Part shown: positions 1-64,000 of the stretch, in pieces
Layout: every line of letters begins with the position of its first letter
Numbering within the stretch: the stretch's first letter is position 1
NCBI RefSeq assembly: GCF_002270355.1
Contig: NZ_NJFZ01000022.1
Coordinates: forward strand, 1 to 64,000
DNA from: Flectobacillus sp. BAB-3569
GTDB lineage: Bacteria > Bacteroidota > Bacteroidia > Cytophagales > Spirosomataceae
Direction of reading: 5' to 3'
DNA length: 64,000 bases
Program-made: the position numbers and the translations under genes
The notes under the pieces: model-generated
The model's database searches: none
The model's input: only the letters and a program-made list of their open reading frames with translations
What the model was told of the DNA's origin: nothing

Positions 1-71
1 TCTTACTTGTTCAACATCTTTCACGATATACGTCAAACGGACATAAGACATAGAGAAGTAATTCTCGCAGG

Positions 72-187
72 TTTTATGGAGCCGATAGGACTGGTGTTCA
101 CCTCTTCCCATCTCGAACAGAGTAGTTAAGCCCAGTACCGTTGATGATACTGCAATCAAATGCGGGAAAGTAAAAAAGCTCCAAAAT
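72..187 (+). rRNA. rrf: 5S ribosomal RNA
   Basis: The conserved 5S core is readable: CACCTCTTCCCAT followed by CGAACAGAGTAGTTAAGCCC and a GATGATACTGC stretch. The ends form helix I, with TTTATGGAGC near 73-82 complementary to GCTCCAAAATA at 178-188. Internal CTGG near 91-94 can pair with CCAG near 132-135. The length of about 116 nt is normal for 5S. The sequence is somewhat divergent from the usual Bacteroidota 5S, for example CATCTCGAAC where CATTCCGAAC is usual. It presumably ends an rRNA operon whose 23S gene lies before the window; positions 1-71 look like the 23S-5S spacer. Exact ends are inferred from helix I. Confidence 0.85.
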
Positions 188-200
188 ATTACAAAGACAG

Positions 201-230
201 AAGCCACTCCAAAAGAGTGGCTTTTTTGTT
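201..230 (+). terminator. Rho-independent terminator after 5S rRNA
   Basis: A perfect 7-bp stem, GCCACTC (203-209) with GAGTGGC (215-221), is followed by TTTTTTGTTTT. It lies 14 nt beyond the 3' end of 5S and should end the rRNA operon transcript. Confidence 0.85.
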
Positions 231-237
231 TTACAAG

Positions 238-400
238 GCTCAGTACCGTTGAGGATACTGCAGGCTACGCGCTGAGAACTCAGTGTCCCAGACTGTGCGT
301 CCCAATCATGCAGAGAAAAGCCATAAAATATTACAAAGAAATGTTAGCGACCTCGATAGGGTGGCTTTTTTGTTTTACAAGGCTCAGTATTGAGGATACG
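238..400 (+). repeat. Decayed tandem copies of the 5S 3' segment and terminator
   Basis: After the terminator the sequence repeats itself. Positions 241-262 resemble the 5S stretch 132-153 (CAGTACCGTTGAGGATACTGC against CAGTACCGTTGATGATACTGC). Positions 323-338 repeat the ATAAAATATTACAAAG that follows 5S. The 29 nt at 217-245 recur exactly at 361-389 (terminator T-run plus TTTTACAAGGCTCAGTA). A third fragment, TTGAGGATAC, lies at 390-399. The second hairpin (about 345-367) has lost perfect pairing. The copies look like remnants of unequal exchange and are not functional 5S genes. Confidence 0.7.
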
Positions 401-620
401 ATACTTTAAACAAAGCACTATAAACAAATAGATGAGAATAATGTCCTACAACATCTTACCTTATCACTAAGACTTTGTGTTTATAATATTTGATTTTGCT
501 ATTTGAGTATTTTGAAGGATAGAATAAAATTTTGACATATAGCTCTTATCTATTGATTTTGTCACTTTACTATATTAATTTAAAGTATAAATTCAATTGT
601 AAATAGCTTTTCTACATTTT
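401..620. other. AT-rich spacer, no gene seen
   Basis: This stretch lies between the rRNA end and the secreted protein gene. It is very AT-rich and holds no open frame, hairpin or repeat I can support. It should contain the promoter of the following gene, but no clear TTTG/TAnnTTTG pair is visible. Confidence 0.4.
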
Positions 621-1904
621 ATGAAAAATCTACTCCAAATACTTTTGCTAAGTATCTATTGTACTTCTGCTATAGCCCAAATAAATTTATCTGGTGCTGG
701 ATATTCTCAGGACTTTAATCAATTGGCTTCAGGATTACCTCAAGGATGGTCTGTGAGAACTGGTGCTAGTGTGAATAGTCTAGGCAATGATGTTTCAGGT
801 GATTTTGTAGCTACGCCTACTCCAACAGTTATTGGAGCAAATGGAACATACTGGAAGAATACCACGGCAAAATTTAAAAACTTTGCCTCCTTCAAAAGTT
901 CATTAATCGGAAACTATGTGCAGCAAGCAAGTGAGACTGATAGAGCCTTAGGCGTAAGACAAAGCTCAACATTGGGAGATCCGGGTGCTGCGTTTGTACT
1001 TTGTATTGCTAATACACAAGCATTCCAAAATTTTCAATTATCATTTGATTTACAGTCTTTAGATGATACTAATGGCGAAAGACAAACAATATGGTCAGTT
1101 GATTATGGCATAGGAGATAACCCATCTGCTTTTTCAACTATATCAACAGGGCATACAACTGGAGCAAATCAGGTTTTTAGTAATCGTATAAACACTACTC
1201 TTCCTGCATCTGTTAATAATCAAAACCAAAAAATATGGATTAGAATAGTAGCACTCTCAGCTTCAACGAATCCATTAAATGCCCCAAGTCCGACGCGAAC
1301 ATCATCTGCTATTGATAATTTTAGCCTCTCCTATCAACTTATGCCAACTCCTATTACGCTGAGTAGTTTTACAGGAGAAGTCTTGTCAAATCAAGTAACG
1401 CAATTAAAATGGACAACTATTGAGGAGTTGAACAATGCATATTTCTCTATTGAACGATCTAATAATATGCTTGATTTTAGAGAAATAGCTAGGGTAATTT
1501 CTCAGGGAAACTCAAAATCAGAGAAGTTATATAGTCTGCTGGATAAACAGCCAGAAATGGGCTTAAATTACTATAGACTTTGTCAGATTGATAATGACTC
1601 GACTAAAGCCTGTTTTAAGCCTATTGCGCTGAAAACAGCGTGGGTTGACGCAGGACAACAGGTTAGTATATATCCATCCTTATTTTCAAAAAATCAGCCT
1701 TTATTACTAACTTGGATACGAGAAGAGACACCCTATATTGAGATTTATACAATAAATGGAACTTCAGTAGCTTATGAAATACAACAAGATGGGGGTAAAA
1801 ATTACGTTATTCGATTGAAAGAAGATACCTTTAAGGGTTTAGCTATTGTTTCAGTATGGTGGAATACTACCAATATATTGACCCAGAAGATATTAATTGA
1901 ATAA
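621..1904 (+). CDS. Secreted protein with T9SS-type C-terminal sorting domain
   Basis: The 427-residue protein has an N-terminal signal peptide (MKNLLQILLLSIYCTSAIAQ, cleavage near residue 20). Residues about 25-235 form a Ser/Thr/Asn-rich beta-type region opening with YSQDFNQLASGLPQGW, a pattern seen at the mature start of many secreted Bacteroidota proteins. Residues about 240-335 (ITLSSFTGE...LKWTTIEELNNAYFSIERS) match the fibronectin-like module that often precedes the sorting domain. The last 80 residues (IYPSLF, YIEIYTINGTSV, and the end TQKILIE) have the spacing of a type-A T9SS C-terminal domain. Export through the type IX system to the cell surface or medium is therefore inferred. 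No enzymatic domain is recognised, so the function is unknown. Confidence 0.75.
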   Translation: MKNLLQILLLSIYCTSAIAQINLSGAGYSQDFNQLASGLPQGWSVRTGASVNSLGNDVSGDFVATPTPTVIGANGTYWKNTTAKFKNFASFKSSLIGNYVQQASETDRALGVRQSSTLGDPGAAFVLCIANTQAFQNFQLSFDLQSLDDTNGERQTIWSVDYGIGDNPSAFSTISTGHTTGANQVFSNRINTTLPASVNNQNQKIWIRIVALSASTNPLNAPSPTRTSSAIDNFSLSYQLMPTPITLSSFTGEVLSNQVTQLKWTTIEELNNAYFSIERSNNMLDFREIARVISQGNSKSEKLYSLLDKQPEMGLNYYRLCQIDNDSTKACFKPIALKTAWVDAGQQVSIYPSLFSKNQPLLLTWIREETPYIEIYTINGTSVAYEIQQDGGKNYVIRLKEDTFKGLAIVSVWWNTTNILTQKILIE

Positions 1905-1909
1905 AATAA

Positions 1910-1934
1910 GAAAAGCTGGATAAACCAGCTTTTC
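1910..1934. terminator. Bidirectional terminator between convergent genes
   Basis: AAAAGCTGG (1911-1919) pairs with CCAGCTTTT (1925-1933) around a short ATAAA loop. The A-tract and T-tract on the two sides let it serve both the upstream plus-strand gene and the minus-strand helicase gene ending at 1940. Confidence 0.75.
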
Positions 1935-1939
1935 ATGTA

Positions 1940-4900
1940 TTAAGAGAATAAATCGATGATATCGTCTTGAGATAGTTTTTTCAAGAAACCTTCCTCTGTA
2001 CTAATTAAATCTTTAACCAAATCCTTTTTCTTTTCTTGTAGTAAAAGAATCTTTTCTTCAATGGTATCCTTACAAATCATTCGATAGGCAAATACATTTT
2101 TCTTTTGTCCGATACGGTGTGTACGGTCGATTGCTTGTTGCTCAACGGCTGGATTCCACCACGGGTCAATTAAATAAACGTAGTCTGCCTCAGTAAGGTT
2201 GATACCCACGCCACCTGCTTTGAGACTCATTAAGAACACACGACAGTTTTCGTCTTCTTGGAAACGATTTACACGATCTTCTCTATCTTGGGTTTTACCA
2301 TCAAGATATTCGTATGAGATATGATGTTTTTCAAGATGTTCTCTGATTAAATCTAACATTTTGAGGAATTGACTAAAAATCAAAATTTTATGATTTCCAG
2401 CGTTCTCCTCTATCTCCCTTACAATTTCATCTAATTTAGCCGAATTATTTTCAAGTGGTATTTCTGTGTTAATTAATGCAGGACTATCACAAATTTGACG
2501 TAGTTTCAGTAAACCTTCAAGAATCAAGAATGAAGCTTTTTCTTTACCATCTGTAGCCATTTTTTCTACTAGCTTCTGACGGTATTCTTCTCGATAAGAA
2601 TCATATACTTTTCTCTGCTTTTTATCCATTTCACAGAAAATAATACTTTCAGTTTTTTCTGGTAAATCTTTAGCTACTTCCTCTTTAGTTCTTTTTAAAA
2701 CAAAAGGATAAACAATTTTGCGCAAGTGTGCGGCCTGTATTTTATCTTGTCCTTTGTCGATAGGTGTGGCAAATTCTGATTTGAAAAACTCTTGACTACC
2801 TAATAAGCCAGGGTTGATAAACTCCATTTGAGAGAATAAATCAAATGTATTATTCTCGACAGGAGTACCTGTCATGACAAGTCGATTTTGAGCGTTTAGC
2901 TGTTTAACCGCCTTTGAAATCAAAGAATCTGGATTTTTGATAGCTTGGGACTCATCCAAAACAACATAGTTGAATGGAAATGATTTGAATAGCTCAATAT
3001 CCGAACGAACCATACCGTAGGTTGTTAGAATAATATCATACTCGTGCCAATGGTGATTGTTTTTTTGACGAGTACCGCCACGATGTACAAAAAGCTTCAA
3101 GTCTGGGCAAAACTTACTTGCTTCAGCTTGCCAGTTGAAGATTAGAGTAGTTGGCAGAATAACAAGGTTTGTGGTGTCCTTATGACGATTTTGTTGTTCT
3201 TGTAAAAAAGTCAACATCTGTAAAGTCTTACCAAGACCCATATCGTCGGCTAGAATACCACCCCATTTGAACTCATCAAGAAAGGAAAGCCATTTGTATC
3301 CTTCGAGCTGATAGTCACGTAAGGTCGCTTTTACGTTGTGAGGAACAGCCACATTTGGAAGTTGCTTGAAATTGAGTAATTTTTGCTTTTTCTCAAATAA
3401 TTCCTGTTGAATAGCAAAATTATCAATATCTGCACCCAGTTCATCCAGAAGTGAAAAGTGGAGTTTTGAGACTTGAAGGTTTTCTCCTTTAATTTTACCC
3501 AACTTAAAGATATGCTCATATTTCATTAGCCATTCTTCTGGTAAAATCCCTAAAGTTCCATCTTTGAGTTCTACATAATTCTGTTTTTTCAAAACAGCTT
3601 TTTGAATTTCTTTAAGAGAAACGGTCTGATCGCCGAATACCACCTCAATTTTCATGTCAAACCAATCAATTCCTGAGCTGGTTTTGACAAAAAAAGTAGC
3701 CTTATTCGGATTGTATTTGAATTTCTTTAATTCTTGAGTACCAAATATCTTGATATTCTCTTTCTTCATTTCTTCGAAGAAATTAAATAACCAATCATTC
3801 TTTAGTACTTCGTTGAAACTTAAGTGAAAAAATGAATATTGCCCTTGCGATTGAAATTCAGCATGCAATTTCTGAATCTTCTCAAAGATTTCTTTTTCTA
3901 GAACAGCATTTCGCTCTTGTATGAGTATATCCCCATTATGATAATCGAGACGACTAGATTTGTGGTCGTACGTAAATTCGTATAGGATAGGTTCTTTTTT
4001 GGGCACTATAGCTTTTTTAGAACCACGTTTTGGGGGTACGATTTCAACAACAGGCTCTTCGGGTAAAATTTGAGAATAAACAAATCTTGGAACAAAAAGA
4101 AGATTATTGTCTTCTTCTTTCAACATTAGTTTGGCTTCGATAAACTGCAACTCTTCCTTTTGGATATGCTCCTGAAGGTTTACTTCTAAATCAAATTTCT
4201 GACTTAAAGGAATAATGAAATCGTGAACAAAGCCTTCAAAGTCCTCTTTTTTTACCTTAATTACCCCTTGGTTGTCGAGATAATGTAAAAGATTGGCAAT
4301 TTCGGGTGATGCTACTTTATGTAACTGTTCTCCGTATTCACGTATCCAAAAGCTATTGAGATTAAGTAATGAAGCTAGTCGAATGCGTTTTTTGAGAATA
4401 CGTGTGTAGCCTTCTAATATAATAAATTCAGCATCTTGGCGAAGAGTAAAAAACGGGATCACCCTTTCGCTGGATAACGTGATTGGAGTTAATTCGTGGT
4501 GCGAATTGAAATAAGGAGAGCTTGCTAGAAAAACATTTTTACCCTGTAATAAGTGAAATACTTTGTCTAGTTGCTTGCTCATATACTCCTCAATAATTGG
4601 TAGAGTATCTGCCGAAACTTGTTCACGGTCAAGATAATCGTGGAAGTAATTGAGACGTATTTCTTTTCTTTTAGCAAAAGATTGAATACCATCAGCATTG
4701 ATGCTATTGATGGTATGAATTACCTGTAAATCTTCGTCAGAGAGTTGTGGGAAATCTTTGAACTGAGCAGAGTCGAAAGACTTAAAGCCTGACATTTTGC
4801 CTTGACCGTTGATTTTGCAGGAATGCACCTCAAATTGAACATCGTTGAGATATTTGGCCTCTTTGAAATGAACCACATAGATAATCTCACGAGTTTCCTG

Positions 4901-5812
4901 AAGGTTAGTTTCGTCGGTATTGATTTGAAAAGCATACTCTTCTGGACGGAAAATCTTATTGTTGATGATACGCCAGTTCTGATAAGAGCTAATTTTCTGA
5001 ATGCTTTTGTCTAACTTAACTAATGCTACAGAGCCATCTTGATTGATTTTGAAGTCAAATTTTCCCTTCAAATCATCTTCTAAACTGAAGCCGTATTCTT
5101 GAAGAAGTTTATTTTTTTCGGAAGTATAATCACGCATTTTGTCAAATGGATTATACGTACCGTATTTTTCTCGAATAGCTAAAATAGCTTGAAGTTTATG
5201 CACACAAAGCTGCGCGTCGATAGAGGCGTGGCAAGAACAAGAGGTAAAAATTTCTTGATTAAAACGTAGACGTTCAACTTTTACATGAAATGTTTCTTGT
5301 TTGTTGGATACATCTACTTCAGCAACACCATTGAGTGCATGGGTGATATTTACCTGAAATAGGTTATCATTACGTTTTTTCCAGTCCTCTTCCTGTACCA
5401 ATTGTTTAAGCGACCAATCATCGAAGGAGCCAATTTTTAGGATATGTTGGGCTGTAATAAACTTTGGTTTTGCAGCAGTTGTAGAAACTTTTGACGAGGT
5501 TGGGTTCGTTTTGATATATTCCTTTAAAGATAAAAGAGCAGCTACACGGTGTTTGCAGATACCCCCCCAATCATATTCGCAGTTACACTTAGTTCGAATA
5601 ATTGAGCCATTCCAATTTTTGATGTCAACTTGATAGAGTTTTGGTCCTGACTCGCTTTTTACTTGATATTTAGCTTCACCATCGCCTTCCAATTGGATGC
5701 TTTCGAGCTTACAAGCTTTGCTTTGAAATAACTGTACTCCTTTATTATGAACTTTAGGTAACGAATTCCCTTTTAAGAACTTATCTAATTTATCGCTAAT
5801 CACTGAAGACAT
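1940..5812 (-). CDS. SWIM zinc-finger SNF2-family DEAD/DEAH-like helicase
   Basis: The 1290-residue protein is a Swi2/Snf2-type ATP-dependent DNA translocase. Two SWIM-type zinc motifs sit at the N-terminus: C76-x-C78...C86-x-H88 and C192-x-C194...C203-x-H205. A long lineage-specific middle region follows. The C-terminal 450 residues hold the motor: Walker A in LADDMGLGKTLQ (about residue 855), a Walker B variant DESQ (about 952), VMTGTPVEN, and the C-terminal helicase lobe ending in DRTHRIGQ (about 1232). A basic linker (PPKRGSKKAIVPKK) lies mid-protein. Likely roles are nucleoprotein remodelling or transcription-coupled processes, but the substrate is unknown. A TATCTTTG element (minus strand, 5841-5848) upstream resembles a Bacteroidota -7 box, without an obvious -33 partner. 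Confidence 0.92.
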   Translation of the reverse strand: MSSVISDKLDKFLKGNSLPKVHNKGVQLFQSKACKLESIQLEGDGEAKYQVKSESGPKLYQVDIKNWNGSIIRTKCNCEYDWGGICKHRVAALLSLKEYIKTNPTSSKVSTTAAKPKFITAQHILKIGSFDDWSLKQLVQEEDWKKRNDNLFQVNITHALNGVAEVDVSNKQETFHVKVERLRFNQEIFTSCSCHASIDAQLCVHKLQAILAIREKYGTYNPFDKMRDYTSEKNKLLQEYGFSLEDDLKGKFDFKINQDGSVALVKLDKSIQKISSYQNWRIINNKIFRPEEYAFQINTDETNLQETREIIYVVHFKEAKYLNDVQFEVHSCKINGQGKMSGFKSFDSAQFKDFPQLSDEDLQVIHTINSINADGIQSFAKRKEIRLNYFHDYLDREQVSADTLPIIEEYMSKQLDKVFHLLQGKNVFLASSPYFNSHHELTPITLSSERVIPFFTLRQDAEFIILEGYTRILKKRIRLASLLNLNSFWIREYGEQLHKVASPEIANLLHYLDNQGVIKVKKEDFEGFVHDFIIPLSQKFDLEVNLQEHIQKEELQFIEAKLMLKEEDNNLLFVPRFVYSQILPEEPVVEIVPPKRGSKKAIVPKKEPILYEFTYDHKSSRLDYHNGDILIQERNAVLEKEIFEKIQKLHAEFQSQGQYSFFHLSFNEVLKNDWLFNFFEEMKKENIKIFGTQELKKFKYNPNKATFFVKTSSGIDWFDMKIEVVFGDQTVSLKEIQKAVLKKQNYVELKDGTLGILPEEWLMKYEHIFKLGKIKGENLQVSKLHFSLLDELGADIDNFAIQQELFEKKQKLLNFKQLPNVAVPHNVKATLRDYQLEGYKWLSFLDEFKWGGILADDMGLGKTLQMLTFLQEQQNRHKDTTNLVILPTTLIFNWQAEASKFCPDLKLFVHRGGTRQKNNHHWHEYDIILTTYGMVRSDIELFKSFPFNYVVLDESQAIKNPDSLISKAVKQLNAQNRLVMTGTPVENNTFDLFSQMEFINPGLLGSQEFFKSEFATPIDKGQDKIQAAHLRKIVYPFVLKRTKEEVAKDLPEKTESIIFCEMDKKQRKVYDSYREEYRQKLVEKMATDGKEKASFLILEGLLKLRQICDSPALINTEIPLENNSAKLDEIVREIEENAGNHKILIFSQFLKMLDLIREHLEKHHISYEYLDGKTQDREDRVNRFQEDENCRVFLMSLKAGGVGINLTEADYVYLIDPWWNPAVEQQAIDRTHRIGQKKNVFAYRMICKDTIEEKILLLQEKKKDLVKDLISTEEGFLKKLSQDDIIDLFS

Positions 5813-5967
5813 TTATCGTGCGTGTATTTTGATTAATCCGCAAAGATACGGATATTAGATATGGTAATTCTGGAAAATTTCGAAAAATCCAGAAAATATT
5901 CAAATCTTATTGATTTTCAATGAGTTTTGTTACCAATGAGATTTTACACCAAATCATATTTATAGTC

Positions 5968-8067
5968 ATGACACCTTTTGCACGCTTCCCTTTTTTGAGG
6001 TATGTAATATGCCTTATTGTTGGAATTTTATTGGCTCCCTATTTTGCTGGCTACTGGTTTGGACTTTTGATTAGTCTGACGAGCCTTTTCGTCTTGTACT
6101 TTTTTGCTTACCTAAAACTCCCAAAGTATCTAACAGGATTGTTGGGCTTGTTGATGATGATTAGCGTAGGAATCTTGGTGGTTGATATAAAAAGAGAAAT
6201 CCTTCTCAAAAATCATTATTCTGACTTTACCGATACAAAAGCGGTTCATTTAGTAGAAATCGTAGAAATGGTAGAAGAAAAAACTAATTCTTGGAAGGCA
6301 ATTGCCGAAGTAAAAGAGGTGATTAAAAATGATACAATATATTCAAGTCATGGCAAAATTTTATTATATGTCGATAAAAAAGCAGAAAGAAAGCCAGAGT
6401 TGAGAGAAAAATATTGGTTGGTTAATCACCTTCAAAAGATTGAGGCTCCCAAAAATCCTTATGAATTCGATTTCCAAAGATACATGGCCTTGCAAGAAAT
6501 CTTCGACCAACAGTATGTCAGAAAAGGTGATTTTGTATATGCTGGCAAAACTGAACATAAAAGTGTGTATTGTTATGCGATGCTGTTGAATCGCTATGCA
6601 GATAGGGCAGTGGTGAAGTCCATTCCCAAAAAATCTGTACATGGTGTAGTTAATGCTATGGTTTTGGGCGTAAGAGACGAATTGGATTCGCCTTTGATGC
6701 AAGCCTATTCGGCAGCAGGCGCTATACATGTACTGTCGGTGTCGGGGATGCACGTCGGTATTATTTATCAAGTGCTGGTTATATTATTAGGCTTTATTAA
6801 AAAAAGAAAAAGCCGATGGGGACAAACTACTTTCGTTCTTGTGGTGTTGAGCTTGCTTTGGTTTTATGCTTTCTTGACAGGACTTTCATCTCCTGTATTA
6901 CGCTCGACATTGATGTTCTCGATGGTCTTGATTGCGGAGTTTATCCACAAAAAACAAAACACCTATAATACGGTAGCATTCTCTGCTTTTGTATTGCTTT
7001 TATGGAATCCTAATTTCATTTTTCAGGTTGGGTTTCAGCTTTCCTATTTGGCAGTTTTGGGAATGTTATTTTTTCAACCTTTATTAGTTAAATTGTGGAT
7101 AACTGATATCCACAGAGGTTTTCATGTAAGAATATTATACTGGTTTTGGGAACTGACTTGTGTGTCGATCGCTGCTCAATTGGCTACTTTTCCACTGACA
7201 GTATATTACTTTCATCAATTTCCCTTATACTTCTTATTAGCCAATCCTTTTGTAATAATCTTTTCTACTTTAGTGCTTTGTGTAGGTTTGTTTTTTATTG
7301 TTATATATCCTGTTTTTCAGTTATTTAAGATAAATTTTGTTCTTGATTATCTAGCTAAGTTTTTAGAGTTTTTGACAGACTTATTAAATTATTCGGCCAA
7401 AATAACAGAGAAATTACCTCACTCGATGATGCAATTTTTACACTTTTCAAAATTAGAAGTAGGCTTAATTTTTGCACTGTTGATAACTTTTTCTGCATTG
7501 TGGATAACTAGGTCATTTGTGTGGATAAAAAGTAGCGTTTTATTGCTAATTATATTGATACTTCTGCAAGTTGAAGAACAAATTAATATTAGTGTGCAAA
7601 AGCAATTAGTTATCCACAGTATCCCGAAAGGGCACGCTATAAGTGTGCTTGATGGCACAAACGCATTGATTATTGGTGATAGTAGCTTTATCGAGAATAA
7701 GAAAGAAATGGGCTTTAGGTTAAGTAATTATTTCTCAGAAAGGGGAGTGAAGGACACCTTGAGTGAAAGTTTGTTAAAAACGAATGCTATTCGAGAACTA
7801 ACTTATCAACAATACAAATTGCTATATATCCCTTACAGACTTAATAAGCAGAAAGTCGTATCAAGCACCACATTTGACTGGATAATTATAGGTAACAAAG
7901 CAATCAAAAAACTAGAGGATTTAGATGGCTTAAAGTATAAAGCCTTGATTTTGGATGGTTCTTGTTCAGAATATTATGCACAAAAGATTTTGAAACAATC
8001 TGAGCAATGGGGAGTTAAAGCAGAGTATCTACGACAAACAGGTGCCAAAGTTTTGTTTGTAAAATAA
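5968..8067 (+). CDS. comEC: ComEC/Rec2-family competence DNA channel protein
   Basis: This polytopic membrane protein belongs to the ComEC family, which forms the inner-membrane channel for incoming single-stranded DNA in natural transformation. The N-terminus carries membrane segments and a soluble DUF4131-like OB region. The Competence domain is marked by the motif HVLSVSGMHVG and the LTGLSSPVLRSTLMF stretch, followed by several more transmembrane helices. The last 150 residues, where many homologues carry a metallo-beta-lactamase domain, look degenerate and lack its HxHxDH signature. An ATG at 5920 is in frame, but the Met at 5968 (MTPFARFPFLRYVICLIVGILL) gives the usual family N-terminus and is preferred. 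It is divergent from the helicase gene. No other competence gene lies nearby. Confidence 0.88.
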   Translation: MTPFARFPFLRYVICLIVGILLAPYFAGYWFGLLISLTSLFVLYFFAYLKLPKYLTGLLGLLMMISVGILVVDIKREILLKNHYSDFTDTKAVHLVEIVEMVEEKTNSWKAIAEVKEVIKNDTIYSSHGKILLYVDKKAERKPELREKYWLVNHLQKIEAPKNPYEFDFQRYMALQEIFDQQYVRKGDFVYAGKTEHKSVYCYAMLLNRYADRAVVKSIPKKSVHGVVNAMVLGVRDELDSPLMQAYSAAGAIHVLSVSGMHVGIIYQVLVILLGFIKKRKSRWGQTTFVLVVLSLLWFYAFLTGLSSPVLRSTLMFSMVLIAEFIHKKQNTYNTVAFSAFVLLLWNPNFIFQVGFQLSYLAVLGMLFFQPLLVKLWITDIHRGFHVRILYWFWELTCVSIAAQLATFPLTVYYFHQFPLYFLLANPFVIIFSTLVLCVGLFFIVIYPVFQLFKINFVLDYLAKFLEFLTDLLNYSAKITEKLPHSMMQFLHFSKLEVGLIFALLITFSALWITRSFVWIKSSVLLLIILILLQVEEQINISVQKQLVIHSIPKGHAISVLDGTNALIIGDSSFIENKKEMGFRLSNYFSERGVKDTLSESLLKTNAIRELTYQQYKLLYIPYRLNKQKVVSSTTFDWIIIGNKAIKKLEDLDGLKYKALILDGSCSEYYAQKILKQSEQWGVKAEYLRQTGAKVLFVK

Positions 8068-8224
8068 AAGCTTTGGTCAATGATACCTTACCCCATGTCG
8101 AAAAACTGTTACCATTCATCACAAGCTGTTTTTAAATTCGTGTATTAAAATCTATTTTCGTTATTGGATTATTTCTAAAACCCATACTAAAGTAAGTTTA
8201 TTAACTCAAACACAACTATTCAAC

Positions 8225-10801
8225 ATGCTAAAAAATGCTACTAAAATTTCCTTAGCTGTGTTGTCGCTTAGTGTTGCATTAAATGCTCAAGCACAAGACA
8301 AAAAAGGAGATTCAAAAGCTCCAGCTGCTACGCCAGCAGCGGCGGCAGCCCCTAAAGCAGATGCGCCTAAACCAGGTCCAAAGCCATATAAGGAGGTTAT
8401 TACTGATAAAGCAAAAACTTCAAAAGGTTTGTTTACTGTTCATAAAATTGAAGATAAATATTTCTTCGAGATTCCAGACTCTTTGATGGGTCGCGAAATT
8501 ATGACGATAACGCGCGTTTCTAAATCTGCTACAGTACCAGGTTCGGTAGGTTTGCCAGCTTATGGTGGTGAATTGCTAAACCGTCAGGTTATTCGTTTTG
8601 AGAAAGGACCAGATAATAAGGTTTTCTTGCGTGGGGTTCAGTATATCAATGTGTCGGCTGATTCAACACAACCAATTTACAAAGCTGTTCGCAACTCAAA
8701 CGTTGATCCAATTGCTCAGGCATTTGAAGTAAAAGCTTTCAAAAAGGATTCTATTTCAAAATCTACTAATACGGTAATTGATGTTTCGGATTTCTTCAAA
8801 AGCGAAAACCAAATTATCTCTTTGCCTCCTACGATTAAGTCGGCTTATAAATTGACTACTTTGGCTCCTGATCGTACATACTTGACTTCTATTAAAACAT
8901 ATCCTATCAATACCGAAATTAGAGCGGTTCGTACTTATAATGGTGCGCCTTCTATGCCTGGTGCTCCAAGTGCAATGCCTTCGATTTCTTTGCCTTCGGT
9001 AGCTACAACGGGTGTGATGACAATGGAAGTGAATACGTCAATGATTTTGTTGCCAAAAGTACCAATGAAGAAACGTAACTTCGACCCTCGTGTTGGTTTC
9101 TTCGCAAATGGTTACACTGTTTTTGATGAAAACTCACAAAGAACAGAAGATCAGACTTTTGCTGTTCGCTGGAGATTAGAGCCTAAAAATGCTGAAGATG
9201 CTGCAAAACAAAAGAGAGGTGAAATAATTGAGCCTAAAAAACCAATCATTTATTATATCGACCCAGCTACTCCTGCAAAATGGAGAAAATACTTGAAAGC
9301 TGGTATCGATGATTGGCAAAAAGCATTTGAAGCCGCTGGTTGGAAAAATGCAATTCGTGGTGAAATCTTGGCAGACAACGACACTACCATTAGCCTTGAA
9401 GACGCTCGCTATTCGGCAGTTCGTTATTTTGCTTCTGATATTGAAAATGCTTACGGTCCAAACGTTCATGACCCACGTTCAGGTGAAATTTTGGAAAGTC
9501 ATATCGGTTGGTACCACAACGTAATGAAGTTGTTGAAAAAATGGTATATGACTCAAGCAGCTGCCGTAGATCCTCGTGCTCGTAAAAGCAAATTTGATGA
9601 TGAGTTGATGGGCGATTTGATTCGTTTTGTATCATCTCACGAGGTTGGTCACACTTTGGGCTTGCGTCACAATTATGGTTCAAGCAGCACAGTTCCTGTA
9701 GAGAAACTTCGTGATCCAAAATGGATTGCTGAGCACGGGCACACGCCTTCGATAATGGACTATGCTCGTTTTAACTACGTTGCACAACCAGAAGATGGTG
9801 TAAAAGATTTGTATCCAAGAATTGGAGAATATGATATTTGGGCAATCAAATGGGGGTACCAAACATTAGACGGTGCTACTGCTGAAGACGACCAAAAGAC
9901 TTTGAGCAAAGAGTATATTCAAGAAATAGCGAAGAATCCAAGAATTTGGTTCGGTACAGAAACTAACCCTTACGATCCACGCTCACAAAGCGAATGTTTG
10001 GGTGACAACAATATGCTGGCGAGTGAATACGGTATCAAAAACTTGAAGCGTATTGTACCAAACTTGATTGATTGGACAAAAGAAGAAGCTCAAGATTATG
10101 ATATGTTGGCTGAATCATATAATGAAATCGTTACACAGTATCGTCGTTATATTGGTCATGTTGTGAAAAATGTTGGTGGTATTTTTGAAACACCAAAATC
10201 AGCAGATCAAACAGGCGTTGTGTATGAGCCAACACCAAAAGCTACGCAGAAAGAAGCTATTACTTGGTTGAACAAGTATGTATTTGATACACCAACTTGG
10301 TTATTGGAAGAGAAAATTATTGCTCGTATTCGCCCAGACCAAGGTTTGGATGCTATCTCAAGAATTCAAGATGCTGCATTGTCAAGCATTTTTGCAATCG
10401 ACCGTTTACAACGTTTGGTAGAAACGCAAGCAAAATATCCAACAGCTTATGGTATCGACGAAATGTTGACAGATGTAAAATCAAATGTTTTTGCAGAGCT
10501 TAAAACTAAAAAAGCAACAGATAGCTTCCGTCGTAACTTGCAGAAAAGCTATGTTGAGAAATTAATTGCTACAGCTAATGCTTCTGGTGCTTCTATGTCT
10601 GGTGGTTTCTCTTTCAGAGGTACTGTAGTTCCTCCAGCAGTTGACCCTCGTAAAACTGATATTGTATCGGTAAGCCGTGGACATTTGTTGGCATTGAAAG
10701 ATGAAGTAAAAGCTAGCTTGCCATTGATTCAAGACAAAATGACTAAGTATCATTTACAAGATATTTTGTTCAGAATTGAAAAAGGCTTAGATCCAAAATA
10801 A
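8225..10801 (+). CDS. Secreted zinc-dependent metalloprotease (metzincin, DUF5117/DUF5118 type)
   Basis: The 858-residue protein has a signal peptide ending AQAQ (about residue 24), then a low-complexity Ala/Pro/Lys linker (25-58). The catalytic zinc site HEVGHTLGLRH is at residues 472-482, the long HExxHxxGxxH form of metzincins. A Met-turn candidate, SIMDYARF, follows near residue 510, about 30 residues on, as expected. The N-terminal domain resembles DUF5118/DUF5117, which accompany this peptidase in Bacteroidota. It is probably periplasmic or surface-associated, because no T9SS C-terminal domain is present. The coding sequence has unusually regular codon choice (GCT, GGT, CGT), suggesting high expression. 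The substrate is unknown. Confidence 0.9.
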   Translation: MLKNATKISLAVLSLSVALNAQAQDKKGDSKAPAATPAAAAAPKADAPKPGPKPYKEVITDKAKTSKGLFTVHKIEDKYFFEIPDSLMGREIMTITRVSKSATVPGSVGLPAYGGELLNRQVIRFEKGPDNKVFLRGVQYINVSADSTQPIYKAVRNSNVDPIAQAFEVKAFKKDSISKSTNTVIDVSDFFKSENQIISLPPTIKSAYKLTTLAPDRTYLTSIKTYPINTEIRAVRTYNGAPSMPGAPSAMPSISLPSVATTGVMTMEVNTSMILLPKVPMKKRNFDPRVGFFANGYTVFDENSQRTEDQTFAVRWRLEPKNAEDAAKQKRGEIIEPKKPIIYYIDPATPAKWRKYLKAGIDDWQKAFEAAGWKNAIRGEILADNDTTISLEDARYSAVRYFASDIENAYGPNVHDPRSGEILESHIGWYHNVMKLLKKWYMTQAAAVDPRARKSKFDDELMGDLIRFVSSHEVGHTLGLRHNYGSSSTVPVEKLRDPKWIAEHGHTPSIMDYARFNYVAQPEDGVKDLYPRIGEYDIWAIKWGYQTLDGATAEDDQKTLSKEYIQEIAKNPRIWFGTETNPYDPRSQSECLGDNNMLASEYGIKNLKRIVPNLIDWTKEEAQDYDMLAESYNEIVTQYRRYIGHVVKNVGGIFETPKSADQTGVVYEPTPKATQKEAITWLNKYVFDTPTWLLEEKIIARIRPDQGLDAISRIQDAALSSIFAIDRLQRLVETQAKYPTAYGIDEMLTDVKSNVFAELKTKKATDSFRRNLQKSYVEKLIATANASGASMSGGFSFRGTVVPPAVDPRKTDIVSVSRGHLLALKDEVKASLPLIQDKMTKYHLQDILFRIEKGLDPK

Positions 10802-10890
10802 TCAATAGCCAAAATGCACAGAGGCATATTCTGTAGATACATCGTATGAAATGCTTCTGTGTTTAAACTATTGAGTACAATGAATTCACG

Positions 10891-10921
10891 AAAATCCCAC
10901 TAGCAATAGTGGGATTTTTGC
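10891..10921 (+). terminator. Rho-independent terminator after metalloprotease gene
   Basis: AAAATCCCACTA (10891-10902) and TAGTGGGATTTT (10907-10918) form a perfect 12-bp stem with a GCAA loop, followed by TTG and a T-rich stretch. Confidence 0.8.
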
Positions 10922-10972
10922 TTTATATGGTAACTTTATTGCGGAATAAGATAGAGAAAATCAATTAATGAA

Positions 10973-11881
10973 ATGGACTTTGGAAAACTTTCGAAATTTG
11001 ATGTAGGGCGTGTCGATTTTACTCTCTTACAAGATAATACCTTTAATTTGGAGGTATTAGATGGAACACAAAAGACAAAACCTAAAGTCTGGATAGGATG
11101 TCCCATTTGGGCTAATAAAGAATGGAATGGGAAAATATATCCTTTTACTGCCAAAAATCAAGATTACCTTTCTTTATATGCCAAGCAATTCAACACAATT
11201 GAATTGAATGTGACGCACTACCAAATACCCAATGAAGAAACTATTCAGCGCTGGGTTACCGAAACAGGAAATGACTTTTTGTTTTGCCCAAAATTCCCGC
11301 AGGTGATTTCGCATGATAAACAGCTCCAAAATGCACAAGAACTAAGTCAGTTGTTTTGTAATAGTATTTTGTCGTTAGGCGATAGGTTAGGTTCGAGCTT
11401 TTTGCAATTGGCTCCACAATTTGGTCCAAGACAATTACCCATTTTAGAGAAATATATTCAAACGATACCCCAGCAATTAAAATTCTCGGTGGAATTCCGA
11501 AATGAAGATTGGTTTAAAAATCCAACTATTTGGCAAAATACCCTTCAAATGCTCAAATCCTATCAAGTTGGAACAGTCATAACCGACGTAGCTGGACGAC
11601 GTGATGTTTGTCATCAGAGCCTGAGCACCACTACTGCAATGATTCGTTGGGTTGGCAATGAGCATCCTTCTGATTATAAACGAATAGATGAGTGGGTACA
11701 AAGAATCAAACAATGGTTGGATACTGGCTTAGAAGAATTATACATTTTTGTACATATCTGTGAAAATACCATTGCGCCCGAAATGGCGAATTATTGGATT
11801 CAGGAGCTAAATTTGCATTGTAATTTGGCGATTAATCCTCCCAAATTTTTACCCAAAATAGAACAAATGAGCTTGTTTTAA
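10973..11881 (+). CDS. DUF72 (YecE-like) TIM-barrel protein
   Basis: The 302-residue protein matches the DUF72/YecE family: WIGCPIWANKEWNGKIYPF near the N-terminus, the LNVTHYQIP segment, and LKFSVEFRNEDWF with the conserved EFR. These are features of the TIM-barrel fold assigned to the family. The biochemical role of DUF72 is not established. The gene stands alone on its transcript: a strong terminator lies before it, and the his leader begins 54 nt after its stop codon. No ribosome-binding site stands out, which is usual for this phylum. Confidence 0.85.
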   Translation: MDFGKLSKFDVGRVDFTLLQDNTFNLEVLDGTQKTKPKVWIGCPIWANKEWNGKIYPFTAKNQDYLSLYAKQFNTIELNVTHYQIPNEETIQRWVTETGNDFLFCPKFPQVISHDKQLQNAQELSQLFCNSILSLGDRLGSSFLQLAPQFGPRQLPILEKYIQTIPQQLKFSVEFRNEDWFKNPTIWQNTLQMLKSYQVGTVITDVAGRRDVCHQSLSTTTAMIRWVGNEHPSDYKRIDEWVQRIKQWLDTGLEELYIFVHICENTIAPEMANYWIQELNLHCNLAINPPKFLPKIEQMSLF

Positions 11882-11934
11882 GGATGATATAAATGCTTGA
11901 ATCGCAGATAAATGCAAAAATAGATAGATAATAC

Positions 11935-11965
11935 TTGGTGTTTGTATATTCTTCGTCTAACTTTG
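11935..11965 (+). promoter_or_regulatory. Predicted promoter of the his attenuator/operon
   Basis: TTG at 11935-11937, a 20-nt spacer and TAACTTTG at 11958-11965 fit the Bacteroidota TTTG/TAnnTTTG promoter. Transcription would begin within a few bases of the leader ATG at 11970, so the leader mRNA would have almost no 5' untranslated region. Confidence 0.6.
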
Positions 11966-11969
11966 CGCC

Positions 11970-12014
11970 ATGAACAGCACAATTACACATCATCATCACC
12001 ACTTAATTTCCTAA
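11970..12014 (+). CDS. hisL: His operon leader peptide (five tandem His codons)
   Basis: The reading frame is ATG AAC AGC ACA ATT ACA, then CAT CAT CAT CAC CAC, then TTA ATT TCC TAA. It encodes MNSTITHHHHHLIS, 14 residues, with the five His codons at 11988-12002. It lies upstream of hisH with a 16-bp terminator between them, the arrangement of a ribosome-stalling attenuator leader. Starvation for His-tRNA should halt the ribosome on the His run before the stop codon and leave the adjacent 12018-12027 segment free to form an antiterminator. The peptide itself is not expected to have another role. It is too short for ordinary gene callers. Confidence 0.9.
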   Translation: MNSTITHHHHHLIS

Positions 12015-12017
12015 ACG

Positions 12018-12089
12018 GGAATGGGCTGATGCGTGTTTGTGCCATTTTGAAGAATTGAATTATTCAAAATATACAAAAAGCCTGATTCC
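12018..12089 (+). promoter_or_regulatory. His attenuator: antiterminator pairing region
   Basis: GGAATGGGCT (12018-12027), just past the leader stop codon, is complementary to AGCCT-G-ATTCC (12079-12089): ten pairs, one of them a G-U pair, with a single bulged G84. The 3' partner is the 5' arm and loop edge of the terminator, so the two structures exclude each other. A ribosome finishing at the stop codon (12012-12014) would cover 12018-12027 and favour termination. A ribosome stalled on the His codons would leave it free. A small intervening hairpin, ATTTTGAA/TTCAAAAT, lies at about 12043-12069. Confidence 0.75.
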
Positions 12090-12115
12090 TTACCGAGTCA
12101 GGCTTTTTGTATTTT
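12073..12115 (+). terminator. His attenuator terminator hairpin
   Basis: ACAAAAAGCCTGA (12073-12085) is perfectly complementary to TCAGGCTTTTTGT (12098-12110). Three more pairs (T-G, T-A, C-G) extend the stem to 16 bp with a 6-nt loop. The T-run in the 3' arm and the position 70 nt before hisH make it a regulated rather than a simple end-of-gene terminator. Confidence 0.88.
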
Positions 12116-12180
12116 GGCAGTATCCTAAAAATTACTTTGAAGGCTCTAACCGATAAGCCTGACCATAAATTTTACCGTAA

Positions 12181-12765
12181 ATGAAAACTGTAATTATTAA
12201 GTATAATGCTGGTAATGTTCAAAGTGTTATGTACGCCATGGATCGCATTGGCGCATCTTATCTTTGGACTGACGATGAGCAAGAAATTCGTACTGCCGAT
12301 AAAGTTATTTTCCCTGGTGTTGGCGAGGCAAGTACTGCTATGAGCTATTTAAGAGAAAAAGGCTTGGATAAAGTTATTCCTTCTTTGACACAACCTGTAC
12401 TTGGTACGTGTGTAGGTATGCAATTGATGTGTCGTCATTCTGAAGAAAATAATACCACTTGTATGGGAATTTTTGATTTGGATGTAAAGCGATTTGATTC
12501 TAGCAATTTTAAAGTCCCACATGTGGGTTGGAACAATATTTACAATCTCAAAACGGAATTGACACAAGGCTTGCGCGAGGATAGCTATATGTATTTTGTA
12601 CATAGTTATTTTGCTGAATTGAGTCCCTATACCGTTGCAGAATGTAATTATGTACAACCATTTTCGGCAATGCTTCAAAAGGATAACTTCTATGCAGCGC
12701 AATTTCATACAGAAATTAGTGGAAAAGAAGGTCAGTTGATTTTAGAAAACTTCCTGAAGCTGTAA
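12181..12765 (+). CDS. hisH: Imidazole glycerol phosphate synthase, glutaminase subunit HisH
   Basis: The 194-residue class-I glutamine amidotransferase supplies ammonia to HisF for the fifth step of histidine synthesis. The nucleophile lies in LGTCVGMQLM (C77), and the partner His and Glu in QFHTEIS (H176, E178). The oxyanion region FPGVGEA is at 44-50. Length is normal for HisH. It is the first structural gene after the attenuator. The early pathway genes (hisG, D, C, B), which often precede hisH in Bacteroidota, are absent from this window, so the operon here is only the H-A-F-IE block. Confidence 0.96.
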   Translation: MKTVIIKYNAGNVQSVMYAMDRIGASYLWTDDEQEIRTADKVIFPGVGEASTAMSYLREKGLDKVIPSLTQPVLGTCVGMQLMCRHSEENNTTCMGIFDLDVKRFDSSNFKVPHVGWNNIYNLKTELTQGLREDSYMYFVHSYFAELSPYTVAECNYVQPFSAMLQKDNFYAAQFHTEISGKEGQLILENFLKL

Positions 12766-12787
12766 CTCATTAGTAAAGAAATCATTT

Positions 12788-12818
12788 TTGCTCAAGCTTT
12801 TAGCTTGTTGCTCAACAT
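12788..12818. repeat. Short palindrome in hisH-hisA spacer
   Basis: CAAGCTTTTAGCTTG forms a small hairpin flanked by GCTCAA copies on both sides (TTGCTCAAGC...TTGTTGCTCAA). It has no T-tail, so it is a minor intergenic palindrome or processing site rather than a terminator. Confidence 0.45.
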
Positions 12819-12836
12819 AAACAGAACAATATTGCG

Positions 12837-13559
12837 ATGATTCAGATTATTCCAGCAATTGATATTATCGATGGCAAGTGTGTACGTCTTACCCAAGGAG
12901 ATTATTCTCAGAAAAAAACTTATAACGAAAATCCATTAGAAGTTGCCAAGTCATTTGAAGATGCAGGTATTCAGCGTTTGCATTTGGTAGATTTGGACGG
13001 TGCCAAGCAAAAGCGTATTATCAACCATAAAGTTCTTGAAACAATCGTCAACAAAACCAGCTTACATATTGATTTTGGAGGAGGTGTACAGTCAGACGAA
13101 ATGATTCAGTTGGCTTTTGATTATGGTGCCAAACAAGTAACAGGTGGTAGCGTAGCAGTAAAAAATCCAGAATTGTTCGAAAAATGGTTACAAGAATATG
13201 GTGGTGAAAAAATCATATTAGGCGCAGATGCCAAAGATGAAAAAATCGCTATTTCAGGATGGGAAGAGTCAACAGAAAAATCAGTATATGATTTTGTAGG
13301 AGAATATATTGCTAAAGGAGCAAAATATACGATTTCAACAGATGTAGCCAAAGATGGTTTATTACAAGGACCAAGTTTTGACTTATACCAAAAACTTCAA
13401 GACCGTTTTGCTGACTTACATATCATTGCGAGTGGTGGAGTATCTGAATTGAAAGATATTATTCAGTTAAACGAAATGAATGTCTTTGGTGTAATCGTAG
13501 GAAAAGCTATTTACGAAGGGCGTATTACTTTGAAGCAATTAGCCGATTTTCATAAATAG
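12837..13559 (+). CDS. hisA: ProFAR isomerase HisA
   Basis: The 240-residue TIM-barrel enzyme isomerises ProFAR to PRFAR, the fourth step of histidine synthesis. The catalytic aspartates are visible as D9 in IPAIDIIDGKCVRL and D131 in ILGADAKD. The two phosphate-binding turns appear as DFGGGVQS and IASGGVSEL. The start follows hisH by 71 nt. Length and motifs are entirely typical. Confidence 0.96.
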   Translation: MIQIIPAIDIIDGKCVRLTQGDYSQKKTYNENPLEVAKSFEDAGIQRLHLVDLDGAKQKRIINHKVLETIVNKTSLHIDFGGGVQSDEMIQLAFDYGAKQVTGGSVAVKNPELFEKWLQEYGGEKIILGADAKDEKIAISGWEESTEKSVYDFVGEYIAKGAKYTISTDVAKDGLLQGPSFDLYQKLQDRFADLHIIASGGVSELKDIIQLNEMNVFGVIVGKAIYEGRITLKQLADFHK

Positions 13560-13645
13560 AGGGTATTAGTTAACAGTATATCAGTTATTAGATTGCAATT
13601 ATAAGCAAATTGATATGCTCGGAGTGTATTAATGTAAAATAAAAT

Positions 13646-13678
13646 TGCCTGAATACGCTTTAGACCTAAAGCCTAGTT
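13646..13678. repeat. Intergenic repeat, family B (GCCTAAAGC type)
   Basis: TGCCTGAATACGCTTTAGACC is followed by TAAAGCCTAG. It shares the GCCTAA/TAAAGC words and internal GCTTTAG/CTAAAGC inversion with elements at 22668-22752, 26561-26600 and 50677-50713. Confidence 0.45.
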
Positions 13679-13723
13679 TGAATAAAATGCCTACTAATTT
13701 AAGTTTACTTACAACTTCTTATC

Positions 13724-14479
13724 ATGCTAACGAAAAGAATTATTCCTTGTTTGGACATAAAAGACGGTAGAACTGTAAAAGGAACTAACTTCGTTAATCT
13801 CCGCGATGCTGGCGACCCTGTAGAATTGGGTGCTATTTACGCCGAACAAGGAGCTGACGAATTGGTATTTTTAGATATTACCGCAACAGTAGATAACCGT
13901 AAAACCTTGATTGATTTGGTGCGCAATGTAGCACGCCATGTCAATATCCCTTTTACGGTAGGCGGAGGAATCTCTTCCATCGACGATGTTTCGGCATTAT
14001 TGAATGCGGGTGCTGATAAAGTTTCAATTAATTCCTCGGCCGTTCGTCGACCAGAATTGATTAACGAACTAGCACTACAATTTGGTTCTCAATGTATTAT
14101 CGTTGCAATTGATACTCGATTTGTAGAAGGCGAACATATCGTGCATACACATGGTGGACGCAAACCTACCGAATTGCGTACTATTGCATGGGCAAAAGAA
14201 GTAGAAGATCGTGGAGCTGGTGAAATTCTGTTGACTTCTATGGATACAGATGGCACAAAAGCTGGTTTTGCCAATGAGCTTACCGCTACTATTTCTGCAA
14301 ATTCTTCTATTCCAATTATTGCTTCTGGTGGTGCTGGAACCATGGAGCATTTTACAGAAGTATTTACTGCCGGAAAAGCTGATGCTGGATTAGCTGCAAG
14401 TATCTTCCATTTTAAAGAAATAGATATTATTGAACTAAAACAGTACCTTCAAAAACAAGGAATTTCAGTAAGATTATAA
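13724..14479 (+). CDS. hisF: Imidazole glycerol phosphate synthase, cyclase subunit HisF
   Basis: The 251-residue TIM barrel combines PRFAR with ammonia from HisH to give imidazole glycerol phosphate and AICAR. Catalytic residues D11 ([15 protein letters not shown]) and D130 (IVAIDTRF) are present, as are the phosphate loops TVGGGIS and IASGGAG. It lies 164 nt after hisA; the spacer carries an intergenic repeat. It should form the HisHF complex with the 12181-12765 product. Confidence 0.97.
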
Positions 14480-14498
14480 ATAATTCAAAATTGTAGAA

Positions 14499-14556
14499 GA
14501 TGAATTGTGAATGATGTCATTTACAACTTATCGTTTGCAATTCATCATTCACATTT
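14499..14556. repeat. Intergenic fold-back, family A (GAATTGTGAATGATG type)
   Basis: GATGAATTGTGAATGATG (14499-14516) is followed by the partly complementary GCAATTCATCATTCAC (14537-14552). GTGAATGATG pairs exactly with CATCATTCAC. Related sequence recurs at 20132, 31918, 33111, 38097, 44045, 56680, 57064 and 61671. Confidence 0.6.
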
Positions 14557-14570
14557 ATCAATAAAGAGCT

Positions 14571-15170
14571 ATGCAATTAGATTTTGAAAAACAAGGAGGC
14601 TTGATTCCTGCCGTTATTCAAGATGCCAAATCCGACAAAGTATTAATGTTGGGATATATGAATCAAGAGGCGTTGGAAAAAACAGAGAAAGAAGGTGTGG
14701 TTACATTCTTCAGTCGTTCAAAGCAACGTCTTTGGACTAAGGGAGAAACCTCAGATAATTTTCTACATGTAGTCGAAATTTTGAAAGACTGTGATGAAGA
14801 TACACTTTTAATTAAAGTTAATCCAGCTGGTCCTACTTGTCACACAGGTGCTGACACTTGTTGGAATGAGGTAAATGCACCAGGGCAGGCAGGTTGGTTG
14901 AATTACTTGAAAGCTGTCATTCGTGAGCGTAAAAATAACCCTTCCGAAAAATCATACACAGCAAGTTTGTTTGAAAAAGGAACCAATAAAATTGCCCAAA
15001 AAGTAGGGGAGGAGGCTGTCGAGCTAGTGATTGAAGCAATGGACAACAACAATGATTTGTTTAAGGGCGAAGCCGCAGACTTATTGTTTCACTATTTGGT
15101 ATTGTTAGAGCAGAGAGGTATTGATTTTGACGAAATCATTGACGTACTTCGTAAAAGACATAGCAAGTAG
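14571..15170 (+). CDS. hisIE: Bifunctional phosphoribosyl-AMP cyclohydrolase / phosphoribosyl-ATP pyrophosphatase
   Basis: The 199-residue fused enzyme catalyses the second and third steps of histidine synthesis. The N-terminal HisI half (about 1-105) holds GYMNQEAL, FFSRSKQRLWTKGETS and the metal-binding Cys motif GPTCHTGADTCW. The C-terminal HisE half (about 108-199) holds EEAVELVIEAMDNN and GEAADLLFHYLVLL, the all-alpha NTP-pyrophosphatase fold. The fusion is the common form in Bacteroidota. It is the last his gene of the block. Confidence 0.96.
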   Translation: MQLDFEKQGGLIPAVIQDAKSDKVLMLGYMNQEALEKTEKEGVVTFFSRSKQRLWTKGETSDNFLHVVEILKDCDEDTLLIKVNPAGPTCHTGADTCWNEVNAPGQAGWLNYLKAVIRERKNNPSEKSYTASLFEKGTNKIAQKVGEEAVELVIEAMDNNNDLFKGEAADLLFHYLVLLEQRGIDFDEIIDVLRKRHSK

Positions 15171-15214
15171 CTATTGTCGAAGCTCAAACATCTTCAAACC
15201 TTTTTATAAAAACA

Positions 15215-15559
15215 ATGGTCAATTTCATCATTAAGTATTTATTGATTGCGATTGCTGTGATTGTATTTGCCAAATACATCGATGGTATCGTAATTCAGGA
15301 TGATAACTTTGTTATATCCTTGAAGGTGGCTCTAGCGATGGGTTTTGTAAATACCTTCCTCAAGCCTGTTCTCAAAATTATTAGCTTTCCTATTACTATC
15401 CTTAGCTTAGGATTATTTTTATTAGTAATCAATGTGATTCTGGTGTATTTGGTATCACATTTTGTTACAGGTTTTAATGTCCACGGATTTTTACCTCCCT
15501 TATTATTCAGCTTTGGTATCTCTGTGGTATCCACAATTTTAGGGTGGATTTTAGACTAA
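15215..15559 (+). CDS. Phage holin family 4-like small membrane protein
   Basis: The 114-residue hydrophobic protein has about four transmembrane segments and the pattern GFVNTFLKPVLKIISFPITILSLGLFLLVINVIL. This is characteristic of the widespread YvlD/phage-holin-4 family (DUF360-like), present in most bacteria with no phage nearby. Function is unknown, possibly envelope homeostasis. It follows hisIE by 44 nt with no terminator between, so it is probably co-transcribed with the his genes. Confidence 0.8.
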   Translation: MVNFIIKYLLIAIAVIVFAKYIDGIVIQDDNFVISLKVALAMGFVNTFLKPVLKIISFPITILSLGLFLLVINVILVYLVSHFVTGFNVHGFLPPLLFSFGISVVSTILGWILD

Positions 15560-15569
15560 TGAAAAATGA

Positions 15570-15604
15570 GTAAACCTTAATTAAAATAAGGTTTACTTTT
15601 TTTT
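15570..15604 (+). terminator. Terminator of the his transcript
   Basis: GTAAACCTTA (15570-15579) pairs with TAAGGTTTAC (15587-15596), followed by a long T-run. It marks the end of the hisH-to-membrane-protein unit. Confidence 0.8.
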
Positions 15605-15892
15605 ACGTGCCATTTTTGGTACAGAAAAAGAAAATGTTTGATTAATGGTAAAATAAGGGATTTTATTTTAAAACCTTCATTATTCTTCCTATCTTCGTGC
15701 CCTCCAAAATACACTCACTTTTCTTTTTGGCATATTTTTTGAATTGTTAGCCAACAAATTGCAAGATAAATAGTTATGTCTTTTGTGTTACCCTTGACTA
15801 GAACCGCCAATGTGGTCAAGAGCACAAACCTGACAGGGTTTGTCCGATTGATAATTAATTGAGTAGTTACATTTGAATTAGTCTATTAACAC
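15605..15892. other. AT-rich spacer with a palindrome, no gene seen
   Basis: Between the his terminator and the TonB-like gene I see no coding frame. The right half carries a palindromic element (15793-15848, listed separately). No consensus promoter pair stands out. Confidence 0.4.
15793..15848. repeat. Compound intergenic palindrome
   Basis: CTTGAC (15793-15798) pairs with GTCAAG (15815-15820). The next unit, ACAAACC-TGACA-GGGTTTGT (15824-15843), is a second palindrome. The AAACCTGACAGGGTTT core has the look of a dispersed intergenic element. It lacks the T-tail of a terminator. Confidence 0.5.
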
Positions 15893-16396
15893 ATGAAAAA
15901 GATCCTTCTTTTATTTTTAATCTCGTTACTTACATTTCAAATACAAGCTCAAAAGAGTAAGTATGTTTCATCGACCATCAAGCCACAAGAGCGTTCTAAT
16001 ATTGAAAAGTCGCTCAATTGGGCATCTACATCATCTCAACATATTTCTGATACAAGAGGCTACGAAATTGGAGTTAGTGCAGCTCCTGTTGATAGAGATT
16101 CTATCTATCACGAGGTTGATATTGCACCTTCTTTTCCTGGTGGAGATGAGTCGATACGTCGATTTATTGCACAAAACCTTATTAGACCGAAAGGGTCAAA
16201 AGGTGAGGTTGTTTTGGTGAAGTTCTTAGTTGAACGCTATGGTGAAATTAGTAAAGTTCATATTGTAGAAAGTAATGGCGACCCTCAAATCAGCGCTGAA
16301 GCAATCAGAGTTGTGAAAAAAATGGGGTCATGGAATCCTGGTAAAATTAGAGGGGTAGAGGTAGCATCTTATTATGTGTTACCTGTAAGATTTTAA
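15893..16396 (+). CDS. TonB C-terminal-domain protein (secreted)
   Basis: The 167-residue protein has a signal peptide (LLLFLISLLTFQIQAQ) and a C-terminal TonB domain. The domain runs from FPGGDESIRRFIAQNLIRP through VKFLVERYGEISKVHIVESNGDPQISAEAIRVVKKMGSWNPG to the final beta strand. It lacks the N-terminal membrane anchor plus proline-rich linker of a classical TonB, and a cleavable signal would leave it periplasmic. This stand-alone form is common in Bacteroidota; its partner receptor is not evident here. Confidence 0.82.
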   Translation: MKKILLLFLISLLTFQIQAQKSKYVSSTIKPQERSNIEKSLNWASTSSQHISDTRGYEIGVSAAPVDRDSIYHEVDIAPSFPGGDESIRRFIAQNLIRPKGSKGEVVLVKFLVERYGEISKVHIVESNGDPQISAEAIRVVKKMGSWNPGKIRGVEVASYYVLPVRF

Positions 16397-16419
16397 GAAT
16401 GTAACTTATAGACATAAAC

Positions 16420-16448
16420 AAAAAGGCTCGAATTTCGAGCCTTTTTTT
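16420..16448. terminator. Bidirectional terminator between convergent genes
   Basis: AAAAAGGCTCGA (16420-16431) and TCGAGCCTTTTT (16435-16446) form a perfect 12-bp stem with a 3-nt loop. It serves both the TonB-like gene and the minus-strand lipoprotein gene, whose stop codon abuts it. Confidence 0.85.
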
Positions 16449-16836
16449 ATGGAGTACCATGCTGAAAAGTTATTTCGGTTGCAATGCCCATAGCACTAAA
16501 TCGAATACCCATAGACAATGCACTAGATTTCTGTGTCTTGTTTTGACAATGTGTGCCCGGTTCAAAAAAGTAAATATAGTATTTTTGATTACGGTCGGCC
16601 AACTGTTGAATGTCTGGTTTTCCTAAGTAATCATCCATATCGTTGGCACTAACGCCTCTTATTTCTTCTTTCAGGCTTTTTACTTTTTCTAACATGGCTA
16701 ACCGTTTTCCCTGACAACCACCTCTATCTGACTTCCATGTTTCCAAATCGAGTCCTTCCAACTTGGGTTGCTTGGTACAAGCCATAGTACTAATCAATAA
16801 AAATATCCCGATGAACCCGTTGATAATTTTTTTCAT
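16447..16836 (-). CDS. Small lipoprotein of unknown function
   Basis: The 129-residue protein has a lipoprotein signal with lipobox LISTMAC (Cys about 20). The mature part contains YLGKPDIQQLADRNQKYYIYFFEPGTHC, a helix-helix-beta pattern reminiscent of SmpA/BamE-like folds, though I cannot assign it to that family. Two further Cys (in GGCQGKR and GTHCQNK) could form a disulfide. It lies just upstream of the aminotransferase end on the same strand and may share its transcript. Confidence 0.7.
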   Translation of the reverse strand: MKKIINGFIGIFLLISTMACTKQPKLEGLDLETWKSDRGGCQGKRLAMLEKVKSLKEEIRGVSANDMDDYLGKPDIQQLADRNQKYYIYFFEPGTHCQNKTQKSSALSMGIRFSAMGIATEITFQHGTP

Positions 16837-16852
16837 GTTGATAAATATTTTG

Positions 16853-17998
16853 TTATAATTTACTCAATCGCTCGCCAGCTATCTCTAAGGTTTGGTCATC
16901 TTTGGCAAAACAAAATCTCAAAATTTTGTAATCGTTTTTCTGATGATAAAAAACAGAAACAGGAATACTAGCTACACCGATTTCTTTGGTAAGTCGCTGT
17001 GCTAATGCCAAATCGTTCTCGTCGGTAATGTTAGCATAATTGACACACTGGAAAAAGCTACCACTTGCTGGAATCCATTCAAATCTACTACCCTGAATAC
17101 ATGCAATAAACTTATCTCGCTTTTCTTGATAAAACTGCGATACTGATAAATAGTTATCAGGTTCTTGCAAAAACTCAGCTAATGCATATTGAATAGGCGT
17201 TACGGTTGAAAATGTAAGCCATTGATGGACTTTTCTAAACTCTTCGCTGAGCTGTTGTGGAGCTAAACAATATCCCACTTTCCAACCAGTAACATGAAAT
17301 GTTTTACCAAACGAGCCACATACAAAGGTACGCTTTTGAAGCTCAGGATGACGAATAGGGCTCCAATGATTATGACCATCAAAGATAATATGCTCATATA
17401 CTTCATCGCTAACGATAAAAATATTGGTATCCTTGACAATGGCTGCTAGCTGTTCAAGGTCGTCTTTGCTCATGACAGTTCCTGTTGGATTGTGGGGCGT
17501 ATTGAGCAAAATGAGTTTTGTCTTTTCTGTGATTTTAGCTTTTACAACGTTCCAATCTATCTGGTAGTTGTTTTCTGGAGTAAGTGTAACATATACAGGA
17601 ATACCGCCGTTGAGGCGAACGGCTGGTTCGTAAGAATCGTAGTTGGGCTCAAGTAAGATAACCTCGTCGCCTGTTTGTACCACAGCTGTGATGGCGGCGT
17701 ATAGTGCCTCAGTTGCACCCGAAACAATGGTAACTTCTTGGTCAGGATGATAGGAAATGCCGTAAAGATCTGATGTTTTTTGTGCAATGATTTCACGCAA
17801 AGGCTGAATTCCAGACAATGGAGCATATTGGTTCATGCCTTTGCGTAAATATTTTTCAACTAATTCAATCAATTTGGGAGAACACTCAAAATTAGGAAAG
17901 CCTTGTGACAAATTGAGTGCGCCGTGGTCATTGGCTAGTTTAGACATGACCGTAAAAATGGTAGTACCAATATGGGGTTGCTTAGATTGTAATTGCAT
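16853..17998 (-). CDS. PLP-dependent aminotransferase, methionine/kynurenine type (YbdL-like)
   Basis: The 381-residue class-I aminotransferase carries the Schiff-base lysine in SFGKTFHVTGWK (K232), the NTPHNPTG substrate-carboxylate motif (N170), SGATEALY and the C-terminal arginine in LRFCFAK. The SFGKTFHVTGWKVGYCLAP block closely matches the methionine aminotransferase YbdL/MtnE-like branch, which transaminates Met, Phe or kynurenine. A role in methionine salvage or amino-acid catabolism is inferred. No other methionine-salvage gene is adjacent. Confidence 0.85.
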   Translation of the reverse strand: MQLQSKQPHIGTTIFTVMSKLANDHGALNLSQGFPNFECSPKLIELVEKYLRKGMNQYAPLSGIQPLREIIAQKTSDLYGISYHPDQEVTIVSGATEALYAAITAVVQTGDEVILLEPNYDSYEPAVRLNGGIPVYVTLTPENNYQIDWNVVKAKITEKTKLILLNTPHNPTGTVMSKDDLEQLAAIVKDTNIFIVSDEVYEHIIFDGHNHWSPIRHPELQKRTFVCGSFGKTFHVTGWKVGYCLAPQQLSEEFRKVHQWLTFSTVTPIQYALAEFLQEPDNYLSVSQFYQEKRDKFIACIQGSRFEWIPASGSFFQCVNYANITDENDLALAQRLTKEIGVASIPVSVFYHQKNDYKILRFCFAKDDQTLEIAGERLSKL

Positions 17999-18077
17999 GT
18001 AAAAAATCTGCCATTGTGAACATGCAAAATAAGGTAAGGATTAGCAAGTATCCCAATATATCGACAAGTATTAGGGC

Positions 18078-19202
18078 TTAAATTTCAAGAAACCATTCGA
18101 GATATCCTTGTTCTATAATCCCCTGAACCTCTAAGTCTTCGTTAAAAATAACCATATTAGCTGGAAACCCTTCTTCTATCTTTCCTAAGGTGTGGTCTTG
18201 TTGGATAGCTTGAGCTGGATATGTAGAGGCCATACGCAAGGATTCATCGAGAGGAATACCTACTTTTAAGTAGCAGTTTATAACTCCCTGAATCATACTG
18301 AGCGCCGAACCTGATAAAATACCATTGGTATCGGTATAGCGATCACCAGCATGAATAAACTTATAATCGCCAGAGGTGTCCTCGGTAACGGCATCGGTGA
18401 TGATAAAGAGGCGTTCGCCCATCATTTTTTTCGAAATACTTACCGTCGGATAACTTACGTGTACGCCATCAGGAATAATACTTGCCCAAACATCGCTATC
18501 ATAAGTCGCACCTACAAGTCCTGGCTCACGACTCTGAAACTGTGACATGGCATTGAAAAGATGGGTAACTCTTCTAATACCTTTATCAAAAGCCTCTGTT
18601 GCTTGTTCGTAAGTCGCAGAACTATGTCCCGCCGCAATAATGATATGACTGTCGAGTAAATATTCAAGTTGCTCCTTGGTAAATTCCTCTGGTGCTATTG
18701 TCATGTAGGTAGGTAAACCCTTTGAGGCTTCTACTACTTGAATGAGTTCTTCATTGCTGGGTTTTCGGATAAATTCGGCTACGTGTGCACCACGTTTAGG
18801 AAAACTAAAATATGGTCCTTCTAAATGTAAGCCCGCCAAACCTTTTCCGCCTTGTGCCAAATAATCTTTAGCCACTTGAATTGCCTCTAATATTTTATCA
18901 AGAGGTGTAGAAGAAAGAGTAATTTGAAAATGACTTGTTCCTGAGCGACGTATTTCTTGATAAGTTTTTTGAATAGTCTGGATACTTGTACTAGAATTAA
19001 AAAGACTTCCACCGCCTCCATAAATTTGGATATCGACAAAGGATGGAGCTATGGAATATCCTCTCATATCTACAGTCGAGAGTTCGCTATCGATTTGTTC
19101 TTCAGGAATAATTTGCAAAATGCTATCATCCTTGATGACAATTGCGTATTGCTCAAGAATTTTTGAAGAAGTATAAATTTTGCAGTTTTTTAATGCATAC
19201 AT
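18078..19202 (-). CDS. nagA: N-acetylglucosamine-6-phosphate deacetylase
   Basis: The 374-residue amidohydrolase-fold enzyme removes acetate from GlcNAc-6-phosphate in amino-sugar and cell-wall recycling. Visible landmarks are the metal ligand E129 in LHLEGPYF, H193 in AAGHSSATYE, H214 in THLFNAMS, and catalytic D270 in IITDAVTED. The N-terminal strand IAPSFVDIQIYGGGG replaces the usual PGFIDxHxHG, as in single-metal NagA enzymes. No nagB is nearby. It precedes the aminotransferase gene on the same strand with a spacing of about 80 nt. Confidence 0.93.
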   Translation of the reverse strand: MYALKNCKIYTSSKILEQYAIVIKDDSILQIIPEEQIDSELSTVDMRGYSIAPSFVDIQIYGGGGSLFNSSTSIQTIQKTYQEIRRSGTSHFQITLSSTPLDKILEAIQVAKDYLAQGGKGLAGLHLEGPYFSFPKRGAHVAEFIRKPSNEELIQVVEASKGLPTYMTIAPEEFTKEQLEYLLDSHIIIAAGHSSATYEQATEAFDKGIRRVTHLFNAMSQFQSREPGLVGATYDSDVWASIIPDGVHVSYPTVSISKKMMGERLFIITDAVTEDTSGDYKFIHAGDRYTDTNGILSGSALSMIQGVINCYLKVGIPLDESLRMASTYPAQAIQQDHTLGKIEEGFPANMVIFNEDLEVQGIIEQGYLEWFLEI

Positions 19203-19276
19203 AAGTTAAATGGTTAATGTAGTAAATGAGGTAAGCTTGTGCAGTAATATGAATACGATTGATGAGAGATAAACAC

Positions 19277-20119
19277 TTATTGAATTGTTTCTACATCAAC
19301 CACGATTTTCCAAGTATTATTAGATTCTTGTTGCCAAACTCTCAGAAAACAGCCCTTAATGTCTTTATCTGTAGCTTTTCCAGAAATGCTTCCATAAACA
19401 CAAGCAAAGTCAGTGGCCTGAGATACGATAGTTTTGAGACCTGTATAAATCAGTTTTTTCTGATAATTTTTTTGCAAAAAAGCTACAGCGTTGTCTTTTC
19501 CTTCTATTGGTAGGTAATTATCTCGGATTAATAAGACCTTTTCGGAAAGATGTGGCTCATGCGGGTTCAAAGCTGTTTGAGCATTTTTCCAATAATAGAA
19601 ATCCTTCATGAATACAAAACGCTCTGCTTGAATCACAGAATTGCTTGATGGTTTGAAGGTACTAAATCTTTCTTTGAGTGCTTGGTTGGGGTTGACTTTG
19701 TGCGCCACACCAATATCGGCACGAACACGCCAATCACCAGTGTTTTGTTTTTGCCAAAGTGTTACAAATGTACCAGTTGCGGAGGCTGGCGCTTGCTCAT
19801 TAGCGGAAGCTTGCCAATTACCAATAGAATATCCTAAATCGCCTGAAAGCGCCATGCCTGCATAAATCGGTTGCCATTGTAATAAGCCTTGTGGCTTTTT
19901 ATTTTTCCAGACCTCCAAACCATTTTGTGGCATTCCTTTTTCAAAAACTACGCCATCAGGCGCTAAAAAATAAAGAAAGGCAGCTGGTGTATTTTTATCT
20001 AATGCCATTTTAGCAAACGCTTTTTCCGTCGCAATCATTTGAGTGATAGCTTCTTTGGGTAAGGTATCATGAAAACGGAAAGCCGTCAATAACAAGCAGA
20101 TAAAAAAAGTAAATCGCAT
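19277..20119 (-). CDS. Secreted SnoaL/DUF4440-like protein
   Basis: The 280-residue protein begins with a hydrophobic signal sequence (FTFFICLLLTAF). It appears to contain two NTF2-like halves. The first (about 25-145) has MIATEKAFAKMALDKNTPAAFLYFLAPDGVVF and GDWRVRADIGV. The second (about 165-280) has DNYLPIEGKDNAVAFLQKNY and NTWKIVVDVETIQ. The cone-shaped DUF4440/SnoaL fold is inferred from this pattern. No catalytic residues can be assigned and the function is unknown. Confidence 0.7.
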   Translation of the reverse strand: MRFTFFICLLLTAFRFHDTLPKEAITQMIATEKAFAKMALDKNTPAAFLYFLAPDGVVFEKGMPQNGLEVWKNKKPQGLLQWQPIYAGMALSGDLGYSIGNWQASANEQAPASATGTFVTLWQKQNTGDWRVRADIGVAHKVNPNQALKERFSTFKPSSNSVIQAERFVFMKDFYYWKNAQTALNPHEPHLSEKVLLIRDNYLPIEGKDNAVAFLQKNYQKKLIYTGLKTIVSQATDFACVYGSISGKATDKDIKGCFLRVWQQESNNTWKIVVDVETIQ

Positions 20120-20131
20120 ATCGTATAAATA

Positions 20132-20257
20132 TTGAGTGAATTAGTGATTTGTGATTGAGTGATTTTACAAATATCTATCTCCTCAGACGCACTGCTTTGT
20201 AAATTATAGATTAAAAATTAATCACTCATTCGCCAATCACTCAAACACTCAATAATT
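20132..20257. repeat. Intergenic fold-back, family A
   Basis: A left arm at 20132-20165, built of GAGTGAATTAGTGATT and GTGATTGAGTGATT words, faces a complementary right arm at 20220-20257 built of AATCACTCATTCGCC and AATCACTCAAACACTCAAT words. The loop is about 54 nt. It occupies most of the spacer between the amidase and SnoaL-like genes. Confidence 0.65.
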
Positions 20258-20276
20258 GAAGTTATTATGAAAATAG

Positions 20277-21944
20277 CTATTTCTTGAGCCACTCTGGGTG
20301 CTTTTTGTGGAAATCAGTAGCATCTTGGTAAATTTTGGCTACCTCTAGCAACTTGCCTTCTCCAAACAATTTCCCCATAAAAGTAATACTTGTTGGGCGT
20401 CCTTCTGGACGGAATCCATTGGGTAATACTACACAAGGGTGCCCCGACAAATTGGTTAATGTCAAATTGGCATTACCAAAGGCTGGTGAAATATAAACGT
20501 CTATATCTTTGAGTTTAGTCTCCATTTCCTGAATAAGCTTGGTACGGAGACGATTGGCCTGTAGGTATTCTACCGCAGGAATAAAACGAGAGGCACGGAA
20601 TGAATTTGGCCAAGCATTCTTGATTTGTCTGACCATCGTATCATCTTTGCCATTGCGTGTTAGCTCATCAAATGCCGTAGCTGCTTCGGCACTCAGGATA
20701 ATAGTCATATCTCCTACTGGGTAATTTGGTAGTTCAAGAGGAATTAACTCTGCGCCCAATTTGCGTAAAGTTACCAAGGATAGAGAATCCTGCGCCTTGG
20801 TCGGATAATTTCGGTCAAAATCTTTTTTCAAATAAGCAATTCGGATACCTTTCAAATCTTTTCTATTTCCATTAAAACTAAACGAAGCGTCAATGGTACT
20901 GAGGTCTTTTCCGTCAGTTCCTTTAATAGCATTAAAGACAATTGCACAATCTTCGACTGTTCTACAAATAGGGCCAAGTTTATCCATCGACCAGCTCAAT
21001 GCCATTGCACCTGTACGAGGCACACGACCAAAACTTGGACGTAAGCCCGTTGTGCCACATTCGGAAGAAGGGGATACAATAGAGCCTAAAGTTTCGGAGC
21101 CAATCGCAAATGGTAATAGTCCAGCCGAAACAGATGACGCCGAACCTGCCGACGAGCCTGACGAACCACGTTTGAGGTTCCATGGGTTTTTGGTTGTTCC
21201 TCCAAACCAAACATCTCCCCAAGCTAGCTCTCCGAGTGTTAGTTTGGCACAAAGCACAGCGCCAGCTTCTTCGAGACGAGTAATCACAGTGGCATCATAG
21301 TCCAATACTTGGTCTTTGAAAGGTACAGAGCCCCAGGTGGTTTTATATCCTTTTTTGGCTAATAAATCTTTAGCACCATACGGAATACCATGTAATAAGC
21401 CTCTATATTTTCCTTTGGCTATTTCTGCATCGGCTTTTTTGGCTTGTTGAATCGCCAAATCTTCTGTGAGCGTAATCACACATGCCAACTGTTTGTCGTA
21501 GGTTTTTAGTCTTTCCAGAAAAAACTGCGTTAGTTCTAATGAGCTAATTTGTTTGGTTCGAATCAATTCAGCCAATTCGCGAACACTCATAAAAGCCAAA
21601 TCGCTTTTATTTACAGGAAGTTTAACCGCAGAAGTTAACGAAGGAGTAAATTTTGATGGAGTTTTGTCAAAAGTAAATCCAATGGGTAAAGGATTAAAGG
21701 TAACAGCTGGGGCTACCTCATTGTTGATAGATACTTTTCGAATTTCTTCAAAATTTCTTCGATTATCAGTCACATCAAAAAGCATAGAATCAGCTTCAGC
21801 TTCCGTAAAGTCTAATCCTAATAATGATTGAGCGTGACGGATAACATTGGTTGTGATAGGTTGATTTTCAAGTTTTTGATGTATAAAAGCTCCAAGAAAT
21901 AGGCTGCCAACACAAGCCAATGGTAGTACGTAATGTTTTTTCAT
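20277..21944 (-). CDS. Secreted amidase-signature family hydrolase
   Basis: The 555-residue protein has an N-terminal hydrophobic segment (residues about 5-20; signal or anchor) and an amidase-signature core. The Ser-cisSer-Lys triad is recognisable: K192 in IPYGAKDLL, cis-Ser about S265 in RGSSGSSAGSAS, and nucleophile S288 in GSETLGSIVSPSS. The usual GSDTGGS is altered to GSETLGS, which keeps the catalytic serine. The signal sequence and the absence of gatC/gatB partners argue against GatA and for a periplasmic amide hydrolase of unknown substrate. Confidence 0.88.
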   Translation of the reverse strand: MKKHYVLPLACVGSLFLGAFIHQKLENQPITTNVIRHAQSLLGLDFTEAEADSMLFDVTDNRRNFEEIRKVSINNEVAPAVTFNPLPIGFTFDKTPSKFTPSLTSAVKLPVNKSDLAFMSVRELAELIRTKQISSLELTQFFLERLKTYDKQLACVITLTEDLAIQQAKKADAEIAKGKYRGLLHGIPYGAKDLLAKKGYKTTWGSVPFKDQVLDYDATVITRLEEAGAVLCAKLTLGELAWGDVWFGGTTKNPWNLKRGSSGSSAGSASSVSAGLLPFAIGSETLGSIVSPSSECGTTGLRPSFGRVPRTGAMALSWSMDKLGPICRTVEDCAIVFNAIKGTDGKDLSTIDASFSFNGNRKDLKGIRIAYLKKDFDRNYPTKAQDSLSLVTLRKLGAELIPLELPNYPVGDMTIILSAEAATAFDELTRNGKDDTMVRQIKNAWPNSFRASRFIPAVEYLQANRLRTKLIQEMETKLKDIDVYISPAFGNANLTLTNLSGHPCVVLPNGFRPEGRPTSITFMGKLFGEGKLLEVAKIYQDATDFHKKHPEWLKK

Positions 21945-22202
21945 AGAATTGATCTTAGTTTGTTAAATGTATAAAATAAGAGGGTTTTGTTCTACTTTAA
22001 AGTTAAGTCAAAATGAGAAAGAATTGTATGATGAAAGAGAAATTTAGCTCAACATCAAAGATTGAAAGCGAAATGAAATAACAAATAATTGAGAATTTTC
22101 GAGAATAACATATAGTCCGATTTTTTTGTTGATTATCTTTGGCACAGCAAATCTATTGGATAGCGCCACTTTGAATTTTTAACAAACAAAAAACATATTC
22201 TT

Positions 22203-22640
22203 ATGTACGAGATTCTAGTAACTTCTCACTCTTACCTTCGTTGGCTTGTGTTAATGTTGGGTTTGGCTACAACAATTAGTGCCATCATGGGCAAAACTTC
22301 AAAAGCGCAGTTTTCAGATGGTGATCGTAAATTGGGTCTTTTCTTTATGATTTCATGCCACACACAATTGTTACTAGGCTTAGTTCTTTACTTTGTGAGT
22401 CCATTCGGTGCTAAAGCATTCGAAATGGGTATGAAGGAAGTAATGGGTAATGCTTTTTATCGTAAAATCGCTGTTGAGCACGTATTTACCATGATTATTG
22501 CTATCGTTTTGATTACGGTAGGTCATTCAAAAAATAAGCGTGAAACGAGTGATGCAAAAAGATTTAACAACGCATTGATTTTCTTTGGATTAGGCTTGCT
22601 ATTGATTTTGGCTGGTATTCCTTGGAACAAAGCGGTTTAG
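22203..22640 (+). CDS. Four-helix membrane protein, cytochrome-b-like, function unknown
   Basis: The 145-residue protein has four predicted transmembrane helices (about 12-30, 46-66, 86-106, 120-140) and histidines near helix ends (HSYLRW, SCHTQLLLG, VEHVFTM) that could bind haem. This gives it the look of small cytochrome-b-type proteins annotated in Bacteroidota. The assignment is tentative because no decisive motif is present. A TATCTTTG element at 22134-22141 may be its -7 box. Confidence 0.65.
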   Translation: MYEILVTSHSYLRWLVLMLGLATTISAIMGKTSKAQFSDGDRKLGLFFMISCHTQLLLGLVLYFVSPFGAKAFEMGMKEVMGNAFYRKIAVEHVFTMIIAIVLITVGHSKNKRETSDAKRFNNALIFFGLGLLLILAGIPWNKAV

Positions 22641-22667
22641 GAATTAAGTATTAATAATTGCATTATT

Positions 22668-22752
22668 GCGCTCTAGGCCATAAGCTGTAGGCGTTAGGCA
22701 AAAATGTATTCATGATTTTGTTAGAAATACTTTTTGCTTATAGCGTAATGCA
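22668..22752. repeat. Intergenic repeat, family B
   Basis: CTAGGCCATAAGCTGTAGGCG continues into TTAGGC (to 22699), and after about 30 nt TTGCTTATAGCGTAATGCA (22734-22752) partly inverts it. The words CATAAGCTGTAGGC and GTTAGGC are the reverse complement of those at 26561-26600 and 50677-50713. Confidence 0.5.
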
Positions 22753-22790
22753 CGGATAAAATAAGTTTGTCCACCAACCAGACATTCTTT

Positions 22791-22831
22791 AAAAAAGGCT
22801 TATCAGATATTTCTGATGAGCCTTTTTTTTA
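22791..22831 (+). terminator. Rho-independent terminator
   Basis: AAAAAAGGCTTATCAGA pairs with TCTGATGAGCCTTTTTT (one G-T pair) and is followed by extra Ts. It lies 150 nt beyond the membrane-protein gene, after the family B repeat. The rest of the 22641-23012 gap holds only AT-rich sequence and the gmhB promoter. Confidence 0.8.
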
Positions 22832-22972
22832 CCTTTCAATCAAATTTGAAGATTTATCGACGATAAAAGTTTGAAAAGTAGTTATTATTTGTAATTTTTA
22901 TTAAAAAAAATATTCGATAAATTATATAAAAACCTATTGGGATTTCTTCTTATCATTTTGAAAACACATCAA

Positions 22973-23005
22973 TTGACCATTTTTATATAAAACTGATTAA
23001 CTTTG
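22973..23005 (+). promoter_or_regulatory. Predicted promoter of the GmhB-like gene
   Basis: TTG (22973-22975), 22 nt, then TAACTTTG (22998-23005), identical in its -7 box to the his promoter. The predicted start of transcription is only a few bases before the ATG at 23013. The spacer is slightly longer than the usual 19-20. Confidence 0.5.
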
Positions 23006-23012
23006 TAAGGAT

Positions 23013-23525
23013 ATGAATAAGTGTATTTTTTTAGATAGAGATGGTGTTTTGAACGTAGATAGAGTGGACTACGTTTATCGCATCGAAGATTTGATTATTC
23101 CCGAAGGAACAGTAGAAGCGCTAGAGCGCTTAAAGGCTGCGGGTTACTTGTTGATTGTCATTACAAACCAATCAGGTATTGCGAAGGGTATCTACACGCG
23201 CGATGATGTATGGATGTGTCATAATTACTTTCAAGAGCAATGTGGACATTTATTAGATGATTTGTATTTCTGCCCTCATCACGAAAACTTCAACTCGGCA
23301 TCTCTTACTCGCAAGCCTGGCTCGCTGATGATTGAAAAAGCTATTGCCAAATATAAAATCGACCCAGACCAATCTTGGATGATTGGCGATGCACATCGTG
23401 ATATTAAAGCGGGACATCGTGCAGGCGTAAAAACGATACATTTAACAGAAAAACCTGAAGAGTCATTTTCTGAAATTACGACAAATACCTTGTTGGAAGC
23501 AAGCCAGATAATTGTGCCAGCTTAG
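23013..23525 (+). CDS. gmhB: HAD-IIIA phosphatase, heptose-1,7-bisphosphate phosphatase-like
   Basis: The 170-residue HAD hydrolase has the nucleophile motif FLDRDGVLN (D8, D10), the Thr motif VITNQSG and motif IV MIGDAHRDIKAG. Overall it matches GmhB, which dephosphorylates D-glycero-D-manno-heptose 1,7-bisphosphate for lipopolysaccharide core synthesis. The zinc site expected as CPHHP...CxCRKP is degenerate: CPHH (C87-H90) is kept, but the two later cysteines are replaced (SASLTRKP). It could be a zinc-free GmhB or a histidinol-phosphatase-like paralogue. Confidence 0.8.
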   Translation: MNKCIFLDRDGVLNVDRVDYVYRIEDLIIPEGTVEALERLKAAGYLLIVITNQSGIAKGIYTRDDVWMCHNYFQEQCGHLLDDLYFCPHHENFNSASLTRKPGSLMIEKAIAKYKIDPDQSWMIGDAHRDIKAGHRAGVKTIHLTEKPEESFSEITTNTLLEASQIIVPA

Positions 23526-23541
23526 GATTGGAAGATATATT

Positions 23542-23587
23542 CTAACAAAAAAGCCTCTAGGATTGATTCCAGAGGCTTTTTTGTTAG
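23542..23587. terminator. Strong bidirectional terminator
   Basis: CTAACAAAAAAGCCTCT (23542-23558) is perfectly complementary to AGAGGCTTTTTTGTTAG (23571-23587), a 17-bp stem with a 12-nt loop. It sits between the convergent gmhB and rnr genes. Confidence 0.9.
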
Positions 23588-23604
23588 AGCGTCTTGCTCA
23601 AATC

Positions 23605-26016
23605 TTATTTACGTTTCTTACGGTCGCTGCCATGCTTGTTGTCTTTGCCACCTTTATAATCTTTTTTTCTGTTATCTCTACTTCTAGAGTCAGATTTTGA
23701 TCTGTGACGAGAATTAAAGCGTTCTTTGTCTTTTTTACCACCACCACGGCTTTCATTAGCACCAGCTAGCAATAAATCCATCGTTCTGCGAGCTAAATTA
23801 CATTCTTTTACTCGTACCTGCACTTTGTCGCCAAAGGTATATACTTTGCCGTTGCGCTGTCCTACAATACGGAAGTTATCTCTGTCAAAGTCATAGAAGT
23901 CATCTTTTAGGTCAACCATACGAACGATACCCTCTGATGCAGTTTCTGTAATTTCTACAAAAATACCGAACTCGGTTACGCCCGAAATGATACCATCCCA
24001 AACACGCTCTTCTTCCATCATACTCATGTATTCTACTTGCTTGTATTTGATAGAAGCACGTTCGGCCTCACTCGCAAGTTTTTCCATTTCAGACGAATGT
24101 TTACATCTTACTTCCCAAGCAGCTCTTTCGAGTGGATCACCGCCGTCAAGATAATGTTGCAGCATACGATGCGCCATCATGTCTGGATAACGACGAATTG
24201 GGGATGTAAAATGTGAGTAGAATGGAAATGCCAAACCAAAGTGACCAATAGGATCGGTGCTATATTTGGCTTTGGACATGGTACGCACCGCCAAACTTTC
24301 CAAAATGTTCTGCTCTGGTTTTCCTTCAATACCCTCCATCAGTTGATTGAATGAACTACTGATTTGAGCGGCTTCTGTTGCTACCGAATAACCAAATTTC
24401 TTGGCAAAGGTAGAAAACGTGCGAAGTTTTTCAGGGTCTGGTGCTTCGTGAATACGATACACCATGGTATTGCGAGGCTCTTTTTTACGAAGTTTATATA
24501 CATACTCTGCCACACGTTTGTTGGCCAAAAGCATGAATTCTTCGATAAGTTTGTGAGCATCTTTACGGATTTTTTGGTAGATACCTAAAGGTTTACCATT
24601 TTCGTCCAACTTGAATTTAACTTCAACTGTTTCAAAGTTTACCGCACCATTAGCAAAACGCTCGGCACGAAGAATATGCGCTAGGTTATTCAAAACCGTC
24701 AATTCATGCAAAAATGGAACGTCTGGTGTAGTTGGCTCTTCTACTTTTTTCTTACGGCCACGTTTAGGTTTTACTTCTTCTACGGGTGTCGCAACTTCTG
24801 TAGTTTCGTTGACAGTAGCTGGTACTTCGGCAGGAGGATTATTCAGGTCTAATACTTCTTGAGCCTCTTCGTAGGTAAAACGCTTGTCAGAGTGAATAAC
24901 TGTGCGACCAAACCATTCGTTTTTGATTTTACCTTTTGATGTAATTTCAAAAATGGCAGAGAAGGTTAGTTTGTCCTCGTTGGGACGTAATGAACACAAG
25001 CCATTCGAAAGTTTTTCTGGAAGCATTGGTACTACTCTGTCGACCAAATACACCGATGTGGCACGTTTGAATGCCTCTTGCTCTAAAATAGTGTTTGGCT
25101 GAACATAATGCGTTACATCGGCAATGTGGATACCAATTTGATAATTACCATTTTCGAGTTGTTCAAAACTCAAGGCATCGTCAAAGTCCTTGGCATCTAT
25201 TGGGTCAATAGTGAATGTGGTAATGCCGCGCATATCTTTGCGTTTGGCAATTTCTGCTTCAGGAATTTTCTCTGAGATATCTTCAGCTTCTTGTTCGACA
25301 CCTTCAGGAAAATGGTATGGCAAACCGAATTCGGCTAAAATAGCATGCATTTCGGTATTGTTTTCGCCAGCTTTACCTAATACTTCCTGAATAATACCTT
25401 CCATTTTGCGCTCGCCAAGAGGCCATTTCGTGATTTTCACAATCACTTTATCGCCATGTTTTACATCTTTGAGTGCTTCTCTTGGCACAAAAATGTCTTG
25501 ATACAAACGCTTAGAATCTGGTGTTACAAAGGCGTAATTAGGAAGTAGTTCGATAGTTCCTACAATTTCGGAGCGACCATGTTCTAAAATTTCTACCACT
25601 TCGCCTTCGGCACGATCAGAGCCTTTCTTGCGTTTTGCCGAAATCAATACTTTGACAATATCGCCATCAATAGCCCCATTAAGGTCTTGGTTTGAAATCC
25701 AAACATCATCCTCACGACCATCTACTACCACAAATGCAAATCGAGCATTGACGTGGTCAACTTTTCCTGTCACAAATTCAGTGACACGGTCTATGATATA
25801 ATTACCGTCTTTTTGACGAATCAGTTTTTTGTCTTTAGTTAATACTTCAACTAGTGTAGCAAAAAGTTCTTTTGTACTGCGGTCACGAACGGCAAAGGCT
25901 TTGTGAACTTGGTTGAGCGACCAGCTGCGGTCGTCGTTTAGTTCGAAAAATGATAAGATTTCATTTTTTACAGATTCGCGAAATCTTTCTTCTTTGCTAT
26001 TTTTCTGTTTAGTCAT
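23605..26016 (-). CDS. rnr: Ribonuclease R (RNB-family 3'-5' exoribonuclease)
   Basis: The 803-residue enzyme degrades structured RNA. Order of parts: N-terminal winged-helix region (about 10-75), OB/cold-shock domains (about 80-215), and the RNB domain with catalytic acidic cluster DPIDAKDFDDA (D271, D274, D277, D279, D280). An insertion at about 392-433 contains the basic KPKRGRKKK. The S1 domain is at about 665-755 (GVTEFGIFVEI), followed by a Lys/Arg/Gly-rich tail ending DRKKRK. The insert breaks the RNB domain where canonical RNase R is continuous. The basic tail is typical and binds RNA. It is transcribed alone; the upstream spacer has no clear promoter pair. Confidence 0.95.
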   Translation of the reverse strand: MTKQKNSKEERFRESVKNEILSFFELNDDRSWSLNQVHKAFAVRDRSTKELFATLVEVLTKDKKLIRQKDGNYIIDRVTEFVTGKVDHVNARFAFVVVDGREDDVWISNQDLNGAIDGDIVKVLISAKRKKGSDRAEGEVVEILEHGRSEIVGTIELLPNYAFVTPDSKRLYQDIFVPREALKDVKHGDKVIVKITKWPLGERKMEGIIQEVLGKAGENNTEMHAILAEFGLPYHFPEGVEQEAEDISEKIPEAEIAKRKDMRGITTFTIDPIDAKDFDDALSFEQLENGNYQIGIHIADVTHYVQPNTILEQEAFKRATSVYLVDRVVPMLPEKLSNGLCSLRPNEDKLTFSAIFEITSKGKIKNEWFGRTVIHSDKRFTYEEAQEVLDLNNPPAEVPATVNETTEVATPVEEVKPKRGRKKKVEEPTTPDVPFLHELTVLNNLAHILRAERFANGAVNFETVEVKFKLDENGKPLGIYQKIRKDAHKLIEEFMLLANKRVAEYVYKLRKKEPRNTMVYRIHEAPDPEKLRTFSTFAKKFGYSVATEAAQISSSFNQLMEGIEGKPEQNILESLAVRTMSKAKYSTDPIGHFGLAFPFYSHFTSPIRRYPDMMAHRMLQHYLDGGDPLERAAWEVRCKHSSEMEKLASEAERASIKYKQVEYMSMMEEERVWDGIISGVTEFGIFVEITETASEGIVRMVDLKDDFYDFDRDNFRIVGQRNGKVYTFGDKVQVRVKECNLARRTMDLLLAGANESRGGGKKDKERFNSRHRSKSDSRSRDNRKKDYKGGKDNKHGSDRKKRK

Positions 26017-26413
26017 TGATATATAATTACCTTTTATTCAAAGAAAAGGATTGTTTCAGTTATAAAATGAGAAATAATGTGTGGTGGCTGAGTTGTGCTT
26101 GGTAGTATTTACCAATAAAATGTAAATGCTTTATGTGATTGCCATTAGCCACTATTTTGTACGAGCTAAAATGATACCAATAAGTAGATGGTGGATTTGA
26201 GAATGTGTATTTCGGTGGTGAAAAGCCCGAAATTTTTAACTTCTATTGTATGAATTGCTAGTTTTCAAATAATAAATCACAAAGTCACTCTAATACTAAT
26301 TCGCTCAATACTTACACGAACAGTTCTAAATTACGATTATTCTTGTATATATGACAATATTTATAAGAATTTGGTTTACTCTGGTGCCAATAAAGAATGG
26401 TTCTATATTAGTA
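26017..26413. other. AT-rich upstream region of rnr, no gene seen
   Basis: No supported coding frame. It should hold the rnr promoter (minus strand) but no convincing TTTG/TAnnTTTG pair was found. A 12-codon plus-strand frame rich in TGG is considered and rejected elsewhere. Confidence 0.35.
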
Positions 26414-26560
26414 GAATACGAAGGATTTCAAACTATTTTGGATTTGGAATGTTGGATTTTGGAAGTGTAATCTTCTATATTTTGTAAAAAATAAATAAAT
26501 TTTACTTTATTTCCGAAATCAGAAATCCCAAACCCGCAATTGTTGGAAATCCTTCGTATA
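26414..26560. repeat. Large intergenic fold-back, family C (GGATTTGGAATGTTGGA type)
   Basis: The left arm 26414-26465 reads AATACGAAGGATTTC then TTGGATTTGGAATGTTGGAT. The right arm 26510-26560 (TTCCGAAATCAGAAATCCC, AACCCGCAATTGTTGG, AAATCCTTCGTATA) is its imperfect inverse, with the outer ATACGAAGGATTTC/GAAATCCTTCGTAT exact. Similar words occur at 58878-58990. Confidence 0.6.
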
Positions 26561-26600
26561 GACCTAATGCCTATGGCTTATAGTCTAAAGCCTAAAGCAT
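26561..26600. repeat. Intergenic repeat, family B
   Basis: GACCTAATGCCTATGGCTTA is followed by TAGTCTAAAGCCTAAAGCAT. It is nearly the same phrase as 50677-50713 and abuts the stop codon of proC. Confidence 0.55.
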
Positions 26601-26601
26601 A

Positions 26602-27402
26602 TTATTTTGAAAGTTCTGTTGCTCTTTTTTGTGCTGCAAAAATACCTTCTTTTAAGTTTTGAGCTAATAAGCCTTCTTCAAATCTCTTGAGTGCCGCTTC
26701 GGTAGTACCACCTTTTGACGCTACAGCCTTAATAAGTTCGTCGAGGCTCTTTTCTGCATTGTTGATAAGGTGAAATGATCCCAACATTGTTTGTTTTACC
26801 AATAATGCTGCCATAGAATCCTCAAAGCCCATTTCTTTACCTGCCTCTATCATAGCTTTTACCAAATAGAAGAAATAAGCAGGACCACTACCTGACAACG
26901 CTGTTACGGCATCGAGCAAAGATTCTTCCTCTAGGAACACCGCACGACCAGTAGAGTTAATCAAGTTTTCAACTTTCTTTAGTTGGCTCAATGTAATATC
27001 GCCAGAAGCAGCAAAAGCCGTCATCCCCATTCCCAACAATGCAGGAGTGTTTGGCATGGCTCTTACAATAATTCGGTGATTAAGGGATTCCTGTATTTTA
27101 TCGATAGAAATACCAGCCATGATACTCAAAATAATTTGGTTGGGCTGGATTACTTTTTTAAGTTCTTCAGAAACTGTTGGATAGTCTTGGGGCTTAACCG
27201 AAAGGATGATTAAATCGTATTCTCCAACTTTAGGAGAGATAGTATCTACCACAACACCTGCTTTTTCTGATTGAAGCGCTTCGGCTCTGGCAGCATTTTT
27301 TTCGATTAGGAATAGGTTTTCTTTTTTTACTAAATCATATTGAATAAAAGATTTGGCAAAGGCCATTCCCATATTACCCGCTCCAACAATAGCTACTTTC
27401 AT
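26602..27402 (-). CDS. proC: Pyrroline-5-carboxylate reductase
   Basis: The 266-residue enzyme makes the last step of proline synthesis (P5C to proline, NAD(P)H). The N-terminal Rossmann motif is VAIVGAGNMGMAFAKSF. VRAMPNTPALLGMGMTAF and the signature ALSGSGPAYFFYLVKAMIEAG follow, then the C-terminal helical domain with ASKGGTTEAALKRFE. Length is normal. It stands alone, separated from the upstream TlpA-like gene by a terminator. Confidence 0.95.
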   Translation of the reverse strand: MKVAIVGAGNMGMAFAKSFIQYDLVKKENLFLIEKNAARAEALQSEKAGVVVDTISPKVGEYDLIILSVKPQDYPTVSEELKKVIQPNQIILSIMAGISIDKIQESLNHRIIVRAMPNTPALLGMGMTAFAASGDITLSQLKKVENLINSTGRAVFLEEESLLDAVTALSGSGPAYFFYLVKAMIEAGKEMGFEDSMAALLVKQTMLGSFHLINNAEKSLDELIKAVASKGGTTEAALKRFEEGLLAQNLKEGIFAAQKRATELSK

Positions 27403-27490
27403 GATGGTTTGTTTTTGGTCAAAAATTAATTAAAAATGATTATGAATTTGGTTATCAGCTGAATTTCAGTTTTGTTGAACAAAATTACAA

Positions 27491-27530
27491 CAAAAAACCT
27501 GACAGTATTGATAAAATATTGTCAGGTTGA
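27491..27530 (-). terminator. Terminator of the TlpA-like gene
   Basis: On the minus strand, AACCTGACAATAT pairs with the inverse arm (27496-27509 with 27515-27528, one G-T pair) and is followed by a T-run (As at 27492-27497 on the plus strand). Confidence 0.8.
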
Positions 27531-27565
27531 TGGTTGCCTTGTGAGCGAAGGATATGTTTCTAAAA

Positions 27566-28720
27566 TTAATCTTTGAAGATTTCTTCTAATTTTTTCTCTA
27601 ATTCTGCAGAGCTACCTGTGTACTTGGCAATGACTTTCCCTTCCTTATCTATTAAAAATTGTGCAGGAATTGCGCTAACGCCATAGGCTGCTGCGGCAAT
27701 GCTATTCCAATATTGAAGATCGGATACTTGTTGCCAAACCAATCCATCTTTTTCGATGGCACGAACCCAAGCGGTTTTTTCTTGGTCGAGGCTCACACCC
27801 AGAATGTCAAATCCTTTGGCATGAAAACGGTTGTAAATTCTGACTACATTCGGGTTTTCACGACGACAAGGCCCACACCAGCTTGCCCAAAAGTCAATCA
27901 ATACATATTTGCCACGCATCGATGAAAGTGTAACTAGGCTGTCTGAAGGTGTTTTTAAGGAAATTTCTGGCGCTTCCGAACCAATGGCAACACCTTTCAT
28001 ACGCTTGATTTGCTCCAAAAACGATTTGATGTGTGGGTTAGGAGAATTGGCTTTTTCCTTTTTGAATGTTTCAGCTACTTGATCCAACAAATCCATGTCT
28101 GTTTCTGGGTTGAGGAAATTTCCTGCCGTCCAAAGCGCTACTAGCTCAGAGCCCATTTCTGGAATCATTGCTTTGATTTTACTTACAGTGATTTGTTGTG
28201 CATTTTGAAACTCATTCTGGATTTTCTGCAAAGTTGCTTCGTCCTTTTTCTCAGTTGCAATGGTTACTTGCTTGTTCCAACCTTCAACCTTAGTTTGTAA
28301 TTCTTGATTGATTTTGATAATTTGGTTGAAATATTGAACGTTTTTAGAATCTCCTTTAATTTGGAATTTACCTCTCACTTGAGGAGTATCCATACCATCT
28401 GCCACAACTTCTACTTTTTCCCCTCCTTCAAGAATCAAAAGTAATTTCTGACTCAAGGGCATATTAAAAAAGTTAACCAGATAATAGCCACCACCTTCGG
28501 CAATGGGCGAATTGAATTTGAAATTATGAGCGGCATCTACGTTAGCAGAGTCGATATTAACAGCCGTACCACGACCATTAATCATTTGTAGATAGACTTT
28601 TTTGTCAGGAACAACATTTTGAACCTTTCCTGTGATTTGAACTTTTTTTGTGGCTGTGGTTTGTGCTACCATCGAGAATCCAAGCAAAACGCTAAGGATA
28701 CTCAAAATTGATTTTTTCAT
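27566..28720 (-). CDS. TlpA-like thiol-disulfide oxidoreductase with DUF4369 domain
   Basis: From the preferred start (MKKSILSILS) the protein has 384 residues: a signal peptide to about residue 20 (SMVAQ), a DUF4369-like beta domain (about 25-125), a helical linker (130-245), and a C-terminal thioredoxin fold (about 247-384) with the active site WASWCGPC (C282, C285) and a cis-Pro segment SAIPAQFLI. A periplasmic or lipid-free reductase acting in cytochrome maturation or disulfide reduction is inferred. The longer frame starting at 28756 would put codons inside an inverted repeat, so the internal Met is chosen. Confidence 0.88.
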   Translation of the reverse strand: MKKSILSILSVLLGFSMVAQTTATKKVQITGKVQNVVPDKKVYLQMINGRGTAVNIDSANVDAAHNFKFNSPIAEGGGYYLVNFFNMPLSQKLLLILEGGEKVEVVADGMDTPQVRGKFQIKGDSKNVQYFNQIIKINQELQTKVEGWNKQVTIATEKKDEATLQKIQNEFQNAQQITVSKIKAMIPEMGSELVALWTAGNFLNPETDMDLLDQVAETFKKEKANSPNPHIKSFLEQIKRMKGVAIGSEAPEISLKTPSDSLVTLSSMRGKYVLIDFWASWCGPCRRENPNVVRIYNRFHAKGFDILGVSLDQEKTAWVRAIEKDGLVWQQVSDLQYWNSIAAAAYGVSAIPAQFLIDKEGKVIAKYTGSSAELEKKLEEIFKD

Positions 28721-28748
28721 AAATAAAGCGGTAACTGATAAAAGGATA

Positions 28749-28810
28749 AAAGGCATTTATTAGACGTTTTACAAAAATAGAATCGTAATGAATGTCTAAT
28801 AAATGCCTTT
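28749..28810. repeat. Perfect 17-bp inverted repeat around the TlpA-like gene promoter region
   Basis: AAAGGCATTTATTAGAC (28749-28765) is exactly inverted as GTCTAATAAATGCCTTT (28794-28810). The 28-nt interior holds a minus-strand TATTTTTG (28770-28779 region), a possible -7 box. It may be an operator or a fold-back in the leader of the thioredoxin gene. Confidence 0.6.
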
Positions 28811-28922
28811 GGAATAATTGAGCTGTTGGCGAAAGGCTTTCAGCAAGTGACTCCAGAATCATTTGCTTCGAATGACATCGAATACTGTGTTTATTCGACA
28901 GCCTTGTCCCTATACGCTCCTG

Positions 28923-30380
28923 TTAAAGCGAGTCTAGTGTTTTTTGTAATAGAGCAGTGGTAACTTTTGGGTCGGCCGAGCCTTTTGATTTTTTCATGAT
29001 ATCACCCATGAACATTCCTAATAACCCTTTTTTACCATTTTTGTACTCTTTTACTTTGGCTGGATTGGCTGCCAAAACCTCATCAATTAACGACTGAAGT
29101 GTGTCGGTATTGCTTTGTTGAATCAAATTCTTTGCTTCAGCAATTTGCAGTGGACTAGCCGATGTATCCGTTACCATTACAGGGAAAATCTGTTGTGAGG
29201 CTGTTGAGGTACTCACTTTTCCTTCATCTACCAGATTGATCAGCTGTGCTAACTTTTCGGGAGTAATGGTTAACTGCTCAATTTCCAAATGATTGTCATT
29301 AAGATATGATTTTACCGTACCCATAATCCAGTTTGAGGCAGCTTTGTAGTTTTTGGTAAACTGACAAGTTGCATCAAAATATTCGGCTACTTCACGGCTA
29401 TCTGTTAATACACCAGCGTCATAATCTGGCAAGCCATAAGTTTTGGTAAACTTCTCGAAAAGCTCCCAAGGCAAAGCAGGCATTTGAGCTTTTACTTGGT
29501 TCAATAACTCTTCCGAAATATGTAGAGGCACTAAGTCTGGTTCAGGGAAATAACGATAGTCGTTCATCGATTCCTTTTCACGCATACCCGAAGTACGTCC
29601 AGTGGCAGGGTCGAAGTTGCGTGTTTCCTGAATGATTTTTTCACCAGCTTCAACGGCTTCTATCTGACGAACTACCTCATAATCAATTGCTTTTTGAATA
29701 AAGCGAATCGAGTTCATGTTTTTGATTTCAACTTTTGTACCAAAAACTTTACTACCAACTGGCATTACAGAGATATTGACATCGCAACGCAATGAGCCTT
29801 CCTCCATGTTACCATCGCAGATATGCAAGTATCTTACAAGCTTACGAACTTCGGTCATAAATTGTGCAGCTTCTTCCGACGACTTGATTTCAGGTTCTGT
29901 TACCATTTCAATCAAAGGAGTACCCGCACGGTTGTAGTCAATAAGGCTGTCGCTTGAACCCTCGGCATGAAGAGACTTTCCTGCATCTTCTTCCAAGTGG
30001 ATATGGTGGAAGCGTACGACTTTTTCACCTGTAGACAATTTTACTTTTACACCACCCCCAATACAAATAGGCGTTTTGTCTTGGGTAATCTGATACCCTT
30101 TTGGAAGGTCAGGATAAAAATAGTTTTTGCGGTCAAAATATTGATATTCAGATATTTTTGAGCCAGTAGCAAAGCCCATTTTGATAGCATACTCAACCGC
30201 TTTACGATTAAGTTTTGGCAAAGTTCCTGGGTGTCCCAGCGTAATGGGAGAAATATGGGTATTGGGCGCAGCTCCAAAAGACGCAGAGTCTGCCGCAAAA
30301 ATTTTACTTTCTGTTTGAAGTTGAGCGTGTACCTCTAGGCCAATAACAACTTCATATTTGTTTCTAATTTCTTGGTTCAC
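28923..30380 (-). CDS. gatB: Aspartyl/glutamyl-tRNA amidotransferase subunit B
   Basis: The 485-residue GatB activates the side chain of misacylated Asp-tRNA(Asn)/Glu-tRNA(Gln) within GatCAB. Landmarks: YEVVIGLEVHAQLQTESKIF, the HIHLEEDAGKSLH motif, LIDYNRAGTPLIEMVTEPE, CDGNMEEGSLRCDVNIS, and the C-terminal YqeY-like tail with LLGMFMGDIMKKSKG. Length is normal. gatA and gatC are not in the window. A TATCTTTG at 30459-30466 (minus strand) may be its -7 box. Confidence 0.97.
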   Translation of the reverse strand: MNQEIRNKYEVVIGLEVHAQLQTESKIFAADSASFGAAPNTHISPITLGHPGTLPKLNRKAVEYAIKMGFATGSKISEYQYFDRKNYFYPDLPKGYQITQDKTPICIGGGVKVKLSTGEKVVRFHHIHLEEDAGKSLHAEGSSDSLIDYNRAGTPLIEMVTEPEIKSSEEAAQFMTEVRKLVRYLHICDGNMEEGSLRCDVNISVMPVGSKVFGTKVEIKNMNSIRFIQKAIDYEVVRQIEAVEAGEKIIQETRNFDPATGRTSGMREKESMNDYRYFPEPDLVPLHISEELLNQVKAQMPALPWELFEKFTKTYGLPDYDAGVLTDSREVAEYFDATCQFTKNYKAASNWIMGTVKSYLNDNHLEIEQLTITPEKLAQLINLVDEGKVSTSTASQQIFPVMVTDTSASPLQIAEAKNLIQQSNTDTLQSLIDEVLAANPAKVKEYKNGKKGLLGMFMGDIMKKSKGSADPKVTTALLQKTLDSL

Positions 30381-30652
30381 AGAATATTAATTTCAGTTTG
30401 AGGCAAGAATCTTCTGTATTTTTGTAAAAAAGTTTCTGCCTTGTGGAACAATCGTCTACAAAGATAGTAAAAAGCATGGCTCAGTATAACCAGCAATGCT
30501 AAGTGATTGGAAATTTGATGGTTTTCAAAAAATAAATCAACCTATTCCAACCTTTTAAGTCAAGAAAAGCTCTTTATCGTAAAATGTTCAAAAAACACAT
30601 TTTTATAATGCCCTGAGGCGTTGTATGTATTGTCCGTAAGCTTATAAACACA

Positions 30653-31198
30653 TTGAATACATTGGAACTTGAAAAAGACCTCATAAACGCTTGTTTGCAA
30701 AACGACCGCATTGCACAGCGAAAGCTCTATCAGGCTTACGCATCGCGTATGTTGGTGGTATGCTCACGCTATGCACAAAGCAAGGCCGAAGCGGAGGATA
30801 TTCTTCAAGAAGCTTTTATTAAGATATTTCAAAATCTGGCGAGTTTTAGAGGTGAAAGTACGATTGGCGCGTGGATCAAAAGAATTGTTATCAATACGGC
30901 CATTAAACATATTCGTTCTCAACAACCTTGGCAGGATATGTCGGATGTTGCTGAATTTGAAAACCATTTTTCGGACAAAGGCACGAGTATCGAAGGAATT
31001 CACTTTCAGGAATTATTGGCCATGATTCATAAACTACCAAAAGGTTGTCAAACCGTATTCAACCTGTATGCTATTGAAGGATATCAGCACCATGAAATTG
31101 CTGAAATGTTAGGTATTTCGGAAGGAACATCAAAGTCGCAATACTCACGTGCTAGGCAATTATTGCAAGCACAACTTTCGTACGATAAAGTAGGATAA
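30653..31198 (+). CDS. ECF RNA polymerase sigma factor
   Basis: The 181-residue protein shows sigma region 2 (LYQAYASRMLVVCSRYAQSKAEAEDILQEAFIKIFQNL...WIKRIVINTAIKHIR) and region 4 with its helix-turn-helix (LPKGCQTVFNLYAIEGYQHHEIAEMLGISEGTSKSQYSRARQLL). This is the usual two-domain extracytoplasmic-function sigma. The frame opens with a TTG codon giving MNTLELEKD; no in-frame ATG lies close by, so a TTG start is likely. The gene that follows after 49 nt encodes a membrane protein that may be its regulator. Confidence 0.9.
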   Translation: MNTLELEKDLINACLQNDRIAQRKLYQAYASRMLVVCSRYAQSKAEAEDILQEAFIKIFQNLASFRGESTIGAWIKRIVINTAIKHIRSQQPWQDMSDVAEFENHFSDKGTSIEGIHFQELLAMIHKLPKGCQTVFNLYAIEGYQHHEIAEMLGISEGTSKSQYSRARQLLQAQLSYDKVG

Positions 31199-31247
31199 AG
31201 CACAAATGAAATAATATGACAAAATCTTTACTGATAAAATCACTATA

Positions 31248-31907
31248 ATGGATAATTCATCACACAATTCTTTTGAGGACCAATGGCGAGATGCCTTCGA
31301 TGATGCCTCTATGACCCCATCCGACTGGGTATGGGATGGCATAGAAGCGTCCTTGGAGCAGTCTGCTCCTTCGTCGTCCGCACCAGAAGCGAGTGGTGGA
31401 ATGGCCAAAGGTAGCCTTGGGCTTTATTCTGCTGGACTAGCAGTAGTGGTGTTGGTAGGCGCATGGTTATTGAAACCTGAGGATGATAGCACTAAAGATT
31501 TGCCTGAGCAGCCGAGTGTTCATCAACAAACAGTCGTAAAGCCTGTTCGCACGCCAGAAGAAAAACAGGACGAAAATTATATCGTAGCTGAAAAAAGTAG
31601 AAAGCCTGAAACTTCAAGTATTAGGCAAGAGGAAGCTCCTACAGAACCGCAACCAGTGTTAGTAGAAGAGCTTGTGAAAAAATCGGTAGTTGATTCTATT
31701 AATTTTATATCACCAACCACTACCAAAGAGATACCTGTAGCTCATGATGGATTACAAGTAAATCATAGAGTAATGGAACCAATAGTTCCTTCTATTCAGA
31801 CGCCATATTTTGAGCCTCAACCGCTTGTTCCTGTCAAAACGCAGAAAAAAGGCTTTTTGAAAAATGTTAAAATTACGGTTGGTGCAGGGGTATATCAAAG
31901 ACCTTAA
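31248..31907 (+). CDS. Single-pass membrane protein, putative anti-sigma factor
   Basis: The 219-residue protein has an acidic N-terminus (FEDQWRDAFDDASMTPSDWVWDGIEASL), one transmembrane helix (about 60-76, LGLYSAGLAVVVLVGAWLL) and a long Pro/Glu/Lys-rich extracytoplasmic tail. The W-x-x-I-E-A pattern and position directly behind an ECF sigma gene match the cytoplasmic segment of Bacteroidota anti-sigma-like proteins. It lacks a recognisable zinc anti-sigma motif, so the role is inferred from context. Confidence 0.65.
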   Translation: MDNSSHNSFEDQWRDAFDDASMTPSDWVWDGIEASLEQSAPSSSAPEASGGMAKGSLGLYSAGLAVVVLVGAWLLKPEDDSTKDLPEQPSVHQQTVVKPVRTPEEKQDENYIVAEKSRKPETSSIRQEEAPTEPQPVLVEELVKKSVVDSINFISPTTTKEIPVAHDGLQVNHRVMEPIVPSIQTPYFEPQPLVPVKTQKKGFLKNVKITVGAGVYQRP

Positions 31908-31913
31908 AATGAA

Positions 31914-32005
31914 TGTAGAGTTTTGAGTTGTGAGTGATGAGTTTTTCTTTGTCCTTGCCTAAAATAGGTTGCCCTCAAAACTCCTCATTCTGAATTCAAT
32001 ACTCT
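31914..32005. repeat. Intergenic fold-back, family A
   Basis: GAGTTTTGAGTTGTGAGTGA is followed by TGAG (left arm) and, beyond CTTTGTCCTTGCCTAAAATA, by CTCAAAACTCCTCATT and AATTCAATACTCTTAA (right arm). The interior phrase TTTGTCCTTGCCTAAAATA recurs at 56703-56725, so the two copies share more than the arms. Confidence 0.6.
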
Positions 32006-32025
32006 TAACTTATCTCTTTATCTCT

Positions 32026-32532
32026 ATGAAAAATCTTCTTATTGCCTCCATCTTATTGAGCGTTTTTGGTTGTGCTTCTAGTTCAAGTAGTGTTGTAGAC
32101 TCAGAAGTGCTCAAAAATCAAACTATTGACCTGACCAAAAATAATTTGAGCGAATACATTGTTTTTGGAAATGTAGGCTTAGGGTGGGGGTGTCGTACCT
32201 ATGGACTGTATTTGTATGCAGGAGATCAATTGTTTGTTGATACAACTAGTGCCTATTGTAAAAATGCTGAAAATTATCGTTTTCAAGGGTATAAACTAAG
32301 CTCTACAGAAAAAGCAAAAGCCGAACAAATTGTTCAAAAAATAAAGAATCATTTGAGTACCATTAAAGATGATGGTCAAGCAATTCAAACGATAGGTTGC
32401 CCTGGCTGTGCCGATGGAGGAATGCTATATGTACAAGTCAAAACTAGTCAATCTTTGAAAGCTTGGCGATTGGATGACATGATTGATACTCATCAGAAAT
32501 TAATTGTTGATGTGGCAACAATTAAGCGGTAA
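32026..32532 (+). CDS. Lipoprotein of unknown function
   Basis: From the ATG at 32026 the product is 168 residues with lipobox SVFGCASSSS (Cys 16). The longer frame from a TTG at 31969 only translates the repeat and is rejected. The mature domain contains YIVFGNVGLGWGCRTYGLYLY and GCPGCADGGMLYVQV, with four Cys in the mature domain that may bind metal or form disulfides. No family is recognised. It belongs to the ECF sigma cluster and could be part of its regulon. Confidence 0.7.
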   Translation: MKNLLIASILLSVFGCASSSSSVVDSEVLKNQTIDLTKNNLSEYIVFGNVGLGWGCRTYGLYLYAGDQLFVDTTSAYCKNAENYRFQGYKLSSTEKAKAEQIVQKIKNHLSTIKDDGQAIQTIGCPGCADGGMLYVQVKTSQSLKAWRLDDMIDTHQKLIVDVATIKR

Positions 32533-32575
32533 TACAAACCTCAAAACTATAATAAACTACAAATAAATTAATACT

Positions 32576-32965
32576 ATGAAAAAACTAATGATGCTCGCTC
32601 TGTCTGGAGTTCTTTTATGGAGCTGTTCCAAAAGTGGACTAGGAGATAATGGTCTTACAGAGGAAGAAATGGATTATCAGAAATTAACCCAAATGGGTGC
32701 AGATATCAAAGATTATGCTAAAAACAAAGCATGTGCAGGCGACGAATGCCGCGTAATGTCGATGGGCTCGAAGGCTTGTGGTGGTCCAACGCAGTTTATC
32801 GTGTACTCGGTCGGAAAGGTAGATGAAAAGGTTTTGACTCAAAAAATCAATGATTATACCGAATACGAACGCCAGCTTAATATCAAATATAGTCGAATAT
32901 CAGATTGTGCCATGATTGCCATTCCAACAGTAGATTGTGTGAATGGATTATGTGTAACCAAGTAA
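32576..32965 (+). CDS. Cysteine-rich lipoprotein of unknown function
   Basis: The 129-residue product has lipobox GVLLWSC (Cys 17). The mature part is rich in Cys (KACAGDECRV, SKACGGP, SDCAMI, TVDCVNGLC), suggesting three disulfides. It lies 43 nt behind the preceding lipoprotein gene and is followed by a strong terminator, so it ends the putative sigma-factor transcript. No family is recognised. Confidence 0.7.
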   Translation: MKKLMMLALSGVLLWSCSKSGLGDNGLTEEEMDYQKLTQMGADIKDYAKNKACAGDECRVMSMGSKACGGPTQFIVYSVGKVDEKVLTQKINDYTEYERQLNIKYSRISDCAMIAIPTVDCVNGLCVTK

Positions 32966-32994
32966 TTGATGCTTTATCCCTAATTGAGTGTAAT

Positions 32995-33034
32995 AAAAAA
33001 GCGGTCGAAAATTATTTTCCGACCGCTTTTTTAA
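32995..33034 (+). terminator. Terminator, AAAAAAGCGGTCG type (copy 1)
   Basis: AAAAAAGCGGTCG (32995-33007) pairs with CGACCGCTTTTTT (33020-33032). The same hairpin recurs at 38179-38216, where the sequence before it (CCCTAATT) is also similar. Confidence 0.88.
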
Positions 33035-33064
33035 TGCTATTTTACTAGATTTTTACTCAGCATA

Positions 33065-33083
33065 AGACGCAATCATTGCGTCT
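33065..33083. repeat. AGACGCAAT palindrome
   Basis: AGACGCAAT (33065-33073) and ATTGCGTCT (33075-33083) form a perfect 9-bp palindrome with a single C centre, in the gap between a terminator and a family A element. There is no T-tail. It is seen once in this window. Confidence 0.5.
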
Positions 33084-33110
33084 CTACTACGAGAATATAA
33101 ATCTTAATAT

Positions 33111-33145
33111 AATCACTAATTCACTCAATCAAAACTCACTCAATT
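33111..33145. repeat. Intergenic repeat, family A (single arm)
   Basis: AATCACTAATTCACTCAATC followed by AAAACTCACTCAATT. A short inverse word (AATTGAGTG) lies before the terminator at about 32980-32989, so the terminator is bracketed as at 38097-38277. Confidence 0.5.
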
Positions 33146-33160
33146 AGAAGGATGATACTT

Positions 33161-33547
33161 CTAACACGAACAACTTGCCTTTGCTTTCCAATTGACATAA
33201 TAAGCAGAAGCAATCAATATTGCTCCAACGAAGCCTGTCAAAAATTCATATTGTTCACCAGTCCATAAAAGCTCGATACCTTTTACGGTTAAACTTCCAA
33301 GCAATAAGGTCAAAGGTACAATAGAATGGTGCTTGCGATAGTCCGCAATTAATAAAGCACCAGCCAAAGCAACACTTGCTCCAATAAACCAAATTTCCCA
33401 AGAATGATTATGAAAAAGACTACTTCCCAAATAAGGCAATACCGTCATCACTACTGGAGTAGCAATGCAATGAATCGCACAGATGACCGAAAGATAGAAT
33501 CCTACTTTCTCGATGGGTGTTTCGTTATGTGAATGTGAGTGATGCAT
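33161..33547 (-). CDS. MerC-domain membrane protein
   Basis: The 128-residue protein has a His-rich N-terminus (MHHSHSHNE) and about four transmembrane helices. The first helix carries CAIHCIATPVVM, the paired-Cys motif of the MerC family, and the C-terminus ends KASCSC, a second potential metal-binding site. MerC proteins import mercuric ion in resistance operons. Stand-alone homologues in Bacteroidota are probably linked to zinc or other metal homeostasis. The promoter is overlapped by a palindrome (see the adjacent site), which fits metal-responsive repression. Confidence 0.82.
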   Translation of the reverse strand: MHHSHSHNETPIEKVGFYLSVICAIHCIATPVVMTVLPYLGSSLFHNHSWEIWFIGASVALAGALLIADYRKHHSIVPLTLLLGSLTVKGIELLWTGEQYEFLTGFVGAILIASAYYVNWKAKASCSC

Positions 33548-33559
33548 AATTGTAATACT

Positions 33560-33594
33560 GTTGCAAAATTAATACAATGCAACAATATTGCAAA
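33560..33594 (-). promoter_or_regulatory. MerC promoter with overlapping palindromic operator
   Basis: On the minus strand, TTTG (33591-33594), exactly 19 nt, then TAATTTTG (33564-33571) match the Bacteroidota promoter consensus. Between the boxes lies the palindrome TGCAA-CAATA-TTGCA (33578-33592). A second inverted pair, GTTGCA-N12-TGCAAC (33560-33583), overlaps the -7 box. A bound protein would block the polymerase. A Fur/Zur-family repressor is a reasonable guess but no regulator gene is adjacent. Confidence 0.7.
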
Positions 33595-33702
33595 CATCTA
33601 TCAGATGATATTTTGTTCCCTAGCGTAAGTATTTTTTACTATTAGTGCTGAAGGCGAAGCTAGTAGGCAAATGAATGTGTATTTCAGTAGAGTCAATAAT
33701 AA

Positions 33703-33742
33703 AAAACCTCTATTTCTATTTTTTAACAGAAACAGAGGTTTT
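33703..33742 (-). terminator. Terminator of the small lipoprotein gene
   Basis: On the minus strand an 18-bp stem (33725-33742 with 33703-33720, two G-T type pairs) around AAAACCTCT/AGAGGTTTT is followed by a T-run. It begins 16 nt beyond the lipoprotein stop codon. Confidence 0.8.
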
Positions 33743-33758
33743 AAAAATGTCCTAATGA

Positions 33759-33890
33759 TTAATTACGACCTTTGTAAGCTGGCTTGTCGATGCTCGTAGT
33801 ACCGTAAGCAGGGCAGTTGTTTTTTCTACCACAAGAGGTTGCCATTGCTACTACTGCTAATAAAACCAAAATAACTGAAGCTCTTTTCAT
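33759..33890 (-). CDS. Small lipoprotein (43 residues)
   Basis: From the Met at 33890 the product is MKRASVILVLLAVVAMATSC, then GRKNNCPAYGTTSIDKPAYKGRN. It has a complete lipoprotein signal with lipobox ATSC (Cys 20) and only 23 mature residues, with one further Cys. A longer frame from 33983 adds an N-terminus unlike a signal peptide and is rejected. Such tiny lipoproteins are common and uncharacterised in Bacteroidota. A strong terminator follows. Confidence 0.65.
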   Translation of the reverse strand: MKRASVILVLLAVVAMATSCGRKNNCPAYGTTSIDKPAYKGRN

Positions 33891-34007
33891 GAGATATAAT
33901 TTTATAAAGTTGATACCAATGATGTATTTGATAGATTTGGACATTGAGATGCACAATACTACAAAAATACAAATATCTCTCAAGCTTAAACTCTAATATC
34001 CACAAAA

Positions 34008-35489
34008 TTATTGTTCGATAAGAGACAGATTTTCAGCGTGTTTTACTTCTTCTTGACTTAATACAGTGGCCTGAGCTTCGGCTTTTTCGGTCGAGCCATA
34101 ACCTAAAATATTAAGCATACCATAGCTTTCTTGTGCTGAAGCAAACAACTGTGTGGTAATAGTACCATCTTCAAGACGATCCACTAGCACATGTTTTGGA
34201 GCAGGAATCAAGCAGTGCTGAATACCTCCATAACCCCCTAAGGATTCTTGGTAAGCACCTGTATGGAAAAATCCAACATATTGACGCTCTTGACCTTCCT
34301 CAAAAATTGGTAAGTATAAATCTGAGCTATGCGCTTCGGTGTTATAGAAGTCCATCGAGTCGCAAGTCAAACCACCTAAGTTTACTTTTTGATATGGCGA
34401 GCCCCAGTTGTTTACAGGAAGCATGATATATTTTTGGTTCATACCCCAAGAGTCTGGCAATTGAGTAATAAACGAACCATCAATCATATACCACAATTCC
34501 TTGTCATTCTGGAGTTTTTGGTCAATGATTTCATATAAAACAGCGCCACTTTCGCCTACGGTGTAAGAACCAAATTCGGTAAAGATATTTGGAACAGGCA
34601 CGTTGTTTTTGTTACAAATCCATGAAATAGATTCAACGATTTCGTCAATCATTGCTTGGTAATCGTAATTGAATTGCAATGAAGTTTGAATCGGCAAACC
34701 ACCACCCAAGTCGATAGAATCTAAATCTGGGCAGATTTTTTTCATTTCACAATATTTGTAAATAAAGCGGCTCAATTCTGACCAATAGTAAGCACTATCT
34801 TTGATACCAGTATTGATAAAGAAGTGCAACATTTTGAGCTTGTATTTGCTGCTGTTCTGAATTTTGTTTTTATACAAATCCATCACATCAGAATAACGAA
34901 GTCCCAAACGTGAAGTATAGAAAGCAAAATCTGGCTCTTCATCAGTGGCAATACGAATACCTAAATTAACAGTCTCGGCAGTTACTGATTTGTCATAAAA
35001 ATCAATTTCTTTAAGATTGTCCAAAATAGGAATACAATTAAAGCCCTCATTGATTAACTCGCTGATATATTGAGTATATAAAGGCAACTTGTAGCCATTG
35101 CAAAGAATGTAGGTAGATTTTGAAATCTTACCTTCATCATATAGCTTTCGGATAATAGGAATATCGTAAGAAGAGGATGTTTCGAGGTGAACATTATGAC
35201 TCAGAACCTCTTCGACCACAAATCTAAAATGCGAAGACTTTGTACAGTAACAATACGTATAATTACCCTTATAGTTGTACTTTTTGATAGCATTCTTAAA
35301 CATGCGCTTGGCGTTTTCGATATGCTCACCAATTTTTGGTAAGTACGTGATTTTTAGGGGAGTTCCATATTGTTTTATGATGTCCATCAACGGTACGTTG
35401 TTGAACATTAATTCGTTGTTTTCGTCAATGTTGAACTCAAGAGTTGGAAACTCAATCGTCTGGTCAATGAGGTCAATGTAATTTTTCAT
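34008..35489 (-). CDS. Arginine decarboxylase (PLP fold type III, biosynthetic)
   Basis: From the preferred Met at 35489 (MKNYIDLIDQTIEF) the enzyme has 493 residues. The PLP lysine is K84 in YCTKSSHF. LDSIDLGGGLPIQ is the glycine-rich phosphate loop, and CDSMDFYN carries the substrate-specificity Cys-Asp motif of alanine-racemase-fold decarboxylases. The sequence fits the Bacteroidota arginine decarboxylase family (arginine to agmatine, polyamine synthesis). The frame extends 49 codons further upstream, but that part lacks homology-like character and includes the probable leader. Confidence 0.88.
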   Translation of the reverse strand: MKNYIDLIDQTIEFPTLEFNIDENNELMFNNVPLMDIIKQYGTPLKITYLPKIGEHIENAKRMFKNAIKKYNYKGNYTYCYCTKSSHFRFVVEEVLSHNVHLETSSSYDIPIIRKLYDEGKISKSTYILCNGYKLPLYTQYISELINEGFNCIPILDNLKEIDFYDKSVTAETVNLGIRIATDEEPDFAFYTSRLGLRYSDVMDLYKNKIQNSSKYKLKMLHFFINTGIKDSAYYWSELSRFIYKYCEMKKICPDLDSIDLGGGLPIQTSLQFNYDYQAMIDEIVESISWICNKNNVPVPNIFTEFGSYTVGESGAVLYEIIDQKLQNDKELWYMIDGSFITQLPDSWGMNQKYIMLPVNNWGSPYQKVNLGGLTCDSMDFYNTEAHSSDLYLPIFEEGQERQYVGFFHTGAYQESLGGYGGIQHCLIPAPKHVLVDRLEDGTITTQLFASAQESYGMLNILGYGSTEKAEAQATVLSQEEVKHAENLSLIEQ

Positions 35490-35885
35490 CCTACTGCGAA
35501 AAGCATAAAGCGAGTTTTTATGTCCGAATTTATTTAAGTTTGTGAGTATTCGTCCTAAGAAACGAAAACCGCAAGAAATTTTACTAACGAAAATCGACTT
35601 GCGGAGTTTACTCATAAAAAACGTGCAAAAGTGCAATAAAAGTATGACCTTTGCAAGAATCTAATTTGGATTTATTTTTATTTCACAATTTGATAAAATC
35701 ATTCTGTCAAATTATTTGATTATCAAAGAGTTGTATCGATAAATAATTCAAGTGAGTAATCCGTGGATTTTCTTGAAAATGATTCATTATCAGTTAGTTA
35801 GTTTCTTGGAAAAGTCATAGCAAATCCAAAACCACAATCTTTTTAACGAACAATGTTTTGAACTGGAAAGTTCGAGTTAAATTTT
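35490..35885. other. Divergent intergenic region, no gene seen
   Basis: This AT-rich stretch lies between the arginine decarboxylase start and mpl and should carry both promoters. It includes the rejected 5' extension of the decarboxylase frame. No repeat family or consensus promoter pair stands out. Confidence 0.35.
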
Positions 35886-37247
35886 ATGAAAAAAGTTCAC
35901 TTTATCGCTATTGGGGGGGCAGCGATGCACAATTTGGCCATCGATCTGCATAATAATGGTTATTTAGTTACGGGTTCGGACGACGAAATATATGAGCCTT
36001 CGCGTAGCTTATTGGCAGCTTGTGGCTTATTACCAGCCGAAATAGGTTGGTTCCCTGAGAAGATTTCAGAAGATTTGGATTGTGTAATTTTGGGTATGCA
36101 CGCCAGAGTCGACAATCCTGAATTGTTGAAAGCTCAAGAATTAGGTGTGAAAATTTACTCATATCCTGAATTTATTTATCAAAATAGCCAAAATAAGCAA
36201 AGAGTGGTGATTGCTGGAAGTCATGGTAAAACTACGATTACATCGATGGTTTTACACGTGTTGAAATTCCATAATCGCAAATTTGATTATTTGGTAGGTG
36301 CTCGTATCGAAGGTTTTGAGACTATGGCTAAACTTTCGGATGCTCCTGTGATTGTGATTGAAGGCGACGAATACCTATCGTCACCTATTGATCGCCGTCC
36401 AAAATTTTTGCACTACCATCCGCACGTAGCTTTGATTTCGGGAATTGCTTGGGATCACATCAATGTGTATCCACAATTTGATGAGTATGTGCATCAGTTT
36501 GAACTGTTAGCACAAGACTTACCAAAATCTGGTAGCTTGATTTATGACGAAACAGATTCGTTAGTAAATGCCGTAGGTCAAAAAGAATATGCTGATATTC
36601 AGAAATATGCCTACAAAGCTCACCCTGCTGTGGTGAGAAATGGAAAGACTTTTTTACAATTACCTGATAAAAAAGAACTAGCAATCGAGGTTTTTGGAGA
36701 GCATAATCTCAAAAATCTTAATGGCGCACGCTTGATACTAAGCCAGATTGGTATCGAAGATGAGCAGTTTTATGAAGCAATTGCTTCATTTAAAGGAGCT
36801 GCCAAGCGCTTAGAGCTAGTAGGACAAAACGATGAAACCGTGTTTTATCGTGATTTTGCTCATGCACCTTCTAAGGTGGAGGCGACAACTAAAGCGCTCA
36901 AAGGACAGTATCCCAACCGTCATTTGGTAGCTTGCTTGGAGTTACACACTTTTAGTAGTTTGAACAAAAACTTCTTGAAAGAGTATGCTCACAAGTTGGA
37001 CGGAGCTGATACCGCAGTTGTATATTTCAGTCCTAAAACCCTTGAACACAAAAAGATGCCAGCGCTTAGTGTAGAAGAAGTCAAAGCAAATTTTGCGAAC
37101 AGCAATCTCGAAGTATTTACTGATAACCAGTCTCTGAAGACCTTCCTTTTGAGCAAGCGATGGCGCGGCTCAAACTTACTGATGATGTCGTCGGGGACCT
37201 TTGATGGTCTGGATTTCAAAGAATTATCTAGTCAAATACTTTCGTAA
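35886..37247 (+). CDS. mpl: UDP-N-acetylmuramate:L-Ala-gamma-D-Glu-meso-DAP ligase
   Basis: The 453-residue Mur ligase rejoins recycled murein tripeptide to UDP-MurNAc. The N-terminal nucleotide-type fold (HFIAIGGAAMHNLAIDL) and the ATP loop GSHGKTT (111-117) are clear. IEGDEYLSSPIDRRPKF and ISGIAWDHINVYP are characteristic of Mpl rather than MurC. Length matches the family. Together with NagA it suggests active cell-wall recycling. trpA follows after 69 nt on the same strand without a terminator, so the two may be co-transcribed. Confidence 0.93.
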   Translation: MKKVHFIAIGGAAMHNLAIDLHNNGYLVTGSDDEIYEPSRSLLAACGLLPAEIGWFPEKISEDLDCVILGMHARVDNPELLKAQELGVKIYSYPEFIYQNSQNKQRVVIAGSHGKTTITSMVLHVLKFHNRKFDYLVGARIEGFETMAKLSDAPVIVIEGDEYLSSPIDRRPKFLHYHPHVALISGIAWDHINVYPQFDEYVHQFELLAQDLPKSGSLIYDETDSLVNAVGQKEYADIQKYAYKAHPAVVRNGKTFLQLPDKKELAIEVFGEHNLKNLNGARLILSQIGIEDEQFYEAIASFKGAAKRLELVGQNDETVFYRDFAHAPSKVEATTKALKGQYPNRHLVACLELHTFSSLNKNFLKEYAHKLDGADTAVVYFSPKTLEHKKMPALSVEEVKANFANSNLEVFTDNQSLKTFLLSKRWRGSNLLMMSSGTFDGLDFKELSSQILS

Positions 37248-37316
37248 AATCACAGTACGGTTTGGGAAGATGAACAGAACGTTCGCTTGCTGTACTTATT
37301 GAACTTTTATACAATC

Positions 37317-38093
37317 ATGAATCGTATTACTCAGCTTTTTGAACAAAAGAAAAATAACGTACTAAATATTTATTTTACAGCGGGTTATCCACAACTCAAC
37401 GATACAACAATCATCTTGAAGGCTTTGGACGAGAGCGGTGCTGATTTAGTAGAAATCGGAATGCCTTACTCAGACCCAGTTGCGGATGGTGAGACAATTC
37501 AACATGCCAATCAAGTAGCTTTGGATAATGGAATGAGTGTTAAGTTGTTGTTTGAACAACTTGCTGACATTCGTCCAGCTATCAAAGTACCAATCTTGCT
37601 GATGGGTTATATCAATCCAGTTTTGCAGTTTGGGATTGAGGAGTTTTGTAAAAAATGCCAAGAAGTAGGAGTGGATGGTTTGATTTTGCCAGATCTTCCT
37701 GCCGACGTGTATGAAGAAGATTATAAAGCAATTTTTGAGAAATATGGTATTTTAAATATCTTCTTAATTACGCCTCAAACTTCAGAAAGCCGTATTAGTC
37801 ATATCGATGCTATTTCTGAAGGTTTTATCTATATGGTATCTTCGGCAAGTATTACAGGGGCAAAATCGGGTATTTCTGATGAGCAAGAGGCTTACTTCAG
37901 TCGTATCAATGCCATGAACTTGAAAAATCCTCGTTTGATTGGTTTTGGTATTTCGGATAACGCTACTTTCACAAAAGCATCATCACACGCAGCAGGCGCA
38001 ATTATTGGTAGTGCATTTATCAAAGTTGTGACAGAAGCAAAAGATTTATCAGCAGATATTAATGCTTTTGTAAAATCAGTAAAAGGAGAATAA
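37317..38093 (+). CDS. trpA: Tryptophan synthase alpha subunit
   Basis: From the ATG at 37317 (MNRITQLFEQ) the TIM-barrel enzyme has 258 residues. The catalytic acids are E46 in LVEIGMPYSDP and D57 in VADGETIQ. LPDLPADVYEE and SSASITGAKSG (loop 6) complete the signature. It cleaves indole-3-glycerol phosphate to indole for TrpB. The gene is about 10 kb from and opposite to the other trp genes, so it escapes the trp attenuator. I see no leader peptide before it. The in-frame TTG at 37287 is not needed. Confidence 0.95.
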   Translation: MNRITQLFEQKKNNVLNIYFTAGYPQLNDTTIILKALDESGADLVEIGMPYSDPVADGETIQHANQVALDNGMSVKLLFEQLADIRPAIKVPILLMGYINPVLQFGIEEFCKKCQEVGVDGLILPDLPADVYEEDYKAIFEKYGILNIFLITPQTSESRISHIDAISEGFIYMVSSASITGAKSGISDEQEAYFSRINAMNLKNPRLIGFGISDNATFTKASSHAAGAIIGSAFIKVVTEAKDLSADINAFVKSVKGE

Positions 38094-38096
38094 GTT

Positions 38097-38277
38097 ATGA
38101 ATTAGTGAGTTGTGAATGAGTGAGTTGTGAATGAGTGATTGCTCCCTAATTCAGTAACTTAAAAATCAGATATCTATCAAAAAAGCGGTCGAAAAACAAT
38201 TTTCGACCGCTTTTTTGATGATAAAATGCTGGACAAGTAAATAATCCCTCATTCACAATTCACTAATTCCCTCATTG
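38097..38277. repeat. Family A arms bracketing a terminator
   Basis: The left arm contains two exact tandem copies of GTGAGTTGTGAATGA (38105-38119, 38120-38134). The right arm CCTCATTCACAATTCACTAATT and CCCTCATTG (38247-38277) is the inverse. A perfect terminator lies between them. The compound is similar to that around 32980-33145. Confidence 0.65.
38179..38216. terminator. Terminator, AAAAAAGCGGTCG type (copy 2)
   Basis: AAAAAAGCGGTCGAAAA (38179-38195) pairs perfectly over 17 bp with its inverse (38200-38216), loop ACAA. It lies between trpA and the convergent large minus-strand gene and can act on both. It shares stem sequence with the terminator at 32995-33034. Confidence 0.9.
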
Positions 38278-41200
38278 CTACCACGCCACTGTTACTGCAC
38301 CACGTTTAACTTGTAGAGGAGTGCCTACGTTTGGCTCAGGGTATTCAGGACGATAGGTTATTTCCCAAGCATAGCTATTAGGAGGTGCTAGTACTCCTTT
38401 GAACTTACCATCCCATTCATCTTCCCAATCATACGATACAAATACCAATTCGCCCCAACGGTTGTAGATTTTTAGTGAAAAACCTTCTTTTAAAATATGT
38501 CTAGGGAAAATTTTGAAAGTGTTATTATATCCGTCATTATTTGGGGTAAAGATATTGGGAACCATGATGTCGGGAAGACACAAGTCATATACCAATGTGC
38601 TAGCTTTGATGCTACAACCTTCGAGATTCGTTATTTTAACAGTGTAATTGCCAACAGAAGAAACCTTAATTTTTTGAGAGGTTACACCTGAAGGACTCCA
38701 TTCATATTGCCATGTATTTCCAGCATTACCTGGGTCAAGTTCTAGCTCTTTGCCATCAGCAATACACAAAGGCACTTCCGACTTCAGACTACTAAATGGT
38801 ATCGGAAGAATATTTACATTGATATCATCGCTAGAATTACAAGCTCCATTTGAAACTAACAAAGTATAGTTTCCTGACTTGGTAGGCGTAATTTGAGGTG
38901 TTGATTCTCCTGTATTCCATCTAAATGTCCAGTTTGGGTCTGTAGGAATACCGATTATTACAGAGGTATTTTTACAAAAAACAATATCCTCTCCTAAGTC
39001 AACATAAGGCTTAGATACGGTCGAAATATTGACGCTACCTCTTCCTGTACAGGTATTTTGGGTATAACTGTAGGTAATAGTTTCCGTTTTGATAAAAGTC
39101 GCAGGAGTATATAAGCCTGTTGCACTGATATTGCTCGACCCGCCCCAAGTTCCTCCTTCAGGTGTGGCACGTAGTTGAACAGGAGTCGCTCCTATACACA
39201 AGAAAGATGGTCCTGTAACGCTCACTCTAGGACTTGCTTTGAAAGTAACCGTTGTACGAGCAGAATTATTACACTTGCCATCTAATGACGTAATAGTAAC
39301 ACTATAAATACCAGCATATTGAACATTGATGGTCGGCGTAGTCGCTCCTGTACTCCAAAGTATTGTTCCTGTAGGTGTTTGATTTAGCGTTAATGTAACG
39401 GATTCTCCTTCACATTTTACCACTGGGGGCTCGATACTTAATTGTGTACTGGCCACTTTTAGTAACGTAATTGGCGAGGTAGTGTACTGACAGCCCTCTA
39501 CCGTTTCAAGAACTATTTGATAGGTACCAACACCAAGATTACTAATTCTATATTCTCTATCTCTTACAAAAATCCCACTCATATCTCCATTTGCGATACG
39601 ATCATAGACACCGTTGTTCTGTTGTAAAAGTACATATCTTGCTGGAATAAACTGATTAGTAGCTCCAAGCGCAATCGTTATGCTGCCATCTGTTAGACAA
39701 GTCACAGGCGTTGAGAGAGTCGTTATAGCTGTGACGGGCAGTCTGGTGGGTTGTAAGTTAAAATCAGCATTTTGATAACATGTATTAGGGCTACTGATAC
39801 TTACTTGATAAACCCCTGGTCCCAGTCCAGAAAGACTGCTCCCCCTCAAACTAGGTATAATAGATCCGTTTTTCTTCCATATAAAACTATAATTATCAGC
39901 TGGAGAAAAATTGGTTAAGGCAATAGTTCCATCTTGAGCGTTACAAGCTGTAGGGTTAGTAATAGCAGAGTTGAAAGTAGCTTTTGGTCTCGCAGTTACC
40001 TGAATATCATCACTAACAGTACATTGTGTTGAACCTATTGGTGTATTGATTGTAACAGTATACTTTCCTGTTGTGGATACCGTGATTGAAGGAGTTGTCG
40101 CTCCTGTATTCCATAAGTAAGTAGTTGTGTTACTAAAATTTGGATTAGCCGCATTTAGTATAATAGAGCTATTTTGACAAATATTGGTATCTGCCACAGC
40201 AAAAGGAGGAGCTTGTGCCAGTACGACTTTTATCTCATCTTCTTTGATACATCCGTCGCTTTCAACAAGTACTTTGTAAGTACCAGACTGTGTAACATTG
40301 AGAGTGGATAAAGTATCAGCCAATAAACCTCCATCTCTTTGCCAAAAGTAGCGGCTATTTGCTATCGTATTTTTCGAATCTAAGGTCGTACTAGCAGCAC
40401 ATAATTGTATATCGTTGCCCAAATCAGGATTGGGCATAGGTTTTATCGTAAATTCTTGTGCGGGTAAAGTGGTATCAGATTTACAACGATTTGCCATAGT
40501 TACCGTAACATGATACAAGCCTGGCTCAGATAAAGTAGTACTCACTTGCAAGTCTTGTTCAGAGCCAGTACCTCCTAGTGTTGCCACAGGCAATGATGTT
40601 TCAGGCTGACCTTGTTGTGGAGCTGGTCCTTTGTAAACTTTCCAAAGTGTTTTCGTATTTTTTAGTTTTTCACCACAGAGATGATTCGCTTGAAACTGAG
40701 TAGGAGCGCCCAAACAAGTGTCGCCAACCGAAATCCCCGATTGTTGATCTTGTTCGGGAGCTACAGAGGTATTATTGGGTAAGCCTAATTGACTCAATTT
40801 GCCTGCCAAATCAAATCCAAGTTGTTTGTATTCTAAAGTATCTACTTTACTGCCTGTTTGTAAAATGATATTGGGTTGACCAATCACAGCCAAATGCGTA
40901 CTACCCTGAACAGCCATATAGATTTTGCTATCTGGTCCTATTTTTAGGGCTCCAAAATTTTTGGTACTAGTACTATCAATGAGTTTTCGAGATAAACCAA
41001 TAGTAGCCGAATCATTTGAGGTTAAGTCAAACTGTAATAGTTGAGATTTAATTGTGGTGTCGGCTGGTGGAAGTGTCGTGACACCAGCAGTAAGACTGGT
41101 GTACAAACTATTACCATCTGGTGAAAACTCCACACCATACAGCGTTGGAGGGGCTTTGCCTAAATCAATGACTTTTTTGTTAGAAATAGCTCCTGTAGAA

Positions 41201-42504
41201 TCTGCGAAATCATATATCTCTACATAGTTGCGATCTGGCCCAGGCACTACATAAGCCATTTTGGTACCATCTTGTGAAAACTTCAAATACCCTTGTGCCT
41301 TACCCACAGAGTCTATTTTGGCACCAATACTAATTGTTTTGGAAATAGAAACCCCATTTTTTGTAACACGATACATACGAAATGTATTATCACCATAGTC
41401 GTGACTAACAACCCAATAAGTAGAATCTTTTGGAACATACACAGAAGCAATACTTTCTGTAGTGCTGTTGGTATCGAGCGGAATATTTTTTTCTATAACT
41501 TTTCCCAAACCACTGTCTCTACGCATGTCTACAATAGAGTAGGTGAGTTGTTTAGTCCCATTTACATCAGTTGTTGTAAATACATAATACGTTGATTGAC
41601 AGCCTTTACAGGAAGGTACTGGCACAATGACAACCCCTTGCGTAGCAGTAGAACTTCCAGCTAAGGGAATGCTAGAGGATACGGATGGCATTAGCGTTCC
41701 GTCTGTACGATACACATTTTTACCATCTGAATAAAATATGGTATTTCCTTTTGTATCTGTTATTCCTGCTACACCTTCTAGTGAGTTGGTTTTACCGTTT
41801 CCGTCGGCTGTTGGCTCGCCATTTTGAAACAAAATACCAGCTCCTTGTCCAAAATACCAATATTCTTTAGGAGGTTGTGGTGGAGGAGGTACACAGAGTT
41901 TGACATTTAACTTATTTTCCGTAGAACAGCCTGTCAAGGTATCTGTTACTTGTACAGAATAACAAGTGGTTGAATCTGCCAGTACGGTTTGTGTTGTATC
42001 TCCTTTAGGAAACCAGATGTATTTAAACTGCGGTTCGGCACCTCCAGTTCGATAAGGGTCTAGTTTGAGTTTATCGCCTTTACAGATAGTAGTATCTTGT
42101 TGCGAAGGATCATTTCCCAAATAAAAAGGCCTTGGGGGCTGATTTATCGTAACTACTTTGGTATATACTACAGGTCCTGAGATTTCATTCCTTGTTAGCG
42201 TTACCGTATAAGTACCTGCTGTAGCGTACAAGTGAGCAGAATTAAGTCGAGTAGAGGTATTTTTATCTCCACTGGTCGGGTCACCAAAATTCCAAAGAAC
42301 ACTGGTAGCTTTGGTCGTATGTAAATCACGAAACTGAGTTGCAGCAGTTGAATCTGAGCACTCAGATAAACAAAGGTTCTTTACGGCAATATAATCTGGA
42401 GTACTCGTAGTTTGCCCCATACCAACTACACTCATTCCTAGGAAAAGGAATGATACCAAAAGGATATGCAAAAAATACGGATATGATTTACCAAAATTTA
42501 ACAT
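38278..42504 (-). CDS. Giant secreted protein with PKD domain and type-B (gliding-type) T9SS C-terminal domain
   Basis: The 1408-residue protein has a signal peptide (LLVSFLFLGMSVVGMGQ, cleavage near 31). A PKD-type domain (about 60-125, LWNFGDPTSGD...TYTVTL) follows, then a beta-propeller-like region (about 215-590) opening YWYFGQGAGILFQNGEPT. Next come repeated Ig-like modules (about 690-1310) with recurring GxYxVxI/TSGTYKV strands. The C-terminal 90 residues, NIFTPNNDGYNNTF...LKIYNRWGELVF...WDGKFKG...PNSYAWEI, form the classic type-B sorting domain. Surface attachment through the type IX system is inferred, with roles such as adhesion or gliding. The divergent neighbour encodes PorP/SprF, the usual partner for type-B substrates. 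Confidence 0.9.
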   Translation of the reverse strand: MLNFGKSYPYFLHILLVSFLFLGMSVVGMGQTTSTPDYIAVKNLCLSECSDSTAATQFRDLHTTKATSVLWNFGDPTSGDKNTSTRLNSAHLYATAGTYTVTLTRNEISGPVVYTKVVTINQPPRPFYLGNDPSQQDTTICKGDKLKLDPYRTGGAEPQFKYIWFPKGDTTQTVLADSTTCYSVQVTDTLTGCSTENKLNVKLCVPPPPQPPKEYWYFGQGAGILFQNGEPTADGNGKTNSLEGVAGITDTKGNTIFYSDGKNVYRTDGTLMPSVSSSIPLAGSSTATQGVVIVPVPSCKGCQSTYYVFTTTDVNGTKQLTYSIVDMRRDSGLGKVIEKNIPLDTNSTTESIASVYVPKDSTYWVVSHDYGDNTFRMYRVTKNGVSISKTISIGAKIDSVGKAQGYLKFSQDGTKMAYVVPGPDRNYVEIYDFADSTGAISNKKVIDLGKAPPTLYGVEFSPDGNSLYTSLTAGVTTLPPADTTIKSQLLQFDLTSNDSATIGLSRKLIDSTSTKNFGALKIGPDSKIYMAVQGSTHLAVIGQPNIILQTGSKVDTLEYKQLGFDLAGKLSQLGLPNNTSVAPEQDQQSGISVGDTCLGAPTQFQANHLCGEKLKNTKTLWKVYKGPAPQQGQPETSLPVATLGGTGSEQDLQVSTTLSEPGLYHVTVTMANRCKSDTTLPAQEFTIKPMPNPDLGNDIQLCAASTTLDSKNTIANSRYFWQRDGGLLADTLSTLNVTQSGTYKVLVESDGCIKEDEIKVVLAQAPPFAVADTNICQNSSIILNAANPNFSNTTTYLWNTGATTPSITVSTTGKYTVTINTPIGSTQCTVSDDIQVTARPKATFNSAITNPTACNAQDGTIALTNFSPADNYSFIWKKNGSIIPSLRGSSLSGLGPGVYQVSISSPNTCYQNADFNLQPTRLPVTAITTLSTPVTCLTDGSITIALGATNQFIPARYVLLQQNNGVYDRIANGDMSGIFVRDREYRISNLGVGTYQIVLETVEGCQYTTSPITLLKVASTQLSIEPPVVKCEGESVTLTLNQTPTGTILWSTGATTPTINVQYAGIYSVTITSLDGKCNNSARTTVTFKASPRVSVTGPSFLCIGATPVQLRATPEGGTWGGSSNISATGLYTPATFIKTETITYSYTQNTCTGRGSVNISTVSKPYVDLGEDIVFCKNTSVIIGIPTDPNWTFRWNTGESTPQITPTKSGNYTLLVSNGACNSSDDINVNILPIPFSSLKSEVPLCIADGKELELDPGNAGNTWQYEWSPSGVTSQKIKVSSVGNYTVKITNLEGCSIKASTLVYDLCLPDIMVPNIFTPNNDGYNNTFKIFPRHILKEGFSLKIYNRWGELVFVSYDWEDEWDGKFKGVLAPPNSYAWEITYRPEYPEPNVGTPLQVKRGAVTVAW

Positions 42505-42945
42505 TTGTTCGTTATCTATGTCGTGATACCCATCTTACAATTTACTCTAATAGACCGACAACTCGATTAAAGGGTTGTATATATACGCAGAGATGGCACT
42601 AGATTTGTAGAAAAAAATCATTTATTGAATAAACAAACTGCATAACTTTATGTTCAACAGTTATTTTACACACAATTTTATATAATTTAACGAATAAGTA
42701 GGATATTAATTTTAAAGTAAACTCTAAAACGCTTTTTTACCTTCAAAAAGGTCTTTTTTTGTTAAAACTTAATATAAAAATGCGATTCTAGCAGCTTTTT
42801 ACACTCAAATGAGGTCATATTACTAAAACCTATTTGGGACCTTCTAAAAATAGTTCTGATTTAAGTTTTACAGTTCGTTAGAAACCTATTCAATAAAATT
42901 TTAGAGATTTACCAAGAAATATGAGAAGTAACTTTTATCAATAAT
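42505..42945. other. Divergent promoter region between giant T9SS protein and PorP/SprF
   Basis: This 441-nt, very AT-rich interval holds no gene. A weak hairpin ACCTTCAAAAAGGT followed by a T-run (about 42739-42760) resembles a poor terminator in the porP leader. No clear consensus promoter pair could be fixed in either direction. Confidence 0.4.
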
Positions 42946-44007
42946 ATGTTAAGAAAAACCATTTTAGGCTTAGGAATATTACTTGGGACTGTGCTAGTTG
43001 CATTGGGGCAAGATCCTCAATACTCACAGTTTTATGCAGCTCCTTTATATCTTAATCCAGCATTTGCAGGTTCGGCTATGGCACCTCGTGTGAACTTTAA
43101 TCACCGTAATCAGTGGCCTTCTCTCAGTGCGAACTTTGTTACTTCGTCTCTTTCGGCAGATATGTATCTCGAACGCATCAATAGTGGCGTGGGCTTGTTG
43201 ATTACGAATGATAGACAATTTTCAAATTTAAAAACTACCGATATTGGTGCAATTTATACATACCACCTCAAATTAAGCGATGGTCTATCTGCCAATCTTG
43301 GTGTGCAAGGCTCGTATGTGAGTCGTAGTATCAATTTTGGGGACTATATTTTTGCTGACCAAATCCAGTCTTATCTCAACGGAGGAGGATTCCCCGCTTA
43401 TACTAACGATCCAATTGTAACTGGTGGATTTGCTCCTACGATTCAATATTGGGATTTTTCTTCGGGTGGGATTGTTTACTCAGAAAGATTTTGGGCTGGA
43501 CTCTCAGTACATCACATCAATCAGCCTAATCAATCCTTTGGTAATGCCGATGCCAAATTACCTATGAAAATAGGCGTACAGGCAGGGTACAGAATTCCTT
43601 TAGCAGATTACGAAATCGGTAATAATTTAGGAAGTCAGATAGAGAAAGAAAAAAGTCTAACCCCTGTTGTACATTACAAGCATCAAGGTGCATTTGACCA
43701 GTTGGATGTGGGTATGTACTTGACTTATTCGCCTCTTGTGCTTGGAGCTTGGTACAGAGGTATTCCGTTAAAAACATACAAAAAAGATAATACGACCTAC
43801 TTGAGCAATGATGCTGCTGTGATTTTGATAGGATATCGTCAAGATAACTTTTCGATTGGTTATAGCTACGATATGACAATTTCAAGCTTAGGCTCGTCCA
43901 CAGGAGGTGCACACGAGCTATCGCTTTCTTATGTATTTTCAGATTTGTTCGAATCAAAACCTAAGTATCGTCCAAGAAAAGCAGAGCTTCGCTGTCCGAA
44001 ATTTTAA
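42946..44007 (+). CDS. PorP/SprF family type IX secretion membrane protein
   Basis: The 353-residue protein has a signal peptide (LGILLGTVLVALGQ, cleavage near 21) then QDPQYSQFYAAPLYLNPAFAG, the hallmark N-terminus of PorP/SprF, and a beta-barrel pattern with WPSLSANFVTSSLSADMYL and the C-terminal FSIGYSYDMTISSL...GAHELSLSYVF. SprF-like proteins sit in the outer membrane and help export or anchor the adjacent type-B C-terminal-domain protein. The divergent arrangement with the 1408-residue protein fits a dedicated pair. Confidence 0.92.
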   Translation: MLRKTILGLGILLGTVLVALGQDPQYSQFYAAPLYLNPAFAGSAMAPRVNFNHRNQWPSLSANFVTSSLSADMYLERINSGVGLLITNDRQFSNLKTTDIGAIYTYHLKLSDGLSANLGVQGSYVSRSINFGDYIFADQIQSYLNGGGFPAYTNDPIVTGGFAPTIQYWDFSSGGIVYSERFWAGLSVHHINQPNQSFGNADAKLPMKIGVQAGYRIPLADYEIGNNLGSQIEKEKSLTPVVHYKHQGAFDQLDVGMYLTYSPLVLGAWYRGIPLKTYKKDNTTYLSNDAAVILIGYRQDNFSIGYSYDMTISSLGSSTGGAHELSLSYVFSDLFESKPKYRPRKAELRCPKF

Positions 44008-44044
44008 AGATATTCACCAAACATAAGCCATTCCTACATTTAGC

Positions 44045-44098
44045 GATTGAGCGAATGAGTGATTATTATTCTAACACAATCACTCATTCACTCAATCT
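44045..44098. repeat. Intergenic hairpin, family A
   Basis: GATTGAGCGAATGAGTGATT (44045-44064) and AATCACTCATTCACTCAATC (44079-44098) match as an inverted repeat at 19 of 20 positions, loop 14 nt. No T-tail follows. It lies between the convergent porP and ettA genes, where it may still act as a transcription block. Confidence 0.7.
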
Positions 44099-44123
44099 CA
44101 ATTCACTGAATTGAGGATGAATA

Positions 44124-45791
44124 CTATTGTAATTTTTTGTATCTGATGCGTTTTGGTGTCGCATCAGTTCCCAAACGTTTACGACGATTTTCCTCGTAGT
44201 CAGAGAAGTTACCTTCAAACCAATATACTTGAGAATCTCCTTCGAATGCCAAGATATGCGTAGCCACACGGTCAAGGAACCAACGGTCGTGGGAAATAAC
44301 TACAGCACAACCACCAAAGTTTTCAAGAGCTTCTTCCAACGCACGCAAGGTATTTACGTCGAGGTCGTTGGTAGGTTCATCTAAAAGTACCAAGTTAGCA
44401 CCCTCTTTCAACATCATTGCCAAGTGAACACGGTTACGCTCACCACCCGACAGGTTAGCAATTTTCTTTTCTTGGTCGGCACCCGCAAAGTTGAATTTAC
44501 TCACATAGGCGCGAGCATTAACTTGCTTGTTGCCTAACATAATTTGCTCTGTACCCCCTGAAATAGTTTCAAAAACAGATTTACCTGCATCTAAAAGATG
44601 GTGTTCTTGATCTACATAGGTCATTTTAACAGTATCTCCGACTTCGAATGTACCAGAATCTGGAGTTTCTTGACCTGAGATAAGCTTAAATAATGTCGAT
44701 TTACCAGCACCGTTTGGTCCGATAATACCTACGATACCTGCTGGAGGCAATGAGAAACTAAGATTTTCGAATAATAGTTTATCTCCATAAGCTTTTGAAA
44801 CATTATTTACTTCAATAACCTTATTACCCAAGCGTGGTCCTGGTGGGATAAATAATTCTAGCTTATCTTCTTTTTGTTTGTTTTCTTCCGAAAGGAGTTT
44901 TTCATAAGCACCCAAACGAGCCTTAGATTTAGCCTGACGAGCTTTTGGAGCCATGCGTACCCACTCCAATTCACGCTGTAAAGTTTTTTGGCGTTTAGAT
45001 TCCGTTTTTTCTTCCATAGCCAAGCGATTTTGCTTTTGCTCCAACCATGAAGAATAATTTCCTTTCCATGGAATACCTTCGCCACGGTCAAGTTCCAAAA
45101 TCCAACCAGCTACGTTATCTAAGAAATAACGGTCGTGAGTTACGGCAATAACGGTTCCTTTATATTGACGAAGGTGTTCTTCCAACCACAATACCGATTC
45201 AGCATCGAGGTGGTTGGTAGGTTCATCGAGCAATAATACGTCTGGTTCTTGCAACAATAAGCGGCAAAGCGCCACACGGCGTTTTTCACCACCAGAAAGA
45301 TTGCCTACTAATGCCTCAGATGGAGGACAACGGAGTGCATCCATAGCTTTTTCGAGGCGAGTATCTAGTTCCCAAGCATTGAAATGGTCTAGCTTTTCTT
45401 GAACTTCTCCTTGGCGAGCCAATAATTTATCGAAGTCAGCGTCTGGGTCGCCAAAAGCCTCGTTGATTTCGTCAAACTCTTTTAAAAGTCCAACAATTTC
45501 AGCGACACCTTCTTCCACAATTTCTTTAACTGTTTTGGTTGGGTCTAATTTTGGCTCTTGCTCAAGCATTCCTACCGTATAACCTGGCGAAAATACCACA
45601 TCGCCTGTGTAACTCTTGTCGATACCAGCAATCACACGTAACAACGACGACTTACCAGCACCGTTTAGACCAAGTACCCCAATTTTGGCGCCGTAGAAAA
45701 ACGAGAGATAGATATTTTTGAGAATTGTTTTTTGTGGTGGAACAGTTTTAGAAACCCGTTCCATTGAAAAAATAATGGTTTCTTGACTCAT
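44124..45791 (-). CDS. ettA: Energy-dependent translational throttle protein EttA (ABC-F ATPase)
   Basis: The 555-residue soluble tandem ABC-F protein binds the ribosomal E site and gates the first elongation steps by ATP/ADP ratio. ABC1 has GLNGAGKSSLL, LSGGEKRRVALCRLLLQEPDVLLLDEP. The linker includes the basic KTLQRELEWVRMAPKARQAKSKARL. ABC2 has GPNGAGKSTLFKL and LSGGERNRVHLAMML. Length and the KARQAKSKAR stretch are those of EttA. Transcribed alone. A TATCTTTG (minus strand, 45998-46005) lies about 200 nt upstream. Confidence 0.96.
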   Translation of the reverse strand: MSQETIIFSMERVSKTVPPQKTILKNIYLSFFYGAKIGVLGLNGAGKSSLLRVIAGIDKSYTGDVVFSPGYTVGMLEQEPKLDPTKTVKEIVEEGVAEIVGLLKEFDEINEAFGDPDADFDKLLARQGEVQEKLDHFNAWELDTRLEKAMDALRCPPSEALVGNLSGGEKRRVALCRLLLQEPDVLLLDEPTNHLDAESVLWLEEHLRQYKGTVIAVTHDRYFLDNVAGWILELDRGEGIPWKGNYSSWLEQKQNRLAMEEKTESKRQKTLQRELEWVRMAPKARQAKSKARLGAYEKLLSEENKQKEDKLELFIPPGPRLGNKVIEVNNVSKAYGDKLLFENLSFSLPPAGIVGIIGPNGAGKSTLFKLISGQETPDSGTFEVGDTVKMTYVDQEHHLLDAGKSVFETISGGTEQIMLGNKQVNARAYVSKFNFAGADQEKKIANLSGGERNRVHLAMMLKEGANLVLLDEPTNDLDVNTLRALEEALENFGGCAVVISHDRWFLDRVATHILAFEGDSQVYWFEGNFSDYEENRRKRLGTDATPKRIRYKKLQ

Positions 45792-46331
45792 TGTTTTTTT
45801 GTTTTATTCTAAAGGTCTATTTATATTAGTAAAATGAATATCTGAAGCTCTACATAGCTTTTGAATAAATTGCTTGAAGCTCAATACTTTTAAGAAAAAG
45901 GATGAGTAAAGTACTAAAATTATTGACTTTAATTCAAGCAAAGTAAGTTCAAAGCTCGCAGGTTTTAGTGATTAAAAAAACTAAGAAATAAATTTGTCAA
46001 AGATACTAAAAGCAGAGTGGGGATTCAGTGTATAAGGCTTAGTTTTTATTTCCATTGGTAATTCATAGCGATTTTAGCATGCCAATGTTAAATTTTGTCC
46101 GAATAATGGATAATCGATATGTATAATTATATTTTTTATTGAAATTCAGTATATTGCAAAAAAATATCAAACTAATAACCGATAAAAATCCACCAACAAT
46201 CAATAAATTTGTCTTATTAACTCAAATAGGTTATTAACTAGATTTTTCATTCATTTTATTAAATTGTTTACTCAGTGAGATAGAATAAATGAAGTATTCA
46301 AAATCAAAAAAGCTAATATTTAACCTAAACC
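45792..46331. other. Divergent intergenic region, no gene seen
   Basis: About 540 nt of AT-rich sequence between ettA and the DUF349 gene. It should hold both promoters. No stable hairpin with a T-tail and no member of the intergenic repeat families was found. Confidence 0.35.
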
Positions 46332-46385
46332 ATGAATCCCGTTAGAGCTATGAGCATTGCCAAAAACTCTAACCACGCAACGTAA
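46332..46385 (+). CDS. Possible upstream ORF (17 residues) before the DUF349 gene
   Basis: ATG AAT CCC GTT AGA ... ACG TAA encodes MNPVRAMSIAKNSNHAT and ends 4 nt before the ATG of the DUF349 gene, so translation could be coupled. It could equally be chance: there is no ribosome-binding site and no hairpin, and the amino-acid composition does not suggest attenuation. Conservation in relatives would decide. Confidence 0.3.
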   Translation: MNPVRAMSIAKNSNHAT

Positions 46386-46389
46386 ACCA

Positions 46390-47670
46390 ATGGAAAATAC
46401 AGTAAAAAACCCTGCCGAGTATGGCTATTGTAAAGATGGTAAGGTCTATTTAAAAGGATATTTGGAATACCCAGACCGCCTGATTGGTGTTGTTCGTAAC
46501 ACCGAAGAAGAAGCTCTTCAGTATTTTGTTAATCGCTTTGCTATCGCAGAAAACAAAGTGAATTTGCTTTTCTCTCAAGTAGATGAAGCTCAAAACAAAG
46601 GCTCTTACCTAACTAAATTACTCCAACTACGTAAAAACCTCGTAGAGTTTGATGGTTTGGGTAATTTCGTACCTCTACTTCACAAGTTGGATGAGTTAGA
46701 ATTGCAGTTGCGTGAGCTAATTCTAAACAATCAAATCAAAAATCTTGAAATCAAGAGAGCTTTGATTGAGGAAGCTAATCAAGCTGGTGCTATTGACGAC
46801 TGGGCTAAAGCAACTGATGTCATTATGGAAATCAAAACCAAATGGCTGAAGACTGGTCCTGTTGATAAGGCATTGCAAGATGGCATTGAAACTGAATTTA
46901 ATGGTATCGTTGACAATTTCTTCGTTCGTCGTCGTGAATACTATGCTGAGAAAAACCGTATCATCGACGAGAAGTTAGCTCAGTTACAACGTATCGTTGA
47001 TAGTGCTCGTGCATTGCGTTACGAACAAGATGTAGATGCTGGTTTCCAAAAAGTAAAAGACTTACAGCGTGAATGGAAAACCATCTCTCAGGTACCGCCT
47101 AAAAAGCAATCTATGCTTTGGAAGCAATTCAAACGTTCTTCTGATTTCTTCTTCGAGCGTTATAACAATGTGAAGGGAATTGTATCGAAACCAAGAATCG
47201 ATCCTCGTGCTCAACAAATGATGGACATGACGACTGAGTTGGAGCGTAACTTCCCAGATCAACCAAATATTCCACAAACAGCAGAAAAAGCAAAAGCATA
47301 TCTTGTAAAATGGAAAGAGCTTTCGACTTTGGCGAAAAGTGTGGATAGAAACTTGGCAGAACGTTTCCGTAACATTTGCGATAAGATTTTCGAAATGAAC
47401 TACTTGTTGCGTGTTATCTCGTACCGTCACCCTGCTTTGCACGAAAAACCACGTATCGAGCAGTTGAAGATTATGATCAACCAAATGGATTATATGACGA
47501 AGAAAGAGAAAAACGAATTAGACTCGTTTATTTCTGAATCGCAATACTCTGGTCAAATGAACGACAAGTTGGTGATCAATAAAATCAATACTCAGAAGCG
47601 TAAAATTTCAATGAAAGAAACGCTTTTAGTGGAATTCAAAAAAGAACTAGAAACATTGTTGGGTCAGTAA
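46390..47670 (+). CDS. DUF349 domain protein
   Basis: From the ATG at 46390 (MENTVKNPAEYGYC) the product is 426 residues, largely alpha-helical and coiled-coil, with repeated DUF349 units: a W-K-x-x-G/W-K-x-I-S pattern in IKTKWLKTGPVDKALQDGIETEFNGIVDNFFVRRREYY and LQREWKTISQVPPKKQSMLWKQFKRSSDFFFERYN. DUF349 proteins are widespread in Bacteroidota and have no established activity. The TTG-initiated extension from 46357 overlaps the short upstream frame and is not needed. Confidence 0.85.
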   Translation: MENTVKNPAEYGYCKDGKVYLKGYLEYPDRLIGVVRNTEEEALQYFVNRFAIAENKVNLLFSQVDEAQNKGSYLTKLLQLRKNLVEFDGLGNFVPLLHKLDELELQLRELILNNQIKNLEIKRALIEEANQAGAIDDWAKATDVIMEIKTKWLKTGPVDKALQDGIETEFNGIVDNFFVRRREYYAEKNRIIDEKLAQLQRIVDSARALRYEQDVDAGFQKVKDLQREWKTISQVPPKKQSMLWKQFKRSSDFFFERYNNVKGIVSKPRIDPRAQQMMDMTTELERNFPDQPNIPQTAEKAKAYLVKWKELSTLAKSVDRNLAERFRNICDKIFEMNYLLRVISYRHPALHEKPRIEQLKIMINQMDYMTKKEKNELDSFISESQYSGQMNDKLVINKINTQKRKISMKETLLVEFKKELETLLGQ

Positions 47671-47691
47671 GTCTTGATAAAGTAACAATAA

Positions 47692-47731
47692 CAAAAAATC
47701 CCTTTGGCGAAAGCCGAAGGGATTTTTTGCT
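47692..47731. terminator. Bidirectional terminator between DUF349 gene and trp operon
   Basis: CAAAAAATCCCTTTGGC (47692-47708) pairs with GCCGAAGGGATTTTTTG (47713-47729; one G-T pair) around a GAAA tetraloop. It ends both the DUF349 transcript and the convergent trp operon. Confidence 0.9.
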
Positions 47732-47751
47732 ATATCAATCAAATCAAAGTC

Positions 47752-48939
47752 CTACAAATGCTTCATGTAGGTTGACAAATCTTTATCGCCACGACCAGAA
47801 AGGTTGATTACAACCGTTTCGTTTGGTTGAGCACCTAATTCTTCTAATGCTGCAAGTGCATGAGCTGACTCTAATGCAGGTATAATACCTTCTAGTTTTG
47901 ATAACTGAAAACCAGCTTTCAATGCAGCTTCGTCTGTAATAGCAAAAAACTTGGCACGATGTGTATCAAACAAGTGTGCGTGCATAGGACCAATACCAGG
48001 GTAATCCAAACCTGCCGAAATAGAATGTGGTTCTACCACCTGACCATCTTCTGTTTGCATCAAAATACTACGACTTCCGTGTAATACACCTGGTTTTCCC
48101 AAAAATGTTGTTGCTGCCGAAAAACCCGAGCTAATACCATGACCACCTGCTTCTGCGGCTACTAGCTGGGTTTGAGCATCGTCTAAGAAATGGTAAAATG
48201 CACCCGCTGCATTTGACCCACCACCTACACAAGCAATAACATAATCAGGGTTGGTATTTCCTGTTTTTTCTTGTAACTGCCATTTGATTTCTTCCGAAAT
48301 AATAGATTGAAAACGCGCTACCATATCGGGATAAGGGTGTGGACCCACAACCGAACCAATGATATAGTGTGTATCTACAGGATTATTAATCCAGTGACGC
48401 ATGGCATCGTTAGTTGCATCTTTCAAGGTTTTTGAGCCACTTTTTGCCGCACGAACCTCTGCTCCAAGCATTTTCATACGTGCTACGTTCGGTGCTTGAC
48501 GCTCAATGTCGATTTCACCCATGTATACAATACACTCCAAGCCCATCAAAGCACAAACCGTTGCCGTAGCAACACCATGCTGACCAGCACCAGTTTCGGC
48601 TACGATACGTCTTTTCCCCAAACGTTTCGCCAACAATGCCTGTCCGATGGTATTATTTACTTTGTGTGCGCCTGTATGACACAAGTCCTCACGCTTCAAG
48701 TAAATAGTAGTATTATATTTTTCTGAAAGACGTTCTGCTAAAAATAAGGGCGTTGGACGACCAACATAGTCTTTCAATAAAGCGTCAAATTCAGCTTTGA
48801 AAGCAGGGTCGTTGATAATACTCAAATAGTTATTTTTGAGTTCTTCTACGTTGGGATACAACATTTCGGGAATAAATGCTCCTCCGAATTGCCCGTAGTA
48901 TCCTTTTTCGTTTACATTATATTGTTGAGCTGTAGTCAT
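47752..48939 (-). CDS. trpB: Tryptophan synthase beta subunit
   Basis: From MTTAQQYNVN (48939) the PLP enzyme has 395 residues. The Schiff-base lysine is K93 in HTGAHKVNNTIGQ. CVGGGSNAAGAFYHFL is the phosphate-binding glycine loop, and ETGAGQHGVATATVCALMG carries the catalytic Glu region. It condenses indole with serine to give tryptophan. Its alpha partner is encoded 10 kb away at 37317-38093. It is the last gene of the attenuated operon, just before the terminator. Confidence 0.97.
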   Translation of the reverse strand: MTTAQQYNVNEKGYYGQFGGAFIPEMLYPNVEELKNNYLSIINDPAFKAEFDALLKDYVGRPTPLFLAERLSEKYNTTIYLKREDLCHTGAHKVNNTIGQALLAKRLGKRRIVAETGAGQHGVATATVCALMGLECIVYMGEIDIERQAPNVARMKMLGAEVRAAKSGSKTLKDATNDAMRHWINNPVDTHYIIGSVVGPHPYPDMVARFQSIISEEIKWQLQEKTGNTNPDYVIACVGGGSNAAGAFYHFLDDAQTQLVAAEAGGHGISSGFSAATTFLGKPGVLHGSRSILMQTEDGQVVEPHSISAGLDYPGIGPMHAHLFDTHRAKFFAITDEAALKAGFQLSKLEGIIPALESAHALAALEELGAQPNETVVINLSGRGDKDLSTYMKHL

Positions 48940-48983
48940 TTGACACAAATAATTTTAAGAAATAATTGTCTTTAGCACCTCTT

Positions 48984-49625
48984 TTACATTTCAACTTCTT
49001 CTGGCTTCAAGATTTTGATTAACTCACTCAGTTTGTCAATGTCCTTTAGTCCAGGTTCAAGTTCAAACTTACTGTTTACGTCGATTGCATGAATCCGTAA
49101 TTGTTTTAAATCTAAAGTTTGTGCAGCATTGGCTAAACCTACACCACCTGCCAAGAAAAAGGGTTTTTCGTTATCATAGCGACTCAGTAGAGACCAATCG
49201 AATGCTAGTCCTGTTCCACCAACTTGCTCACCAGCTTTGGTATCGAACAAGAAGAAATCGCAATGAGGTTTGTAGTTGTGTAATTTAGCAAAATTAAAAG
49301 TACTGTCTATTGAAAATGCTTTAATGATGCTCACACCTTTAAATTTTAGATTTTTACAAAAGTCAGGGAGTTCTTCACCATGCAACTGAACGTAATCTAA
49401 ATTATATTTTTTGACTGTATCCAAAATATAGGCTTGCGAAGCATTGACAAAAACACCTACCTTTTTGGTTGACTTAGGAAAGGATTTTAATAAATCTTCA
49501 TCAAGCTCATTTCCGACAAATCGGCTTGACTTTGGATAAAAAATAAAACCCATGTAGTCAGGTTGTAAGGCTAATACTTCACGGATGTTTTCGGCATCAC
49601 GCATTCCACATATTTTTAGTCTCAT
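48984..49625 (-). CDS. trpF: Phosphoribosylanthranilate isomerase
   Basis: The 213-residue TIM barrel performs the Amadori rearrangement in tryptophan synthesis. Catalytic C6 (RLKICGMRD) and D128 (FFLFDTKAG) are present, with VQLHGEE and the phosphate site AGGVGLAN. It is separate from trpC, unlike the fused enteric enzyme. It lies 44 nt before trpB (35 nt before the 48948 ATG). Confidence 0.95.
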   Translation of the reverse strand: MRLKICGMRDAENIREVLALQPDYMGFIFYPKSSRFVGNELDEDLLKSFPKSTKKVGVFVNASQAYILDTVKKYNLDYVQLHGEELPDFCKNLKFKGVSIIKAFSIDSTFNFAKLHNYKPHCDFFLFDTKAGEQVGGTGLAFDWSLLSRYDNEKPFFLAGGVGLANAAQTLDLKQLRIHAIDVNSKFELEPGLKDIDKLSELIKILKPEEVEM

Positions 49626-49727
49626 ATCTTGACGGTAGTTGTTAGGAATTAGACGTTCTTAAAAAACAAAAATACTGAAAAAACATGACATTTTTGTGGA
49701 AACAAGGTTGCTAAAAAGCCATTTAAT

Positions 49728-50519
49728 TTACTGAATTTGAGCAATTAGGCTTTTTAAGGTTTCAGCAGGAGCAGGAGTTTTCATAAATGTTTCGCCAATC
49801 AAAAAACCTCTATATCCTACATCTCTTAATTGCTTGATTGTTTCGGGTTGAGAAATACAACTTTCCGAAATTTTAATACAGTGACTTGGAATCTTTTCGG
49901 CTAGCTCAAGCGAGGCATTTACGTTTTGTTCCGCAAAGTTTTTAAGATTACGGTTATTCACACCCACTACGTCGATAAACTCGCAAAGACTGCGGTCGAG
50001 TTCTTCTTGGTCATGAACTTCCAAGAGGGTTTCCATCCCTAATTCTTTTACGACTTTTCCTAGTTCATAAATACGCGTAGGAGTAAGGTTGGCCGCAATT
50101 AATAGGATTACGTCAGCTCCCAAGGCTTTGGCTTCAAAAATTTGATATTCGTCAATAATAAAATCCTTACGCAAAATAGGAATGGTAGGATTAGCTTTAC
50201 GGGCAGCCAAAATATCTTCGTCCGAACCACCAAAGAAATCCATATCTGTCAAAACTGACAAGCAAGCTGCTCCAGCCTGAACATATCCTGTTGTTACGTC
50301 CTCAACTGTTACATTGGCATTGATAATACCTTTTGAAGGTGATTTTCTTTTGAACTCAGCAATGATTCCCGACGATGCAGGATTCAACAAACTGGTTTTA
50401 AGAGAATTCGTCGTTTTGGCAAAATATCCTTTCTTAGTAAGCTCATCGATTGACACAAGGGCTTTTCTTTCGGCTACTTCACGAACTTTATTTTCTATGA
50501 TTTTATCTAAAATTGTCAT
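49728..50519 (-). CDS. trpC: Indole-3-glycerol phosphate synthase
   Basis: The 263-residue TIM barrel closes the indole ring. E55 and K57 in IIAEFKRKSPSKG and catalytic K118 in ILRKDFI are visible, along with VGVNNRNLKNF and the phosphate site FLIGETFMK. It is separated from trpD by 199 nt that include a family B repeat, and from trpF by 102 nt. Confidence 0.96.
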   Translation of the reverse strand: MTILDKIIENKVREVAERKALVSIDELTKKGYFAKTTNSLKTSLLNPASSGIIAEFKRKSPSKGIINANVTVEDVTTGYVQAGAACLSVLTDMDFFGGSDEDILAARKANPTIPILRKDFIIDEYQIFEAKALGADVILLIAANLTPTRIYELGKVVKELGMETLLEVHDQEELDRSLCEFIDVVGVNNRNLKNFAEQNVNASLELAEKIPSHCIKISESCISQPETIKQLRDVGYRGFLIGETFMKTPAPAETLKSLIAQIQ

Positions 50520-50676
50520 TTCTTAAAGGTTTTTGGGCATTAAGTGTGAGTGCTGAGTTGTGAAATTAAAATTTCAGTGATCAATACTTTTACCCACAAT
50601 TAAATTCAACTATTTGGCCTTGGATTTTTAGCTATGAGCTCTCGGCAAAAAATATCTGTGGTTCTTTAGATGTTGT

Positions 50677-50713
50677 GCTTGCCTAATGCATATAGCTTAC
50701 AGCCTAAAGCGTA
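50677..50713. repeat. Intergenic repeat, family B, inside the trp operon
   Basis: GCTTGCCTAATGCATATAGC continues TTACAGCCTAAAGCGTA. It is closest in wording to 26561-26600 and lies just past the trpD stop codon, so it is transcribed in the operon mRNA. Confidence 0.55.
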
Positions 50714-50718
50714 CCAAC

Positions 50719-51705
50719 TTAAGCAATAAATTTCTTGAAGGATTCAAAAGCTTTACCACTTTCTAATGATTCTTTGGCTTTGGCAACAGCATCCTCTAAA
50801 CTGAGGCTGTCACTTGCACAATACAATGCAGTAGCGGCATTTGCCAAAACTACTTCTGTTTGTGCTTTGGTTCCTTCATTGCTTAATACCGATGTCAAGA
50901 TTTTAGCTGACTCTTCTACTGTATGACCACCGTGCAACTCTTCTGGACTACACTTTGAGAAGCCTAATTGTTTTGGAGAAATAGTTTCAATTCCTTTTTG
51001 TGTAATCAAAACAAAGTCTCCCGTCAATGAAATTTCGTCATAACCGTCTAATCCATACAAAACGCCGAAGTTTTTGCCAGTTTTCTCAAAGATGGCACCG
51101 TATAATTTTAGTACTTCTTCATTATATACTCCTGTGATTTGTTTCTGCACTTTTGCAGGATTCAAGATAGGACCAAGCATGTTGAAGAAAGTCTTCATAC
51201 CAAGCTCTTTACGAATAGGACCTACAAATCGCATAGCAGGGTGAAATAGTGGTGCATGCAAAAAACAAATACCTGCTTGCTCGATTTTACTTCGTAAATA
51301 CTCCTCATCATTCGAGAATCTTACGCCTAGGTATTCTAAAACTGTTGATGACCCAACCGAAGAAGAAACTCCATGATTGCCATGTTTGGCAATAGACTGG
51401 CCAGCGCCTGCTACCACAAAAGAGGCTGTTGTGGAAATATTGAAGGTATCTTTACCATCGCCACCAGTACCACACAAATCCATTGGGTCGTATGCCGAAA
51501 GATCAATAGTTACTGCCAAATCGAGCATGGCATCTCTAAACCCTTCCAATTCTTCTGGCGTAATAGCCTGAATCATATAGGTAGTTAAAAATGCTGCTAT
51601 TTGAGATGGGTTTGCATCTCCTCTACCAATAATCGAAAGGGCTGCATAAGCCTCTTCTTGCGTTAATTGATTACCAGCAATGCGTTTATTTAAAAAAGAC
51701 TTCAT
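50719..51705 (-). CDS. trpD: Anthranilate phosphoribosyltransferase
   Basis: The 328-residue enzyme transfers phosphoribose to anthranilate. The PRPP loop is CGTGGDGKDTFNIST (78-92), followed by KHGNHGVSSSVGS (107-119) and the metal site region with DEISLTG. It is not fused to TrpG, which is encoded separately 66 nt upstream. Confidence 0.96.
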   Translation of the reverse strand: MKSFLNKRIAGNQLTQEEAYAALSIIGRGDANPSQIAAFLTTYMIQAITPEELEGFRDAMLDLAVTIDLSAYDPMDLCGTGGDGKDTFNISTTASFVVAGAGQSIAKHGNHGVSSSVGSSTVLEYLGVRFSNDEEYLRSKIEQAGICFLHAPLFHPAMRFVGPIRKELGMKTFFNMLGPILNPAKVQKQITGVYNEEVLKLYGAIFEKTGKNFGVLYGLDGYDEISLTGDFVLITQKGIETISPKQLGFSKCSPEELHGGHTVEESAKILTSVLSNEGTKAQTEVVLANAATALYCASDSLSLEDAVAKAKESLESGKAFESFKKFIA

Positions 51706-51771
51706 AGTTGAAATGTTTGCGCTAGACGCTAAGTTGAAAACACTGGAATATTTTAGGGAAATAAAAAGTCA

Positions 51772-52338
51772 TTAGCTTTTTACCCAGTTTTCAACCATTT
51801 TGACTCCAAACTGAGTAAGATATGCTTCTGGGTGAAACTGTACCCCACGAATATCGTATTTGGTATGAGCTTCGGCCATTACAAAACCTTTTTCGTCTAC
51901 AGCTGTGATAATCAAATCCTCAGGCATTGTTTCTGGAACAACCGTCCATGAGTGATAACGACATACATCTACCTCTTTTGGTACGCCCTGAAAAAGTACT
52001 TCGTTGGGTTGAGTAATGATACATTTTGTAGTTACCCCATGTAGTACATCGCCCATATTGAGAAGCTTAGCTCCAAAAGCTTCACCAATAGCTTGGTGAC
52101 CAAGGCAAACGCCAAAAATACTTTTGCTCGGAGCGTATTCTTTGATAACGTCTAGTAAAATGCCTGCTTCTTCAGGAATACCTGGTCCTGGAGATAGAAG
52201 GATTTTATCATATTTTTTTACTTCTTCTAAAGCAATTTTATCATTTCTGAAAACGTCCACGTCGTTTCCTAAATCTTTGAGAATATATACAAGATTATAT
52301 ACAAAAGAGTCGTAATTGTCGAGTACTAAGATTTTCAT
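51772..52338 (-). CDS. trpG: Anthranilate synthase glutamine amidotransferase subunit
   Basis: The 188-residue class-I amidotransferase gives ammonia to TrpE. The nucleophile is C78 in FGVCLGHQAIGE, and the His-Glu pair is in GVQFHPEAYLT. LSPGPGIPEEAG is the oxyanion loop. Such subunits may also serve aminodeoxychorismate synthase (PabA), but the operon position supports TrpG. It lies 36 nt after trpE. Confidence 0.95.
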   Translation of the reverse strand: MKILVLDNYDSFVYNLVYILKDLGNDVDVFRNDKIALEEVKKYDKILLSPGPGIPEEAGILLDVIKEYAPSKSIFGVCLGHQAIGEAFGAKLLNMGDVLHGVTTKCIITQPNEVLFQGVPKEVDVCRYHSWTVVPETMPEDLIITAVDEKGFVMAEAHTKYDIRGVQFHPEAYLTQFGVKMVENWVKS

Positions 52339-52374
52339 GTTTTTATGCGATTTGACCCAAAAGTCAGTTGAATA

Positions 52375-53781
52375 CTAGATTTGTTCGGCTACTTCCAATG
52401 CTTTGCGCAAGGCAGCTAATTTGTTGTGTACTTCCTGCATTTCGCTTTCGATAACAGATTTTGCTACTACACCCATTCCTGCTTGGTAATAAAGTGTGTT
52501 GTTTTTGCTCAAGAATGTACGAATGGCAATAGCATGGTTAAAATTACCTTGGAAGTCCATGTACCCAATTGCTCCACCGTAGATGTGACGGTTGGTAGTT
52601 TCGAGGCGATTGATGATGGTCATAGCATTGTGTTTTGGTGCGCCAGACAGTGTTCCAGCAGGGAAAGTATCTGCAACCAATTGCAATGGGTTTGTGCCAG
52701 CTGTCATGTGACCTGTAACCTTCGATACCAAGTGGATTACATGTGAGAAGAATTGAACTTCCTTGAAAGTTTCAACTTTAACAATATCCGAGCTACGCGA
52801 CAAGTCGTTGCGTGCTAAGTCAACTAGCATAACATGTTCGGCTGATTCTTTAGGGTCGGCGTGGAGCTGACGAGCCAATTCGGCATCTTTTTCGTCGTCA
52901 CCCGTACGACGGAATGTGCCTGCAATTGGGTGAATTTCAGCGAGTCCGTTTTTGATTTGAATTTGTTTTTCAGGCGATGCCCCAAAAATACGATAGTTTT
53001 CATAATCAAAATAAAACATATATGGCGATGGGTTAATCGAACGCAACGCACGATATACTTGGAAATCATCACCTTCAAAAGTACGGCTAAAACGGCGTGA
53101 AGGTACAATTTGGAATACATCCCCACGCAAGCAGTGCTGAATACAAATTTTGATTACCTCACGCATTTCATCATCAGTAACGTTTGTGATTTCATCGCCA
53201 GTTACCGTAAATGATTTTGTCGCATAGTGAGGCAAATCAAGCAACATTTCGAGCGATTCTAAAGATGGTGCTGCTGTATCATTGTATTCGTGGGCATACA
53301 ACGAAAGCTCATCTTTGAAGTGATTAATCGCAATTACATAACGATATACATAATAGATAATCTGCGGAATTTCGGTATTCTCGTTCTTTTCTTGAATCTC
53401 AATATCCTCAAAATACTCTACAGCATCATATGAAATATGTCCAAACATCCCGTTGGCCATTGGCGCATAATCAGGTTGTCTGTTCCATTCAAATCTTTCA
53501 GCAAAATTCAACAAAGCTTGTACAGCATCTTTGCGACGAGCCAAGGTAAATGTTTCGACGGTACCATCGGGGAAAGTTTGAGTTACCACATCGTTGTCGA
53601 TGATAAAACTTGCCACTGGATCACACGCAATATGGCTGTAGCCATGCTCTTTGCCATGATAATCAGCACTTTCTAGAATTACGGTATTCTTAAACTTGTT
53701 TCTTAGTTTAAGAAATACCCCCACTGGAGTAATCGTGTCGGCTAACTTCTTTTTCTGAACGGTCTGAACGGTAAATTTCAT
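52375..53781 (-). CDS. trpE: Anthranilate synthase component I
   Basis: The 468-residue chorismate-using enzyme is the first committed step to tryptophan. The feedback-site motif is ILESAD (35-40, LLES type). The catalytic core includes FQIVPSRRFSR, ASPEKQI, PIAGTFRRTG, LVDLARNDL and the GTLSGAPKHNAM stretch. It is preceded by the trp leader and attenuator, 70 nt from the terminator hairpin to the ATG. Feedback inhibition by tryptophan is expected from the family. Confidence 0.97.
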   Translation of the reverse strand: MKFTVQTVQKKKLADTITPVGVFLKLRNKFKNTVILESADYHGKEHGYSHIACDPVASFIIDNDVVTQTFPDGTVETFTLARRKDAVQALLNFAERFEWNRQPDYAPMANGMFGHISYDAVEYFEDIEIQEKNENTEIPQIIYYVYRYVIAINHFKDELSLYAHEYNDTAAPSLESLEMLLDLPHYATKSFTVTGDEITNVTDDEMREVIKICIQHCLRGDVFQIVPSRRFSRTFEGDDFQVYRALRSINPSPYMFYFDYENYRIFGASPEKQIQIKNGLAEIHPIAGTFRRTGDDEKDAELARQLHADPKESAEHVMLVDLARNDLSRSSDIVKVETFKEVQFFSHVIHLVSKVTGHMTAGTNPLQLVADTFPAGTLSGAPKHNAMTIINRLETTNRHIYGGAIGYMDFQGNFNHAIAIRTFLSKNNTLYYQAGMGVVAKSVIESEMQEVHNKLAALRKALEVAEQI

Positions 53782-53851
53782 GATGTTAGGGTGTGGTAGG
53801 TTTGCTACCTGTTAGAATCAATGGTTAACTTTTGGCAAAATCTATTGGACA

Positions 53852-53888
53852 TAAAAAAAGACCTACTGGTTGAACAGTAGGTCTTTTC
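53852..53888 (-). terminator. Trp attenuator terminator hairpin
   Basis: On the minus strand AAAAGACCTACTG (53875-53887) is perfectly complementary to CAGTAGGTCTTTT (53856-53868), a 13-bp stem with a 6-nt TTCAAC loop, followed by the T-run of the AAAAAAA at 53853-53859. It lies between the leader peptide and trpE, the position of a regulated attenuator. Confidence 0.92.
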
Positions 53889-53934
53889 GAATGATATATT
53901 TTTTTCCGAAAACACAATAAGGTACTGCTCAACC
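53868..53934 (-). promoter_or_regulatory. Trp attenuator: antiterminator pairing region
   Basis: On the minus strand GGTTGAGCAGTA (53923-53934), spanning the leader stop codon, is complementary over 12 bp (one G-U) to TACTGTTCAACC (53868-53879). The latter comprises part of the terminator 5' arm, its whole loop and the first base of the 3' arm. The two helices cannot coexist. A ribosome stalled on the Trp codons (53950-53958) leaves 53923-53934 free and antitermination wins. A ribosome that reaches the stop (53929-53931) masks it and the terminator forms. Confidence 0.85.
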
Positions 53935-53985
53935 GAGTATCGTCAGTTGCCACCACCATGCTGTATTTTTGAAATTTGTTGTCAT
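53929..53985 (-). CDS. trpL: Trp operon leader peptide (three tandem Trp codons)
   Basis: The minus-strand frame ATG ACA ACA AAT TTC AAA AAT ACA GCA TGG TGG TGG CAA CTG ACG ATA CTC GGT TGA encodes MTTNFKNTAWWWQLTILG, 18 residues, with three consecutive Trp codons at positions 10-12. It is followed by overlapping antiterminator and terminator helices and then trpE. This is the classical logic of transcription attenuation by Trp-tRNA starvation. It is too short for normal gene finders. Confidence 0.93.
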   Translation of the reverse strand: MTTNFKNTAWWWQLTILG

Positions 53986-54015
53986 TTTTTAGAAAATCTG
54001 CTTTTGTATTTTTTG

Positions 54016-54045
54016 CAAACTTAATTCGAAATTTTGTTTTTCAAA
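54016..54045 (-). promoter_or_regulatory. Predicted trp operon promoter
   Basis: On the minus strand TTTG (54042-54045), 18 nt, then TAAGTTTG (54016-54023) fit the Bacteroidota consensus. The expected transcription start is about 25 nt before the leader ATG at 53985. The rest of the 53782-54165 gap holds only the attenuator and a short AT-rich stretch after purB; no strong purB terminator is visible, so read-through from purB is possible. Confidence 0.7.
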
Positions 54046-54165
54046 AAAAGTTTTTCAAAAAAATACAAAAATGATAGAATAAAGGCATTAATCTTACTTT
54101 TGAGCACTTTAGAAAAACAGCTTTTGTTGCTGAAAACTTATTGCCAATAGCTGAAGACCAATATC

Positions 54166-55512
54166 TTACTCCAAGATTCCAAGGTAATTAAACGGAGAAA
54201 TACGTTTTAATTCATATTTCACTTTATCGCTAATCTCAAGCGAATCGATAAAGTTTGCAATTGTTTTTGACGTGATTTTTTCGTTTTTACGAGTCAAGGC
54301 TTTCAATGCCTCATAAGGTTGTGGATAACCTTCACGACGTAAAATCGTTTGAATCGCTTCGGCTACAACGGCCCAGTTATCTTCAAGGTCAGTATTGATA
54401 GCATCTTGGTTCAATTCCAATTTGTTCAAACCTCTCAATAAGGCCGTCAATGCAATAATCTGATGTGCTACTGGTACACCCAAATTACGCAATACCGTAG
54501 AGTCAGTAAGGTCACGTTGCAAACGAGAAACTGGTAATTTTGCCGCCAAAAACTCATACAAAGCATTGGCAATACCTACGTTACCTTCTGAGTTTTCAAA
54601 ATCAATCGGGTTTACTTTGTGTGGCATTGCCGACGAACCAACTTCACCTGCCTTGATTTTTTGCTTGAAATAGCCCATTGATACGTATGTCCAAACATCA
54701 CGGTCAAGGTCTAATACAATATTATTAAGGCGTTTGAGGTTGTCCATCAAAGCCGCCAAGTTATCATAATGCTCGATTTGTGTAGTGTATTTGCTACGAG
54801 ACAAACCCAAAGAACCTACGAAGTTGTTACCGAAATCAATCCAGCTAGTTTCGGGATATGCTACATTATGAGCATTGAAGTTACCTGTTGCACCACCAAA
54901 TTTGGCAGAGTAAGGAATCGTTTTCAATAAGTCCATTTGACGCTCAAGACGTTCGGCAAATACCCAAAACTCTTTACCCAAACGAGTAGGAGAGGCAGGT
55001 TGACCATGTGTGTGTGCCAATAAAGCGACATCTTTCCACTCTTCACCCAAGGCTTTGATTTTTTCAATAACCTCTTGAAGTTTTGGTAAAACAACCGTAT
55101 CCATCGCATCTTTCAACGAAAGCGGGATAGCAGTGTTGTTGACATCTTGCGAAGTCAAACCAAAGTGGATAAACTCAAGGTATTGTTCAATACCAAAGTT
55201 GCTTAGTTTATGTTTGATAAAGTACTCAACCGCCTTTACGTCGTGGTTGGTTACTTTTTCAGTTTCTTTAATCCAAAGGGCATCTTCTTCAGTGAAATTG
55301 CGATAAATATCACGCAAGGCACCAAAAAGGTCTTTGCTGACACCTTCGAGTTGTGGCAATGGAATTTCGCAGAGCGCAATAAAATACTCAATTTCGATAA
55401 GGACACGGTACTTGATTAGTCCGAATTCTGAGAAATAAGGAGCAAGACTTTCTACTTGCTTGCGGTAGCGTCCATCGACTGGAGAAATGGCAGATAATTG
55501 ATTCAGTTCCAT
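54166..55512 (-). CDS. purB: Adenylosuccinate lyase
   Basis: From MELNQLSAISPVDGRYRK (55512) the enzyme has 448 residues. It acts twice in purine synthesis (SAICAR and adenylosuccinate cleavage). Landmarks: SAISPVDGRY, HFGLTSQDVNNTA, LLAHTHGQPASPTRLGKE and the family signature GSSAMPHKVNPIDFEN. Length is normal for the enteric-like PurB branch. A TACCTTTG at 55531-55538 (minus strand) may be its -7 box, giving a short leader. Confidence 0.96.
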   Translation of the reverse strand: MELNQLSAISPVDGRYRKQVESLAPYFSEFGLIKYRVLIEIEYFIALCEIPLPQLEGVSKDLFGALRDIYRNFTEEDALWIKETEKVTNHDVKAVEYFIKHKLSNFGIEQYLEFIHFGLTSQDVNNTAIPLSLKDAMDTVVLPKLQEVIEKIKALGEEWKDVALLAHTHGQPASPTRLGKEFWVFAERLERQMDLLKTIPYSAKFGGATGNFNAHNVAYPETSWIDFGNNFVGSLGLSRSKYTTQIEHYDNLAALMDNLKRLNNIVLDLDRDVWTYVSMGYFKQKIKAGEVGSSAMPHKVNPIDFENSEGNVGIANALYEFLAAKLPVSRLQRDLTDSTVLRNLGVPVAHQIIALTALLRGLNKLELNQDAINTDLEDNWAVVAEAIQTILRREGYPQPYEALKALTRKNEKITSKTIANFIDSLEISDKVKYELKRISPFNYLGILE

Positions 55513-55638
55513 AATTATGCTTTCAAAGTGCAAAGGTACAAAGTTTTTGCTTGCATATCCTGAGATTTAACACAACAAACACTAAGAGTTTCGAAAAAAA
55601 GCCCAAACTTTGATGAATTATTCCTTAAAGTTGAAGTT

Positions 55639-56667
55639 ATGTTATTAAATCCCAAGTTGTTGGCCACACTACTTTCGGTAGTAATTGCCATTTTTACGAC
55701 TTCTTTTCTCTCTTTTTTGCCCGAGGCCAACGCCAACATTCTCTTTATCTGTTTTATCGCTTCATTTATTATTGCAGGATTGCTCATCTATTTCACGCTT
55801 GATTATCTGGTATTTCAAGAAATCAACAAGATGTATGATACCATCAATCGTTTGAAGATGAAAGATTTTGGGGTTTCTCGCAAAAAACTCTACAAAAATG
55901 CCAATCCACTTAAAAAATTGAATGACGAATTGTTTGTCTATGTTTCCAAAAAGGAACAAGAGGTAAATGAGTTAAAACGACTTGAAAAATATCGTCGTGA
56001 GTTTTTGGCCAACGTATCGCACGAACTCAAAACACCCATTTTTGCGGCGCAAGGTTTTGTTCATACGCTATTAGATGGCGCCATGGACGACGAGCGTGTA
56101 CGAGTAAAGTTCTTGACCAAAGCTGCCAAAAGTTTGGATGGGCTAGATATTTTGGTGAAAGATTTATTGACACTCTCTCAAATGGAAACAGGCGATATTC
56201 GCATGAATAGAGAGCGAATAGATGTCAAACAAATTACGAAAGAGGTTTTTGAGCAATTAGAAAGTAAAGCCGAAACCAAAAATGTAAGTCTGCAAATAAA
56301 ATCGCCAGAAACTCAAGTTTGGGTAAAAGCCGATGCACAGCGAATAGGTCAAGTGATTACCAATTTGGTTGAAAATGCGATTAAATACGGTAATGAAGAT
56401 GGAAAAGTATTAGTTGTTTTTGAAGATGAAAAGAAAGACTGGCGTATTTCGGTAAAAGACAATGGACCTGGGATCGCTCCAGAACATTTGAGCCGAATTT
56501 TCGAGCGTTTTTACCGTGTCGATAAAGCCCGCAGTCGCTCGGATGGTTCTTCTGGATTAGGGTTGGCTATTGTAAAGCATATTTTGAATGCACATAAAAC
56601 CAAAATTACGGTAGCGTCCAAACCTGATAAAGGCACCTCTTTTTCATTTAAGTTATCGAAAGAATAG
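55639..56667 (+). CDS. Membrane sensor histidine kinase (PhoR-like)
   Basis: The 342-residue protein has two transmembrane helices (about 9-27 and 33-53) with almost no periplasmic loop, a cytoplasmic coiled linker, and a HisKA domain with the phospho-acceptor H128 in FLANVSHELKTPIFAAQGF. A HATPase_c domain follows with the N box (NLVENAIKYGNED), G1 (DNGPGIAPEHLSRIFERFYRVDKARS) and G2 (GSSGLGLAIVKHIL). The tiny sensor loop suggests it senses a membrane or intracellular cue. No response-regulator gene is adjacent, so it is an orphan in this window. Confidence 0.92.
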   Translation: MLLNPKLLATLLSVVIAIFTTSFLSFLPEANANILFICFIASFIIAGLLIYFTLDYLVFQEINKMYDTINRLKMKDFGVSRKKLYKNANPLKKLNDELFVYVSKKEQEVNELKRLEKYRREFLANVSHELKTPIFAAQGFVHTLLDGAMDDERVRVKFLTKAAKSLDGLDILVKDLLTLSQMETGDIRMNRERIDVKQITKEVFEQLESKAETKNVSLQIKSPETQVWVKADAQRIGQVITNLVENAIKYGNEDGKVLVVFEDEKKDWRISVKDNGPGIAPEHLSRIFERFYRVDKARSRSDGSSGLGLAIVKHILNAHKTKITVASKPDKGTSFSFKLSKE

Positions 56668-56678
56668 AGAGAGTTTTA

Positions 56679-56726
56679 AGTAATGAGTTTTGAGTTGTGA
56701 GTTGTCCTTTGTCCTTGCCTAAAATA
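56679..56726. repeat. Intergenic repeat, family A (single copy)
   Basis: AATGAGTTTTGAGTTGTGAG, then TTGTCCTTTGTCCTTGCCTAAAATA. It is nearly the same phrase as 31920-31966 and lies just beyond the histidine-kinase gene. Confidence 0.55.
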
Positions 56727-56760
56727 CAAGTTATTAAATATTGTCTTATATTTCTTTTAT

Positions 56761-56822
56761 AGCGCGGTAGGTGCGAAAGACTTCACGATAGTTGGTGTTC
56801 TTTCGCACCTACCGCGCTTTTT
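56761..56822. terminator. Hairpin with perfect 20-bp GC-rich stem
   Basis: AGCGCGGTAGGTGCGAAAGA (56761-56780) is exactly inverted at 56799-56818, loop 18 nt, followed by a T-run. It is far longer and more GC-rich than other terminators here. It may end the histidine-kinase transcript or be a remnant of an inserted element. Confidence 0.7.
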
Positions 56823-57107
56823 TATTCGAGTTTATCAAAAAAATTAAGTAAAAATGTTGAATTATTTATCCATTTTTTTAATTTCGTAAATAGTTACGTA
56901 AGTGATTACTTATTTTGAAGTGCTAAGTAAAATTGTACTACTATGCTGTATGTATTATGCTCTATAAAAGGTTTAATATCTTTTCTTTTCTAGGAAACCA
57001 AAGAAACATTTTACGAGTGCCCATAGCTGATAACCGAAAGCTAAATGATTCAATCTTATTTTGTACTCACAATTCGCAATTCATCATTCAGCATTTATAC
57101 TATCCCG
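56823..57107. other. AT-rich spacer with repeat fragments, no gene seen
   Basis: No coding frame is supported. Near 57020-57094 it carries CCATAGCTGATAACCGAAAGCT (family B-like) and TCACAATTCGCAATTCATCATTCA (family A, inverse arm). An in-frame extension of the next gene into these repeats is rejected. Confidence 0.4.
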
Positions 57108-57590
57108 ATGATTCAAATTAGAACTTTTCAATCGCAAGACACAGAGCAAATTGTAAATTTGATTCTGACTATTCAACAGGTGGAGTTTCAGGTGCCAATC
57201 ACTATCCAAGACCAACCCGATTTATTAGAAATTCCCAATTTTTATCAACAAGGCAATGGCAACTTTTGGGTGGCTGTACAAGGTGATGAGGTAGTAGGTA
57301 CCATTGCCCTCATCGACTGTGGTAGACCTATTGGTGCTATCCGTAAAATGTTTGTGAAGAAGGAATTTAGAGGAAAAGAATTAGGTATTGCCCAAAAACT
57401 GCTGGACACGCTTACGACAAAAGCGCAAGAAGCACAAATGCAACATCTCTATCTCGGCACTATAGAGCGCTTACAAGCCGCTATTCGTTTTTATGAAAGA
57501 AATGGCTTTACCTATCTTCCCAAACAAGATTTACCAGCAAGCTTCCCAATCATGGCTGTAGATACACATTTTTATGTGAAGAAAATATAA
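57108..57590 (+). CDS. GNAT-family N-acetyltransferase
   Basis: From the ATG at 57108 (MIQIRTFQSQDTEQI) the product is 160 residues. The acetyl-CoA binding core appears as IRKMFVKKEFRGKELGIAQKLLDTL (motif A, with the R/Q-x-x-G-x-A/G pattern as FRGKELGIAQ) and RLQAAIRFYERNGF (motif B). The substrate is unknown. The longer frame from 57045 translates a family A repeat and is not used. Confidence 0.85.
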   Translation: MIQIRTFQSQDTEQIVNLILTIQQVEFQVPITIQDQPDLLEIPNFYQQGNGNFWVAVQGDEVVGTIALIDCGRPIGAIRKMFVKKEFRGKELGIAQKLLDTLTTKAQEAQMQHLYLGTIERLQAAIRFYERNGFTYLPKQDLPASFPIMAVDTHFYVKKI

Positions 57591-57594
57591 AGAG

Positions 57595-57672
57595 AGGCAA
57601 AGTGGCATAGGCACAGAGGCACAGAGTGGGTTTATAACACTTTGTGCCTTTGTGCCTGTTGCCTTTGTCCCT
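57595..57672. repeat. Intergenic fold-back, family D (GGCACAGAGGCACAGAG type)
   Basis: The left arm, AGTGGCATAGGCACAGAGGC then ACAGAG (57601-57626), faces the inverse right arm, ACACTTTGTGCCTTTGTGCC then TGTTGCCTTTGTCCC (57637-57671). Each arm has an internal 9-10-nt period. A close relative is at 59754-59835. Confidence 0.65.
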
Positions 57673-57758
57673 ACGTAGCATAAACTTGTGACCTAGGTCA
57701 CAGGTTAGAATGCCTGCTTTGTATGAACTTTGTAACATCAATCAAAACAAGATGAGTT

Positions 57759-58862
57759 ATGTTATTTAAGTCATATTCGTTAGGAAATATTTTGCTTAAG
57801 AATCGTATTGTCATGCCACCTATGACACGTTCGAGAGCTGCAAAAGGTGACGTAGCAACCGACCTTATGGCCGAATATTATAGCCAAAGAGCTTCAGCAG
57901 GCCTAATTATTTCGGAAGGAACACAAATATCTAAGCAAGGTCAAGGCTACGCTTGGACGCCTGGGATTTATACACCAGAGCAAGTAGCAGGCTGGCAAAA
58001 AGTCACCAATGCCGTTCATCAAGAGGGTGGGGTAATGTTTGCTCAACTATGGCATGTTGGGCGTGTATCGCATACTTCTCTACAACCCGATGGTCAAGCG
58101 CCAGTGTCTTCATCGCCTTTAGTAGCGGAGGGAGTAAAAGTATTTATTGACCCAGAAAATAAAGGTCCAGAAGCTGGAGTTGGAGGTATGATTCAACACT
58201 CAGCACCACGTCCGTTGACTATTCCTGAAATCAAGGAAATTGTCCAAGATTTTGCAAAAGCTGCCCAAAATGCCCTAGAGGCAGGTTTTGATGGGGTAGA
58301 GCTTCATGCTGCTAATGGGTATCTCATCAATCAATTTATCGACAGCCAAGCCAATACTCGTACCGACGAATACGGAGGAAGCTTGGAAAACCGACTTCGC
58401 TTTTTGAAAGAAGTGGTGGAAACTCTGTGCCAAATAGTAGGCAAAGAGCGTGTAGGAGTGAGGTTAGCACCTTTGACTACCCTTCAAGGCTGTGTCGATG
58501 ACAACCCTGAAGAAACGTATTTGGCGGCGGCAACTTTGCTACAAGATTTGGGTGTGGCATACATCCATATTGCCGAAGCAGATTGGGATAATGCGCCAGA
58601 TATGCCTATTGCTTTCAAAAACGCACTTCGTCAAGCGTTTAAAGGCACGATGATTTATGCAGGAAAGTATAGTAAGGAGCGTGCAGAAAAAGCCTTGGCA
58701 GAAGGATGGGCTGATATGATTGCCTTTGGTCGTCCATTTATTGCCAATCCAGACCTACCTGCTCGACTGCAAAATAACTGGCCTCTCAACGAAGGCGACC
58801 GCACCAAATACTTTGGAGGTGGAGCCGCTGGATACACCGACTATGGTGTATTTAGTGAATAA
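57759..58862 (+). CDS. Old Yellow Enzyme family alkene reductase (NemA-like), first copy
   Basis: The 367-residue FMN-dependent oxidoreductase has KNRIVMPPMTRSRA at the N-terminus, QLWHVGRVSH, the substrate-anion pair H183/N186 in VELHAANGYLINQF, and the catalytic Tyr region NTRTDEYGGSLENRLRFL. It reduces activated C=C bonds such as enals, enones or nitro-compounds with NAD(P)H. A second related copy lies 1 kb downstream with a DJ-1/PfpI gene between, suggesting an electrophile-detoxification cluster. Confidence 0.93.
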   Translation: MLFKSYSLGNILLKNRIVMPPMTRSRAAKGDVATDLMAEYYSQRASAGLIISEGTQISKQGQGYAWTPGIYTPEQVAGWQKVTNAVHQEGGVMFAQLWHVGRVSHTSLQPDGQAPVSSSPLVAEGVKVFIDPENKGPEAGVGGMIQHSAPRPLTIPEIKEIVQDFAKAAQNALEAGFDGVELHAANGYLINQFIDSQANTRTDEYGGSLENRLRFLKEVVETLCQIVGKERVGVRLAPLTTLQGCVDDNPEETYLAAATLLQDLGVAYIHIAEADWDNAPDMPIAFKNALRQAFKGTMIYAGKYSKERAEKALAEGWADMIAFGRPFIANPDLPARLQNNWPLNEGDRTKYFGGGAAGYTDYGVFSE

Positions 58863-58877
58863 GTTAGGCACTAATAA

Positions 58878-58990
58878 TTTCGGATTGGAGATTTCTGATT
58901 TCGGAAATGCAGGAAATACTTTTATTTTTTACAAAACATAACTTAAAAAGTAGATTACTCTTCCGCAATCCAACATCCACAATCCGCCAT
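58878..58990. repeat. Intergenic fold-back, family C
   Basis: ATTTCGGATTGGAGATTTCT then GATTTCGGAAATG (58878-58910) faces CTTCCGCAATCCAACATCCA then CAATCCGCCA (58961-58990). The arms are imperfect inverses with GGATT/AATCC words. Related to 26414-26560. Confidence 0.5.
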
Positions 58991-59005
58991 CAAATTAATT
59001 ATTTT

Positions 59006-59749
59006 ATGAAAAACATCGTATTGACAATCGCTCTGAGCGTGTTGTCCTTCTGGGGTATTGCCCAGACAAAATCAAAAGGAAAAATCTTATTTGTGCTTTC
59101 AAGTCATGCCGAATTGGGTAATACTGGTAAACAAACAGGATATTATTTGAGTGAAGTAAGTCACCCTTGGGAGGTGTTTACCAAAGCAGGTTATGAAGTT
59201 GACTTTGTAAGTCCACAAGGCGGGCAGCCTCCTGTTGATGGATTTGATTTGACAGATAAAGTAAACAAAGAGTTTTGGGAAAACGCTGTTTACAAAAACA
59301 AATTAGACCATACACTTACGCCCAAACAAGTAAAAGCCTCAAATTACGTGGCAATTCATTATGCAGGAGGACATGGTACCATGTGGGATTTTCCTAATAA
59401 TGAAGAATTAGCCAAAATAGCGAGTAAAATTTACGAAAAAGGTGGTGTGGTTAGTGCTGTTTGTCACGGTCCTTCGGGCTTATTGAATATTCGTTTGGGA
59501 GATAATCGCTATTTGCTGGAAGGAAAAAACGTAGCAGGTTTTTCAAATGTGGAAGAAATTGCGGTGAAACTAGAGAAAGTGGTACCATTTTCATTAGAAG
59601 ACGAACTTAAAAAGCGTGGTGTTCATTATTCATCAGCTCCAGCATGGTCTGAATATGTGGTGGTAGATGGCAAATTAGTAACAGGTCAAAACCCTCAATC
59701 TGCTAAGAAAATGGCAGAGGAAGTGGTTGTAGTATTGAAAAATAAGTGA
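59006..59749 (+). CDS. Secreted DJ-1/PfpI family protein (Hsp31-like)
   Basis: From the ATG at 59006 the product is 247 residues. A signal peptide (IVLTIALSVLSFWGIAQ, cleavage near 20) is followed by a DJ-1/PfpI domain: ILFVLSSHAELGNTGKQTGYYLSEVSHPWEVF with the conserved Glu (Hsp31-like acidic residue), YAGGHGTMWDFP, and the nucleophile elbow AVCHGPSGLL (C153, H154). Related proteins act as chaperones or glyoxalase-III/deglycase-type enzymes. Export to the periplasm is unusual for that role. The 33-codon extension from 58907 translates a repeat. It lies between two OYE genes. Confidence 0.88.
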   Translation: MKNIVLTIALSVLSFWGIAQTKSKGKILFVLSSHAELGNTGKQTGYYLSEVSHPWEVFTKAGYEVDFVSPQGGQPPVDGFDLTDKVNKEFWENAVYKNKLDHTLTPKQVKASNYVAIHYAGGHGTMWDFPNNEELAKIASKIYEKGGVVSAVCHGPSGLLNIRLGDNRYLLEGKNVAGFSNVEEIAVKLEKVVPFSLEDELKKRGVHYSSAPAWSEYVVVDGKLVTGQNPQSAKKMAEEVVVVLKNK

Positions 59750-59753
59750 TAAA

Positions 59754-59835
59754 GTGTACAGGTTCAAAGGCACAAAGGGGATTCTCCTCGAATTAATTTT
59801 ACACTTTGTGCCTCTGTGCCTGTTCCCTCAAACCC
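59754..59835. repeat. Intergenic fold-back, family D
   Basis: GTGTACAGGTTCAAAGGCAC then AAAGGGG (59755-59781) faces ACACTTTGTGCCTCTGTGCC then TGTTCCCTCAAACCC (59801-59835). The right arm is nearly identical to that at 57637-57671. Confidence 0.65.
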
Positions 59836-59846
59836 TTTTACAAAAA

Positions 59847-60968
59847 ATGAACTCAACAATCAATCTATTCGAACCAACTACGGTTGGAACATTGGCATTG
59901 AAAAATAGAATTGTGATGGCACCCATGACACGTGCTCGCAATTTCGATGGAATTCCTAACGATAATAATGCACTTTATTATCAGCAACGTTCTGGCGCTG
60001 GACTTATCATTACCGAAGGAACAGCCATTTCGAATACGGCTATGGGAGTGTTACATATTCCTGGGCTTTATACTGCCGAACAAGTTGAAGGCTGGAAAAA
60101 AGTAACTTCAGCCGTACATCAAAAAGATACTAAAATCTTTACGCAGTTGTGGCATGTCGGACGTGTCTCGCACGTATCCAATCAGCCCAATGGTCAGGCG
60201 CCAGTAGGAGCGTCGGATATTCAAGCCGAAAATTCTTTTGCTTGGGGATATGATGAAAATGGCAAAGAGACCTTTGTGAAATGTTCAAAACCTCGTGCTT
60301 TGACTACTGAAGAGGTAAAAGAAGTAGTAAAGGATTTTGCCAATGCAGCCCAAAATGCCATCAAGGCAGGTTTTGATGGGGTAGAGCTTCACGGAGCGAA
60401 TGGTTATTTGATTGAACAATTTTTAAATCCAATGATTAACAATCGTACCGATGAATATGGTGGTACGACTCAAAATCGCTCAAGATTTTTGCTTGAAGCC
60501 ATAGATGCTTGTATTGCCGAAATTGGTGCTTCAAAAGTGGCGATTCGTTTGACCCCTTATGGTGGTTTGCATGAATTGCCGCATTATGATGAAATCGAGA
60601 CGACCTATCAATACCTCGCTGAAGAGCTGGCAAAACGTGGTATTGCATTTATCCACATCATGGACCAACAATCGAGAGGTAGCTATGCTTTGCCTGATGG
60701 ATTCTTGGCGCGTTTTCGTACTTGGTACAATGGCGTAGTTATTTTGGCAGGAGGAATGAATCGTCAAAAATCAGAAGAACTAATCAATGCTAATCTCATT
60801 GATTTGGCTGGTTTTGGCGAGGACTTTATCGCTAATCCAGACTTGGTGGAACGCCTCAAAAACAATTGGCCAATGACCCCACCCAACCGAGCACTACATT
60901 ATGGCTTGACCTTGGAAGGGTATATAGACTGGAAGACTTACGAGGAAGAACAGTTGGTGAATGGGTGA
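59847..60968 (+). CDS. Old Yellow Enzyme family alkene reductase, second copy
   Basis: From the ATG at 59847 (MNSTINLFEPTTVG) the product is 373 residues. It shows KNRIVMAPMTRARNFDG, QLWHVGRVSH, H182/N185 in VELHGANGYLIEQF and NNRTDEYGGTTQNRSRFLLEA. It is a clear paralogue of the 57759 gene, with a differing central loop (AWGYDENGKETFVKCSKPR), so the two may have different substrates. The 31-codon extension from 59754 translates a family D repeat and is rejected. Confidence 0.93.
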   Translation: MNSTINLFEPTTVGTLALKNRIVMAPMTRARNFDGIPNDNNALYYQQRSGAGLIITEGTAISNTAMGVLHIPGLYTAEQVEGWKKVTSAVHQKDTKIFTQLWHVGRVSHVSNQPNGQAPVGASDIQAENSFAWGYDENGKETFVKCSKPRALTTEEVKEVVKDFANAAQNAIKAGFDGVELHGANGYLIEQFLNPMINNRTDEYGGTTQNRSRFLLEAIDACIAEIGASKVAIRLTPYGGLHELPHYDEIETTYQYLAEELAKRGIAFIHIMDQQSRGSYALPDGFLARFRTWYNGVVILAGGMNRQKSEELINANLIDLAGFGEDFIANPDLVERLKNNWPMTPPNRALHYGLTLEGYIDWKTYEEEQLVNG

Positions 60969-61047
60969 TTGGAGATGTAGATAAAAGGGGTTTATCCCAA
61001 ACCTCTCAATATCCTTTCACTCGCTCCATAACACATCTTTTGCCTCC

Positions 61048-61081
61048 ATACATTGGTATTCGTCGATACCAATGTATTTTT
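61048..61081 (+). terminator. Hairpin and T-run between OYE gene and Crp/Fnr gene
   Basis: ATACATTGGTAT (61048-61059) pairs perfectly with ATACCAATGTAT (61066-61077), loop TCGTCG, followed by TTTTGTTTT. It looks like a terminator for the OYE transcript but ends only 6 nt before the ATG of the regulator gene, so it could also be a cis-element in that gene's leader. Confidence 0.7.
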
Positions 61082-61086
61082 GTTTT

Positions 61087-61674
61087 ATGGATGCAAAGAC
61101 TTTTTTACGAAACCATATTGCCGAAATTGTTGAGATTGACGAAGATACGTTCGAGGAGGTTTTTACTTTTTTTAAACCCAAACTGGTAAAAAGAAAAGAA
61201 CTGCTCATTCGTGGAGGGGAAACTGTTTTACAAGAATATTTTGTGGTAAAGGGGTGCCTCAAAACCTTTTGTCACGATGAGCATGGACGTGAGCATATCG
61301 TACAATTTGCCTTAGAAAGTTGGTGGGTTTCAGATTTCCCTGCGCACGCTTCGCAGGCACGTGCCACCATGTGCGTAGAAGCCCTAGAGCCCTGTGAAGT
61401 CTTGGAACTTACCTACGAAGCACGTGAGCAAATTTGTCGCAAGTGGCATGCGATGGAGCATTTTTTTAGAAAAAAATCTAATGCTGGTTATGTAGCACTC
61501 CAAAAACGTATTTTGTCTTTATTGCAAAACTCAGCTCAAGAAAAGTACGATTTGCTTTTGACCCAATATCCACAACTCTTTCAAAGGGTTTCAAAAACCT
61601 TGATTGCTGCCTATCTGGGCGTTTCTCGCGAAACCTTGAGCCGCCTTGGTAAGCATGATAAGCATGATAAGTAG
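61087..61674 (+). CDS. Crp/Fnr-family transcriptional regulator
   Basis: From the ATG at 61087 (MDAKTFLRNHIAEIVEI) the product is 195 residues. The cyclic-nucleotide-binding-like beta roll is about 20-115 (KRKELLIRGGETVLQEYFVVKGCLKTF), followed by a long helix and a C-terminal HTH with TLIAAYLGVSRETLSRL. It belongs to the Bacteroidota group of small Crp-like regulators that usually control a neighbouring gene. Control of the OYE/PfpI cluster is inferred. The C-terminus GKHDKHDK arises from a tandem AAGCATGAT duplication and departs from the usual RxK ending. Confidence 0.88.
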   Translation: MDAKTFLRNHIAEIVEIDEDTFEEVFTFFKPKLVKRKELLIRGGETVLQEYFVVKGCLKTFCHDEHGREHIVQFALESWWVSDFPAHASQARATMCVEALEPCEVLELTYEAREQICRKWHAMEHFFRKKSNAGYVALQKRILSLLQNSAQEKYDLLLTQYPQLFQRVSKTLIAAYLGVSRETLSRLGKHDKHDK

Positions 61675-61822
61675 GAATGATGAGTTGTGAATTGTGAATG
61701 TATTTTTAGTTAATTACTAGTTCAAGACTTTGTCTTGGACTTATTTTTGTACAGTTTACAAACTGCAACAAAAGCTAGTCCGAGACTAAGTCTCGAACTA
61801 GACAAGGACAATTCATCATTCC
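61671..61822. repeat. Nested fold-back: family A arms around a long palindrome (family E)
   Basis: The outer arms are GGAATGATGAGTTGTGAATT (from 61674) and the inverse AATTCATCATTCC (61810-61822). Inside, CTAGTTCAAGACTTTGTCTT then GGACT (61717-61741) is inverted at 61777-61801 at 22 of 25 positions, each arm being itself a palindrome (CAAGACTTTGTCTTG, CGAGACTAAGTCTCG). The inner TTTTGTACAGTTT/AAACTGCAACAAAA continues the stem almost to the centre. It lies between convergent genes. Confidence 0.7.
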
Positions 61823-62685
61823 TATTCGTACCATTTGTCTGCTCTCAGCATTACGCCGTTGTAACCAGCAAAAACGCCATATCCCCCTATCATGTTTGAA
61901 TGTAGCTTCATGGGCTCACTACTGGGGAGGTCATTGATTTGTGAAAATTCTTTGTGGTAACGATAATAATGCTCGTCGGTCTGACAGATATAAAACATAA
62001 AATTACCTATATGGCTTTTCGCCAATCTTTTGTAAGGATAGATACTGCCTACAATCGGATATTCGATTATGCCATTTTGAATATTGTCGTCAGAAATAGT
62101 TCGCTGCGCATCTACACCTGTAAGATAGGTCTTGTGCTCAAGTGTATCTGTTTCATAGTTGAGACCAAAAACGGCATAGTAGTTTTTCTCATTTCCAATA
62201 TCTTTCCACCGTAAATAGTATGGCAAAGAAGCCATAGGATTTTCAGGATTAAAAGGGGCTCTGGTTACCGAAACCGTATTGGAGTCAATCGTGCTAGGAA
62301 TAATACAACTGGCAGAAACACTATCTCCCTTGGGTGTAGTGACAAATAAGCGATATTGTTTTTGAGCTTCAATTTTGAAAAAGCTTTTTGACGAAAGATA
62401 TTTTTTCAACTGTTCATTCCACTGAAGAATTACCTCTTGATTTTGTTCATTTCGTAAAACTACTCTAGCATTGCTAATGTATTGATTTGAAGAGCCTGAA
62501 CCCTCGCCGACAGTGGGTGTCGTCATTTTGACTGTCACCTGAATGACGGTATCTTGAGGCGATAAAAAACATAATACATACGGCTGGGTGGTTGATTTTA
62601 CGATAGAATCTTCCTCAAAAACACCAAAATTTTCACAACTGCACATGGTGAGTAGTAGGGCAAAAAGATAGATACACTTTTTCAT
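61822..62685 (-). CDS. DUF4249 lipoprotein
   Basis: The 287-residue lipoprotein has lipobox LLTMCSC (Cys 15 or 17) and a DUF4249 domain: YVLCFLSPQDTVIQVTVKMTTP, ISNARVVLRNEQNQEVILQW, and KQYRLFVTTPKGDSVSASCIIP. DUF4249 proteins pair with a TonB-dependent receptor in Bacteroidota, probably as the surface partner of the channel. Here it lies 3 nt after the receptor gene on the same strand, clearly co-transcribed. Confidence 0.9.
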   Translation of the reverse strand: MKKCIYLFALLLTMCSCENFGVFEEDSIVKSTTQPYVLCFLSPQDTVIQVTVKMTTPTVGEGSGSSNQYISNARVVLRNEQNQEVILQWNEQLKKYLSSKSFFKIEAQKQYRLFVTTPKGDSVSASCIIPSTIDSNTVSVTRAPFNPENPMASLPYYLRWKDIGNEKNYYAVFGLNYETDTLEHKTYLTGVDAQRTISDDNIQNGIIEYPIVGSIYPYKRLAKSHIGNFMFYICQTDEHYYRYHKEFSQINDLPSSEPMKLHSNMIGGYGVFAGYNGVMLRADKWYE

Positions 62686-62688
62686 AGG

Positions 62689-64000
62689 TTAGAATTTGAT
62701 TTGATAACTAATAGATGGAATAATTGGAAATAAACCTTTGCGGTAAAGTTTACGCTGTGTTGAATTAGGAGCGTCTTGACTTTCATAGTAAAAAGGATTT
62801 ACGCGGTTGTAAGCATTGAATACGCCCAACTCCCAGACACGCAGAAATTTTTTCTTTTGTTTTGAAAAACGAACATTCACATCCAAACGATGATAATCCG
62901 CTGCTTTAAAGTTTCCTCTTTCATTATAAACACGTGCCACTACGAGCGAACCATCTGAAGTTGGGTAGTCTGACTGGACAGGGAACTGATGAGTTTCGGG
63001 TATATATTGCCCAATAGGAACTGTTAAAGCATTCCCTGTGGCATAAATCCACGAACTAGACAAGGTAATATGAGTCTTGAGCTGATAAATACCAACCAAC
63101 GATAAAGCATGACGACGGTCGTAGCGAGGGAAAAACTCTTTCCCATTGTTCAAGTCTGCAAAATGATGTTTGACCTGCGATAACGTATAACTCATCCATC
63201 CCGTTAGGCGACCCGTATTTTTCTGTAGCAAAACTTCCATTCCGTAGGCCTTTCCTGTGCCTATGGCAATATTGTCTTCCCAGTTAGAGCCATCCAGTCG
63301 TTTATTAGCTTTGATGTCTAATAGTAAAAAACTGGCTCCATCTTTGTATCCAATCACGTTTTCTAAAGATTTATGATATGCTTCTATAGAAATAGAAAAA
63401 GGAGAATTTTTGAAGTTTTTCGTAAAACCCAAAGTCACTTGGTCTGAGCGTTGCGGAGGAATTTTGGCACTTGACGAAACCCATAAATCTGTAGGCAAGT
63501 CTAACGAAGAATTGGATAATAAGTGCAAATACTGGTTCATTCTTGCGTAAGAAGCCTTAATATTTACACTTTCGGTGACTTGAAAAGAAGCATTCAAGCG
63601 AGGTTCGAGATTGTGATAGGCTTTGCTATCCACAAAATAGTTAGATGCTCTTAAGCCAGCACGTACCTGCATTTTTTCTGAAATACGCCAAGTGTCTTCA
63701 AGATAAATAGCGCTTTCTATACCATTGGTTTCCTTAATTCTAGCGGTGTTTGTGCTTTGCGAATATTGATTGTAGATATAGGCACTTGGGGTAAATTGGT
63801 GATGCGTTGCTAATATTCCTGCTTTGAGTGTATGAGCAGGATTGAGATAAATATCAAAATCAGATTTTAACCCAACATCTTGTATTTGAGAGTAATATTC
63901 TTCATAAAACCTTTGTCCAAAATTTTCTTCTTGAAAAATCTTAAATCGAAAGTGACTAAAAATTAGGGAAGTATTAGCAAAGACTTTATCCGAAAAAAGG
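62689..64000 (-). CDS. TonB-dependent outer-membrane receptor (C-terminal part)
   Basis: The open frame runs without a stop to the window edge; only the C-terminal about 437 residues are seen, and the first Met in view (63672) is internal. Beta-barrel strands typical of TonB-dependent receptors are visible: IYLEDTWRISEKMQVRAGLRASNYF, TESVNIKASYARMNQYLHLLSN, RSDQVTLGFTKNF, GRLTGWMSYTLSQ, and the terminal strand FPIIPSISYQIKF with aromatic end. The plug and TonB box lie beyond the window. The pairing with a DUF4249 lipoprotein suggests a siderophore/metal or nutrient receptor of unknown ligand. Confidence 0.92.
   Translation of the reverse strand, partial: LFSDKVFANTSLIFSHFRFKIFQEENFGQRFYEEYYSQIQDVGLKSDFDIYLNPAHTLKAGILATHHQFTPSAYIYNQYSQSTNTARIKETNGIESAIYLEDTWRISEKMQVRAGLRASNYFVDSKAYHNLEPRLNASFQVTESVNIKASYARMNQYLHLLSNSSLDLPTDLWVSSSAKIPPQRSDQVTLGFTKNFKNSPFSISIEAYHKSLENVIGYKDGASFLLLDIKANKRLDGSNWEDNIAIGTGKAYGMEVLLQKNTGRLTGWMSYTLSQVKHHFADLNNGKEFFPRYDRRHALSLVGIYQLKTHITLSSSWIYATGNALTVPIGQYIPETHQFPVQSDYPTSDGSLVVARVYNERGNFKAADYHRLDVNVRFSKQKKKFLRVWELGVFNAYNRVNPFYYESQDAPNSTQRKLYRKGLFPIIPSISYQIKF

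Follow-up and report, generated by a model that had tools for sequence, protein, structure and literature searches.

Organization of the hisH upstream region

The window, a 64,000-nt stretch of Flectobacillus sp. BAB-3569 DNA (contig NZ_NJFZ01000022.1), carries hisH, hisA, hisF and hisIE in that order on one strand, each matched above the cut-off of its family model (Table 1). The closest named hisH is that of Flectobacillus longus (99%, in a comparison that may have excluded entries from the genome of the window itself), and NCBI taxonomy places Flectobacillus in Flectobacillaceae, Cytophagales. Another contig of the genome holds hisG (PF01634), followed by genes that we read as hisD and hisC.

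A first-pass annotation of this DNA had proposed a complete histidine attenuator upstream of hisH, opening with a promoter-like pair and a leader with five tandem His codons, and both elements were borne out. The promoter has the Bacteroidota form TTG-N20-TAnnTTTG; a scan for TTGACA/TATAAT promoters returned one weak site versus 1.9 expected, so the his promoter is not of that kind, and the terminator rule of the same sigma-70-type scan gave 0 matches, missing the his terminator. The His run is present in the leader; in shuffled versions of the window, a run of five CAY codons turned up in 1 of 100, a mean of 0.01 per version. Overlooked in that annotation was the spacer between the -7 box and the leader ATG, which is CGCC and thus 4 nt long; we refer to this distance as the gap.

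Table 1 Features of the his attenuator region, the his genes and the trp leader of the window
Feature	Position	Strand	Evidence or remark
-33 element TTG of a probable Bacteroidota sigma-A promoter	11935-11937	+	20 nt 5' of the -7 box
-7 box TAACTTTG, consensus TAnnTTTG	11958-11965	+	Sequence; columns kept in 17 leaders
Predicted transcription start, A of the leader ATG	11970	+	Inferred from the 4-nt spacing
Leader peptide ORF MNSTITHHHHHLIS, 14 codons, ATG at 11970, stop TAA at 12012-12014	11970-12014	+	Sequence
Five tandem His codons, CAT CAT CAT CAC CAC	11988-12002	+	Sequence, shuffle test
1:2 hairpin, leader ORF with segment past the stop codon	11977-12042	+	Minimum-free-energy fold, window's sequence alone
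Antiterminator 5' arm GGGAATGGGCT, from the third base past the stop	12017-12027	+	Pairing search, fold
Antiterminator 3' arm, mostly the 5' half of the terminator	12079-12090	+	Pairing search, fold
Intrinsic terminator, 17-18 bp stem, 6-nt loop, T-rich tail	12071-12112	+	Fold; covariation
hisH, IGP synthase glutaminase subunit, putative first controlled gene	12181-12765	+	NCBIfam TIGR01855, 195.7 bits vs cut-off 105.4
hisA	12837-13559	+	TIGR00007 above cut-off
hisF	13724-14479	+	TIGR00735 above cut-off
hisIE	14571-15170	+	NF002747 above cut-off
trpE leader MTTNFKNTAWWWQLTILG	53985-53929	-	Box TAAGTTTG 30 nt before ATG

Alternative folds of the leader RNA

The predicted transcript (11966-12115) folded at -51.4 kcal/mol (z = -7.95), with 0 of 200 shuffles as good, and its minimum-free-energy structure consists of the leader-codon hairpin, a small hairpin at 12044-12070 and the terminator. 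The terminator had previously been placed at 12073-12110 with 16 bp; the structure itself stands, and its extent is greater, namely 17 bp at 12072-12111 (-24.2 kcal/mol) or 18 bp in the full fold. Also recovered was the antiterminator, earlier drawn as 12018-12027 with 12079-12089, which in our search comprises 11 pairs with one bulge (-14.5 kcal/mol; Table 1) and is incompatible with the terminator as well as with the leader hairpin.

Histidine leaders before hisH in related genomes

Among 39 genomes of relatives, the window's own included, 34 contained hisH, and 30 loci were listed. Searching these for a TAnnTTTG box, a gap of 0-30 nt and an ORF with at least two His, we found a His-bearing leader before hisH in 17 of the 30, from 13 genera and all in one family (f1); the gap was exactly 4 in all 17, with a second in-frame ATG at 22 in L011. 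No His leader was found before hisH in the remaining 13, which were L008 (where the upstream DNA is 127 nt, ended by the contig end), six other f1 members and six loci of other families. When the 13 were rescanned more widely for ORFs with at least three His, one nested ORF pair, in L020, was the sole result and was not leader-like.

The gap was then measured in 80 named hisH loci by a scan for a His-rich ORF plus terminator that made no promoter requirement. This yielded 35 leaders, every one with an ATG at gap 4 (four also had another in-frame ATG), and the remaining 45 loci, with the box as criterion, gave four more at gap 4. One further ORF, in L310 at gap 1, looks like chance, starting 29 nt before hisH and lacking a His run. 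A gap of 4 was hence seen in 39 of the 40 named loci with a leader-like ORF, although the two hisH sets overlap and share ancestry, so that the constant spacing does not represent many independent events; before hisH in the other 41 of the 80, the searches found no leader. The spacing of the TTG element across the 39 leaders was 24 nt in 17, 19 nt in 10 and 20 nt in six.

These data bear on another reading, in which the hairpin merely serves as terminator for the gene upstream of it (10973-11881) and the His-rich ORF is a coincidence. As this reading would have it, gene and hairpin share a strand, and 190 nt separate the end of the gene from the hairpin. Set against it, a slightly laxer detector of a His-rich ORF plus terminator was positive in 37 of the 80 named loci, whereas five other residues gave 0-2, the reverse strand gave 0 and shuffled sets a mean of 0.1; in addition, a promoter of the appropriate type is found between gene and hairpin. 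We regard termination of the upstream gene as a very improbable account.

Turning to the structures, the alignment of the 17 leaders had 98.9% of 184 terminator cells paired versus 94.4% in shuffles. Both sides were changed in four pairs, which 4 of 500 shuffles equalled or exceeded; for covariation the score was 0.289 versus 0.188, with 0 of 500 shuffles as high; the tested structure was taken from the window's sequence and is therefore favoured in the sliding control, and the shuffles ignore relatedness. The absence of His runs and terminators from relatives, an outcome that the first-pass annotation had named as counting against its reading, was thus looked for, and what was found is a leader at 17 of 30 loci and a terminator that covaries.

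For the antiterminator, the search in relatives covered the stop codon and the 28 nt 3' of it, earlier positions being outside the range, and within this range the best pairing started between the first stop base and 5 nt past the stop in 17 of 17. Sequence by sequence, the pairing was only modestly better than shuffles (p 0.004-0.76 over the 17, with five below 0.05, two of them near-identical), and in L010 the pairing past the stop was weaker than in shuffles (-5.2 vs -7.0 kcal/mol). We also exchanged arms between genera, using one sequence per genus: a leader's own arms averaged -14.7 kcal/mol versus -12.4 when swapped, and 29 of 20000 permutations were as good in the first run, in which the L010 arm was moved upstream of the stop. 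On repeating this with L010 moved, unmoved or omitted, 30, 22 and 15 of 20000 permutations were as good.

Two further features were observed before hisH. Loci L023, L024 and L026, from three genera, share TTTTTTCCTGACAAATTTAGCGAACAAATA followed by a hairpin and T-run, without a His leader, and this shared stretch had no Rfam match at gathering score. In L010, L017, L018 and L019 (four genera), the stretch separating leader and terminator includes a conserved GTGTAATAAGGTTGAATACA...GTACCCC block.

Predicted 5' end of the leader mRNA

A pyrimidine-purine start site at the A of the leader ATG would have a pyrimidine at -1, and this is the base found there in all 39 named gap-4 leaders and in 16 of 17 leaders of the first set (A in L004). 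In Flavobacterium psychrophilum the TAnnTTTG box has been placed at -12 to -5 (PMC9723704), and in probable promoters of F. johnsoniae the box and the start site are 4 or 5 nt apart (PMC6847099). Combined with these published maps, a gap of 4 nt puts +1 on the A of the AUG, and the his leader mRNA is thus predicted to begin at its start codon, that is, to be leaderless. In the alignment of 17, the invariant columns 5' of the terminator region are TA..TTTG and ATG, both of which were also selection criteria for these leaders.

It might instead be argued that the attenuator has a conventional short 5' UTR, with a start upstream of 11970 and ordinary translation of the leader. In favour of this, 87% of predicted F. 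johnsoniae transcripts have leaders of >10 nt (PMC6847099), 5' UTRs of about 26 and 39 nt are predicted for the trp and ilv leaders of the window's own genome, and most hisG leaders across the class sample have larger gaps (see below). Yet there is no second TAnnTTTG in 11880-11969, and all 17 leaders of the first set and 39 of the 40 named loci with a leader-like ORF retain a gap of 4 while its four bases vary, with 23 distinct, though C-rich, tetramers among the 39 named leaders. The near-constant pyrimidine at -1 also speaks against it, as does the base at -3, where the A that favours initiation on F. johnsoniae mRNAs (PMC6847099) occurs in 12 of 39 named leaders only. A conventional 5' UTR therefore seems improbable to us, and we prefer the leaderless start.

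Of the mRNAs mapped in F. psychrophilum, 5.5% are leaderless (PMC9723704), and 5' UTRs of <10 nt make up about 3.7% in B. thetaiotaomicron (PMC7366714). As predicted from the gaps, leaderlessness is the rule for his at hisH in family f1 and not for leaders generally, because only three of 20 Trp-run leaders of relatives have gap 4 (assessed by eye).

Histidine leaders at hisG

In a class-wide sample, PF01634 was matched in 68 of 149 genomes, and of the 30 loci listed, several of them from one genus, 22 had a His-rich leader and terminator before hisG (controls: other residues 0-1, reverse strand 0, shuffles 0.2). A TAnnTTTG box lay within 50 nt in 17 of the 22, and the gaps were 4, 7, 8, 9, 11 (four), 12 (five), 14, 18, 20 and 37; in L351, the one at gap 4, additional in-frame ATGs occur at 10 and 22. 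These leaders are accordingly predicted to have, for the most part, a short, non-zero 5' UTR.

Among 30 listed hisG loci of the closer relatives there were four leaders, two in f1 (L062 and L068, gap 4 in both) and two in other families (L067 and L069, gaps 16 and 10). The window's own genome had no His leader in the 392 nt upstream of hisG, where the one TAnnTTTG lies 62 nt before the ATG, and an upstream search at four hisG loci of the same genus (L086 and L088-L090) likewise gave no His leader. With leaders at 22 of 30 hisG loci in the class and at few in the relatives, the usual place of the his leader is hisG in the class sample and mostly hisH in f1, from which we infer either a relocation or a second acquisition in that family.

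Covariance model and Rfam searches

A covariance model of the 17 leaders had matches in 163 of 395 genomes of the phylum. Among the matches listed only 33 were full-length, so the rest were not counted as leaders; by eye, 22 of the 33 were amino-acid leaders and 11 were not. As the model contains the promoter and the ATG, this set is biased to gap 4 and was not used for the spacing claim. Run against the window's own genome, the model returned 26 matches with E no higher than 10. Apart from the his leader, we inspected 19 of these: one is the tyr leader described below, and the rest resemble ordinary terminators or chance hits.

Rfam reported no his operon leader in the whole window at gathering score, and no his leader in 11900-12200 at E up to 10. 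The Thr_leader and sRNA matches obtained were weak, below cut-offs, and overlapped the terminator stem or its flanks. None of the his, trp, tyr and ilv leaders was reported by Rfam at gathering scores. The strong structure of the leader might suggest a sensor of His-tRNA or histidine that is independent of translation, T-box or riboswitch-like; this we find hardly conceivable, in that no T-box or riboswitch was among the Rfam matches and that conservation falls on a start codon, on His codons and on pairings around a stop codon.

Proposed mechanism

The recurring leaders, the covariation of the terminator and the arm-swap test support the original proposal of a complete, ribosome-mediated his attenuator. 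We consider it very likely that the region is a ribosome-mediated transcription attenuator of hisH-A-F-IE, with a leader mRNA predicted to start at the AUG, and its layout suggests that the operon is probably switched on when histidine runs short. A ribosome would load on the 5'-terminal AUG as this emerges from RNA polymerase. With charged His-tRNA plentiful, it would reach the stop codon and cover the 5' arm of the antiterminator, because this arm begins at the third base past the stop; the terminator would then form, ending transcription before hisH. When His-tRNA is short, the ribosome would stall on the His codons and keep the first segment unpaired, allowing the segment past the stop to pair with the 5' half of the terminator and giving read-through. 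If there is no translation, the leader hairpin would form and termination is expected.

Relation to known systems

Known systems for comparison are the enterobacterial his operon attenuator (hisL) and an attenuator of Sinorhizobium meliloti, a member of the Alphaproteobacteria. Unlike hisL, the present leader stands before hisH in a split his pathway, has a predicted AUG start and lacks a match to the Rfam his leader. It resembles S. meliloti trpL/rnTrpL in that the 5' end of the attenuator RNA coincides, here by prediction, with the leader-peptide ATG, and differs in that rnTrpL belongs to a tryptophan system and has reported trans roles (PMC7298713). In Streptomyces lividans, too, leader peptides, most of them leaderless, precede amino-acid and tRNA-ligase genes, although this is an actinobacterium and the eight leaders reported in the portion seen include none for histidine (PMC8079986). 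Closest in phylum is F. psychrophilum, with suspected leader-peptide attenuation before amino-acid operons; the main text, as far as consulted, describes neither a histidine case nor a leader peptide that is leaderless (PMC9723704).

Attenuation and leaderless leader peptides are thus already known elsewhere. A search by titles and abstract openings found no described Bacteroidota his leader, although an earlier description may exist beyond that range, for instance in subscription papers or supplements. As far as that search reaches, what is apparently undescribed is the predicted leaderless start fixed in a Bacteroidota his attenuator, together with its place at hisH. Bacteroidota mRNAs lack Shine-Dalgarno sequences (PMC6847099), so how a leader peptide obtains its ribosome in time for termination control is worth asking. 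A leader starting at +1, with a spacing kept over 13 genera, would be a concrete answer to this question of timing.

A possible, if rather doubtful, extension is that the f1 attenuator moved from hisG to hisH and became strictly leaderless, such that the promoter sets the time of ribosome loading and all transcripts begin with the AUG. The attenuator would then sense the ease of 5'-terminal AUG starts as well as charged His-tRNA, and its attenuated product of about 140 nt would be a small leaderless mRNA that could act in trans as rnTrpL does.

Other amino-acid leaders

The his layout had been said to mirror that of a trp attenuator in the same window. The trp attenuator and the position of its antiterminator near the stop codon hold: GGTTGAGCAGTA (53934-53923) pairs with TACTGTTCAACC (53879-53868) over 12 bp, spanning the stop codon (-17.8 kcal/mol). 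The 5' ends differ, the predicted 5' UTR being about 26 nt for trp and none for his. Elsewhere in the genome, a tyrosine leader (MNQSINTYRAYYYYALQA, gap 5) precedes genes for a class I/II aminotransferase and prephenate dehydrogenase (tyrA), and a branched-chain leader (MKVSGFVNIILVLVILRCEV) precedes ilvD, with the box 43 nt before the ATG and a predicted 5' UTR of about 39 nt. Upstream of thrA and the phenylalanine hydroxylase gene of this genome no leader was found, nor was one found at a second ILVD-family gene (L205). The suggestion that attenuation is general for amino-acid operons here consequently holds for four of seven, namely his (at hisH), trp, tyr and ilv, with no leader found at hisG, thrA and phenylalanine hydroxylase.

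In relatives, 24 of 30 listed trpE loci were scanned, six paralogue-level matches being left out, and 20 of the 24 had a Trp-run leader. Tyr-codon-rich leaders with a terminator were seen before a biopterin-dependent aromatic amino acid hydroxylase in L097, L100, L120, L214, L216 and L220, where L097 and L120 have Pfam matches below cut-off to 70-residue starts only and L100 was named by eye. They are possible tyrosine attenuators of phenylalanine hydroxylase, an enzyme that would make Tyr from Phe. A different family of the order has Phe/Tyr-rich leaders before DAHP synthase (L094, L095, L096, L101 and L122; Pfam tested for L094 and L122), each with its ATG 4 nt past a -7 box or near match, in a set biased to gap 4 by the search model.

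Between promoter and ilv leader ATG, all seven loci shown (L193, L194, L196, L197, L190, L189 and L186) carry the palindrome-like AGCGAAATTTCGCT or close variants, a possible operator or 5' hairpin. Finally, the trp leader ATG lies 14-33 nt past a same-strand tRNA-Pro(cgg) gene in L045, L047 and L049, and these leaders may be cut out of the tRNA transcript.
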